Assembly: GCA_024278135.1 (NCBI GenBank)
Contig: JAJRTU010000022.1
Span: 1-44,692, forward strand
Direction of reading: 5' to 3'
From: Gammaproteobacteria bacterium
GTDB taxonomy: Bacteria; Pseudomonadota; Gammaproteobacteria; Eutrophobiales; Eutrophobiaceae
DNA length: 44,692 bases
Under the pieces are notes generated by a model, which saw nothing but the letters and a program-made list of their open reading frames with translations, ran no database searches and was not told where the DNA came from. The position numbers and the translations under genes are program-made. Below, one piece after another: positions 1 to 44,692 of this stretch (positions within the stretch are counted from its first letter, which is position 1; every line of letters starts with the position of its first letter).

Positions 1-226
1 CGAGGGTGATCGCATCACCCTTGGCCATATGGGCAAGAATGTCGATTAACAAGCGCATGGCTGAAACGGGTACGGTAATATCCTGTTCCCCATCGATCAG
101 ACGGATACGCGCGGATTTTCCGTGCCCCAGGCACGCGGCCAGCAATCGGCTGCTTTGCGCTGCAAGCTGTGCGTCCTGCTCAGTTGGGGCAATGGCATCA
201 AGGGTCTTTTTTGCGGTGCTTGGCAT
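1..226 (-). CDS. Excisionase-type HTH antitoxin, N-terminal part (cut by window edge)
   Basis: The reading frame starts at an ATG (complement of 224-226) and stays open to base 1, giving 75 residues with the C-terminus outside the window. It begins MPSTAKKTLDAIAP and contains RIRLIDGEQDITVPVSAMRL followed by LLIDILAHMAKGDAITL. This pattern, a short variable head then a beta-strand segment and the LL.IL..MA.GDA block, is typical of the N-terminal region of small antitoxins whose C-terminal half is an excisionase-like winged helix and whose partner is usually a PIN-domain toxin encoded immediately downstream. The DNA-binding half and the partner would both lie left of the window, so the assignment rests on the N-terminal block only. 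It sits at the edge of an accessory region rich in other toxin-antitoxin genes, which fits. Confidence 0.55.
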   Translation of the reverse strand, partial: MPSTAKKTLDAIAPTEQDAQLAAQSSRLLAACLGHGKSARIRLIDGEQDITVPVSAMRLLIDILAHMAKGDAITL

Positions 227-511
227 AGTTGTAACCCGGCGGTTTCAAGTGAATGGCGATGGGATTAAGGGTAGCGCATGAACGAAATAAACGCAATATT
301 CGAAACTAACGAATTCAGGTATTTTCCTGCAGGTCTGGGTTTGCCTGATCGGAGAGGCCTGTCAGAAGCATTCTTCATCTGTCCAACAGAATGCCCCAAA
401 TAATCCCGATTACAGGCAAATAAGGCTAAATAGCCCGGTTTTATTGGACAGTGTAACTCGTATAAAGGCTAATAGTTACAACAAGATACAGGGATTCAGT
501 TGGAATACTAC
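227..511. other. Intergenic stretch between antitoxin gene and IS
   Basis: No convincing coding frame is seen. It must contain the promoter of the leftward antitoxin gene. It also holds an 8-bp inverted pair, CTGTCCAA at 379-386 and TTGGACAG at 444-451, of unknown meaning. Confidence 0.4.
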
Positions 512-531
512 GAACCTGTGTGTGGCGAATT
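512..531 (+). repeat. IS left terminal inverted repeat
   Basis: GAACCTGTGTGTGGCGAATT, the exact reverse complement of 1645-1664 over 20 of 20 bases. Confidence 0.85.
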
Positions 532-536
532 GTTGT

Positions 537-1571
537 TCAGGCTGCTACGGGCAACTGAAATAGCCCGCGGCAATGAGCTTACCACCGGAATTTGTTGAGA
601 TCGGCGCGGCAGATAATGGCTTCGCCGCTGGTTTCTGACGGTGTATCGCCGTCGAGCGAGGTATGCACACGATGAGTGTTGTAATAATGCCGAAATTCTT
701 CCAGCTTCCGCTCCAGGTCGCTGGCGTTCCAGAAGAGTGCATGGTCAAGATATTCACGGCGAATGGTCCCGATCAGCCGTTCGAGGATGCGAAGATTCGC
801 CTGCCAGCGGTGATACCGGAACAGTGGGTCATTGTCAGAACTGAGGTAGTGCGGAATACCCTGAGTAGAAATGGCTGTGTTGAACAGGCGACACAGGGCG
901 ACACCGTCCACATCACCAGCATGCACACCAGAACCAATAATACGCCGCGTGAACTGGTCCATGACTACGAGCACCCAGTGGCTTTTCAAAAGAATGGATT
1001 CACACCGAAACAGATCAATGCTCCAAAGGCTGTCCTTGGTGTGCCCGAGGAAGGTTAGCCATGACGGCCAACCATCATTGGAACCAGGCCGGTAATGTTC
1101 AGTGAGTACACGTCTAACTGGATCCTTGTCGACATCGACCCCGAATGCCTTGGCAATTTGCTGAGCGATTCGGCGGCAGCCATAGCGTGGGTTGCGTTGC
1201 TTCAGCTCAACGATGGCCTGGATGAGTTCCCGTGACGGGCCCTTGGGTCCCGGTTTTCCTTTTCTGCCAGATGAGTACAGCAGTCGATACTTTCGCTTCT
1301 TGAGCATGGTGTGAAATTTCAAAAGTGTCGATGGCTTGATAATCACCGCAGCTCGCCGGAGGCGGCGTGGACCGATAAATAATGACCAGAAGCCCAACAG
1401 AAATCGATCAAGTGCCAAGAGATTGGGTGCTCGTCGCCTGGAGCGATTGACGATCAGGAGTTGCTGTTTCATGAGCAGGCTGTCAGCAACGATGGTCCTC
1501 GCACCTCCGGGTCCCAGAAGTTTGGCGATTGTGGTTAAAAGATGTGCGAGGAGTATCAACAGGTCCTTCAT
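537..1571 (-). pseudogene. DDE (rve-type) transposase, nonsense-mutated and internally deleted
   Basis: The protein has an integrase core: WSIDLFRCES supplies the first Asp, SSDNDPLF the second, and ERLIGTIRREYLDH the Glu, with the usual YYNTHRVHTSLDGDTP tail. Two lesions are visible. First, the second Asp and the Glu are only about 18 residues apart, where rve-fold enzymes need about 35; family members carry a further stretch of about 18 residues after ANLRIL, so this looks like an in-frame deletion. Second, a TAA (complement of 577-579) follows LNKFRW, but the same frame continues AHCRGLFQLPVAA to a TGA at 537, which matches the family's normal C-terminus. Both lesions point to an inactive copy. 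It lies inside the perfect terminal repeats of the IS. Exact IS family is not assigned. Confidence 0.85.
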
Positions 1572-1644
1572 GGCAGGGAAGCGTAGTGAAGGTTGCGTTC
1601 AGGAACAAGACTGTCTAAGTTATCGTTTTCAGGTAATAATTACG

Positions 1645-1664
1645 AATTCGCCACACACAGGTTC
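1645..1664 (-). repeat. IS right terminal inverted repeat
   Basis: AATTCGCCACACACAGGTTC, the exact reverse complement of 512-531. It lies about 75 bp upstream of the transposase start. Confidence 0.85.
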
Positions 1665-1810
1665 AATGACGATGGGTTTCCTGCGATATATACGCTCAGC
1701 AGCGTATCGCTATCGGGCCGTCTGTCAGAACAGATTTTCGTGTCACAGCCTGGCGTAGCAAAGCGTTCTATTTTGTCTGATGGGGTTCGACAGTTTTACC
1801 GGGCGTGTCC
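1665..1810. other. Spacer between IS and tacT
   Basis: A plus-strand open frame runs from the IS into this spacer and antisense to tacT, with plausible-looking residues (NDDGFPAIYTLSS), but it has no Shine-Dalgarno site and no recognisable family. I do not call a gene. Confidence 0.4.
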
Positions 1811-2305
1811 TTACAGGCAGCGTGCTGCATCCTGTAATGTAACCATCAAGGTCATGGGGTCGAGCGGAGATTCGATAAACCCGTTACGGGTGTAGAAGCG
1901 CTTTATTTCTTCCGAGAGGGTATGCACAAGTAACGCCCGAATGCCTGCCTGTTTCGACACCGACAGGGTGCGCAACAGGGCATCTTTCAGCAGACCCCGC
2001 CCCAGGCCTGCCTGTTGACAGTGTTGATCGACGGCGAGTCTTCCAAGCACCATGACCGGTATCGGGTTCGGCATATTACGGCGTACTTTCCCTGGCGCGT
2101 CGTGATGTTCGATGCTGCCACTCGCCAGCGTGTAATAACCGACGACCTGGTTATCCTGACAAATGACGAAGGTGCGGGATGCACCGGAAACTTCATTCCT
2201 GAGCGCACGGCGTGTAAGCCATTCATCCAGTACCGGGACACCGCATGAGAACGATTCAACGAGGTGAGCCTCGGTAATCGGCGCCGGCGCCGTTATTTTT
2301 CCCAT
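1811..2305 (-). CDS. tacT: GNAT acetyltransferase toxin, TacT family
   Basis: A 164-residue GCN5-type N-acetyltransferase of the TacT/AtaT toxin family, which in characterised members acetylates the amino group of aminoacyl-tRNA and blocks translation. Seen directly: a central beta-strand VMVLGRLAVD (about 85-93), the acetyl-CoA pyrophosphate loop QQAGLGRG (97-104), and a C-terminal FYTRNGF with Tyr138 at the position of the catalytic tyrosine. The gene overlaps the upstream DUF1778 antitoxin gene by 13 bases, the standard layout of this pair. No lesion is visible, so the toxin may still work. Target amino-acid specificity cannot be read from the sequence. Confidence 0.9.
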   Translation of the reverse strand: MGKITAPAPITEAHLVESFSCGVPVLDEWLTRRALRNEVSGASRTFVICQDNQVVGYYTLASGSIEHHDAPGKVRRNMPNPIPVMVLGRLAVDQHCQQAGLGRGLLKDALLRTLSVSKQAGIRALLVHTLSEEIKRFYTRNGFIESPLDPMTLMVTLQDAARCL

Positions 2306-2571
2306 GGTGCCTTGTCATGTAACAGTTGGCGCAGAGCGGGGTTGTCTTTGACCGGCGCGTTGATGAGTGACTCGAATGCCTGCCAGGCCTTGTCGTCCGC
2401 CAAAAAGAGCCGCTGGTCAAGCAGGACATTTTCGGCCTCACGGCAGGCGGCCTCCAGCATGAAGTCCGAGCGATTCTTGTTGAGCATCGCAGCGGCCTTA
2501 TCGATCAGGTTGCGCTGAGTGGTGCGGGCGCGGATATTAATCGGCGCTGCACGGTTTTGTGTTTGAGTCAT
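2293..2571 (-). CDS. tacA: DUF1778 ribbon-helix-helix antitoxin, TacA family
   Basis: A 92-residue antitoxin that should bind DNA through an N-terminal ribbon-helix-helix (PINIRARTTQRNLIDKAAAML, then NKNRSDFMLEAA) and wrap the TacT toxin with its C-terminal helix (ALRQLLHDKAPWEK). The residues AAxxLNKNRSDFMLEAACREAENVLLDQRLF are the hallmark of DUF1778. The start at 2571 is supported by an AGGAGG about 7 bases upstream. It is the first gene of a two-gene operon with tacT and should repress its own promoter, where a large dyad sits (2589-2634). Confidence 0.92.
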   Translation of the reverse strand: MTQTQNRAAPINIRARTTQRNLIDKAAAMLNKNRSDFMLEAACREAENVLLDQRLFLADDKAWQAFESLINAPVKDNPALRQLLHDKAPWEK

Positions 2572-2588
2572 CGTGATAGCCTCCTGTT

Positions 2589-2634
2589 GTATATATGATC
2601 GGTATACATTATCGTATATCGATCATATATACAA
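2589..2634. promoter_or_regulatory. TacA/TacT operator-promoter dyad
   Basis: Two 14-bp arms are perfect inverted repeats: TGTATATATGATCG (2589-2602) and CGATCATATATACA (2621-2634), separated by 18 bp that itself contains GTATAC. The dyad ends 18 bp before the tacA start codon. On the minus strand the centre carries GATAATG, a plausible -10 element, so bound antitoxin would cover the promoter. Confidence 0.75.
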
Positions 2635-2686
2635 ATCCTGAAAGGAACAACCAGAATAGTGCTACAGGGACAGTGCTGGATTTGTG

Positions 2687-2856
2687 CTAACTTGAAAGCA
2701 CAGTGAATCGTAAGTGATTGATAACTAAACTACTGTATGGGCTGGTGGCATAACAATGCGTTGTGGGCGATTTGATCGTCTCGATGACTGCCCGTAGTTC
2801 ATCGTCCCATTTGAAGATGAGCCGCTTTCCTGACCTCACACAGATTTGGATATCGT
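2687..2856 (-). pseudogene. Possible fragment of a tyrosine recombinase gene
   Basis: On the minus strand one frame reads DIQICVRSGKRLIFKWDDEL followed by RAVIETIK before running into low-likelihood sequence and a TAG (complement of 2687-2689). The spacing of a basic strand, W-D/T-x-E-L and R-A-V/A-I-E resembles the segment of phage-type integrases just before the second catalytic block. No start codon, no catalytic residues and no full domain are present. It could equally be chance. Apart from this and the tacA operator, the interval 2572-2855 holds no recognised gene. Confidence 0.25.
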
Positions 2857-4259
2857 TAACTTGACAGTACCCCTCCGTTAACCTGGCTCAGAAAGGCTTG
2901 TCTGTGCTCAGGCGAGTTGATGTTATCTGCAAGCTTGTTACACAAATCGGTCCAGTCGACGGCTTTGCTCTGCGCCCGAAGAATAATTCGGGATGCCAGT
3001 GGCCCGACATGTTGTGCCAGTAAACGGGTGAGGTTTTCCAGTTCGAGGGCAGACAACTCGACGTTGGGTGCTGGTTCTGAGGCTTCGCTCGTGTTTGCTT
3101 CAATCTGCGAGTGCATACCTGTCTGGGTCAGCTCGCTTGCGGTAATTGATGTTCTGAACTGAGTCTGCTCCTCGGCAGAAGGTATGTGGGCGGCTAGTGC
3201 GTCAAGCAATTGATTGATGTCTACGCATTCATTCGCATGTTTCTTGATGAGCCGTGATGCCATTGGTCCGACATAAGGGATCAGAGCCTGCTCAAGCTGT
3301 GTGATCACTGTAGGCGACAGGGAAGCGGGAGTCCGGCTTTTCGACGAAAGGTGTGCTGGAATCGGCGCTCTGACGGCAGGAGCATGTTGGGTTCGCAGAA
3401 CGGTCGCGGAAAGTTCTTCGGTGTCTGGAATGTGTTGCCCTTCAGGCGACACTATCGTCGCCAGTTGTTGGGAAAATTCACTGGCATTCTGGTAACGCGA
3501 TGCAGGGTCGGCCTGCAATGCAGTTAACAGTGACTGCAGTGCTTTGTCGGCGACAACAGGGTCTGTGATGGCACTGGTAATTTAAGCTTTGAGCAAGGCA
3601 GGTTCAAGCTGGCGTCCCGGTCCCAACCGTTTTCCGGTGAGCATCTCATACAGTACTACGCCAACGGCATAGAGGTCGGAACGAGCGTCGGTTTCGCCAC
3701 GCTGACCTTCCGGTGACATGTAGCTGGGGGTGCCAAGCATAAGTCCTGCCTGGGTAAGGTCAGAGTTTTCCAGGCGTGCAATCCCGAAATCCGCAACTTT
3801 TACCTGACCGTTTTCCAAAACCATGATATTGGCCGGTTTGATATCGCGATGAACTACACCGTTGCTATGTGCGTATTCCAGTGCGCTCAGCACCTGGATA
3901 GCAATATCCACCGCCTGTCGGAATTCAATCTGCTTTTCGCTTCGTAGCAGGGTTTTCAGGTCAACGCCTTCAATGTACTCCATGACAATATAGTGTGCGC
4001 CATCACTGATCCCGTAGTCGAATACGGTGACGATATTACTATGCATGCAGCGGGCTGCGGCCTTCGCTTCTTGCCGGAATCGAACCGCCAACTCGCCGCC
4101 CATGTCATCGTCGAGTAGATGGCTATACAGCACCTTAAGCGCAACCGGTCGCTCGATGTCTTCATCATAACCCTTGTAAACCACACCCATTGCACCCTGG
4201 CCGACAGCGTTGTCGACACGGTATTTTCCAAGGTGAGAGGGATTCTGATCAGCGGGCAT
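2856..4259 (-). pseudogene. Membrane-less Ser/Thr protein kinase (Hanks type) interrupted by one in-frame TAA
   Basis: The first 225 residues are a PknB-like kinase lobe pair: glycine loop GQGAMGVVYKG (20-30), ATP lysine K42, helix-C E64, catalytic H137-R-D139 with K141 and N144, DFG 157-159, and MSPE (181-184) as the APE equivalent. A TAA at 3584-3582 ends this part after EPALLKA. The same frame continues without a break (ITSAITDPVV, then TALQADPASRYQNASEF, subdomain XI with its conserved Arg) to 2856. Past the kinase the tail holds two copies of a helical motif, ALIPYVGPMASRLIKKHA and LLAQHVGPLASRIILRAQ, resembling the DUF8082-like repeats seen after some bacterial kinases. No transmembrane segment. 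Without readthrough the catalytic domain lacks its last helices and is probably dead; an independent downstream TTG start at 3518 is possible but unlikely. It is the last gene of a three-gene minus-strand group. Confidence 0.85.
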
Positions 4260-4301
4260 GTATAAACACTATGCTGTTGCCTGGGCTATATAGTGAGTCG
4301 A

Positions 4302-5183
4302 TCAGCTTTCGGACTCATCAAGCATTTTCAGGGCATTGGCAAGGCTACGGTGCATACGATTAAAGGATTGTGCCAGAGATGAAATCTCATCATTGCCCTT
4401 GACCTCCAACTCAGCGGCATCCAACGCACCCATGCTGACTTTGTTAGCATTCTCCGCCATGCTTTTCACTGGCTTGATGACGATCAGCTGCAGCAGAATG
4501 TTCAACATCAGGCTAATCAGAACAAAAACCGCAATCATCGAAGTCATAAATACCCGGAATGTAGCGTCAGCGCGCTGCAAAGGTAGCGACATGGGCACGG
4601 AAACGATCTGTGCCCCGATCACTTCATTCATCTGCCAGCCAAAGCCATTGGCTGTGCCATAGCTGTCGATCATTGTTTGTGGAGCATTGGACGGTGTGCT
4701 GTGGCATACCAGACAGGCCTCATTGGTAATCTGAATGGGGTGGCTGAGGTACAAAAAACGCCCTGTTGGCGTATCGCGTTCTCCGATCAGCTCCTTGTCA
4801 TCCGGTTTGTTACGGAACCATTCAACAATATCAACCTCCCATCCCGTCGCCCGGTCAACCGGATTGGTGGGGTTCAGCGTGGCTTCCTTGTAACTGTAAT
4901 CGGGGTACTGAACCTGCAGCTTGTCTATATATCTGCGTGCTGAATAGGCCGGGACAGTTTGTGGCAGGAACTGACGTTTCTGTTGTAATGCCAGTAGCGG
5001 GCGAATTTCAGAAACAGTGTAGCCACGTACAGCGCGGGCGCTCTCCAGCATGATACGTGCGCTATCAAGCACTTCTTCACGGGCATTCTGCTGAAGAAAA
5101 TGATGTGCGAAAACCCCTGAAACCACGATCCCCAGCAAGGTGGTGAAACCGAAAATAAGGTTGAATTTTAGTCTTAATGACAT
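4302..5183 (-). CDS. Tll0287-like (DUF3365) heme-binding sensor with HAMP domain, no output domain
   Basis: A 293-residue inner-membrane sensor. TM1 at about 8-28, a periplasmic DUF3365/Tll0287-like domain with a c-type heme motif C157-L-V-C160-H161, TM2 at about 212-234, then a HAMP linker (about 235-285) ending NRMHRSLANALKMLDESES. The family binds heme through CxxCH and is thought to sense redox state or small gases. The protein stops after HAMP and a short coiled helix: no kinase, cyclase or methyl-accepting domain follows. The next gene, 42 bp downstream, is a Ser/Thr kinase, and a lipoprotein gene lies 41 bp upstream, so the three probably share a transcript and the kinase is the likely partner (inference). 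Confidence 0.88.
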   Translation of the reverse strand: MSLRLKFNLIFGFTTLLGIVVSGVFAHHFLQQNAREEVLDSARIMLESARAVRGYTVSEIRPLLALQQKRQFLPQTVPAYSARRYIDKLQVQYPDYSYKEATLNPTNPVDRATGWEVDIVEWFRNKPDDKELIGERDTPTGRFLYLSHPIQITNEACLVCHSTPSNAPQTMIDSYGTANGFGWQMNEVIGAQIVSVPMSLPLQRADATFRVFMTSMIAVFVLISLMLNILLQLIVIKPVKSMAENANKVSMGALDAAELEVKGNDEISSLAQSFNRMHRSLANALKMLDESES

Positions 5184-5224
5184 GGGATCATCCTGTTCGT
5201 TGATGGGCTGTAATTGCGGCAGGC

Positions 5225-6043
5225 CTACATTCGGTTGCAGGCGCGAAGCGCCAGGATAGCGGTCTGGAAATCGGCCAGGGTGTAACTGACCGAGCGAGTT
5301 TCGGTGATCGGCCAGGTAGGCCAGAAGCCAAGGCTGACCACCATGCCCGGGCTGCTTGCCATGCGTGCATACAGCGCAGGAACATCATCACCTGAAACTA
5401 TCGCAGTTGTTTCTTTAAAGAGTCTGTCAAAGGGGTGCAAGGTGTCTTCACCGATACGGATACCGGTGCCGGGATACTTGAGGTCAATGTTGGAATCGGC
5501 GCTGACGTAGATCGAATCAAATGTAAGCAACACCTGAACATCTGTCGTTGCGTAACCATCCGGTATATTCACAGTCTCCGAGGTCAGTATACACTGGGTT
5601 TTTTTCGTTACTGGATTGAGGCGCCGATCCAGGCTCCACTGCGTACCGAATGACAGAGGTAATGACTCAAGGTCAAGATGCATGATGTCCACGCGTGTAA
5701 AGGCAGGTGCCTTTCGCGGCGTAACGGTTGTGCTGGCAGGCTGAGAAGGTTTGGCTTTGGTTCTGGTTTTAGTGACGGGCTTTGACTTTTTAACAGTAGC
5801 TTGCGTGTCGTATTTCGGAAGGTCCAGCCGGCTTTTGGGTTTATTGGGTTCTGCGGGTGCCGGCGATACAACGACCTTGGGCGGCGGCTTTGTTACATGG
5901 CGATCCGCCCGTACGGGTGATGCGCTGTCATCGTGCACTGATTGCGTCATGCAGCCCGACAGCAGCCAAAGCAGCGATGCCAGTAGCAGGGTTATAGTTG
6001 CTATGTTCGTGTGTAAATAGCTCGCTCTGTAAACAGTATGCAT
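5225..6043 (-). CDS. Putative lipoprotein of unknown function
   Basis: A 272-residue protein with a hydrophobic signal segment (ATITLLLASLLWLLSGC) ending in a lipobox LLSGC, so Cys31 is the likely lipidation site. Residues about 40-110 are a Pro/Lys/Thr-rich linker (SPAPAEPNKPKSR, KTRTKAKPSQPAS), as in proteins that cross the peptidoglycan. The C-terminal half (about 115-272) is folded-looking, with two cysteines (KKTQCILT and ALRACNRM), aromatic strands (SIYVSADSNIDLKYPG, VVSLGFWPTWP) and no family I recognise. It is first in the group with the DUF3365 sensor and the kinase. Its start codon follows a G8 tract that doubles as the ribosome binding site. Confidence 0.7.
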   Translation of the reverse strand: MHTVYRASYLHTNIATITLLLASLLWLLSGCMTQSVHDDSASPVRADRHVTKPPPKVVVSPAPAEPNKPKSRLDLPKYDTQATVKKSKPVTKTRTKAKPSQPASTTVTPRKAPAFTRVDIMHLDLESLPLSFGTQWSLDRRLNPVTKKTQCILTSETVNIPDGYATTDVQVLLTFDSIYVSADSNIDLKYPGTGIRIGEDTLHPFDRLFKETTAIVSGDDVPALYARMASSPGMVVSLGFWPTWPITETRSVSYTLADFQTAILALRACNRM

Positions 6044-6045
6044 AG

Positions 6046-6061
6046 CCCCCCCCTTTTTTTT
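6046..6061 (-). promoter_or_regulatory. A8G8 homopolymer tract as ribosome binding site
   Basis: On the minus strand eight A are followed by eight G, then CT and the ATG of the lipoprotein gene (6043). The G run is the only Shine-Dalgarno-like sequence. Slippage in it would alter SD strength and spacing. Confidence 0.55.
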
Positions 6062-6492
6062 ACATGCTTACAAGTGACTGCAACGACTCTTCAAAACGGC
6101 CGGATTGGCCGCAGTATAGACCATTAAACCTTAAGAAACCCAGAAGAAATTTGTTGGCAAGCAAACGCTGTCGAAGATGTATGAAGCGAATTTCAGCGTG
6201 CTTTGGTGAGTATTGCTTTTGGCTCTCAGGCATACAGCTCGCGCACTGCCTCTCTTGGCTGTTATTGAATGTCCTCGACTTGCTCATCACCAGTCGGGTG
6301 TTCACGTTCGTCCGGAATGAGTGTTCATCTTGAGCCGGAATATGCATGAGTAGCGCATTAAATTCTGCATCGGCTTTAATGGTGACTGTTTTCATAGCGC
6401 ATGAAACTTCATGTCTTGAGTGATTCTCCTTGATCAGGGGGAAAATATGCAAAGCACTTCAGATTTATACGATGCAGCGTATTTATTGACAT
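6062..6492. other. Gene-poor interval with a possible antitoxin stub
   Basis: About 430 bp with no secure gene. On the minus strand an ATG at 6394 opens MKTVTIKADAEFNALLMHIP, which looks like the head of a small ribbon-helix-helix or related antitoxin, but what follows (to 6060) has no family resemblance. A good AAGGAG lies about 25 bases upstream and would first serve a 6-codon ORF overlapping the 6394 start. I read this as a decayed or recombined antitoxin head, with low certainty. Confidence 0.3.
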
Positions 6493-6512
6493 TATACGGT
6501 CAATCGTATAAA
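6486..6512 (+). promoter_or_regulatory. Promoter/operator of the HipB-like gene
   Basis: TTGACA at 6486-6491 and TATAAA at 6507-6512 are 15 bp apart. Overlapping them is a dyad, TATACG (6493-6498), 6 bp, CGTATA (6505-6510), similar in plan to HipB operators (TATCC-N8-GGATA). It suggests an autoregulated antitoxin-type promoter. Confidence 0.55.
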
Positions 6513-6523
6513 GAGACGATGTG

Positions 6524-6670
6524 ATGGGAAAAATCATACGCAACAACAAAGACCTCGGTGAGGCAATACGCCTGGCACGCAAAAATCAGGATTTACGGCA
6601 GGTTGATGTGGCCCAAAAAGCATCCGTCCGGCAGGCCCTGATCTCAGATCTTGAGAACGGTGCGACCTGA
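6524..6670 (+). CDS. Truncated HipB-like XRE HTH regulator
   Basis: A 48-residue protein, MGKIIRNNKDLGEAIRLARK followed by NQDLRQVDVAQKASVRQALI and SDLENGAT. This is the DNA-binding helix-turn-helix of HipB-type antitoxins, which normally continues NP.W.TL...ALG for another 20-50 residues. Here a TGA follows ENGAT and, two bases later, the yggL start begins. The join suggests that foreign sequence replaced the 3' end of the gene. No hipA kinase is present. The dyad over its promoter is intact, so the stub could still bind DNA, but dimer stability without the C-terminal strand is doubtful. Confidence 0.65.
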   Translation: MGKIIRNNKDLGEAIRLARKNQDLRQVDVAQKASVRQALISDLENGAT

Positions 6671-6672
6671 TT

Positions 6673-7002
6673 ATGTCGAAGAACCGAAACCGCAGACTGC
6701 GCAAGAAACTCCGTGTCGGTGAATTTCAGGAGCTTGGGTTTGAGGTAGAGATTCAGATCTCGGACAACGTTGACATGGATGTGCTGGTGGGCGAATTTCT
6801 GATAGAAGTTCTGGACAATAACGGGATGATGTTCGGAGGAGGTTATGACAAGGACGAGGGCTGGCTCAGAGGCTTTGTGACTAAAAGGGGTCGGGGGACG
6901 CTGACAGAGGAACATCGGGCCATCGTGAAAGACTGGTTCGCATCCCGGCAGGAAGTCAAGGAATTTGAGGCCAAATCCCTGGTCGATGCATGGCACGGAT
7001 GA
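6673..7002 (+). CDS. yggL: YggL family (DUF469) ribosome-associated protein
   Basis: A 109-residue protein beginning MSKNRNRRLRKKLRVGEFQE and ending WFASRQEVKEFEAKSLVDAWHG, the full length of Escherichia coli YggL-type proteins, which associate with the 50S subunit. Basic N-terminal tail, then the conserved LGFEVEI, LVGEFLIEVLDNNGM and GGYDKDEGWLRGFVTKRGRG segments. It starts two bases after the truncated HipB-like gene and may be read from that promoter. The last 140 bases and a few beyond recur 5280 bp downstream as a degraded copy. Usual yggL neighbours such as trmB are absent, consistent with a transferred copy. Confidence 0.92.
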   Translation: MSKNRNRRLRKKLRVGEFQELGFEVEIQISDNVDMDVLVGEFLIEVLDNNGMMFGGGYDKDEGWLRGFVTKRGRGTLTEEHRAIVKDWFASRQEVKEFEAKSLVDAWHG

Positions 7003-7008
7003 GATGAT
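6861..7008 (+). repeat. Direct repeat, left copy (3' end of yggL)
   Basis: Matches 12141-12288 at 138 of 148 positions in the same orientation, by my base-by-base count. The two copies are exactly 5280 bp apart. Confidence 0.9.
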
Positions 7009-7082
7009 GAAATGGGCGTTTGTTCGACATATACTCACGCCTTCTTCCTTCAACAGGAATGGGGCATGGCGCCCGGATCCAG

Positions 7083-8162
7083 ATGAATCTTCCCCCATTG
7101 GCAGGGCGCAGCCCCGTCAGTAGTACCCTGATGACCGCCGCCGCCCTGGTGATTGTGATCGCCGGTATGCGAGAGGCGCAGGAGTTGCTGGTTCCTTTCC
7201 TGATGGCCACTTTCCTCGCCGTCATCGTGATGCCGGCGGTGCAGTTCATGGTGTTCCACCGCATTCCCACTTCCATCGCCATCCTTCTGGTCATGTTGCT
7301 GATCCTGGGAGGTGGCATGCTGCTGGGAGGCATGGTGGGTGGTTCGGCCGATGACTTTTCAGCCCAGCTGCCGGTCTATCAGCAGAAGTTTGCCGAGATG
7401 ATCCAGGGCCTGCAGGTATGGCTTAACAACAACGGCCTGGTCCTGAGCGAAGCAACCGTCTCTCGCCTGCTCGATCCGGGCAAGGCGATGAATATGGCGG
7501 CACAGGGGCTGAGCAGCCTCAGCGGCCTGCTGACCAACGCGTTTCTTATTTTGCTGACCGTGCTGTTTATCCTGTTCGAGGCCTCCGGCTTTCCGGCCAA
7601 GCTGCACAGGATTCTGCCTGATCCACAGAACGACCTGCGCCATATCGAGCGTATGCTGAACGATGTAAAGCGTTATATGGCGATCAAGACCCTCACCAGC
7701 CTGCTTACCGCGCTTCTCATCTACCTGGCGTTGCTGGCGCTGGGTGTGGATTTCCCTTTGTTGTGGGGCATGATTGCCTTCTTTCTCAACTATGTACCCA
7801 ATATCGGTTCGCTGATCGCCGCCGTACCGCCGATCCTGCTGGCGCTGGTGCAACTCGGCACGGTTTCAGCGCTGTGGACCGCCGGTGTCTACCTGCTGGT
7901 CAATAACCTGGTCGGCAACGTCATCGAACCTCGCTTCATGGGGCGTCGACTCGGTCTTTCTACCCTGGTCGTGTTTCTCTCTCTTGTATTCTGGGGCTGG
8001 GTGCTGGGACTGATCGGCATGTTCCTGTCGGTGCCGCTGACCATGACGCTGAAGATTGCCCTGGACAGCCGCGACGATACACGCTGGATCGCTGTCCTGC
8101 TGGGCTCCGAAATTGATGATGAGCCCGCCCCGATACCCGGGCTGCCGGCCGACCGGAGCTGA
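7083..8162 (+). CDS. AI-2E family transporter-like membrane protein
   Basis: A polytopic inner-membrane protein of the AI-2E exporter family (PF01594; relatives include YdiK, PerM and TqsA), about 359 residues. Evidence: N-terminal hairpin of two long hydrophobic helices (STLMTAAALVIVIAG, VPFLMATFLAVIVMPAV), a soluble middle with an amphipathic stretch (FAEMIQGLQVWLNNNGL), and the conserved C-terminal block ALGVDFPLLWGMIAFFLNYV then PNIGSLIAAVPPILLAL and NNLVGNVIEPRFMGRRLGLS. Substrate unknown. The frame is open from a TTG at 7020 but the first good start is the ATG at 7083; 7059 is an alternative. It converges with the beta-helix protein gene, with only 34 bp between stops. Confidence 0.85.
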   Translation: MNLPPLAGRSPVSSTLMTAAALVIVIAGMREAQELLVPFLMATFLAVIVMPAVQFMVFHRIPTSIAILLVMLLILGGGMLLGGMVGGSADDFSAQLPVYQQKFAEMIQGLQVWLNNNGLVLSEATVSRLLDPGKAMNMAAQGLSSLSGLLTNAFLILLTVLFILFEASGFPAKLHRILPDPQNDLRHIERMLNDVKRYMAIKTLTSLLTALLIYLALLALGVDFPLLWGMIAFFLNYVPNIGSLIAAVPPILLALVQLGTVSALWTAGVYLLVNNLVGNVIEPRFMGRRLGLSTLVVFLSLVFWGWVLGLIGMFLSVPLTMTLKIALDSRDDTRWIAVLLGSEIDDEPAPIPGLPADRS

Positions 8163-8196
8163 ACAGGATGTCCCCGGGTATGAAACGCGGGGTTCC

Positions 8197-11100
8197 TCAA
8201 CTGCCCCCGGGTCGCCTGAACAGTTTTCGGGATGCAGTTATCAGGATAATCGGCCATGCAAGCCAATGAAGAATGATGACCAGGTTTGCATATTCTTCCG
8301 GATCGCCAACCGGAAAATATACCTGGCCCGAGTTGGCTGCATCTTTATAGACCACAAGCCTGTTCCCGTTGGTCGGTTCCCATTCATCCCTGGCCGTGAA
8401 GAGTACGACAGGAACATGGAAGCGGATAGCTACCCAGAACCCGTCCCAGATGCCCCAGCCGGTCGGGTGCTGGTTATTTGTCAGTGAAGTGTTGGTTGCG
8501 GCCAACGCCTCTTCGGATGGTGCAATGTTGTCATTGATCGAGAACAGGTAAACGGACAGCGAAAACCACAACAGCATCACGATAACCAGGCGCCATGTTG
8601 TAGTGCCGTATTCGGTAAAAAAATCCAGTGGAAGATGCGGCAGCGAGCGAATATGAAACCATATTTTTCTGAACACGGAGCCACTTGCACGCGCCGCCTG
8701 TTTCTCGGTTTCCCGAACCCAGCTGCGCATGGCCTTGTGCACGCTGTCTGCCGCGTCTTCGTAGCCGCGTTCATAGAGGCTGTTTTCCACTGCGCGCCAG
8801 GTATGCCGTTGCTTGTTCGGGTCTTTGGCAAGCAGGGCGATATAGTCGTCAGCATTCTCGCAACTGGTATTGCCCGAACGGTGAAACTCCCACCACTTGA
8901 TTTCGGCAAAACGCAAATCGATCGGACAGGGAAAGCCATCATCCACTGTTACTGATAATTTTTCGACGCTTGCCTTGTTGAGCAGTATTCCCCGTTTCTC
9001 CAGTGATTCATTGTCGCAGGGTGACTTGAAGTATTTGTACGAAATCGACAACTCACCCAGTTTGCTGGAACTCAGGTCCAGTCTCCCCGGGATCAATGCC
9101 GAAGCACCTGCATTGTATATGTTCAGCGCGCCATCAACAGTGATGCCCTGGGCAAGAATAGATGACTGCCCCGGGATCTCGACCGGTAGCGGTCCGGAAA
9201 CCAGAGTCAGGCCGGACAAGTCGATATTCCCGCCACATTGCATGCCGGTCATGTTCAGCATGGCGATTTTGGCAGGTGGATCCAACGGCCCGAATGTCAT
9301 GCACAGGTCCTGTTTAACCAGGGCATCTGACAGATCAAGCTGACCCTCGGGTGCTATTACGTGCGACAAATCCAGGTCGCCGCCAATACTGGCCTTGGAC
9401 AGGTTGATCCCGCGAGGTAAGGTGGCTGCTGATGTGCGTGCTTCAGAATGTTCTGCGTGCTCGTACAGCGTGAGGTTGCCTTTTACGGTAATTCGCCGGA
9501 GCACGAGTGAGTGCGGCGTATCGGTATCGATTGTGTTGGTGGTTATGCCGATGAAGCAGGCATCTCCATCAATGACCGCATCCGGGAATTCGATGTTTCC
9601 TCCCACTTCCACCGGTTCGTGGCATACATCCGGCCGGTCATCATCAATGATAACTGTCTCACGGATTTTGACTTCCCCGATACGGGCCCCTGGTGCATGC
9701 AGGTTCCCGCCGATACGGCAGCCGCTGATTTTGAGAGCCTGTGGCGCGATAGCGCCATTAAGCAGGAATGTCCCGCCAATATGGTTACCCATGCCGGGTG
9801 TTTGTGGTGCTGCAACAAAGATGCCGGTGCCCACCCGTACATAGGTTGCGTTAAGCTCGCCGGCGATATCGATGCCGCGAAACGCCAGAAAATTGTGCTT
9901 TATAACCGTTCCATATAACGAAAGGCCTGATGATGTACCGTCATCATCCCAGTGCCCGATCCGCACAGGCCACTGATCATGTTCATTTTCGCTGGCTTCA
10001 AAGGCTATATACTGTTCTACGTCGCCATAGGTCATATCCAGCGCATCGTGGATCGTTACGCCCTGCACAAAAACACTGCGGGCCTTGATGTATTCGATAT
10101 CCGCCCAGGCATGCACATAAAACGGTCGGTGTTCGCTTGCCAGCGTTAGAACGCCCCCTATAGCGCTTTCCCGCATTGACAGCACGCCATAGGCGGTATA
10201 GTCGGAAATCCGGACATCGTCACGGATGGACAGGCCATTGGCTTGTAACCCGCGCTGGCAACTGGTGCGGACAATCTCCACGGACTGGGCACTGAGGCTG
10301 AGCATCTCCAGAGAACGCGCAGTACTTTTGCCTGCAAGAAATACCGTGTCCGAAATCGACAGTACATGATTGATATTGGCATGTGTGAGTGTCAATCCAT
10401 TTTCAAACACACACGCGGTTATGTTCAGGTTCGAGGCGCTATCGATTGAGGCAAGGTTTGCGTGCCCCCGAAAGCGACAGTTCCGAAAGCACAGTCCCCC
10501 TCCGAGGCTGACTCCTTCCAGGTCCAGGTTGCCGAATATGACCCGGTTCGAGATGACAAGCATCCCCTTGTCCAGGGCCGAAACGATGTGTTCTGCCAGA
10601 GAGGCGGCATCGCAAGGTACCAGTGCCTCCTGGCTCTTCTGCTGTTGCCAGGTGCTCAGGCTGTTCAATGCGAGAGGCATACGCAGATAAGGGTGGGTGG
10701 AGTAGCTTTCGTGAGCCGGAAATGACATCAGCATTTCGGCATCTGTCACTTCGATATCGCCATTGGCCATGACGCGCATTGTGAATTCTATAATTTCATA
10801 GCCTTTCCATTGGCACGTGCTGACCAGCCAGCTGTTATCGTCCCGCCGGGCCTGTATCGGCCTTATCCGGTTCCAGGCTTCTTCCACGGACAGCCCGGGT
10901 CGTGGTGTCATGGATTCGATATCAACGTCAGCGAAACGCGGGTGCCGGCTGTCTTCCACAGTCAGGGAGGGTCCATCCTCGTCCCAGCGGTATTCGCCGA
11001 GGAAGCGTACATACTCGCGTACAGATAATTCATTGCCAAGTTCGGAGTGCAGTGCATCCGAATATCTCTCGTAGAGCCGTTGAATGGATGCGTTGTCATG

Positions 11101-12039
11101 GTGAATGAGTTGTATATCGCCGGGTGACCAGACCACATCTGCCACGTGCTCCAGGCCGTCATAGGGGCAGCTGATTTGATACAGGAACTGCCGATAGAAA
11201 GGCAGGTACTTGCGCCGTACCGAGCAGTACTCCGGGGCTGGAACAGGTTCCAGGTTCCGGAATACATCCTGGAGTAACGCGTATTTTTCGTCGTCATCGC
11301 TAACCGTGATCCAGCCACAGTTCTGACTGGTCGCCGTATCATCAGCAAACATTGCTGCCCAGGAATCTGCTGGAATTGTGTAGTTGTCGGGCAGAGAGGT
11401 CAGGAGAACCTGTTCGTTCTCGTCACTCAGGTTGAGGTCACCTGCCGGTGCCTGCGTCGAACGGTATCCGTTTTCCACGAAGAATGTGATGCGCTTGAGC
11501 TTGTCTTCCTCCAGGACGCATGCGCTTACTTCAAAACGACCGTTTGTGCCATCCGTGTGAACCTCCAGCGGGCAGGCTTCGAGCGCAGCCGAGATCCTGT
11601 TTTGTTCCTCTTCCATAAGGTCTGTGTGCCAGCAGACATCGGAAGGTGTCTCGACCAGTATGTGACCGTGTATGTTGCCCCACACCCCAAGGAAAAATGC
11701 GACATAGTCAGGAACGGTATCCCGGTCGAGTATCAGCCGGTCCGGATGGCGGGCGATGTAGTCGAGAAACGAGTTTACGCCGGAAATATCCGTGCGTTTC
11801 AGAACTGCCACCTCACCATCATCGCGGGAGTAGCAACCGAGGTATGCAGGGGACTGCTTGCCCGGTACCAGGGCTGTAGCCCTGAAGATGCAGGTTCGAT
11901 CCCGAAAAAAGGAAGGTGACCAGACGGATAACAGGGTTAACTGCTGTTGTGGAACCTCCAGTGCCGTTGCCAGGCCGGACACCAGGCTGGAAGTTTCTTC
12001 GGGCGTAAGCTCAATATTTTTGTCTTGTATGAACCGCAC
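8197..12039 (-). CDS. 1280-residue beta-helix repeat protein with C-terminal two-helix channel-like domain
   Basis: The true start is a GTG at 12039 (VRFIQDKNIELTPEE), preceded by AAGGAG at 7 bases; the frame is open further upstream but that part is antisense to a yggL fragment. Three parts are visible. Residues 1 to about 480 are a soluble region I do not recognise, acidic and rich in Trp and Cys. Residues about 500-1080 are a long run of pentapeptide-like, right-handed beta-helix coils (VIFGNLDLEGVSLGGGLCFR, LNITACVFENGLTL, INLSKASIGGDLDLSHV, RLDLSSSKLGELSI). After a helical stretch (WRAVENSLYERGYEDAADSV) come TM1 (about 1147-1169), a re-entrant-like loop GFWVAIRFHVPVVLFTARDE, and TM2 (about 1250-1270). 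The last part resembles the two-helix ion-channel-like ends of some pentapeptide-repeat proteins; some homologues are loosely named membrane-associated oxidoreductases. No signal peptide. Function unknown. Confidence 0.8.
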   Translation of the reverse strand: MRFIQDKNIELTPEETSSLVSGLATALEVPQQQLTLLSVWSPSFFRDRTCIFRATALVPGKQSPAYLGCYSRDDGEVAVLKRTDISGVNSFLDYIARHPDRLILDRDTVPDYVAFFLGVWGNIHGHILVETPSDVCWHTDLMEEEQNRISAALEACPLEVHTDGTNGRFEVSACVLEEDKLKRITFFVENGYRSTQAPAGDLNLSDENEQVLLTSLPDNYTIPADSWAAMFADDTATSQNCGWITVSDDDEKYALLQDVFRNLEPVPAPEYCSVRRKYLPFYRQFLYQISCPYDGLEHVADVVWSPGDIQLIHHDNASIQRLYERYSDALHSELGNELSVREYVRFLGEYRWDEDGPSLTVEDSRHPRFADVDIESMTPRPGLSVEEAWNRIRPIQARRDDNSWLVSTCQWKGYEIIEFTMRVMANGDIEVTDAEMLMSFPAHESYSTHPYLRMPLALNSLSTWQQQKSQEALVPCDAASLAEHIVSALDKGMLVISNRVIFGNLDLEGVSLGGGLCFRNCRFRGHANLASIDSASNLNITACVFENGLTLTHANINHVLSISDTVFLAGKSTARSLEMLSLSAQSVEIVRTSCQRGLQANGLSIRDDVRISDYTAYGVLSMRESAIGGVLTLASEHRPFYVHAWADIEYIKARSVFVQGVTIHDALDMTYGDVEQYIAFEASENEHDQWPVRIGHWDDDGTSSGLSLYGTVIKHNFLAFRGIDIAGELNATYVRVGTGIFVAAPQTPGMGNHIGGTFLLNGAIAPQALKISGCRIGGNLHAPGARIGEVKIRETVIIDDDRPDVCHEPVEVGGNIEFPDAVIDGDACFIGITTNTIDTDTPHSLVLRRITVKGNLTLYEHAEHSEARTSAATLPRGINLSKASIGGDLDLSHVIAPEGQLDLSDALVKQDLCMTFGPLDPPAKIAMLNMTGMQCGGNIDLSGLTLVSGPLPVEIPGQSSILAQGITVDGALNIYNAGASALIPGRLDLSSSKLGELSISYKYFKSPCDNESLEKRGILLNKASVEKLSVTVDDGFPCPIDLRFAEIKWWEFHRSGNTSCENADDYIALLAKDPNKQRHTWRAVENSLYERGYEDAADSVHKAMRSWVRETEKQAARASGSVFRKIWFHIRSLPHLPLDFFTEYGTTTWRLVIVMLLWFSLSVYLFSINDNIAPSEEALAATNTSLTNNQHPTGWGIWDGFWVAIRFHVPVVLFTARDEWEPTNGNRLVVYKDAANSGQVYFPVGDPEEYANLVIILHWLAWPIILITASRKLFRRPGGS

Positions 12040-12140
12040 GATTTTTCTCCTTTTCGGTATTCTTGGCTTTTTCCGGAGAGACGTCAATGCAGCACAAGAG
12101 CGTGTTGTCCTGAGGGGGGCAGGCCTGGGCTTGATGACCT

Positions 12141-12288
12141 CTGGATCAGAGGCTTTGTGACAAAAAGGGGTCGGGGGACGCTGACAGAGGAACATCGGGC
12201 AATCGTGAAAGGTTGGTTCGCATCCCTGCAGGAAGTCAAGGAATTTTAGGCCAAATCTCTGGTCGATGCATGGCACGGATAGGATGAT
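12141..12288 (+). pseudogene. Degraded 3' fragment of yggL (right copy of direct repeat)
   Basis: Encodes RGFVTKRGRGTLTEEHRAIV then KGWFASLQEVKEF, after which a G-to-T change turns the Glu codon into TAG. No 5' part of yggL precedes it. It is 93 percent identical to 6861-7008, so it came from a recent duplication or a second related import. Its antisense strand provides the last 17 codons of the Fic gene. Confidence 0.9.
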
Positions 12289-13402
12289 TGATTGAGCTTA
12301 AATTCACTACATAGCGAGTGCTGCGTCCACCACCGGTTTGTTTTAATGCGCCTGTCTCAGCCAAATACTGAAGATCGCGTGTGGCAGTTGCCTTTGAGAC
12401 ACCTGTTATCGATACATATTTCTTAGCGCTCATGCCACCCTCAAAACCCTGTGGACCTTCATCAAGCATACGCCGGATGACCTTGATATGTCGTTCACTC
12501 AACTGATCTTTGAAGTGGTCAAAGAATTCTGTCTTGCGAAGAATAAAATCAATTTGTGTTTCAGCCTCACATTGGGCATTGAGCACAGCCGCCACAAAAT
12601 AGTGTATCCACGAGGTTATTTCGTTTGATTGCTGTGCATTTTTCAATGCACTGTAATACTCTTTTTTATTAGCCTCAATTGTTTTTGAGAGGCTTAAAAG
12701 AACAGGACGACCTAACCCTTGCGATAAGGCTTTTTCAGACAGGGATCGTCCAATGCGTCCATTGCCGTCCTCAAACGGATGGATGCTCTCAAAATATAAA
12801 TGAGCAATTGCAGAACGGACGGGAGCTATATTAATTTCCTGGCTTTTGCCGGGGGCCGTGTTATTAAACCACTGAATGAATGCTTTCATTTCCCTGGGCA
12901 CACTCTCAGAGGCGGGGGCTTCAAAGTGAATTTTCCATTTTCCAATAGGTCCGGAAATAACCTGCATGGGTTCTTTATGTGCACGCCATGCTCCGGTCTT
13001 TATTTTTCCGGATTGCCCCATCATTAGCATTTTGTGCCACTCGAAGAGCTTTTTTTTGGTTAACGGACTGGAAAATGTATGGCGCACATCCATCATCAGG
13101 TCGGCTACTCCTTTTGCTCTTTGATCATGAATATTTTTAGGGGTTTTGTTCAAGCCAAAATTATTGCGAATGGACGACATCACGTCCTCGCGACTGAGAT
13201 ATTCGCCTTCAATTTCTGATGTTTTGACAGCTTCAGATACCATGAGATCGATAACGGCCTCGGTCTGCATTGATTCAGGCAGACTTTTTAAAACACCGCT
13301 GACTTGCCCTGTCTTCTCGGCAAAGGAGAATAAGGCATCCTGAATTCCGGAAAGATCGTATCGGAAATCAGGCCAGTCTGATTGTTGCCAGTTATACTTC
13401 AT
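12236..13402 (-). CDS. Class II Fic family AMP-transferase with C-terminal winged helix
   Basis: A 388-residue Fic protein. The active-site loop H208-PFEDGNGRIGR219 matches HxFx(D/E)GNGRxxR in full, so it should transfer AMP (or reverse that) on target hydroxyls. The inhibitory motif T61-SEI-E65-G66 lies N-terminal to the Fic core, which makes it class II, self-inhibited. Also visible: the flap-like VISGPIGKWKIHFEAP, and at about 300-370 a winged helix (YVSITGVSKATATRDLQYLAETGALKQ) suggesting self-regulation at the DNA level. The final residues INHPIRAMHRPEIWPKIP are translated from the antisense of the yggL fragment, so the native stop has been lost and the tail is an accident of the junction. 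The start codon overlaps an operator-like dyad. No separate antitoxin gene is adjacent, as expected for class II. Confidence 0.93.
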   Translation of the reverse strand: MKYNWQQSDWPDFRYDLSGIQDALFSFAEKTGQVSGVLKSLPESMQTEAVIDLMVSEAVKTSEIEGEYLSREDVMSSIRNNFGLNKTPKNIHDQRAKGVADLMMDVRHTFSSPLTKKKLFEWHKMLMMGQSGKIKTGAWRAHKEPMQVISGPIGKWKIHFEAPASESVPREMKAFIQWFNNTAPGKSQEINIAPVRSAIAHLYFESIHPFEDGNGRIGRSLSEKALSQGLGRPVLLSLSKTIEANKKEYYSALKNAQQSNEITSWIHYFVAAVLNAQCEAETQIDFILRKTEFFDHFKDQLSERHIKVIRRMLDEGPQGFEGGMSAKKYVSITGVSKATATRDLQYLAETGALKQTGGGRSTRYVVNLSSINHPIRAMHRPEIWPKIP

Positions 13403-13475
13403 GAGCCGATTGTATTCCCTATTCGGCTCATATCAAGTAAATAAGTGAGCCGATAACAAGGATGTATTCGGCTCA
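13401..13475. promoter_or_regulatory. Two-dyad operator overlapping the Fic start
   Basis: Four half-sites of the form TGAGCCGA(A)T: 13402-13410 direct, 13421-13431 inverted, 13445-13453 direct, 13466-13475 inverted. They form two dyads about 45 bp apart on centre, and the first covers the Fic start codon. The winged helix at the Fic C-terminus is the obvious candidate binder (inference). Confidence 0.65.
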
Positions 13476-13490
13476 TTATACGGCAACAAG

Positions 13491-13533
13491 GTCGTAAACC
13501 AGGCGGTTGGAGGTTCAAATCCTTCCGGGTGCG
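13491..13533 (+). other. 3' fragment of a tRNA-Arg-like gene (attachment-site scar)
   Basis: The T-arm is intact: stem GGAGG / CCTTC around loop TTCAAAT (13509-13525). It is followed by an acceptor strand CGGGTGC. The preceding CGTAAACCAGGCGGTT resembles the anticodon 3' side and variable loop of bacterial tRNA-Arg(ACG), whose T-arm and acceptor are also close. The matching 5' acceptor strand GCACCCG and the D-arm are absent upstream, where the Fic operator lies. A 3'-only tRNA piece is what a genomic island leaves at its distal attachment site. Confidence 0.6.
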
Positions 13534-13684
13534 CAATTTCCCCAGTAAGTACATCCACTTGCAATCGACATAAAATTGTTATTTTAAATCAATGTGATGA
13601 AGTTAATATTTCAGACCGTAAATTATCTTTGATATTGTGCTGCCTGTCACCGGTGAAATTACCGCGGGGAATAAAATACGTTTT

Positions 13685-14431
13685 TTAACGCAGGATAGGA
13701 TCCCGATTCTTGATCGCTCCTTTGTCGTCAACGAGAATTACGGCGACTACAGCGGACAGTCGGCGATTGCCCGTCTTGCGCCGTGCGATTCCCATCATGC
13801 CGAGAAGGCCGGAACCAAACAGCCAGACCGCGCCGGGCAACGGGACCTGCGGAACGACCTGTGCGATCACAGCGGGATCGTTGAAGGTGATGCCGAAGCT
13901 GCCTGTATTCAGAAGGTCGACGTCGGCACTGATGCTCGAATGGGCGATCATGAGGAAGTTGATCGAGACCCTGTCACCGACAAATCCCTGGAACGGGATC
14001 GCGGTATTGAATGCAATGTCCACGAAGGCGTTACCGGTGCCAGGTAAAAAGCCGATCTCTCCGATACTTTCGCCTGCAAAGTCACCGAATTTCTCCAGGC
14101 CGATCGAACGCCGCCAGTCAATGGTGCCGTTGAAAAGTGACTTGGTTTCATCCGGCCCCGAGGATTCCTGGCGCAGGTCGGCCGCCATATCGATGGTACC
14201 CGGATTGATGCTATCACTGGAAATATCGAACTGTGTGACCTGTGATCCCCGGCTGATGATGGTATTTCCGGCACCATTATCAGGCCGCTCGGAATTTGCA
14301 TGGAGTTTGACATCACCATTGTATTTAGCCTGTGCAGAGCCCTTTTCTCCGGTACCCAGTGAGATGGATGCAAATACCGAGACGGGAGCTGCGTCGCTGT
14401 CGATCACGACGGGTGGAAATAGCGATTCCAC
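13685..14431 (-). pseudogene. PEP-CTERM-type secreted protein, N-terminus and stop degraded
   Basis: Near the C-terminus is VPLPGAVWLFGSGLLGMMGI then ARRK, a clear PEP-CTERM sorting signal (VPLPA motif, hydrophobic helix, basic cluster). Such proteins are normally exported by a signal peptide and processed by an exosortase. Here no signal peptide is visible: the frame stays open upstream of the GTG at 14431 to about 14580 without an ATG or hydrophobic leader. In addition 24 residues follow ARRK, where the family usually stops at once. Both ends therefore look eroded. The middle (about 40-190) resembles the beta-rich body of such proteins (SQVTQFDISSDSINPGTID, AFVDIAFNTAIPFQG). No exosortase is in the window. 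Confidence 0.6.
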
Positions 14432-14571
14432 GCTTGCCAGGGCACCTGGTTCATGCAGAACGGCGGATTGTGCGGCACCGGCTGCGGACTGGAACTGTAA
14501 TATATCGCCGAAATGAAGCCGACATTTGCAGGGTCTTGTGGCGAAAAATATCGCCTGAGAGGGTCTGTTCT

Positions 14572-15114
14572 TTAAAGCTCGCCCAGTATACGGCTCCGAT
14601 GCTGGTTGTACTCATCCGTGGAAATAGCGCCATCCTTGTAGAGTTCTTCCAGTTTTTTCAGGCGTTGTTTTACATTTTCGGGTGCTGCGATTTTTACAGG
14701 CTCACTCGTACGCGTTGTTTGTTTTTCTTCGGTACAGGCCAGGGTAATACTGAGGTCATCAGAGGGGTCTGTTTCGGATACGGGAACCGTGTAATCCGTG
14801 CAGCCACTTTTCTCAATGGTCAGCACACCCCTTCTCCTGTAAACGATACCGTAATCCTCAGCACTCACCCACATGCGCGAGAAACTTTTCTCGAGATCAA
14901 CGTCCAGGGGTGTTTTCCCAAGTTTGTTGCCGTCTGCCCTGACAGTTGCGCCCGCGGGACTTGAGGTAACAGTAATGACACGTTTATGTTTACTCGTGTC
15001 GGCCTGTTCCTGGTGGCGTGAGTTGATCCCGCAAGCCTGCAACAGGGTGAGTGAAATGACCGGCAGCATGATCATGCTCAGGCGGGTAAAGGGGCTATTG
15101 TTATTTGGCTTCAA
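14572..15114 (-). CDS. Lipoprotein with PEGA-like and SHOCT domains
   Basis: A 180-residue lipoprotein. Signal segment LSMIMLPVISLTLLQAC with lipobox LLQAC. Residues about 45-75 (ITVTSSPAGATVRADGNKLG then KTPLDVDL) are a PEGA-type beta sandwich repeat: sPaGA.V..dG...G.TP. The C-terminus (VKQRLKKLEELYKDGAISTD then EYNQHRSRILGEL) is a SHOCT domain, a short helical oligomerisation element. It should sit on the periplasmic face of a membrane and perhaps contact peptidoglycan or surface sugar through PEGA. No linked partner is apparent. Confidence 0.8.
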   Translation of the reverse strand: MKPNNNSPFTRLSMIMLPVISLTLLQACGINSRHQEQADTSKHKRVITVTSSPAGATVRADGNKLGKTPLDVDLEKSFSRMWVSAEDYGIVYRRRGVLTIEKSGCTDYTVPVSETDPSDDLSITLACTEEKQTTRTSEPVKIAAPENVKQRLKKLEELYKDGAISTDEYNQHRSRILGEL

Positions 15115-15242
15115 TGTCTATCCCGACGTAGATTATTCTGATTTATTCTACATGACCTGAAGGGAGAGGGTACAGTCTGAAAGACTCAAACTGGATGCTG
15201 ATGCGGGCCGGTCAGGAGACCGGCCCGGCAGATCAGGCAGGA

Positions 15243-15461
15243 TCAGGATTCTGTTGTGAGGGCCATTTCAGCCGAAGTCTTCATGCCCAGTTTCTTCATG
15301 ACGAAGGCCGGGGGGCAGAAGCCGGTAAAGGTGCTCTGAATCATGTTGGCGCCGATGAACAGCGTGAGCCAGTGCCAGTTGGGACTGAGGAACATGGCCA
15401 GCAGGGTCGAGATGATGATCATGCTGCCGGCGAGGATAAAGAGAGCTTTGTCGATGGTCAT
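15243..15461 (-). CDS. DUF2892 small inner-membrane protein
   Basis: A 72-residue protein, MTIDKALFILAGSMIIISTL then two hydrophobic helices (LAMFLSPNWHWLTLFIGANM and following) and the conserved TGFCPPAFVMKKLGM. This is the DUF2892 fold, often fused to rhodanese domains (as in YgaP) or encoded near sulfur-handling genes. Here it stands alone. The frame is open to 15503, but the ATG at 15461 matches family N-termini and has GGGAG upstream. Confidence 0.85.
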   Translation of the reverse strand: MTIDKALFILAGSMIIISTLLAMFLSPNWHWLTLFIGANMIQSTFTGFCPPAFVMKKLGMKTSAEMALTTES

Positions 15462-15626
15462 TGCAGGGTGTTCTCCCGTAATAAAGCTGATGAATTCCAG
15501 CAAAGCCCCGAAGCCGGTGACTTTTGCCTATCTATATTAGAAAATACTAATATACATTTATCGGGAGATAATTTCAATGAAAAATACCCGTGTGGCGGAT
15601 GAATGGCATGCCGGTTTACCGGATTG

Positions 15627-18600
15627 TCAGCCTGCCACCTCCAGGGCCATCGCTTTTGCGCGGCTGAAGTCGCTTTTACCGGTCCCCAGCCGGGGAATGG
15701 CATCTACCTTGATCAGCCTGGCGGGACGCATCAGCGGTTGCAGATTGGCGTCGGCAATCAGTGAACTCAGCGCAGGCTCGTCGATGTCCCCGGAAAACAG
15801 CAAAATGATCTTTTCGCCCTTTTTACCGTCAGGTATCGCGGTAGCCAGTATTTCAACTTCCCCGGGAATTACCCGGGCAATGCTTTGCTCGATTGCCCCG
15901 AGACTGATCATTTCCCCGCCGATTTTTGCAAACCGGGAATAACGGTCGACAATGGTCAGGAAGCCGTCTTCATCCAGGTGGCCTTTATCCCCGGATTTGT
16001 ACCAGCGCTGGCCGTCTGTTTCGACGATGGACTCGCAGGTTTTTTCCGGGTCATTCAAGTACCCCAGCATCACCTGTGTACCACCGATGAGGATCAGACC
16101 ATCCTCGTTTGACGGCAAGGGTTGCAAGGTGTCCGGGTCTACGATCTTGAAGCTGCTGCCGGGCAGGGGCAGGCCGACAGTACCCGGCTTGTTGCCGGTC
16201 TGGACATGCCAGCTGCCGGTATCCAGGCGATCCGGGATGTTCACACCGGCTACCGGTGTCGTTTCCGTGGTGCCATAGCCTTCATAGACAGGCTTGTTGA
16301 ACTTTGCCTCGAACCCGCTGCGGACTTCTGTGCTCAGCCGCTCTGCGCCGCTGACCACGATGCGCAGCGGTTCCAGCATTAACGGATGAACACGGCTGTT
16401 TCGTACATACAGCCTGAGGAAAGTTGAAGTGCCGCACAGAACGGTCACCCTGTATCGACTGATGGCTTTTGCAATATTGAGTACGTCGGCAGGATCCGGG
16501 TGGAAAATTGCCGGTATGCCTTCGATCAGGGGCAGCAGGCCGGTTACAGTGAGTCCGAATGCGTGGAACTGCGGCAGACTGCCCATGACAACATCGTTTT
16601 CCTGTATATCGAGCACATCGGATACCTGCTTGATATTGCCCATGATGTTCCTGTGGCTCAGCACCACGCCTTTTGGAGAGCCCTCGCTGCCACTTGAAAA
16701 AAGAATGGCGGCGGGATCATTAATAGAAACCCTTGTGCCAAACAGTGAATATAGAAATTGTGCGGGCAGCACTTTTACCAGGCTATACAGGAACAGTTTT
16801 TTCATCCCGCTGATTTCGTCTTTCAGGTCTTCAAGGTAATAGACCTCGACCTTTTCAAACAGGGTGTCCAGCACAATACCCTTTTGTTCCAGCTTCCTGG
16901 TAAAGCGCCTGGACGTGTAGACAGTCCGTATTCCGGCCTGTTCAATGGCGGCCGACAGCGCGTCGAGACTGGCCGTGTAGTTCAGGTTAATGACAGTTTT
17001 ACCAAGCAGGAGAACGCTCATGTTGGTGAGCATGCCTGCGCTGCTGGTGGGTAGCAGCAGGCCTATATTGCTCTCCGGACTGCGCTTTTTAATCAGGCCG
17101 GCAAAGGCTATGGACGCTGTCAGTGCTTTATATCCCGTTAATGGTGTGTCACCGAGGGCATCAGTCATACACAGGGCGCCCCCCTGTTTCTTTACGGTTT
17201 GCATCCAGGCAAGAGGCAGGGGCTCCAGGGTCTTTGTGTAACCCTGCCAGGCATCAATGGAGAGATCGAACACCCGGTTCTTGACTTCATCGGCTTTGGA
17301 TTCGATCGATATTGCCGGACCAAAAGCGACAATAATGTCACGTCGCAGGCCGCGGCGGCTGGTGAGTTTCATGCGCTCACTGGAGCGTGAAAAACGGCTG
17401 CCCCATAATCCCCGCAGGTAGAAGGGGACAATGACTGCATCAACACCTTCCACCGTTCTTTCAAAACCGCGTTTGAATTCACCAAGCTGACCGTTGCGGC
17501 TGATTGCACCCTCGGGGAACAGACACACGACTTCACCGGCTTTAAGAAGTGCATTGATCTGCTTCAGTGCCTCCTTGCTGTGTCCCCTGGCAATAGGTAC
17601 CACGCCGAAGAAATTCAGGAACCACTTGAGGTACCAGCGTTGATAATAGCTTTTGTGCATAACGAAGCGTACCGGGCGGGGAGAAGCGATCTGTACCATG
17701 GCCCAGTCCAGCCAGCTGACATGGTTGCCAAGCAGCAGCACCCCGCCCTGGCCGGGAAGATTTTCAAACCCCTGCACCTTGATGCGGTAACGCCCGGCAA
17801 ACAGTCGCCCGACCAGGAAACGAATCATGGATTGTGGCAGGTGGTAGACAGTGTAGATCGCGCCGGCCAGTGCGATCAGGGTGATTATGTTGAACAGTCC
17901 CTGGCTGTCGATACCGGCCTTGGCCACGCCAATGGTCATGCCAAGGAAGCTCAACATAACAACATTCTGGACCCAGTTATTGCCCGCCAGAACGATACCC
18001 AGTTGTTCCACCCTGGCCTGGAACTGGATGATAGAGTTCAGCGGAACGACGAAGATCCCGCCAAATAATCCCAGGGCAAGGATGTCCAGTGCCATTTGCG
18101 TGGCTGAATTCAGACCGGAAATCACGAACAGGCTGGCTACTATGCCGACGGCGCCCACTGCAACCAGGCCTGTCTCGATGTGATGCCTGGAGAACCTGCC
18201 GGCCACCAGGGAACCCAGCACGATGCCGATGCCGGCGCAGGCCAGGATGCCCTGAATGACGACTGTGTTGGTTTCGCCCAGGACTTCCTTGGCGAATGCG
18301 GGGAACGAGGCGAGTACCACTTGTGATATGCCCCAGAATACCGAAAGTCCTACGATAGACAGCCAGATGTTCTGGTCTTTCCAGACGGTTTTCAGATTGG
18401 TCCTGAGGAGCTGACCCTTGAAGTAGGGTTTCCACGAAAACGATTCTTCAGTCGCGGGTTTGTGTGTGAGGGGCAGGCGATAAGTCAGTATCAACTCGAT
18501 GACCGAGCAAATAACCAGGACCCAGCCTAACGGCGCAATCATTGGCAGCAGTTCGGCTTCGCTGGCATATACCTGGCCTTTGAGTCCCTGTTCGAACAGC

Positions 18601-19079
18601 ACGGAGAAGAAAAACACCCCTGACAGGATCGCCACCATGGTGGTGGCCTGCACGACAGCATTCATCGGCGCCAGACGTTCCTGGCCGACCAGTTCCCTGA
18701 TAAAGCCATATTTCGCCGGTGAATAAAACGCGCTTTGAACGGCCAGCAGGAAGGTCATGACAAAGGCAATCTCGAACCAGCCCTTGTAATAGGACAGGGT
18801 AATCAACAGTGTCAGTACCACTGCGGCGGCGGCGCTGAGTTTCATCACGGCGGGTTTGCGGTAGCGGTCGGCAATAAAGCCCGACGGGCTGAACAGCAAT
18901 ACGAAGGGAAGAAGGATCAGACCGTTGACTATAGCGGTCAGGATGATCTGGGTTTCACCATCGTAGATTTTGAAGACGGTGTTCTGGATCACGATCTTGT
19001 GCCCCAGGTCTACAAAAGCATTTAGAAAAGCAATTATGACAAAGGGGAAAAAGCCGGCGATACGATACATTTTGTCCAT
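15627..19079 (-). CDS. aas: LplT-Aas fusion: lysophospholipid transporter / 2-acyl-GPE acyltransferase / acyl-ACP synthetase
   Basis: An 1150-residue three-domain protein. Residues 1 to about 405 are an MFS-type transporter (YRIAGFFPFVIIAFLNAFVD, the loop PSGFIADRYRKPAVMK) equivalent to LplT, which flips lysophospholipids inward. Residues about 430-620 are a PlsC-like acyltransferase with NHVSWLD (HX4D) and FPEGAIS. Residues about 640-1150 are an AMP-forming ligase with AILFSSGSEGSPKGVVLSHR, YEGYGTTETTP and the W-Y-K-S-G-D hinge. Together they re-acylate lysophospholipid using fatty acid activated on ACP at the inner membrane. In E. coli lplT and aas are two adjacent genes; fused forms occur in other bacteria. 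A divergent HTH regulator lies upstream. Confidence 0.93.
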   Translation of the reverse strand: MDKMYRIAGFFPFVIIAFLNAFVDLGHKIVIQNTVFKIYDGETQIILTAIVNGLILLPFVLLFSPSGFIADRYRKPAVMKLSAAAAVVLTLLITLSYYKGWFEIAFVMTFLLAVQSAFYSPAKYGFIRELVGQERLAPMNAVVQATTMVAILSGVFFFSVLFEQGLKGQVYASEAELLPMIAPLGWVLVICSVIELILTYRLPLTHKPATEESFSWKPYFKGQLLRTNLKTVWKDQNIWLSIVGLSVFWGISQVVLASFPAFAKEVLGETNTVVIQGILACAGIGIVLGSLVAGRFSRHHIETGLVAVGAVGIVASLFVISGLNSATQMALDILALGLFGGIFVVPLNSIIQFQARVEQLGIVLAGNNWVQNVVMLSFLGMTIGVAKAGIDSQGLFNIITLIALAGAIYTVYHLPQSMIRFLVGRLFAGRYRIKVQGFENLPGQGGVLLLGNHVSWLDWAMVQIASPRPVRFVMHKSYYQRWYLKWFLNFFGVVPIARGHSKEALKQINALLKAGEVVCLFPEGAISRNGQLGEFKRGFERTVEGVDAVIVPFYLRGLWGSRFSRSSERMKLTSRRGLRRDIIVAFGPAISIESKADEVKNRVFDLSIDAWQGYTKTLEPLPLAWMQTVKKQGGALCMTDALGDTPLTGYKALTASIAFAGLIKKRSPESNIGLLLPTSSAGMLTNMSVLLLGKTVINLNYTASLDALSAAIEQAGIRTVYTSRRFTRKLEQKGIVLDTLFEKVEVYYLEDLKDEISGMKKLFLYSLVKVLPAQFLYSLFGTRVSINDPAAILFSSGSEGSPKGVVLSHRNIMGNIKQVSDVLDIQENDVVMGSLPQFHAFGLTVTGLLPLIEGIPAIFHPDPADVLNIAKAISRYRVTVLCGTSTFLRLYVRNSRVHPLMLEPLRIVVSGAERLSTEVRSGFEAKFNKPVYEGYGTTETTPVAGVNIPDRLDTGSWHVQTGNKPGTVGLPLPGSSFKIVDPDTLQPLPSNEDGLILIGGTQVMLGYLNDPEKTCESIVETDGQRWYKSGDKGHLDEDGFLTIVDRYSRFAKIGGEMISLGAIEQSIARVIPGEVEILATAIPDGKKGEKIILLFSGDIDEPALSSLIADANLQPLMRPARLIKVDAIPRLGTGKSDFSRAKAMALEVAG

Positions 19080-19215
19080 TTTCCGGTTCCTGGTCCGTTT
19101 CGGTATGGAGGTGATGCTAAACGGGGGTGTTTTATATTGCTACTAAAACGAGAAATGTATTGCTATTATTGACTAAAAGTACCGAATATTGATCCTTTAT
19201 GCGAGATTGTTGCTT

Positions 19216-19953
19216 ATGGCCCAGCGAACACAGCTAGTCGATACCCTCAAGGCATCCCTGAAAGCACACGGCAAAACCTATGCCGATGTTGCCGAGTCCC
19301 TGCAGCTTTCCGAGACCAGTATCAAGCGGTTGTTCTCGGAAGGTAACTTCTCGCTGCAACGGCTCGACGATATCTGCAAGATGATCAATATGGAAATTTC
19401 GGACCTGGTTCAGCAGATGAACGAGAACAGTGCTGTGCATCTGAGCCAGTTGAGCGAAGAACAGGAAGGCGAGATTGCCAGGGACATCGCATTATTACTG
19501 GTGACTGTCTGTGTTCTCAATCGTTGGACATTGCAGGAAATCGTCGATTACTTCCATCTTTCCGAGACGCACTGTATCCGCTACCTGGCAAAGCTGGATC
19601 GTTTGAAGCTGATAGAGCTGTTGCCGAAAAATCGCGTCAAGCTTCTGGTTGCGCCTAATTTCAAGTGGCGCGAGAACGGACCCATTCAAAAGTTCTTCCT
19701 GGAAAAACTGGAAGCGGATTTTTTCAATTCAAGATTCAGCAAGGAAGACGAACGGCTGATCGTTATCAATGGAATGCTGGCAGACAGTTCCAATGCCGTG
19801 TTTCAACGCAAGATGGAACACCTGGCAAAAGAGTTCGACGCCCTGAACAGTGATGATGCAGGTTTGCCGCTGGAAGAGCGCAACGGGGTCACGGTGGTAC
19901 TGGCCATGCGCCGCTGGGCCTACGGGCTGTTTGACGAGATTCGCAAAAAGTAA
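19216..19953 (+). CDS. HTH (XRE-like) transcriptional regulator
   Basis: A 245-residue regulator. N-terminal helix-turn-helix: TYADVAESLQLSETSIKRLF, then FSLQRLDDICKMINMEISDL, typical of Cro/CI-type domains. A second winged-helix-like segment lies in the middle (WTLQEIVDYFHLSETHCIRY, LAKLDRLKLIELLPKNRVKL). The C-terminal half is helical, ending RRWAYGLFDEIRKK. The ATG at 19216 is chosen; the frame is open to 19189. The gene diverges from aas across 136 bp, so control of lipid repair is plausible but not shown. No ligand domain is recognised. Confidence 0.82.
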   Translation: MAQRTQLVDTLKASLKAHGKTYADVAESLQLSETSIKRLFSEGNFSLQRLDDICKMINMEISDLVQQMNENSAVHLSQLSEEQEGEIARDIALLLVTVCVLNRWTLQEIVDYFHLSETHCIRYLAKLDRLKLIELLPKNRVKLLVAPNFKWRENGPIQKFFLEKLEADFFNSRFSKEDERLIVINGMLADSSNAVFQRKMEHLAKEFDALNSDDAGLPLEERNGVTVVLAMRRWAYGLFDEIRKK

Positions 19954-20094
19954 CCACCGAAGTATCCCGAAGTAATACCCCGGGTCCCGTAATACACCAC
20001 TTTTCGGGTAATGGTTGTATTCGACGCTATCCCGGTAATACTTGCTCCCGGATTCAAGTGAACTGCTGGAAATTGGCCGGGAGGAGGTTCCCCT

Positions 20095-20970
20095 GTGAAA
20101 ATGTCGCGCATAGTTATGCTTTTTCTGTTGCCGCTGGCAACGCTGTTGTTTCTGTCGGGTTGTGCTACCCGGTCAACGCATCACAGCAGCAGTGTTGTCA
20201 ATTACCTCTACCCGGAAAAAAGTGAGCATGTCGAGATCACGCAGATCCCGACACTCTCCCTGCCACTCAGGGTCGGAGTGGCATTTGTACCGGAGACCTC
20301 GGGCAGAAATTACGGCTTTACCGAAAAAGAAAAGGCTCGCCTGTTAAAGGAAATCAGCGGCAATTTCAGGAAGTACAAGTTTGTAAAATCAATTGAGATT
20401 CTGCCCTCGGTGTACCTGGTGCCGAAAGGAAGTTTTACCAACCTTGACCAGATTCGCACCATGTACGGGATTGACGTCATTGCCCTGGTTTCCTACGACC
20501 AGACCCAGTTTACCGATGAAGGGCTGGCATCCATCTCCTACTGGACATTAATAGGCGCCTATATCGTTCCGGGTGAAAAGAATGATACGCATACTATGGT
20601 CGACGCGGCCGTGTATGACATCAAAAGCCGGAAAATGTTGTTCAGGGCGCCGGGTACCAGTCATATAAAGGGCAGGGCGACGCCGGTGAACCTGTCAGAA
20701 GAGCTGCGCATGGACAGCCTGGAAGGATTTAATGTGGCCAGCAAGGATCTGGTAAAAAATCTTGATGAGCAACTGAAATTGTTCCGCGAGAAAGTTAAAG
20801 AAGCGCCGCAGGATTACAAGATCGTGCATAAGTCCGGCTATGGCGGGGGTGGCAGTCTGGATATTATTTCGTTGCTGGCCCTGCTGGTTTTGGGCACAGG
20901 CGTAAATCGTCGTCGATGTTCATCAGCGAACCTGCCGGGCAATGACAGTTATACCAGGGGTACGGTATGA
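20095..20970 (+). CDS. Rhombotarget-type lipoprotein with GlyGly-CTERM-like tail
   Basis: A 291-residue protein. Signal and lipobox: LLPLATLLFLSGC. The body contains LPLRVGVAFVPETSGRN and YGIDVIALVSYDQTQF, as in the family annotated as rhombotarget lipoproteins. Near the C-terminus is GYGGGGSLDIISLLALLVLG followed by RRR, a tripartite GlyGly-CTERM-like signal: glycine run, hydrophobic helix, basic cluster, which rhombosortase proteases are proposed to cleave. A 15-residue tail follows RRR, longer than usual. The GTG at 20095 is favoured over the ATG at 20101 because GGAGG sits at proper distance from the GTG. It overlaps the following lipase gene by 4 bases (ATGA). Confidence 0.75.
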   Translation: MKMSRIVMLFLLPLATLLFLSGCATRSTHHSSSVVNYLYPEKSEHVEITQIPTLSLPLRVGVAFVPETSGRNYGFTEKEKARLLKEISGNFRKYKFVKSIEILPSVYLVPKGSFTNLDQIRTMYGIDVIALVSYDQTQFTDEGLASISYWTLIGAYIVPGEKNDTHTMVDAAVYDIKSRKMLFRAPGTSHIKGRATPVNLSEELRMDSLEGFNVASKDLVKNLDEQLKLFREKVKEAPQDYKIVHKSGYGGGGSLDIISLLALLVLGTGVNRRRCSSANLPGNDSYTRGTV

Positions 20971-21725
20971 AGCAGTCGCTTATAGCGTTGGCTCTGATCA
21001 CTTTCTCCTGTCATGCCGTTGCAAGCGAGTGTGTGATTTTGCTGCACGGTCTGGGCAGAACATCGGCATCAATGAACGAGCTGGCGCAGGAGCTGGCGGA
21101 GAATAACTATGTGGTTGCCAACATAGATTATCCTTCGCGAGAGAAAAAGATCGAGGAACTGGCGGAAATGGCCGTACAGCAAGGTGTTGATAAATGCAGG
21201 GAAGAATCCGCGACACCGGTAAATATTGTTACTCATTCATTGGGCGGAATCCTTGTCAGACAGTACCTGAAAGGGCATGAACTGCCTGAGCTGAGAAGGG
21301 TTGTGATGCTTGGGCCGCCAAACGGTGGCAGTGAGGTTGTCGATGAACTGCGCGATGTTTCGATATTCAGCATTATCAATGGACCGGCCGGTTCGCAGCT
21401 CGGCACATCAGCAGGGGATATTCCTGCAAAACTGGGCCCGGTGGATTTTGAACTTGGCGTGATTGCAGGAACGGAAAGTGTTAACCCGCTGTTGTCCATT
21501 CTCCTGCCAGACCCGGATGACGGAAAAGTATCTGTCGAGAGTGCGAAAATAGAAGGCATGTGCGGGTTTATCACATTGCCTGTCACGCACACATTCATGA
21601 TGAATAATGACGAAGTTATCAGGCAGGTCCTGTACTTCCTTGATAAAGGCCTGTTCGATGCAGAAGGCACGATAACAGGGCCGTGTAAAAGAAGCGGGTT
21701 TGAGCCTCGCACCTTTTCTGGATAA
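20967..21725 (+). CDS. Secreted alpha/beta-hydrolase, lipase family
   Basis: A 252-residue hydrolase with a signal peptide (MKQSLIALALITFSCHAVAS). The fold is clear from VILLHGLGRTSASM (oxyanion HG), the nucleophile elbow THSLGG with catalytic Ser, and VMLGPPNGGSE, which closely follows the pattern of triacylglycerol lipases and PGAP1-like esterases. A late His (LPVTHTFMM) is the likely third catalytic residue. It is translationally coupled to the lipoprotein gene upstream, suggesting that the two act together in the envelope. Substrate is not determinable. Confidence 0.87.
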   Translation: MKQSLIALALITFSCHAVASECVILLHGLGRTSASMNELAQELAENNYVVANIDYPSREKKIEELAEMAVQQGVDKCREESATPVNIVTHSLGGILVRQYLKGHELPELRRVVMLGPPNGGSEVVDELRDVSIFSIINGPAGSQLGTSAGDIPAKLGPVDFELGVIAGTESVNPLLSILLPDPDDGKVSVESAKIEGMCGFITLPVTHTFMMNNDEVIRQVLYFLDKGLFDAEGTITGPCKRSGFEPRTFSG

Positions 21726-21762
21726 GCAGGATTGCCAACGCATGAATACGGGGGGCACACAA

Positions 21763-22848
21763 ATGACTGATATGCCATCGACAAAAACCGAAGCGCAGAT
21801 GCGGGTCGATCAGATAAGGGCCTTTCAGCGGGAACTGGGGAAGTTGCAGGAGGAAGGGATTCCGGCGCTTGCCGGTGACCGGGGCCAGGAAGTTTCAGCC
21901 TATCATGAGGCGTTAATATCGCGCTATGCACAAGGTTTTGATATTGACCGCAGCAAGCAGGCAAAGCAGCTGTCGCTGGGTATGCGCATTGCCTCTTTCT
22001 TCGGGGCGCTGGCATTGGCGGCCAGCGTGTTCTTCCTTTTTTACCAGTACTGGGGTTTGTTCGGTACCACCGCGCAACTGATTGTGCTCACGGGGGCGCC
22101 TGTTGCATTGTTTGCGATCACCATGCTGGTGGCGCAGAGAGATGACAGTGGCTATTTCGTCAAACTGGCGGCCATGGTGACATTCGCAAGCTTCGTCCTC
22201 AACGTTGTCATGCTCGGTGAAATATTCAATATCACACTGTCCGATAATGCATTTCTGGCCTGGGCGGCGCTGGCATTTCTTCTGGCCTACGCGCTGGACA
22301 TACGCCTGCTGTTGGCAACAGGTGTCCTGTGCCTGATAGCCTTTCTTTCTGCACGCACCGGTACCTGGGGTGGATTGTACTGGCTGGATTTTGGTGATCG
22401 GCCGGAAAACTTTCTGCCGGCGGCGGTCCTGTTGTTCAGCTTTCCCTGGTGGGTCAGTCACCAGCGGTTTAGCGGGTTCGCCAAAATCTATCGAGTATTT
22501 GGTCTGCTGACCCTGTTTCTGCCTGTTTTGATTCTGGCTAACTATGGACAGGCGAGTTACCTGGAGATTAACAGGCAGTTGATTGAAGGCCTGTACCAGG
22601 TCGCAGGTTTTGTTCTGAGTGCAAGCGTTATCGGACTGGGGATAAAGCGACACTGGCCTGAAGTTGTCAACACCGGTAATACCTTCTTTGTGATCTTTCT
22701 CTATACCCGGTTTTATGACTGGTGGTGGGAGATCATGCCCCGCTACCTTTTCTTTCTGCTGGTTGGTTTAACGGCGGTACTCTTTCTCGTTGTTTTCAAA
22801 CGATTGCGCGGTGCAACCAATGTGGTGGCCAGGGAGGTTGTCGCATGA
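21763..22848 (+). CDS. DUF2157-like polytopic membrane protein
   Basis: About 361 residues with a soluble N-terminal helical region (MRVDQIRAFQRELGKLQEEG ... HEALISRYAQGFDIDRSKQAK) and then 9-10 hydrophobic helices, beginning LSLGMRIASFFGALALAASV and ending RYLFFLLVGLTAVLFLVVFK. The order of a short cytoplasmic head followed by a helix array fits DUF2157 and relatives. The frame opens at 21700, inside the lipase gene; the ATG at 21763 with GGGGGG upstream is preferred, 21742 being possible. It overlaps the next gene by ATGA, the usual coupling of these two families. Confidence 0.7.
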   Translation: MTDMPSTKTEAQMRVDQIRAFQRELGKLQEEGIPALAGDRGQEVSAYHEALISRYAQGFDIDRSKQAKQLSLGMRIASFFGALALAASVFFLFYQYWGLFGTTAQLIVLTGAPVALFAITMLVAQRDDSGYFVKLAAMVTFASFVLNVVMLGEIFNITLSDNAFLAWAALAFLLAYALDIRLLLATGVLCLIAFLSARTGTWGGLYWLDFGDRPENFLPAAVLLFSFPWWVSHQRFSGFAKIYRVFGLLTLFLPVLILANYGQASYLEINRQLIEGLYQVAGFVLSASVIGLGIKRHWPEVVNTGNTFFVIFLYTRFYDWWWEIMPRYLFFLLVGLTAVLFLVVFKRLRGATNVVAREVVA

Positions 22849-23708
22849 TTACCTGGTCCCGGAAAACTACCTGGATAGCAGGATTGATGATTATTGTCCT
22901 GACCAATGTTATTGCCCTGGCTGGAGTGGCCTACAACCGTGCGGGTGAGCCGGACGGAACGCTGGTGCTCACCGAGCGTGAATTGAGGCTGCCTTATTCC
23001 GCAGGCTCGGCCCGGGAAAACAGTGGCCTCAGTCTGACCATCGAATGGCGTACTCTACAGGCCCCGCGTAACGGGTACCCGGGCTACAATAATCGATGGG
23101 GCGCAGTCGAGTGGCTTGATGAAACCAGGCTGGATGAACTGGGTTTTGAGACCGGGGTAGCTGTAATGACACCTGAATCCCGGTCCCGTTTTAATCGCAG
23201 TCTTTCTCGTGATGTCTGGTTCGTGCTCGAATATGACGGTCCTGCTTACCAGGCGATGCGTGAGCGGGTGAAAGCTTTTTCACAAGGCGAACAGGAACTG
23301 GCCCGCCGCAACCCGGGCAATGAGGAGTTTGAAAAACGTGCTGCCCGGGCTAAAAAATTAGGGGTTGTGGAGCGGCAGGAAGCATCACGCTTGTTTGTTG
23401 TGGATGCCGGGCTGGATCCCGCTATGCTGCGCAGGAAATACCCGGATGAGGCCCGTTACAGCATAGCGCGCGGACAAGTTGGGGCGACCGTGAACAATGA
23501 TGACGATGATAGCTGGCGTGTGCAGGGTTACATACAAAGTCTGGCCGTGGAGTCAGTGAACGTACCTTTGGCATTTCGTGATGTGTTCGAAACACTGGCT
23601 GAAGAATCTCCCCGTGAGAATGAAGGCCTGCCACGCTATTCCGTGACACTTGCGTACGGTAAGCGTCAGGGGCCATGGATTGTGTCAGCAGAGAAGAAAA
23701 AACACTGA
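22845..23708 (+). CDS. DUF4824-like membrane-anchored protein
   Basis: A 287-residue protein with an N-terminal anchor (TTWIAGLMIIVLTNVIALAG) and a periplasmic body. LTERELRLPYSAGSARENSG and LSLTIEWR are characteristic of DUF4824. The C-terminal region repeats the pattern of a beta-rich domain with YSVTLAYGKRQGPWIV near the end. Start at 22845 overlaps the stop of the DUF2157-like gene. Role unknown; the pair is presumed to act as one envelope complex. Confidence 0.75.
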   Translation: MITWSRKTTWIAGLMIIVLTNVIALAGVAYNRAGEPDGTLVLTERELRLPYSAGSARENSGLSLTIEWRTLQAPRNGYPGYNNRWGAVEWLDETRLDELGFETGVAVMTPESRSRFNRSLSRDVWFVLEYDGPAYQAMRERVKAFSQGEQELARRNPGNEEFEKRAARAKKLGVVERQEASRLFVVDAGLDPAMLRRKYPDEARYSIARGQVGATVNNDDDDSWRVQGYIQSLAVESVNVPLAFRDVFETLAEESPRENEGLPRYSVTLAYGKRQGPWIVSAEKKKH

Positions 23709-23766
23709 ATTCCAGGTGGGTATCCCCTTGTTGTAGTCCTGCCCTGTAATGGATATCTTCATTTTA

Positions 23767-23785
23767 AAACAATAAGTTATTGTTT
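23767..23785. promoter_or_regulatory. 19-bp DNA palindrome
   Basis: AAACAATAA G TTATTGTTT, 9-bp arms about one central base. The single-base centre makes an RNA hairpin unlikely, so it is better read as a protein binding site in the 200-bp space before the DUF2189 gene. Confidence 0.45.
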
Positions 23786-23908
23786 ATTCTGATAGGCCTG
23801 CCGGTTTGACCCTGGAGGATTGACCAGCGCTTGCGTTCGTTCCCTGCTCGTGTATCTTATGCTCGTATAAAAATAATAGATTGATCGGACCCTGCGGGAG
23901 GGAAGGAG

Positions 23909-24700
23909 ATGTCTGCTTCACCAGAGAAATGTGATGCAGGGGAGTTTGACCCCTCATCCATGCCGTTTGCGGCGCCCTGTAATACGCTGGATATGCATGC
24001 GCCGTTTCGCTGGTTGCGAAAGGGCTGGCAGGATATCCTGACTGCCCCGAAGCAAAGCCTGCTTTATGGTGCTGTGCTTATGATACTCGGCTACACCGAG
24101 GCCTTTCTGACATACCAGATGGGCAGTTTCATTATCATGGTGGCTTTGTTTTCCGGTTTTATGTTCCTTGGACCGGTACTGGCCATTGGCCTGTATTCCA
24201 TCAGTTACCAGATTCAGAATGGCATGAAGCCGGTGCTGGGCTACTGCGTACGCGAGGGCAAAAGACACCTGGGAAATGAAATGGTGTTTGCCGCCATTCT
24301 GCTGGTTGTATTCCTGTTATGGATGCGGGCGGCATCAACGGTGCACATCTTTTTCCCGGCTGAAGCCAACCCTGAATGGAGTGATCTTGCTGTTTTCCTG
24401 GGTATCGGCACCCTGACAGGGGCGATCTTCGCCGGCATTATCTTTTGCGCCAGCGTCTTTTCACTGCCCATGTTCATGGACCGAAAAGTGGATGTGGTTA
24501 CTGCTGTTGTTACCAGCATCAATGCGGTATTGCGCAACAGGGCAGTATTGCTGCTCTGGGGCTTCCTGATCGCACTGTTTTGTTTGCTGGGTTTTCTGAC
24601 CGGAACCTTGTTCGTCTTATTGCCATTGATCGGACATGCAACATGGCACGCGTACCAGGAAACTATCGTGGCGGATGGCTGGCCAAAGCACAGTGACTAG
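23909..24700 (+). CDS. DUF2189 inner-membrane protein
   Basis: A 263-residue protein with about six hydrophobic helices. The entry segment HAPFRWLRKGWQDILTAPKQ and SLLYGAVLMILGY is the hallmark of DUF2189, as is FLGPVLAIGLYSISYQIQNG and the final LPLIGHATWHAYQETI. The family is widespread in proteobacteria, often near respiratory oxidase genes, with no known activity. GGGAGG lies just upstream of the ATG. It converges with a small minus-strand gene, overlapping it by 4 bases. Confidence 0.85.
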   Translation: MSASPEKCDAGEFDPSSMPFAAPCNTLDMHAPFRWLRKGWQDILTAPKQSLLYGAVLMILGYTEAFLTYQMGSFIIMVALFSGFMFLGPVLAIGLYSISYQIQNGMKPVLGYCVREGKRHLGNEMVFAAILLVVFLLWMRAASTVHIFFPAEANPEWSDLAVFLGIGTLTGAIFAGIIFCASVFSLPMFMDRKVDVVTAVVTSINAVLRNRAVLLLWGFLIALFCLLGFLTGTLFVLLPLIGHATWHAYQETIVADGWPKHSD

Positions 24701-24858
24701 CAGTTATTTGATGTGTCCTGTCTCATTTCCCCGAAACGGGTGGCAATAATAAAACCGAGTAGAAATACGCCTGCGCAAACCAGGCCATAGGCTGTTACTA
24801 CATCAAAAGTTGCAGTTTTCCCCATGATATCCACTTGAAAAGCGCCAAAATTAAACAT
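24697..24858 (-). CDS. Small single-pass membrane protein (53 residues)
   Basis: ATG at 24858 to TAG at 24697. Sequence MFNFGAFQVDIMGKTATFDV, then VTAYGLVCAGVFLLGFIIAT as one transmembrane helix, then RFGEMRQDTSNNC. GGGGAC lies 5 bases upstream as a ribosome site. The tail-to-tail overlap with the DUF2189 stop and the clear membrane helix favour a real gene over chance. No family recognised. It is preceded by a structured leader (24866-24945) and lies between DUF2189 and cbbR. Confidence 0.5.
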   Translation of the reverse strand: MFNFGAFQVDIMGKTATFDVVTAYGLVCAGVFLLGFIIATRFGEMRQDTSNNC

Positions 24859-24865
24859 GTTCTGT

Positions 24866-24945
24866 CCCCGTTTATCTGCCTGAGAGCTATGCCGTGCAGG
24901 CAGAGCGCCCGTCGGTACTACAGCAGTTAGCGACAGTTTTCGGGG
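24866..24945 (-). promoter_or_regulatory. Possible structured mRNA leader of the small membrane protein gene
   Basis: Read on the minus strand, a 7-bp stem CTGCCTG / CAGGCAG (24903-24897 with 24882-24876, 14-nt loop) lies within an outer pairing CCCCG / CGGGG (24945-24941 with 24870-24866), directly before the ribosome site. No known riboswitch class is assigned. Confidence 0.3.
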
Positions 24946-25006
24946 TATCTTGACGGTGCCACCGCTCCTTGCAGGGGTCTGTTGTCAGCTTTTTGAGACA
25001 GGGTTC

Positions 25007-25978
25007 TCATAATTCCACCGGACCGGAGACCGGTTGTCTTTCCGGGATATGCTGCAACATGTCCTTGCCCTGTTGCAGTAAAAAATCCAGAAAGGTGCGG
25101 CTTACCAGTGGCAGTTTTTTACCTTTCAGGTGTACCGCATACCAGCGGTAGAATAACGGGAAGCCTTTCACATCCAGTATGGATATATGGTTGCCGGCAA
25201 GTTCCAGCCGCAGGTTGTGCCGCGATAAAACCGAGATCCCCAACCCGGCCATAACGGCCTGTTTAATGGCTTCGCTGCTGCCAAGTTCCATGTAGGGTTG
25301 AATAGTAAGATCCTGTTCATCGAACAGACGGTCCACGGCCAGGCGCGTTCCAGACCCGGCTTCACGCACCAGGAAACGCTCTTTGCTCAACTGCTGTAGT
25401 GAAATCGATGTGCATTTCGTGAGCGGGTGGCGGGTGCTTGCCACAACCACTAACTCGTTATCCACAAACGGGTGCGCTTCTACATCAAGTCCAACGGGAA
25501 CCTGCCCCATTATCAACAAATCATCCTCGTTGGATTTCAGGCGTTCGAGCACCCGGGAACGGTTGGTCACTTTCAGTATGGGCCTCACCTCGGGGTGCTG
25601 TTCGATAAAAACGCCCAGCAAGTGGGGCATGAAATACTTGGCGGTAGTGATGACAGCAATGCGCAACGGCCCTTTGACCACGCCCTCAAGCGCAGCTGCT
25701 GATTCGCCCAGTGACACCATGCTGCCAAGGATATTCCGGGCCGAGGCATAGACTTCGTCACCGACTGCTGTGGTGTGGAAATGATTACCCACCTTCTCAA
25801 GCAGGGGGTGGCCAATGGTCTCGCTGAGTTTTTTAACCTGCATGGAAACAGTGGGTTGGCTCAGATGTAGTGCCTCAGCCGCCCGGGTATAGCCATTGAG
25901 ACGAACCACGGCTTCGAAGATCTGCAACTGGCGCAGGGTGACATGGCGGATAAGGTTTTCAGCGGTTGAATAAGCCAT
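25007..25978 (-). CDS. cbbR: LysR-type regulator of the Calvin-cycle operon, CbbR
   Basis: A 323-residue LysR protein. N-terminal winged HTH: HVTLRQLQIFEAVVRLNGYT, RAAEALHLSQPTVSMQVKKL, SETIGHPLLEKVG. The effector domain follows (LRIAVITTAKYFMPHLLGVF onward), with the LMGQVPVGLDVEAHPF segment common in CbbR proteins. CbbR activates cbb transcription in response to metabolites such as RuBP or NADPH. It diverges from cbbL across 123 bp, the classical arrangement, and the shared region holds a LysR-type dyad. No anomaly seen. Confidence 0.93.
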   Translation of the reverse strand: MAYSTAENLIRHVTLRQLQIFEAVVRLNGYTRAAEALHLSQPTVSMQVKKLSETIGHPLLEKVGNHFHTTAVGDEVYASARNILGSMVSLGESAAALEGVVKGPLRIAVITTAKYFMPHLLGVFIEQHPEVRPILKVTNRSRVLERLKSNEDDLLIMGQVPVGLDVEAHPFVDNELVVVASTRHPLTKCTSISLQQLSKERFLVREAGSGTRLAVDRLFDEQDLTIQPYMELGSSEAIKQAVMAGLGISVLSRHNLRLELAGNHISILDVKGFPLFYRWYAVHLKGKKLPLVSRTFLDFLLQQGKDMLQHIPERQPVSGPVEL

Positions 25979-26101
25979 AGATGATTATCTATACTAAAAA
26001 TAGAAACTATTGATTTCAATTTATACATGCGTACCAGAATAATGTCCACCACGCGGTTGCTGCCGCGCCATAACTCATTCACTGGATCACTGGAGAACGC
26101 A
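25979..26101. promoter_or_regulatory. cbbR-cbbL divergent promoter region with LysR-type box
   Basis: TCTAT (25988-25992), 7 bp, ATAGA (26000-26004) is a dyad of the T-N11-A type bound by LysR regulators. A second symmetrical element, ATTGA-TT-TCAAT, follows at 26009-26020. Both are on the cbbR-proximal side, as expected for a CbbR recognition and activation pair. A GGAG lies 6 bases before the cbbL ATG. Confidence 0.6.
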
Positions 26102-27520
26102 ATGGCTAAAACCTATGACGCGGGCGTAAAAGAATACCGCGAAACTTACTGGATGCCGGATTACACCCCGAAAGATACGGATATTCTGGCGTGTTTCAAG
26201 GTGACACCGCAAGATGGCGTGCCGCGCGAGGAAGTTGCCGCAGCGGTTGCGGCGGAATCCTCAACGGGTACCTGGACCACGGTGTGGACCGATCTGCTGA
26301 CCGACCTGGACTACTACAAGGGTCGTGCCTACGCGATTGAAGACGTGCCGGGTGATGATACCTGCTTCTACGCCTTTATCGCCTACCCGATTGACCTGTT
26401 CGAGGAAGGCTCGGTTGTCAACGTAATGACCTCGCTGGTCGGCAACGTGTTCGGGTTCAAGGCATTGCGTGCCTTGCGTCTGGAAGATATCCGCTTCCCG
26501 ATCGCCTATGTGATGACCTGTAATGGTCCGCCCCAGGGTATTCAGATGGAACGCGATATTCTGAATAAATACGGTCGTCCCCTGCTGGGTTGTACCATCA
26601 AGCCAAAACTGGGCCTTTCGGCCAAGAACTACGGTCGCGCCTGTTATGAAGGGCTGCGTGGTGGTCTCGACTTCACCAAGGACGATGAGAATGTAAACTC
26701 ACAGCCGTTCATGCGCTGGAGGGCCCGCTTTGATTTCGTGATGGAAGCGATTCACAAGGCCGATGCTGAAACCGGTGAGCGTAAAGGTCACTATCTCAAC
26801 GTGACTGCACCGACCTCTGATGAAATGATGAAACGTGCCGAGTATGCCAAGGAAATCGGTGCCCCGATCATCATGCATGACTACATTACCGGTGGCTGGT
26901 CAGCGAACACCCAGTTGGCGCAATGGTGTCAGGATAACGGTATGTTGCTGCATATCCATCGTGCCATGCACGCGGTGCTTGATCGCAACCCGCACCACGG
27001 TATTCACTTCCGCGTATTGACCAAGATCCTGCGCCTGTCCGGTGGTGACCACCTGCATTCCGGTACCGTTGTCGGCAAGCTGGAAGGTGATCGCGACGCT
27101 ACATTGGGCTGGATTGATATCATGCGCGATTCCTATATCAAGGAAGATCGTTCACGCGGTATCTTCTTTGACCAGGACTGGGGCGCGATGCCCGGTGTAC
27201 TCCCGGTAGCTTCCGGTGGTATTCATGTATGGCACATGCCTGCACTGGTTAATATCTTTGGCGATGATTCCGTATTGCAGTTTGGTGGCGGTACGCTGGG
27301 TCACCCCTGGGGTAATGCAGCAGGTGCAGCGGCGAACCGTGTCGCTGTTGAAGCTTGTGTGGAAGCACGCAACATGGGTCGTGAGCTTGAGAAAGAAGGC
27401 AAGGATATCCTGACCGCAGCAGCCAAACACAGTCCTGAACTGGCGGCAGCGATGGAAACCTGGAAAGAGATCAAGTTCGAATTCGATACGGTTGACAAGC
27501 TCGACGTTTCACACAAGTAA
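26102..27520 (+). CDS. cbbL: RuBisCO large subunit, form IA
   Basis: A 472-residue large subunit that fixes CO2 onto ribulose-1,5-bisphosphate. Key residues are in place: the catalytic Lys in [18 protein letters not shown], the carbamylated Lys and metal ligands in [37 protein letters not shown], the loop-6 stretch [13 protein letters not shown], and [10 protein letters not shown]. Start [17 protein letters not shown] at 26102 is fixed by GGAGAACGCA upstream and family length. The sequence type and the downstream cbbQ and cbbO point to the non-carboxysomal form IA (IAq). No carboxysome shell genes appear in the window. Confidence 0.98.
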
Positions 27521-27558
27521 TTGAAACGATACCTGTACACAAATTTAGGAGCAGTAAC

Positions 27559-27906
27559 ATGCAAGATTATCAATCAAGCCTGAGTGAAGCCTCAAGCCGT
27601 AAATTCGAGACTTTCTCATACCTGCCGGCTTTTACCCCCGAGCAGATCCGTTCTCAAATCGAGTTCATTGTCAGCAAGGGCTGGAACCCGGGTATTGAGC
27701 ATACCGAGCCGGAAAACGCCAACGGCCATTACTGGTATATGTGGAAGTTGCCGATGTTTGGCGAAACTGATGTCGATGCCATCCTCAAGGAAGTCGAGGC
27801 CTGTCATACAGCGCACCCGGACAATCACGTCCGTTTGCTGGGCTTTGACAACTTTGCCCAGTCCGCCGGTGCATCAATGGTTATCTACCGCGGCAAAACT
27901 GTTTAA
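27559..27906 (+). CDS. cbbS: RuBisCO small subunit, form IA
   Basis: A 115-residue small subunit completing the L8S8 holoenzyme. Visible: [55 protein letters not shown] and the end [20 protein letters not shown]. An AGGAG lies at proper distance from the ATG. It is 38 bp after cbbL. It lacks the longer N-terminal features used by carboxysomal forms, consistent with a free cytosolic enzyme. Confidence 0.97.
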
Positions 27907-27923
27907 GCCGTTAAATGCTAGTA

Positions 27924-27959
27924 AATACCCTGGTCACAGTTACCAGTGACCAGGGTATT
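27924..27959 (+). terminator. 14-bp perfect hairpin between cbbLS and the activase genes
   Basis: AATACCCTGGTCAC (27924-27937) pairs fully with GTGACCAGGGTATT (27946-27959) around an 8-nt loop. No T-run follows, so it is more likely a partial terminator or an mRNA-stabilising 3' end for cbbLS than a complete intrinsic terminator. Confidence 0.8.
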
Positions 27960-27974
27960 CAGGTGGGTAGAAGT

Positions 27975-28286
27975 ATGAGTAAACCAGATCGGTATGTCGG
28001 GCTTGATAACGATATCAACGGCGGCATGACCATCATTGGAAAAATTATCAGAGACGCCTGGGTGTTCGAGGTAATCCCCGAAACAGAAACCTGTGAAGGC
28101 TGGAACCTGGGCGGGATTGATGCTTTGTTACAAAAGGTAAATGCCGAGTGGGATAAATATGGCTGCATGGTCAGTCAATTACCTGAGCCCCTGGCAAAAC
28201 GTCATCGTGAGATTCATGCCCGGGCAATACAGACGGCAAAGGCGGCCGGATGGTCAGGCGAGCATGAAACAGGGGATGAAGAATAG
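27975..28286 (+). CDS. Small conserved-looking protein of the cbb operon, function unknown
   Basis: 103 residues from the ATG at 27975: MSKPDRYVGLDNDINGGMTI, IGKIIRDAWVFEVIPETETC, then EGWNLGGIDALLQKVNAEWD and a helical tail KRHREIHARAIQTAKAAGWS. Soluble, no signal or membrane segment. The frame is open to an ATG at 27915, but that would translate the hairpin and has no ribosome site. It lies 15-20 bp before cbbQ in the same direction, so a role in RuBisCO expression or activation is likely but unproven. I do not recognise the family. Confidence 0.7.
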   Translation: MSKPDRYVGLDNDINGGMTIIGKIIRDAWVFEVIPETETCEGWNLGGIDALLQKVNAEWDKYGCMVSQLPEPLAKRHREIHARAIQTAKAAGWSGEHETGDEE

Positions 28287-28306
28287 AATATTTTCGAAGG
28301 TTGCGA

Positions 28307-29134
28307 ATGGGTATGATTATGTCTGATTCAACAGTAGATGCAACGCAGTACCTTATTAAAAACGAGCCGTATTATGAAGCCGTAGGCAAAGAAATAGAGT
28401 TCTATGAGGCGGCTTATAACGTACGCATGCCGATGATGTTGAAAGGTCCGACCGGCTGTGGCAAGTCCCGTTTCGTGGAATACATGGCGTGGAAGCTGGG
28501 CAGACCCCTGATTACCGTAGCCTGTAATGAAGACATGACAGCCTCTGACCTGGTCGGGCGTTTTCTGCTCGACAAGGACGGAACCAAATGGCAGGACGGC
28601 CCTTTAACAACAGCCGCGCGCATCGGCGCTATCTGCTACCTGGATGAAGTGGTTGAAGCACGCCAGGACACCACGGTTGTTATTCACCCGCTCACCGACC
28701 ATCGGCGTTCCCTGCCGCTGGACAAGAAGGGTGAATTGATCGAGGCGCACGCTGATTTCCAGCTGGTTATTTCCTATAACCCCGGCTACCAGAGTTTGAT
28801 GAAAGACCTCAAGCAGTCCACCAAGCAACGCTTTGGCGGGCTGGATTTTGACTATCCTGATGCTGAACTCGAAGTGGCGATTGTGACCAGGGAATCCGGG
28901 GTTGATAAGGAAACCGCGGAAAAACTGGTACAAATCGCGCACCGTGCACGTAACCTCAAGGGGCACGGTCTCGATGAGGGTATCTCGACGCGCCTGCTGG
29001 TCTATGCAGGGCAGTTAATCAGCAAGGGTGTCGAAGCCGAGGCGGCTTGCAGCATAACCATGGTGACGCCGTTGACGGACGATCCTGATATGCGCGATAC
29101 CCTGAATGCTGCGGTTCAGACGTTTCTGGGTTGA
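28307..29134 (+). CDS. cbbQ: CbbQ, MoxR-type AAA+ RuBisCO activase subunit
   Basis: About 275 residues. Walker A GPTGCGKSRFVEY, Walker B ICYLDEVVEAR, sensor-1 FQLVISYNPGYQS, and the arginine finger region KQSTKQRFGGLDF are present, as in CbbQ/NirQ/NorQ ATPases. CbbQ hexamers with CbbO remodel inhibited RuBisCO to remove dead-end sugar phosphates. Three nearby ATGs (28307, 28313, 28319) can start it; AAGG spacing favours 28307. It is followed by cbbO after 21 bp. Confidence 0.95.
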   Translation: MGMIMSDSTVDATQYLIKNEPYYEAVGKEIEFYEAAYNVRMPMMLKGPTGCGKSRFVEYMAWKLGRPLITVACNEDMTASDLVGRFLLDKDGTKWQDGPLTTAARIGAICYLDEVVEARQDTTVVIHPLTDHRRSLPLDKKGELIEAHADFQLVISYNPGYQSLMKDLKQSTKQRFGGLDFDYPDAELEVAIVTRESGVDKETAEKLVQIAHRARNLKGHGLDEGISTRLLVYAGQLISKGVEAEAACSITMVTPLTDDPDMRDTLNAAVQTFLG

Positions 29135-29155
29135 TTCAACTTACGGTGCGCAGTG

Positions 29156-31501
29156 ATGTCGTCTATCAAACTTGAGGATTATTCGGAATTTCTGGAGCAG
29201 GCTGTTCCGGAAGTCAAAGATGTTCTTGATAGCACCTTTCATGATGCCGCACGTATCATGTCTCCGGCGGGTCTGAGTGATTACCTGGATGGAGCGAAGG
29301 CACTGAGTAACCTGGGTCGTGGTCACGACCTGGTGATTACGTACATCCAGGAAATGCCACTGGTTGCAAAGGAATGTGGTGAAGACATCATTCCGGACTG
29401 CATCAGTGCCGCCATGAAAGTCTCGTCCATGACCTCGGGCGAGGTTATTACGCTGCTGTTTTCCAGTTTACCGACTGTGTCCAGGCACCTCGGTGATGCA
29501 CAGCTGGTGCGCGGCTATCTCACCCTGATTCATCAGCTGGCATCAACCGCTGCGCGCGGGTTGCGCCCGATGCTGACACATATTGATGAACTGCTGTCGA
29601 AGTTGACATTAAGCGGTTTGCGTCGCTGGGCAAACTTTGGTGCCCAGGCGTATCGCCGTGACTTTAATAACCTGACCTCCTATTTCAACCTGGAATCCGC
29701 AGACAGTCGCGCCATGCTCGAAAAGGAGCGTCGCGGCGTGCTGTTTGTCAAAATCCAGCGCAAACTGAATTTCTACCTGCGTGCCCTGTGGGGGCGTGAT
29801 TTTTTCCTGCGACCCACGGGTGCGGATTACACTGATTTCCGGCCGTATATTGAAGATCGCATACTGTATGTGCCGGATGCGCTGGACGATATCGCCGGTA
29901 TCGCCGGGCTGGAAGTGTACCGTGCCACGGTGGCGCATATGGCCTCACATATGGTTTATAGCCGCTCTTCGGTGTCTGCCGAGCAACTCAGCCCGGCACA
30001 GATGTTTTTTGTCGGTCTGCTGGAGGACGCACGGGTTGAATACAAGGCCGTTAGCAGTTTCCCGGGGCTGAAAAAGCTGTGGAAGTCGCTGATGCTGGTT
30101 GAGTATGACGCGCCGGTCGAGCATGAGACAGTTCCGGTGCTTGAAAAGCTGGCATTGCAACTGCTCGATAGCAGCGTTAAAGGCGACGACGAACAACTCA
30201 ACCGGTTTGTCGAAAAGTTTCATGCGGAAATTGAAGCCAACCAGGATGACAATCACGCTTCCTGGTTGATGGGTATTGAGTTATACAACCTGTTCGCGGG
30301 TCGTAAAGCAGTACCCAGCCTGCGTATCCTGGAACGCTATCGCATACCTTACCGGGATGACAACCGTATTATCTGGCATTTTGAAGACGTCAACTGGGAT
30401 GCCGGTTTTGAATATATCCCGGCCAGCCAGCGCCAGGTGCGCCGACAGGTCAGCCCGCTGATGATGGCGCACGAAGTGGATTGTGAACTGGCCGGTGATG
30501 ATGCGCAGGAAATCTGGACCTGCTCTGACCTGATGCGGTTTTATGAAGATGACCTGACTGATAACGCCCACAGTTTCAATGAAGCCTGGGGCAAGGAGCC
30601 GGTTTCCGATCCCTACCATTACCAGGAATGGGACTACCAGATCCAGTTACATCGCCCGGACTGGGTCACTGTCTACGAGCGCCGGATGCCGAAAGGCGAT
30701 CCGCAGGATATTGATAATATTCTCACTGAATACAAACCGATTGCGCATCGCATCCGGCAGATTATCGACCTGCTGACGCCGGCCGGTGTGCAACGCCAGC
30801 GTGGTATGGAAGATGGTGATGAAATTGATATCAATGCCGCAGTTGATGCCATGATTGCACTGCGCATGGGTGAGCAGCCGAATCCCCGCATTACCATGCG
30901 CAATGTGCTGAAAACACGTGACCTGGCGGTTGTTGTATTACTGGATTTGTCCGAATCAACCAACGAACAGGTTGGCGACTCGGATAAAACCATCCTGCAG
31001 CTGACCCGTGAAGCTGCCACGCTTGTGGCAACGGCTATTAATGGTATTGGTGATCCTTTCGCCCTGCATGGTTTTGCCTCTGACGGGCGTCACGATGTGC
31101 AGTACTACCGGTTTAAAGACTTTAATCAACACTTTGATGATGAAGCGAAAGCGCGCCTGGCCGGCATGAAAGGTGGCCTGTCCACCCGCATGGGTTCCGC
31201 ATTGCGCCATGCAGGACAGCACCTGTTGAAGCAGCAGGAGAGGCGCAAGCTCATCCTGCTGGTCACCGATGGTGAGCCTGCGGATATCGATGAAGCCGAT
31301 CCGCAGCACCTGCGGCACGATACCAAAAAGGCAGTAGAAGAATTGTATTCAACCGGTGTGCTCACGTATTGCCTGACGCTTGATCCGCATGCTGACAACT
31401 ACGTCAAGCGTATTTTCGGTTAAAACAATTACACCGTTATCGAGCACGTTGATCGCCTGCCGGAGCAGTTGCCATTATTGTTTGCCAGCCTTACCGGCTG
31501 A
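29156..31501 (+). CDS. cbbO: CbbO, VWA-domain RuBisCO activase adaptor, with an in-frame TAA before its C-terminal tail
   Basis: The open frame ends at a TAA (31421-31423) after 755 residues. A C-terminal VWA domain carries the MIDAS motif LLDLSESTN, with FASDGRHD and LVTDGEPADID; this domain lets CbbO grip RuBisCO while CbbQ pulls. The N-terminal 500 residues are the helical CbbQ-binding part. After VKRIFG-TAA the same frame goes on with NNYTVIEHVDRLPEQLPLLF and ASLTG to a TGA at 31501. The pattern .YTV..H..RLPE.LP.L is how family members normally end, so the stop is a nonsense codon removing 25 residues. The loss trims the last strand or helix of the VWA fold and could weaken it. Start at 29156 (ATG) or 29153 (GTG). 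Confidence 0.92.
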
Positions 31502-31508
31502 TTGAATT

Positions 31509-31904
31509 ATGGTCACGCGCATTAACGATATGCCGGTTTATGCAGCGCAAACAGAACAGGTGGACGCAGCGCTGTATAACCTGTGGCGACGCGCGCGCCT
31601 GCATCTGGAAATGCCGCTGCGCATCGAGTTGCCGGGGCTGAAACAGTTGCTGCTGATACTCGAGGAGGACAGCTGGGTGGTGGTCGACCAGTGTCAGTAT
31701 GATTTACCTGTACTGGCCTGGATGGGTTTCCAGGAGAGCGGCCGTACCACGCTGCACATGCCGGTGACCTGCACCATGAACTACTACCATTACATGGCCG
31801 GCCATATACGGGAAAAGGTACTGGTCCGTATGGGCGAAGCACTGGAAATACAGTTAAGTGATGCAGCACCGACCGCCGGAAAACACCGGCCGTCGCAATT
31901 ATAA
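31509..31904 (+). CDS. Small protein of the cbb operon, function unknown
   Basis: 131 residues: MVTRINDMPVYAAQTEQVDA, then ALYNLWRRARLHLEMPLRIE and EEDSWVVVDQCQYDLPVLAW, ending with a polar tail. Soluble alpha/beta look, no known motif. It lies 7 bp past the ancestral cbbO stop and 11 bp before the aldolase gene, so it is certainly in the operon. Its distance from the actual TAA of cbbO is 85 bp; if ribosomes stop there, translation coupling to this gene would be lost. Confidence 0.7.
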   Translation: MVTRINDMPVYAAQTEQVDAALYNLWRRARLHLEMPLRIELPGLKQLLLILEEDSWVVVDQCQYDLPVLAWMGFQESGRTTLHMPVTCTMNYYHYMAGHIREKVLVRMGEALEIQLSDAAPTAGKHRPSQL

Positions 31905-31915
31905 GGTAACTTACG

Positions 31916-33145
31916 ATGCCACTCGTTGACATGAAAGATATGCTCCAGCACGCCTATGACCACGGTTATGCAGTAGGTGCCTTGGACCTGGTGAGCCTGG
32001 AGTTTCTCGAAGGGATTCTGGCGGCAGCGGAGCGCGCCCGCGCGCCGGTGATCCTGAGCCTGGCGGAATCTCATTTTGAATACTTCGATTTTGAACTGAT
32101 GCTGCCGGCGGTGGAGGCGGCCGCAAAACGGGCTTCAGTGCCGGTCGCCATTCACCTGGATCACGGTGCCAGCATCGAGTCGGCAGTGCGCGCCATAAAA
32201 TCCGGGTGCAATGGGGTGATGGTGGATGCCTCTCATACCGATTTCGGTGAGAATGTCCGGGTGACAAAGCGGGTTGTCGAGACAGCCCACGCCTGCGGAA
32301 TGCCGGTGGAAGGTGAGCTGGGCTATGTGCCGGGTGTCGAAGGTGAGGATGCCGAACGTCATCCGGGCGAAGTGGCTTATACCACGCTGGCAGAAGCAAA
32401 AGCCTATGTGGAACGCACCGGGGTGGATTTTCTTGCTGTTTCCATCGGCACTGTACACGGACATATGAAAGGCAAACCCAAGCTGGATTATCAGCGCCTG
32501 AAACAGATCAACGAAGCACTGGCTATCCCGCTGGTGATCCATGGTGGCAGCGGGCTTTCCGATGACCAGTTTCGGCGGCTGATCACCAACGGTGTGGCCA
32601 AGATTAATTATTTCACCGCCCTGGCGGATGTGGCCGGTACCTGCATAAGGGCTAATGCCAGGGCTGATCGGACCAGCAGCTACACGGGTTTGATGAAAAA
32701 TGTTCAGGAGGCCATCAGCGCCGAGGTCGAAAGCAGGATGCGCCTGTGGGGTTCCGCCGGCAGGGCCGCCGAGGTACTGACGCGCTGCCGCTCGTGGATG
32801 CCGGTAGAACACCTGATCATCTACAACGTTGAAGATGCCGATGAAACCCGCGTCGAAATAATGATGGCCGAAGGCCGCAGGGTGCTCGGTGGTATTCCCG
32901 GCGTGCGCGAGGTGGTGACCGGCAAGGCTGTCCAGCAGGATGCAAAATACCGCTACACCTGGCTGGTGCGCTTCTGTCACCCGGCAGTTATCGATAACTA
33001 TCGCCGGCACCCGGATCATGTTGCCTTTGCTGACAGGATGTTCCGGCCGCTGGCCGGTGAACGCATCAGTATTGATTTCCAGACAGTGGAAACGATTTTT
33101 TCAGTCCGGAGCCACCACGATATGGCGGGGGGAGAAAGACGGTGA
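31916..33145 (+). CDS. cbbA: Class II fructose-bisphosphate aldolase fused to a C-terminal Dabb domain
   Basis: Residues 1 to about 290 are a class II, zinc-dependent aldolase: catalytic D82 and zinc H83 in HLDHGASIE, E132/E134 in PVEGELG, zinc ligands H181 (GTVHG) and H209 (VIHGGSG). It makes fructose-1,6- or sedoheptulose-1,7-bisphosphate in the Calvin cycle. Residues about 296-400 (PVEHLIIYNVEDADETRVEI then MMAEGRRVLGGIPGVREVVT, HPAVIDNYRRHPDHVAFADR) are a stress-responsive alpha/beta-barrel (Dabb) domain, a ferredoxin-like dimer fold. The usual class II enzyme ends before this. The fusion may alter oligomerisation. Last gene of the cbb operon. Confidence 0.9.
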   Translation: MPLVDMKDMLQHAYDHGYAVGALDLVSLEFLEGILAAAERARAPVILSLAESHFEYFDFELMLPAVEAAAKRASVPVAIHLDHGASIESAVRAIKSGCNGVMVDASHTDFGENVRVTKRVVETAHACGMPVEGELGYVPGVEGEDAERHPGEVAYTTLAEAKAYVERTGVDFLAVSIGTVHGHMKGKPKLDYQRLKQINEALAIPLVIHGGSGLSDDQFRRLITNGVAKINYFTALADVAGTCIRANARADRTSSYTGLMKNVQEAISAEVESRMRLWGSAGRAAEVLTRCRSWMPVEHLIIYNVEDADETRVEIMMAEGRRVLGGIPGVREVVTGKAVQQDAKYRYTWLVRFCHPAVIDNYRRHPDHVAFADRMFRPLAGERISIDFQTVETIFSVRSHHDMAGGERR

Positions 33146-33152
33146 TGTCTTG

Positions 33153-33169
33153 CCCGGCAGGTTACCGGG
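33153..33169. terminator. Short GC hairpin between convergent genes
   Basis: CCCGG (33153-33157) pairs with CCGGG (33165-33169) over a 7-nt loop, in the 16-bp space where the aldolase and the minus-strand dehydrogenase-like gene meet. It overlaps the end of the latter. No T-run. Confidence 0.3.
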
Positions 33170-34187
33170 TAAGCGGCGGGACCTTGTAGGTTTCCAGTAC
33201 CTTGATGTAGTTAGCCCGCTCAAAGGCGCCTGGATCAGAGATAAGCTGCTGACTCATAAGCCCCTTCATCTGGTGGATCGAACTATATCCTTTCTGCTGC
33301 ATCCACTGCTGGAGGCCGTCAACCAGTGTCGTCAGGTGTTCGACGCCATGCTGAAGCAGTGCAGACGTGGTCATGGTGACATCTGCCCCGGCAAGGATGC
33401 ACTTAACAACTTCCGTCGCGCTGTGAACGCCGTGCGATGCTGCCATTGATACCTTGATTTTTCCATGCAGCAGGGAGAGCCACAGCAGGGGCAGACGAAT
33501 CTCCGCAGATGTGCTGAGATCGACCTTCGGAATGACCTGCAAGTGTTCCAGGTCGAAGTCAGGCTGGTAAAACCGGTTGAACAGTACCAGCGCATCGGCG
33601 CCGGCCTCGGAAAACTGCTGTGCCATATTCCCGGGTGAACTGAAATAGGGGCTCATTTTGAGTGCGACCGGAATCGATACGGCATTTTTGACTGCCTTGA
33701 TGACATCCAGGTAAAGTTCTTCAACGGCTCTGCCGGACAGGGAAACCTGGGCCGGGATATAGTAGACATTTAACTCAATCCCGCTGGCGCCGGCCTCCTG
33801 CATCATTTTGGCGATATCGATCCAGCCCCTGTTTGTGACGCCATTGATGCTGGCGATAACAGGGATGGCGGCGCGTTCTGAAGCCAGACGCAGGGTTTCC
33901 AGGTAGCTGTCCGGGTCGAGATGATAATCATCATGCTCCGGAAAGTAGCTCAATGATTCGGCAAAACCGTCCTCACCCGAGCCCATGATACGTTGCATGG
34001 TTTCGGTCTGATGCTGGACCTGTTCTTCAAACAGCGACAACATGACAACAGCGGCAGCGCCGGCATCTTCCATGCGTAATATGCCATCCACTGTTGCCGA
34101 TAAGGGTGAGGGGGAAGCCACTACCGGATGCTTCAGCGCCAGCCCCATATAGGTAGTTCCCAGATCTATGTTCATAGTATTGCCCAT
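33162..34187 (-). CDS. Dihydroorotate dehydrogenase-like flavoprotein
   Basis: About 341 residues with the TIM-barrel layout of dihydroorotate dehydrogenases: TTYMGLALKHPVVASPSPLS, IPVIASINGVTNRGWIDIAK, ASGIELNVYYIP, IPVALKMSPYFSS, GADALVLFNRFYQPDFDLEH, and FMN-phosphate loop region SHGVHSATEVVKCILAGADV. The substitution pattern is that of the 'dihydroorotate dehydrogenase-like' group found beside pyruvate:ferredoxin oxidoreductase genes in many bacteria; pyrimidine synthesis is not assured. The ATG at 34187 has AGGGA at 7 bases. It lies 3 bp after the hybrid kinase stop, so it belongs to the substrate-binding protein/kinase operon. Confidence 0.85.
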   Translation of the reverse strand: MGNTMNIDLGTTYMGLALKHPVVASPSPLSATVDGILRMEDAGAAAVVMLSLFEEQVQHQTETMQRIMGSGEDGFAESLSYFPEHDDYHLDPDSYLETLRLASERAAIPVIASINGVTNRGWIDIAKMMQEAGASGIELNVYYIPAQVSLSGRAVEELYLDVIKAVKNAVSIPVALKMSPYFSSPGNMAQQFSEAGADALVLFNRFYQPDFDLEHLQVIPKVDLSTSAEIRLPLLWLSLLHGKIKVSMAASHGVHSATEVVKCILAGADVTMTTSALLQHGVEHLTTLVDGLQQWMQQKGYSSIHQMKGLMSQQLISDPGAFERANYIKVLETYKVPPLTR

Positions 34188-34190
34188 CAA

Positions 34191-36482
34191 TTATCCCTGG
34201 TTTATGTCCCGGTCCGGCAGCAGTTTTCGAATGCGGGTCACGATCTGCTCGGCTGAAAATGTGCTCTTCTCGACAATTTCTTCTACACGTCCGTTGAGGA
34301 TGCGCAGGTCCTCATCTGTCAGATCCTTTGCCGTCAGGACAATCACGGGGATGTCCTGCCTCTCGGGACGGGAACGCATCTCATACAGGAAGTCAAAACC
34401 GTCCATGACGGGCATAAGGAGATCCAGCAAGATCAGATCCGGCCGGGACTTGTCGAGTTGTTCCAGTGCGTCGCGGCCATTTTTGGCCTCGATGATTTTC
34501 CAGCCGGCCTTATCGAGCGTGTGCGCCATGACATTCCGGGTATCTTCATCATCCTCCACCAGTAGCACGACACTGTCTTTACCGGCCTGCTGGAAATTCT
34601 CCAGCGCCTGGTGCAGCAGCTCGCGGTCAACTGGTTTGGTGAGATAGTCGCTGGCGCCGAGCGAGAAACCGCGTGATCTGTCATCCATCATGGTCAGCAT
34701 GATTACGGGTATCTTGCGCAGTACCGGGTCGGCCTTCAGTGCGCGCAGCACCGACCAGCCATCCATTTCCGGCATCATGACATCCAGGGTGATGGCGGCA
34801 GGTTGTACCTGGTGCGCAAGACGAAGACCCTGCTCACCGTTACCCGCTGTGACGACGCCGAAACCGTCTTTTCTCAAAAAACGCTCGATGATCTCACAGG
34901 CCTCGGGATCATCATCAATGACCAGTATCGTCGCGCCGTGGCCGGCTTCGCGAAGCGCTTCCAGATCCGTTTCAGTTACTGCGGGTGTCGTATCGACAGG
35001 AGCGTGTTGCAGTTCTGTCCCTGGCAGGATGGCGGGAATACGCATGGTAAAGGTAGAACCTTCGCCCAGGGTGCTATGCACACTGAGGTCACCTCCCAGC
35101 AATTGGCAGAAGCGTCGTGAGATCGCGAGCCCCAGCCCGGTGCCACCGTAATCCCGTGTCGTCGATCCGTCTGCCTGGGCAAATTCCTCGAAGACCTTGT
35201 CGAGCTTGTCCTCTGCGATGCCGATCCCGCTGTCGCTGACCGCCAGAGTCAGCCAGTTTGTACCGGCCTCTACAGTGTGGCTGACGTGCAGGGTGATGGT
35301 GCCGGCATGAGTGAATTTTGCCGCGTTGGACAGCAGGTTAAACAGTGTCTGGCGTACCTTGGTCAGGTCCTGGTGGGCAATGCCCAGCTGCCGGCCACGT
35401 TCGACAGACAAGGTGTTGTTGTTCTTCTCCATCAAGGGGAGAGTAGTGGCGCAGACCTCGTCGATCAGGTTGTCCAGGTTAATATCTTCTGCAAAGGCCT
35501 CCATCTTGCCGGATTCCACCTTGGCAAGGTCGAGTACATCGTTGATGAGTGCCAGCAGGTGGGTGCCTGCCTGGTTGATCTTTTTCAGGTCCGGGACGAA
35601 ATCCTCCTGGCCCAGATCCTCGGCTTCTTCAATCAGCATCTCGCTGTAACCGAGGATGGCATTCATCGGGGTGCGCAGCTCGTGACTCATGTTGGCGAGG
35701 AACTCGCTTTTGGCCTGGTTGGCGGTTTCCGCGGCTTCTTTCGCTTCAGCCAGTTCCCTTTCATGGGCCTGGGATGCGCGCATGTAGGTACGGAACATGC
35801 GGTAGACAAAATACAGGATTAACTTGAGGATCAGGATCTCGACGACGGCCGTAACTACCAGCGCATAATAGGCCATTGTGGAGTTCTTCTGCGCGGAGTC
35901 ATAGACCTCCTGGCTGAGTGTGACGAGGCTGTGGCTGAACCTCGCCAGTGCCGTCTGCAGTGTCTCGTAGTATTGTTTTTCCTGTCGGGTGACGCTGATG
36001 AAGGCCGCTACGCGGACGCCTTGTTCAATGTAATAGCGGGTTTTGGATAAAGCCGTACGATAATCCTGCCAGGCTGACTGTATGTCCTGGATTTCCTTAT
36101 GACGGAATATTTCATCGTCCCCCTCATCGAGTCGTTTGCTCCAGTCTGCCAGGTGCAGATCCAGCTCGTCGATGCGCTGGTCGAGTTGGCGCTGGGTCTG
36201 TTCGACCAGTGTCTGGTTGGGTGCCAGCACCAGTTCCATGGACAACATCCGAATGTCGGCGACGGGTGTGGCTATCTCCTGTGCCAGTGCGTCCAGGCTG
36301 CCCGCGGTAAGATGGGCGGTGACGATGGATTGATCAACATCTTCCAGGTTTGACAGGTTGTACAGGCTCTGCGCGATCAGGATGATGGAGGCACAAATCA
36401 GCAGTACGATAATACGCCGGGACAGAGAACGTTCCCGTCTCAGGTCCTCCTGCAATTCGCTCCGGATAGTGTCGTCGTTCAT
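34191..36482 (-). CDS. Hybrid histidine kinase with two receiver domains
   Basis: A 763-residue inner-membrane sensor. TM1 23-41, a periplasmic helical domain (45-203), TM2 205-229, a short coiled linker, then HisKA (phospho-His H267 in [11 protein letters not shown]), HATPase with N box [17 protein letters not shown] and GGTGLGL, and two receivers. Receiver 1: [26 protein letters not shown]. Receiver 2: [23 protein letters not shown]; at the Lys site it has VEKS. No DNA-binding output. Its ATG overlaps the stop of a periplasmic binding protein gene (ATGA), so the binding protein is the likely ligand-sensing partner (inference). Confidence 0.92.
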
Positions 36483-38227
36483 GGTGACGGCGCCTGAAAG
36501 TTTTGCCGGTTGATACGCAGGGGTTGTTTGCGTGGCTGTGGATATTCATGTTCACCGCGCACTGACCAGTGCAGGTTTGTTACCTGCAGATCGCGCAGGT
36601 AGACAAAGGCGGAGCGGCCGGGGTTGAACAGCACCTCTTTGTTTACCGCGTAGATATTATTCGGGTTAGGCAGGAATACCATGTAGTTGTGCTCGTAGAC
36701 ATAGCGGATAAAATCGGCAAGCAGGGGTACGTAGGTTTCCGATTCGACATTGGTCTGTACCAGTCGATCGGCGTAGCTGTCGAGTTCTTCATTGGGCGGT
36801 ATGGTCGACCAGGCCCCGAACGGGCGGTAGACAAAGAATGCGGACCAGGGATGTTTGTACCAGTCGTAGTTGCCCCACAGCAGCAGGTCCCAGTCCTGCC
36901 GGTTTTTGTTTTCCCAGGTCGCGAACAACTGGCCGAATACCTGTTTCTCACTGGCGACTACCTCTGCTTTCAGATCGATGTTGACCTGTTCCAGGAAGTA
37001 CTGGATATCGCGAATCAGGAACAGGAAGCTCTCCTGTGCCAGCAGGGACAATTGCAATGGCTGTTGCGGATCCAGACCATTCTCACGCTGGTAGTCCTGT
37101 ACCTGCCGACGCAGATTTTCAGTGCTGTCGTCACGTGTTTCTGAGTACTGTTTGAAATAGCCATCCAGCGAATCGATGGCGTCCGCTACCCGGTAGAAGT
37201 TGGGTGACACCATGGTCGGGGACAGCGACCCCTCACCGAGCATGGACAGGTTGAGCAGATACTCCTGGTCGATCGCATGATTGATCACGTAACGGATACG
37301 CTCGTCACGGATAGCCGGGTTGCCATTGAGCATGTTGAAGTGCATGGCATAGTTGTTCATCGATGGTGATACGGCGAGCCTGGCATAAGGGGAGAGCACC
37401 GTTTCCACCTGGTCCGCGAAAGGGACCGGAGTAATATCGATGTCACCCTCGCTGAACAGCGCCAGGTTCCGGGCTTCATTTATCTCCAGACCTGTGTATA
37501 TGGTGATGGTTTCAACCTTGGGCTTGTCGTCGCCCCAGTAGCCGGGGTTGGCCCTGAGGACCACCTTTGGCGTGCTGCGGTCACCCTCGATATAGCCCTC
37601 GCTGAGGATGTAGGGCCCCAGCCCCCAGGGTCCCGGTTCAGCCAGGTTCGGGGCGGTGGGTTTTCCATTCCAGCCATATTTTTCAAGATAGGACGGAGTG
37701 TAAAACTGCAGCCAGATGGCATCATGCAGGAACACGCCATAGGGCTCACTCAGGAAAAATCGCACCCTGTAGTCATCCACCTTCTCGACTCGTTCGAATA
37801 TTTTGTTGAATTTGGTGTAGGTGTAAGGTTGCTTCTTGAAATAACCCATATTAAGCAGTACTGAATCCGCATTGAACGGGGTGCCATCCTGGAAATTCAC
37901 GCCTTCACGCAATTGAAACTCCCAGATCCTGTCATCGATGCTGTGATGGCTGACAGCGAGATCGTACTGCCAGCCTTTTTCGTTGTTGGCCGGCCGTACC
38001 AGGGAGGCATTGATAGCGTGGGAAATGGCAAGGTAAGGCAGGTTGGGCAGGAATATTTTGACGTGGGAGTCACTCACCAGCTCACCGCTCACCGCATCCG
38101 GGGCAGGGTCGGTGGCAAGGCCGATATCCGGCGGCGCGGACGGTGTGAATGGTGTAGCTACCGACTGTGGGCCGGTAAAAAGAACAACAACAAGCAGGAA
38201 AAACCGAGAGGAAACGATGGAAATCAA
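36479..38227 (-). CDS. Periplasmic family 5 (oligopeptide/nickel-type) substrate-binding protein
   Basis: A 582-residue secreted protein. Signal peptide [20 protein letters not shown], then the SBP family 5 body: [77 protein letters not shown] and [20 protein letters not shown]. The C-terminal lobe ([20 protein letters not shown]) is typical. No ABC permease or ATPase genes are adjacent; the only coupled gene is a histidine kinase. It therefore probably feeds a signal rather than a transporter. Ligand unknown. Confidence 0.9.
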
Positions 38228-38461
38228 AGGATATCAGTCTAGTCACACCAGGATAGTGTGAGCATACCCCCCGGTATCCGGAAATCCAACTAAAACTGCG
38301 CCGTCGCCATTGATTACGGGTTTTGTTCCGGAGCGGTTCTGTCCCGCAAGCCGCACCTGATATCAGGAATAAATCGGCCGGCCAGGGTAGCAAAACCGGT
38401 GGCTTGAACTATAAATAGGGCAGGCAGGAGAACTGTCAAATCCCGCAGGGAGGGCATAGTC
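38228..38461. other. Divergent intergenic region
   Basis: Promoters for the leftward binding-protein operon and the rightward DUF2235 gene must both lie here. I see no convincing -35/-10 pair or long dyad. Confidence 0.5.
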
Positions 38462-39814
38462 ATGGCAAAAAGAATTATCCTTTGTTTTGACGGGACCTGG
38501 AATGAGCCAGAGACCCTTAAGGACAACCGGGTTAACCCCACTAATGTATTGAAATTCGTACGCGCAATCAGTCCATGCGATAAAACGAATTGTGAGCAGG
38601 TGGTCTACTATGAGACGGGTGTCGGCACGGGGGGCATGGGTCAACTGGACAAGCTCATCGGTGGCGGAACCGGGCTGGGGATTTCGGCCAATATTCACGC
38701 GGGCTACCGGTTCCTGGCAAACAATTACAATAAAGGCGATGACATATTTGTGCTCGGGTTCAGTCGTGGCGCCTATACAGCGCGTTCCCTGGTCGGCATG
38801 ATCAGTTGCGTCGGTTTATTGAAAAAAGCAGACATGGAGTTTGTTCCACAGGCCTATGCCTACTACCGTACCGAACCGGACAAGCGTTCTGCTTCCCGGC
38901 ACCATACCCTGATTACACAGCTGCTGGAAAGCCGGCAGCCTGACATAAAATTTATGGGGGTGTGGGATACCGTGGGTGCACTGGGCGCACCGACACCCTT
39001 GCTCGGAAAAATAAGTAAAAAACTCTGGGTCGGGTTCCACGACACAACACTCAGTGCGTTGGTCGAACATGCCTGTCAGGCGCTGGCTATCGACGAGCGG
39101 CGCGGGCCATTTCAGCCGGCGTTGTGGGAGCAAGACAATGGACGCACACAGGTGCAGCAGGTGTGGTTCGCAGGTGTGCACTCGAATGTGGGTGGGGGCT
39201 ACCCGAACAGTGGTCTTTCAGATGTCGCGATGGAATGGATGCTCAAGCGGGCCTGCGAATGTGGTCTTACCATCGATGATGAATTCTGTCTGAAAAAATT
39301 GCAGCCTGATCCATTGGGGAAGGCGATGGATTCCTATTCGCTGGGCTATCGTATGCTGGAGAAACTTCGCGTCCCGCCATATATAAGGCCGATCGGTAAT
39401 TCAGGGCTCGGCGAAATGATTCATGAAAGTGTGATAGAAAGGCTGCAGGATTCCCGGCTGCGGTACCGGCCTGCGAATCTGATCGGTGAATCGGCAAACC
39501 TTGACGGCTTATTGACAGAAACCGGTGATCACACCTGCCTGGATGTATTTGGCAAGGCTTTGCCTGTTTGTCGGAAACGGGAAGCTACCCGGCATCCGCT
39601 GGAAAAAATGACAGGCAGACTCAGTATTGATGGCCAGCCGGAACGTATTTGCGAGCTGATTGATTTCAGCCCGCTGGGTGGCGTGAAGATCACGGCGGAT
39701 GCGGGCCTGGAGCCAGGCATCAACGCCACGCTGGAAAGCGACATCACGGGCCGGCAGCCGGTCACCATGGTGTGGCGCAATGGTGAATGTATGGGACTGA
39801 AGTTCGCGGCCTGA
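38462..39814 (+). CDS. DUF2235 alpha/beta-hydrolase (Tle1-like phospholipase fold)
   Basis: A 450-residue protein. IILCFDGTWNEPE at the start and LGFSRGAYTARSLVGMI (nucleophile S101 in GFSRG) are diagnostic of DUF2235. FMGVWDTVGALG gives the Asp and FAGVHSNVGGGYP the His, so the triad is complete. Type VI secretion phospholipase effectors (Tle1) share this fold, but no VgrG, PAAR or other secretion genes are near, no signal peptide is present, and many DUF2235 proteins are not effectors. The last 60 residues (GVKITADAGLEPGINATLES) look like a small beta appendage. Gap to the amylase is 25 bp. Confidence 0.88.
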   Translation: MAKRIILCFDGTWNEPETLKDNRVNPTNVLKFVRAISPCDKTNCEQVVYYETGVGTGGMGQLDKLIGGGTGLGISANIHAGYRFLANNYNKGDDIFVLGFSRGAYTARSLVGMISCVGLLKKADMEFVPQAYAYYRTEPDKRSASRHHTLITQLLESRQPDIKFMGVWDTVGALGAPTPLLGKISKKLWVGFHDTTLSALVEHACQALAIDERRGPFQPALWEQDNGRTQVQQVWFAGVHSNVGGGYPNSGLSDVAMEWMLKRACECGLTIDDEFCLKKLQPDPLGKAMDSYSLGYRMLEKLRVPPYIRPIGNSGLGEMIHESVIERLQDSRLRYRPANLIGESANLDGLLTETGDHTCLDVFGKALPVCRKREATRHPLEKMTGRLSIDGQPERICELIDFSPLGGVKITADAGLEPGINATLESDITGRQPVTMVWRNGECMGLKFAA

Positions 39815-39839
39815 AGATAACTCACTGGAGGAGAATGTT

Positions 39840-41558
39840 ATGACCAACGGATTGCACACAGTGGCCAATCTTGATTTTTTTCCGCAGCAGTCACTGCATC
39901 CTTCGCCACTGGACTGGCGCGACCAGTTTATCTACTTTTTGCTGGTAGACCGCTTCGACAATAATGCGCCCAACCTGCCGCCCTTTGATCCGGCGCAGGG
40001 TGGGCAGGGGCGTAGCCCTGTCCAGGGACATCGTTTCCAGGGCGGCAATCTGAAAGGAATCAGGCGTCGGCTTGAGTATATTCGCGACCTGGGTTGCACA
40101 ACGGTCTGGTTAAGTCCCGTGCTCAAGAACCGGCTCGATCTGGCGGATTCCTACCACGGTTACGGCATCCAGGACTTTCTCGAAGTCGATCCGCGTTTCG
40201 GCACGCTGCAGGACTTGCAGGACCTGACCAGCGCTGCTCACGAGTTGGGTATGTACGTCATCCTTGATGTGGTCCTGAACCACGCCGGTGATGTCTGGAG
40301 CTACCCGGATGACAAGCCCTATTATTTCTACCAGGACCAGACCTTCCCGTTCGGTGACTGGCGCGAGGCTGATGCGGCGCCGGGTTACCAGGACGATGAC
40401 GCCGTGTGGCCACAGGAGCTGCAAACTCCCGATGCCTTCAAGCGCCGCGGTCAGATCCGCAACTGGAACGACCAGGTTGAAGCGCGCGATGGTGATTTCC
40501 TGAGCCTGAAAGAACTGGACCTGCCACGCCACGCGGTGCTTGATACCCTGATCAAAGTATACAAGTACTGGATCGCAACGGCTGATCTTGATGGCTTCCG
40601 CATTGATACTGTGAAGCACATGGAGGACTCCGCGACGGCCATTTTCTGTAACGCCATGCGGGAATACGCACAGCGTGTCGGCAAACATAATTTCTTTATG
40701 TTTGGTGAGATTGTTGCAGATGACCGCACCATTCAGAAATACCTGGGCCGTAACAGTCGTATCGAAGGTACCAGTGAACGTTTCCCGGCACTTGATGCAG
40801 CGCTGGACTTCCCGCTCTATTTCACCCTTGAAGAAGTGATCAAGGGCTTTGCCGGCCCGGCTTTTCTGCGCTATCGCTATGAAGCTTTCCGCAGTAACTA
40901 CAGCGATCATGGCGAAGCCGGCCGTTACTTCGTGACGTTTGTCGATAACCACGATCAGATGAGCCGTCCCTATCGGCGCTTCATGCATAACAACCCCGTT
41001 CCGCAACAGGCCGTGCTGGCCATGGCCTATTTGCTGACCAGCCAGGGCATTCCCTGTATCTATTATGGCACTGAGCAGGGGTTTGACGGTGGCGGCCCGG
41101 ATGACAGCTATGTGCGGGAGTGTATGTTTGGCGGGGAGTGGGGAGCTTTCGATTCCACCGGCCGGCATTTCTTTAATCCGAAACATGAAATCTACCGTGG
41201 CATCAGTGCAATTGCCCGCCTGCGTGTCCAACAGCCGGCCTTACGTTATGGCAGGCAGTATTTCCGGGAAATTTCGGGTGATGGTGAAAATTTTGGTCAC
41301 CCCATTGACGGGCGCTGTACGCTGGCCTATTCACGCATCCTGGACACCGAGGAAGTACTGATTGCCCTTAACCTGGACAGCCAGACGCGCAACGACCATA
41401 TCACGGTTGATACTGAACTGAGTGCGCCGGGCAGCATGCTTCAAAACCTGCTGGACCCCGGGCAACAGGTGCAGGTAATGGACACAGGTGGTCGGGCACA
41501 TGTACAACTGGAACTGCCACCATACAGTTACGCTATCCTGACAGCCACAGGCATGTAA
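39840..41558 (+). CDS. GH13 alpha-amylase-family glycoside hydrolase
   Basis: A 572-residue cytoplasmic (no signal peptide) GH13 enzyme. Conserved regions: VILDVVLNHAGD (region I), DGFRIDTVKH with nucleophile Asp (II), FMFGEIVADD with acid-base Glu (III), FVDNHDQMSR with the third Asp (IV). A C-terminal beta domain (VLIALNLDSQTRNDHITVDT, ending PPYSYAILTATG) follows. It acts on alpha-1,4/1,6-glucans or on trehalose/sucrose-type sugars; exact specificity cannot be told. GGAGGAG upstream of the start. Probably cotranscribed with the DUF2235 gene. Confidence 0.92.
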   Translation: MTNGLHTVANLDFFPQQSLHPSPLDWRDQFIYFLLVDRFDNNAPNLPPFDPAQGGQGRSPVQGHRFQGGNLKGIRRRLEYIRDLGCTTVWLSPVLKNRLDLADSYHGYGIQDFLEVDPRFGTLQDLQDLTSAAHELGMYVILDVVLNHAGDVWSYPDDKPYYFYQDQTFPFGDWREADAAPGYQDDDAVWPQELQTPDAFKRRGQIRNWNDQVEARDGDFLSLKELDLPRHAVLDTLIKVYKYWIATADLDGFRIDTVKHMEDSATAIFCNAMREYAQRVGKHNFFMFGEIVADDRTIQKYLGRNSRIEGTSERFPALDAALDFPLYFTLEEVIKGFAGPAFLRYRYEAFRSNYSDHGEAGRYFVTFVDNHDQMSRPYRRFMHNNPVPQQAVLAMAYLLTSQGIPCIYYGTEQGFDGGGPDDSYVRECMFGGEWGAFDSTGRHFFNPKHEIYRGISAIARLRVQQPALRYGRQYFREISGDGENFGHPIDGRCTLAYSRILDTEEVLIALNLDSQTRNDHITVDTELSAPGSMLQNLLDPGQQVQVMDTGGRAHVQLELPPYSYAILTATGM

Positions 41559-41591
41559 CCTGTACTGCCCTGTACTTTTCTTCAGATACTG

Positions 41592-43955
41592 ATGAACACG
41601 TTTATGGTAATAATGTTGCGTATGAAGGCTGCGATGCAATCCGACTCGTCCAAAAGCGTTAATCAGTTCAGCTTTATAGAGTTTTCTATTTTTTCTGCAA
41701 TAGTGTGGACATTGCTGATTATGCTGTCTGTCGGCTGGAATTTGTCCCTGCTTCGCGCCCAGGCGGTGGGCCTTGCCACCCAGGAAGCCAGGGCCAACTG
41801 GAACAAGGACCAGGCTTTCAGGCGTTGGGCAACCCGCCACGGCGGGTTGTATGTACGACCTGACGAGCGCACACCACCCAATCCCTATCTGTCTCATCTA
41901 CCCTATCGGGATGTGGAAACCACCGACGGGGTCAAGCTGACGTTGATGAACCCTGCCTACATGATGAGCCAGATGACAAAGGAATTTGAGGAGATGTACG
42001 GCATCAAGGGGCGAATTACCGGCAAGGTATTGCTCAATCCCGCGAACAAACCCGACGCCTGGGAACTGGCGGCCCTCGAGCGTTTTGACGAGGGTGAAAA
42101 AGAGGTCACTGAATTAAGCGATATTGAGGGCGCTCCTTATCTAAGGCTGATGAAGCCGATGATCATGCGGCCCGGTTGCGTGGCCTGCCATGGTCACCTG
42201 GGATTCAAGGTGGGCGATATTCGTGGTGGTGTCAGTATATCGATACCCCTATTACCCTACATGCTTGCAGAAAAATCCAGCCGGAATTTTCTGCTTGCCT
42301 CCCATGCAGGTATCTGGGGGCTTGGATTACTCGGTATAGGGTTCTTTGCCCAGAGAAGCCGGCAGCGGGCAATTGAGCAACGACTGGTGGATAAAACCCT
42401 GTCAAGATCGACAGCGGTTATAAAAGAAAGAGAGCAACAGATCAGTGATTTGCTGAATTCCACCGCAGAGGGTATCTACGGTCTGGATATGGAAGGTAAT
42501 TGCACCCTTGCCAATCCCGCCTGCGTTGAGTTGCTGGGATTCACCAGTGCAGATGAACTTATCGGTAAAAATATGCATGCACTGATACACCACAGCCATG
42601 AAGATGGTTCGGTGTACGAACTGGACCGGTGTGGTATCTATAAATCATTTAAAACAAATTCAGAAATTCACTGCAACACCGAAGTGTTCTGGCGTGCCGA
42701 CGGCAGCTGTTTCCCGGTCGAATACTGGGCGTACCCGATTTTAAGGGATGACAAGGTCAGCGGAACAGTAGTCACCTTTATTGATATTTCCGAACGCTTA
42801 AGAACCGAGCAGATATTGCGCCGCAGCCAGAAAATGGATGCACTTGGCCAGCTCACCGGTGGTATTGCCCACGATTTCAATAACCAGTTGGGTATCGTCA
42901 GCGGCTACCTGGAAATCCTGGAAGAGAATAACGAGGATAACCAGAAGGCGCGTCAATGGATTGCCGCCTCCCGTAAAGCCACCAGGCGCTGTGTTGATCT
43001 TACCCGGCAATTGCTTAACTTTTCGCGGCAGCAACAGGTCAATACTGAACTGATTGATTTTTCCCGGGAGATGAACGAACTCAGGGAGCTTATCCAGCGC
43101 ACGGTAACGCCGGCAGTGGAGGTTATCTACGATATTGCAGAGGATTTATGGCCCGTTAAAACCAGTCGTGGTGACCTGGAAGATGCCCTGTTAAACCTGG
43201 TCATCAATGCGCGGGATGCAATGCCAGAGGGTGGCACGCTGACAATAAGCATGTGCAACAAGGTGCTGTCGAAACATGAATTCGGCAACGAGGAAATCCA
43301 GCCTGGCGACTACGTGGTGATTGCGGTCAGTGATTCTGGCAGTGGAATTCCCAGGGATATTCAGGAGCACATTTTCGATCCCTTCTTTTCTACCAAGGAA
43401 GTTGGCAAGGGTACCGGCCTTGGCATGTCCATGGTATACGGTTTTGTTAAACGCAACCGGGGCTGTATCAACCTGTATTCAGAACCCGGTGAAGGCACCC
43501 GTATTAATATGTATTTCCCGCGCGGTGTGGAAGGCGATGCACAACAGGCTGAAAACCGGAAAAAAGAAAAAATGGAAGCCAGGGGTCGGAATGAAACTGT
43601 TCTGGTGGTGGAGGACGAAGCGCATCTGCGTGAACTGGCACTTGAAATACTGGACTCTCGAGGCTATCGGGCGCTGTCTGCAGAAAATGGCGATACAGCC
43701 ATCGATATTTTACGCGGGGAAGCACATATAGACCTGTTGTTTTGCGATATTGTTATGCCCGGTGGCATGAATGGTTACCAGGTTGCGGAACAAGCCGGGG
43801 CGTTGCGTCCCGGTATAAAAGTTCAGCTCACTTCAGGCCTGGCAGATATAGCTTCGGTCAATACACAACAGACAGAATCCGGGCTGAACATTTTACAAAA
43901 GCCCTACAGTCGGTCTGATTTGATAAATTGCATCAATAAAAACTTTGGTCGTTAG
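41592..43955 (+). CDS. DUF3365 heme-sensor / PAS hybrid histidine kinase
   Basis: 787 residues: TM1 at about 31-50 (FSIFSAIVWTLLIMLSVGWN), a periplasmic DUF3365/Tll0287-like domain with c-type heme motif C196-VAC199-H200, TM2 (about 232-253), a PAS domain (about 285-400: LNSTAEGIYGLDMEGNCTLA), HisKA with the phospho-His in GGIAHDFNNQLGIV, HATPase (NLVINARDAM, DSGSGIP, GKGTGLGMSM) and a C-terminal receiver (TVLVVEDEAHLRE, LLFCDIVMPGGMNG, LQKPYSR). The NtrB-type H box and terminal receiver are typical of this class. The start could be the ATG at 41592 or 41634. A receiver-EAL gene follows and is the plausible output. It shares its sensor type with the gene at 4302-5183. Confidence 0.9.
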   Translation: MNTFMVIMLRMKAAMQSDSSKSVNQFSFIEFSIFSAIVWTLLIMLSVGWNLSLLRAQAVGLATQEARANWNKDQAFRRWATRHGGLYVRPDERTPPNPYLSHLPYRDVETTDGVKLTLMNPAYMMSQMTKEFEEMYGIKGRITGKVLLNPANKPDAWELAALERFDEGEKEVTELSDIEGAPYLRLMKPMIMRPGCVACHGHLGFKVGDIRGGVSISIPLLPYMLAEKSSRNFLLASHAGIWGLGLLGIGFFAQRSRQRAIEQRLVDKTLSRSTAVIKEREQQISDLLNSTAEGIYGLDMEGNCTLANPACVELLGFTSADELIGKNMHALIHHSHEDGSVYELDRCGIYKSFKTNSEIHCNTEVFWRADGSCFPVEYWAYPILRDDKVSGTVVTFIDISERLRTEQILRRSQKMDALGQLTGGIAHDFNNQLGIVSGYLEILEENNEDNQKARQWIAASRKATRRCVDLTRQLLNFSRQQQVNTELIDFSREMNELRELIQRTVTPAVEVIYDIAEDLWPVKTSRGDLEDALLNLVINARDAMPEGGTLTISMCNKVLSKHEFGNEEIQPGDYVVIAVSDSGSGIPRDIQEHIFDPFFSTKEVGKGTGLGMSMVYGFVKRNRGCINLYSEPGEGTRINMYFPRGVEGDAQQAENRKKEKMEARGRNETVLVVEDEAHLRELALEILDSRGYRALSAENGDTAIDILRGEAHIDLLFCDIVMPGGMNGYQVAEQAGALRPGIKVQLTSGLADIASVNTQQTESGLNILQKPYSRSDLINCINKNFGR

Positions 43956-43959
43956 TGGC

Positions 43960-44043
43960 ATGCATGGTGACCATGATAAACCCTGTCGCAAGGATGATGT
44001 ACAGCGTATTCGGCTGATGCTCGATAAGGAGACAGTGATATGA
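43960..44043 (+). CDS. Possible 27-codon ORF coupled to the receiver-EAL gene
   Basis: ATG at 43960 reads MHGDHDKPCRKDDVQRIRLM LDKETVI and ends in a TGA that overlaps the next gene's ATG (ATGA). No clear ribosome site of its own. It could be a leader peptide coupling translation, or chance. Confidence 0.25.
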   Translation: MHGDHDKPCRKDDVQRIRLMLDKETVI

Positions 44044-44692
44044 ACCAGCCCGGGTTGATCGTAATCGATGATGAAGCTGATATGGCAGGCTTTATCAGTG
44101 AAGTGGCGGAACAGGCCGGCTTTGATGTCAGGCAGTTCAATAGTGCGGAGGTTTTCAAGGAACAATACGATACGCACGTGGACGTTATTGTCCTTGATCT
44201 CATGATGCCGGGAGTTGACGGGATAGAAGTGATCCGTTTCCTGTCCAGGACCGGTTGTGATGCGCACCTGATCCTGATCAGTGGATTTGATCCCGGGGTC
44301 CTGCATTCTGCACAGAAGCTGGCAAAAGAGCAGGGGCTCAATTTTTACGGCAGTCTGAGCAAACCCTTTCGCTATGATGAACTGCATCAATTATTGAGCG
44401 GGCTGTCCATTACGTCGAAGAGTTCTGAGCGCCAGTTGCCTGTCGAACCCCTGTCCGTGGACGAGCTGCGCGAGGCGCTGGCAAACGACGAACTGGTCGT
44501 CTACTACCAGCCAAAGGTCGGGCTCAATAGTGGTAGCGTGACGGCTGTTGAAGCGCTGGTGCGCTGGCAGTGTCCCAATGTCGGCCTGGTCGGTCCCGAC
44601 TCGTTTATTGCCACGGCGGAACAGCATGGCTTGATCGATGACCTGACATGGGTGGTGCTGGAACAGGCTATGGCTCAATGCCGGTTGTGGCA
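44040..44692 (+). CDS. Receiver-EAL response regulator (cut by window edge)
   Basis: 217 residues are inside the window. Residues 1-125 are a receiver: GLIVIDDEADM, VIVLDLMMPGVDGIEVI with the phospho-Asp, SGFDPG, LSKPF. From about 140 an EAL domain begins: LREALANDELVVYYQPKVGL, VTAVEALVRWQCP (the EAL signature), PDSFIATAEQHGLIDDLT. EAL domains hydrolyse cyclic di-GMP; whether the catalytic residues further on are intact cannot be seen. AAGGAG lies at proper distance from the ATG. It follows the heme/PAS hybrid kinase by 84 bp and is likely its partner. Confidence 0.92.
   Translation, partial: MNQPGLIVIDDEADMAGFISEVAEQAGFDVRQFNSAEVFKEQYDTHVDVIVLDLMMPGVDGIEVIRFLSRTGCDAHLILISGFDPGVLHSAQKLAKEQGLNFYGSLSKPFRYDELHQLLSGLSITSKSSERQLPVEPLSVDELREALANDELVVYYQPKVGLNSGSVTAVEALVRWQCPNVGLVGPDSFIATAEQHGLIDDLTWVVLEQAMAQCRLW

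Follow-up and report, generated by a model that had tools for sequence, protein, structure and literature searches.

Pentapeptide repeats are among the scaffold-forming parts of biological conflict systems (PMC7159879), a category that also takes in NTPase and MoxR-vWA systems of the kind discussed below (PMC7159879, PMC8195603). The pentapeptide repeat proteins (reviewed in PMC8145042) have in common with the full-length relatives of the protein described here a pentapeptide-type beta-helix signal; the protein itself departs from them in its irregular, sub-threshold coils, its membrane tail and its possession of domains that we name M. Also close are proteins of ~480-770 aa annotated as 'membrane-associated oxidoreductase', which lack M, whereas the protein described here carries two copies, and with which C-terminal identity is very low (10-20%). 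The Streptomyces proteins WP_331761355.1 and WP_331748403.1 share with it, in this order, a probable beta-helix, a hairpin of the form PQPYEQLA..R..G...A and two predicted transmembrane helices (2TM) with a proline-containing loop. Finally, loci in which M accompanies nSTAND1 and ankyrins, or MoxR-vWA systems and ankyrins (L011, L030, L044, L110 and L113), have the M domain in common with our protein but are NTPase- or chaperone-based and mostly possess a DotN-like neighbor, neither of which is present here.

The protein, of 1280 aa, is encoded in a 44,692-nt stretch of gammaproteobacterial DNA (contig JAJRTU010000022.1), hereafter the window. What is new is the domain architecture that it gives to a known family, together with a recurrent and apparently unnamed domain (M), 'unnamed' meaning that M is missing from the libraries and literature searched and that an earlier description elsewhere is possible.

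The gene and its genomic context

The giant open reading frame that a first-pass annotation of the sequence placed at 8197-12039 is intact: on the minus strand it runs for 1280 codons with no internal stop. Its natural start is the GTG at 12039, with AAGGAG at 12052-12047, seven bases ahead. The same frame remains open upstream as far as 12276 because it passes through the duplicated fragment of another gene, and the full-length relatives start, as judged by eye, at about the same point as this GTG. Base composition resembles that of the window, and searches of Pfam, NCBIfam, PADLOC and PDB sequences returned no significant family match for the product. The gene and the features of its product are:

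8197..12039, minus strand: gene of the 1280-aa protein, GTG start, stop codon included (open frame, AAGGAG)
11440..11958, minus strand: first M domain, strongly diverged, about residues 28-200 (i-E 2.6e-5 over residues 60-190 with a profile of the remaining members)
10705..11247, minus strand: second M domain, about residues 265-445 (i-E 3.4e-6 over residues 272-438; alignments)
8872..10584, minus strand: probable pentapeptide-like beta-helix, about residues 486-1056 (Pentapeptide_3 of relatives, alignments, model)
8695..8817, minus strand: TPR-like helical hairpin 'Y..v...L...G...A..v', about residues 1075-1115 (conserved in alignment, weak TPR matches)
8530..8601, minus strand: predicted transmembrane helix 1, residues 1147-1170 (hydropathy, charges, helix in model)
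8296..8529, minus strand: loop between the helices, predicted periplasmic, residues 1171-1248 (alignment, charges)
8227..8295, minus strand: predicted transmembrane helix 2, residues 1249-1271 (hydropathy, charges, helix in model)

The M domains and the tail are well supported, and the rod is moderately supported. The surroundings comprise:

6861..7017, plus strand: left direct repeat, the 3' end of yggL, which is intact here (6673-7002)
7020..8162, plus strand: AI-2E family transporter (Pfam, 1.2e-60)
12141..12297, plus strand: right direct repeat, a decayed yggL 3'-end fragment that contains an in-frame TAG

The direct repeats seen at first pass on both sides of the gene are 157 nt long and 91% identical. 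Between them lie only the AI-2E transporter gene and the 1280-aa gene, with no integrase gene, and with repeats at the end of a target gene the arrangement looks like an insertion at the yggL 3' end; a partial duplication is a possible origin of the repeats. The yggL gene is absent from 40 genomes of the family. That the 1280-aa gene is accessory, as had been proposed, is supported by a search of 57 further genomes from its genus, family and class, which returned no match to its product.

The gene could be viewed as a decaying or selfish passenger with motif-less M copies, kept only because a small repeat-flanked insertion carried it in, and the strong divergence of both M copies and the adjoining decayed yggL fragment would fit such an origin. 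The 1280 intact codons, the good ribosome site and a base composition close to that of the surroundings speak against it, and we consider it improbable.

At 12236-13402 on the minus strand is a gene for a Fic-domain protein (DUF4172-Fic), with a GC content of 0.443 vs 0.53, whose last codons enter the decayed yggL repeat. Further away, at 3582-5183 on the minus strand, a short protein kinase adjoins a Tll0287-HAMP protein.

The N-terminal M domains

Full-length searches among relatives, plasmids, viral contigs and named genomes yielded no homolog, and a class-wide search found one in just 1 of 368 other genomes, a 1236-residue protein (L003). Homology was extended through this distant relative and then through its middle module, which led to the module, here called M, with which a STAND-ankyrin protein of 1706 residues ends. 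By profile and alignment, the N-terminus of the 1280-aa protein is two diverged copies of this ~170-residue domain, at residues ~60-190 and 272-438: a profile built from members other than the 1280-aa protein matches it at E 1.9e-13 (database of 2000), against a lowest E of 0.54 among 2000 shuffled sequences. The first-pass view that the N-terminal 480 residues resemble no recognized family stands as far as Pfam, NCBIfam, PADLOC and PDB are concerned, but the region is two copies of a recurrent domain and not one block.

Of 398 genomes from the phylum, 11 contained M, and in alignments its members display the common pattern lpFY ... LNGtSPPIHexNA ... YLRFFc.fVrGdEGpF ... Ysna.LF.a.F ... GmiEM.dD. 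The LNGTSPPIHexNA motif (SPPIH region) is missing from both copies in the 1280-aa protein. No M domain was found in phage records or, with the single pattern that the alignment allowed, in IMG/VR contigs.

Structure prediction, suggested at first pass for the N-terminus, succeeded for M (pLDDT 93.9, pTM 0.90) but for 1031 residues of the 1280-aa protein gave a model too poor for detailed interpretation (mean pLDDT 53). In that model, the second M domain has the same order of strands and helices as M. Searches of the PDB and of viral models with the M fold returned nothing at E 0.001 or better and matched no enzyme fold; weak matches to the two-cystatin protein latexin would at most suggest a cystatin-like duplication. 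An enzymatic fold, which would have counted against the earlier proposal, was not found for M in the PDB and viral models.

The probable beta-helix rod and the predicted membrane tail

A long beta-helix had been proposed for the middle of the protein, and such a rod is supported, though not proven. In favor are significant Pentapeptide_3 matches in full-length relatives (2.6e-7 and 3.4e-8) and in a relative split into two genes (L035, 1.3e-13), together with a strand-rich model of 1031 residues. In the 1280-aa protein, however, Pentapeptide_3 (residues 518-564, E 0.011) falls below the Pfam threshold, and sequence periodicity is not above that of shuffles, giving no regular repeat period. The model, whose mean pLDDT denotes low confidence, has as its nearest PDB entries mostly beta-helices, none of them significant (best E 0.23); our structure models were made without the full-length relatives in their alignments. 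The 'knotted solenoid' of the literature proved on checking to be unrelated.

Hydropathy identifies only two hydrophobic helices, 1147-1170 and 1249-1271, and no hydrophobic stretch at the N-terminus. A K/R-rich stretch precedes helix 1 and a K/R-rich tail follows helix 2; positive and negative charges number 8 and 4 before helix 1, 4 and 8 in the loop, and 4 and 0 after helix 2, so that positive charges flank both helices on the sides predicted to be cytoplasmic. The protein is predicted to be membrane-anchored through these two helices and is without a described function, as the first-pass annotation had held. Over its last ~230 residues it shows homology to the C-terminal part of the 'membrane-associated oxidoreductase' family (hhalign probability 95.9%, E 5.7e-9); a shallow profile comparison was not convincing and a deeper one was. 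On its own, the 1280-aa protein matches the C-terminal family profile at E 1.3e-5, the best of 2000 block shuffles being 0.19. Three residues, Gly1092, Ala1097 and Pro1210, do not vary across the family alignment, a semi-hydrophobic loop segment around Pro1210 is conserved, and the helical hairpin gives weak TPR matches in the beta-helix-2TM family.

The tail had also been likened to an ion channel, and on such a reading the two helices would assemble with the proline-containing loop into a pore that depolarizes the membrane, making the protein a pore-forming or channel effector. The two-helix topology and the conserved segment around Pro1210 are compatible with such an activity, as is the location of a paralog in the same genome near a TrkA_N+RyR protein with a hydrophobic two-helix-like start. 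Yet none of 12 family C-termini matched an ion-channel family even at E 10, the C-terminal family profile found no channel in the PDB, and the alignment contains no selectivity-filter-like motif. The presence of two hydrophobic helices was thus borne out and channel homology was not; an Ion_trans_2-type two-helix channel was rejected on the lack of a channel-family match and of a selectivity filter, and a pore-forming role in general appears unlikely.

Relatives of the protein

Two relatives (L028 and L029, from genomes G874 and G800) have the M-rod-tail layout of the 1280-aa protein, with 21-22% identity to it over rod and tail, and in a third (L035, genome G508) M and the rod-tail portion occupy two adjacent frames. 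These relatives retain the M motif (LNGSSAPIH, LDGSSTVMH), in contrast to both copies in the 1280-aa protein. The survey of their neighborhoods that had been recommended found no defense island: the loci are unrelated to one another, the neighboring genes are those of ATP synthase, thiolase/PHB and similar ordinary metabolism, and PADLOC returned only generic kinase-type matches and a few other single ones. Nor do these homologs occupy conserved core housekeeping loci.

Beyond these, beta-helix-2TM proteins are widespread and often encoded by solitary genes, although some have caspase and CU044_2847 genes as neighbors. Those carried by Streptomyces plasmids bear the annotation 'oxidoreductase' or 'membrane-associated oxidoreductase', and these database names would be the ground for regarding the 1280-aa protein as a membrane oxidoreductase. 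Pfam, NCBIfam and the family C-termini reveal no recognizable redox or enzyme domain in it or its relatives, however, and on this basis we rejected the identity as highly improbable; the family name is apparently an inherited misnomer.

The same genome encodes a second beta-helix-2TM member, of 771 residues and without M. Beside it (L144, contig C198) lie genes for a TrkA_N+RyR protein and a TIR-like protein (4941-6695 and 9699-13466); the former opens with its own hydrophobic two-helix-like region, and the latter contains a hydrophobic helix and long YD.hGN-type repeats resembling BurrH in the PDB.

The M domain in other systems

Named genomes yielded 154 loci matching M, and the best 80 of these 154 belong almost entirely to Micavibrio-type Alphaproteobacteria, in which M is a free 206-residue chromosomal protein with a conserved place, in many loci near rnpA-, yidC- and engB-like genes (named by reading of the sequences). 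As a conserved stand-alone chromosomal protein in Micavibrio, M is therefore not specific to conflict systems. Elsewhere it is fused to nSTAND1 and ankyrins, or to nSTAND1 and TPR-like repeats beside a SIR2-TIR gene; ankyrin-M proteins adjoin genes for MoxR-like AAA and CoxE-like vWA proteins; and an M gene may follow an nSTAND1-ankyrin gene or an Hsp70 gene. On a Sinorhizobium plasmid, an ankyrin-M gene has a patatin gene as its immediate neighbor, and 6 kb further on lies a gene for a caspase.

These distributions bear on the possibility that the protein serves as a membrane-attached scaffold in housekeeping of the envelope or of transport, linked for example to the neighboring AI-2E-type transporter, with no part in defense or competition. 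The ordinary neighborhoods of the full-length relatives, the conserved Micavibrio M beside rnpA-, yidC- and engB-like genes and the widespread, often solitary beta-helix-2TM family would all suit such a role. It accounts less readily for the sporadic occurrence of the 1280-aa protein, the position of its gene at an apparent repeat-flanked insertion and the fusion of M to STAND and vWA systems; we regard it as a possible, if somewhat improbable, alternative.

Two M loci have further features of their own. At L031:13133-16772 (minus strand), a SIR2_2-TIR_2 gene adjoins the nSTAND1-TPR-M gene, forming a candidate conflict system. The M-bearing protein at L037:9019-10104 (minus strand) has an N-terminal B-box-like Cys/His finger, recognized by reading of the sequence, and its gene adjoins those of two ~560-residue proteins whose starts look hydrophobic.

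Proposed function

We propose, with a probability of about 0.42, that the 1280-aa protein is an accessory, inner-membrane-tethered scaffold or sensor-effector. The two C-terminal helices would form a membrane-anchoring hairpin that leaves both ends of the protein cytoplasmic, and the beta-helix rod would rise from it via the helical hairpin, presenting the two M domains at its tip as a recruitment or regulatory module, a role that we infer from the presence of M in STAND- and MoxR/vWA-type systems. When the cell is challenged by a phage, a mobile element or envelope stress, the M/rod part would bind a partner, and the assembly would then act at the membrane.

This mechanism draws on the anatomy of the protein and on gene company, from which the topology, the binding role of M, the trigger and any effect on the membrane are inferred; the gene, its domain order, the homologies, the repeats and the accessory character are established by the analysis. 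The anatomical support for a tethered scaffold comes from the M homology, the full-length relatives with the same layout and the two-gene split, as well as from the C-terminal family homology, the flanking positive charges and the lack of an N-terminal hydrophobic stretch. Gene company adds the association of M with nSTAND1, ankyrin or TPR repeats, SIR2-TIR, MoxR-like AAA/vWA, patatin and caspase, and that of beta-helix-2TM relatives with caspase, CU044_2847, TIR-like and TrkA_N+RyR proteins. The proposal is weakened by the ordinary neighbors of the full-length relatives, the loss of the motif from both M copies, the free Micavibrio M, the low-confidence beta-helix model and the window itself, in which no DotN-like or other partner gene was seen. 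The first-pass suggestion of a defense or competition cargo fares similarly: the company kept elsewhere by M and the beta-helix family makes a defense role plausible by analogy, but the neighbors of the full-length relatives are ordinary, and the 1280-aa protein matches no PADLOC component model.

M and type IV secretion components

In four loci an IcmJ/DotN-like gene is convergent with the M gene, with gaps of -4 to 33 nt:

L011:7761-8705, minus strand: IcmJ/DotN-like gene abutting the M gene
L044:8528-9223, minus strand: IcmJ/DotN-like gene abutting the M gene
L110:8570-9547, minus strand: IcmJ/DotN-like gene abutting the M gene
L113:8530-9285, minus strand: IcmJ/DotN-like gene abutting the M gene

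In seven Micavibrio loci, an IcmJ/DotN-like gene lies 5.7-7.4 kb from the stand-alone M. A broader and rather doubtful generalization is that M is a previously undescribed adaptor or sensor domain of new fold, common to STAND, MoxR/vWA and DotN-linked loci and to the membrane beta-helix family, of which the 1280-aa protein might be a one-gene, NTPase-free, membrane-acting member. The protein connects a common membrane family without known function with an unnamed domain found repeatedly in NTPase systems of immunity-like type. Should this connection prove functional, M would offer a handle for identifying what several such systems bind and what triggers them, and the pairs of M and DotN genes would be directly testable. 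At L034:7994-10197 (minus strand), a gene for a VirD4/TraG-type coupling protein overlaps an M gene at its end, which connects M with components of type IV secretion a second time, after DotN.
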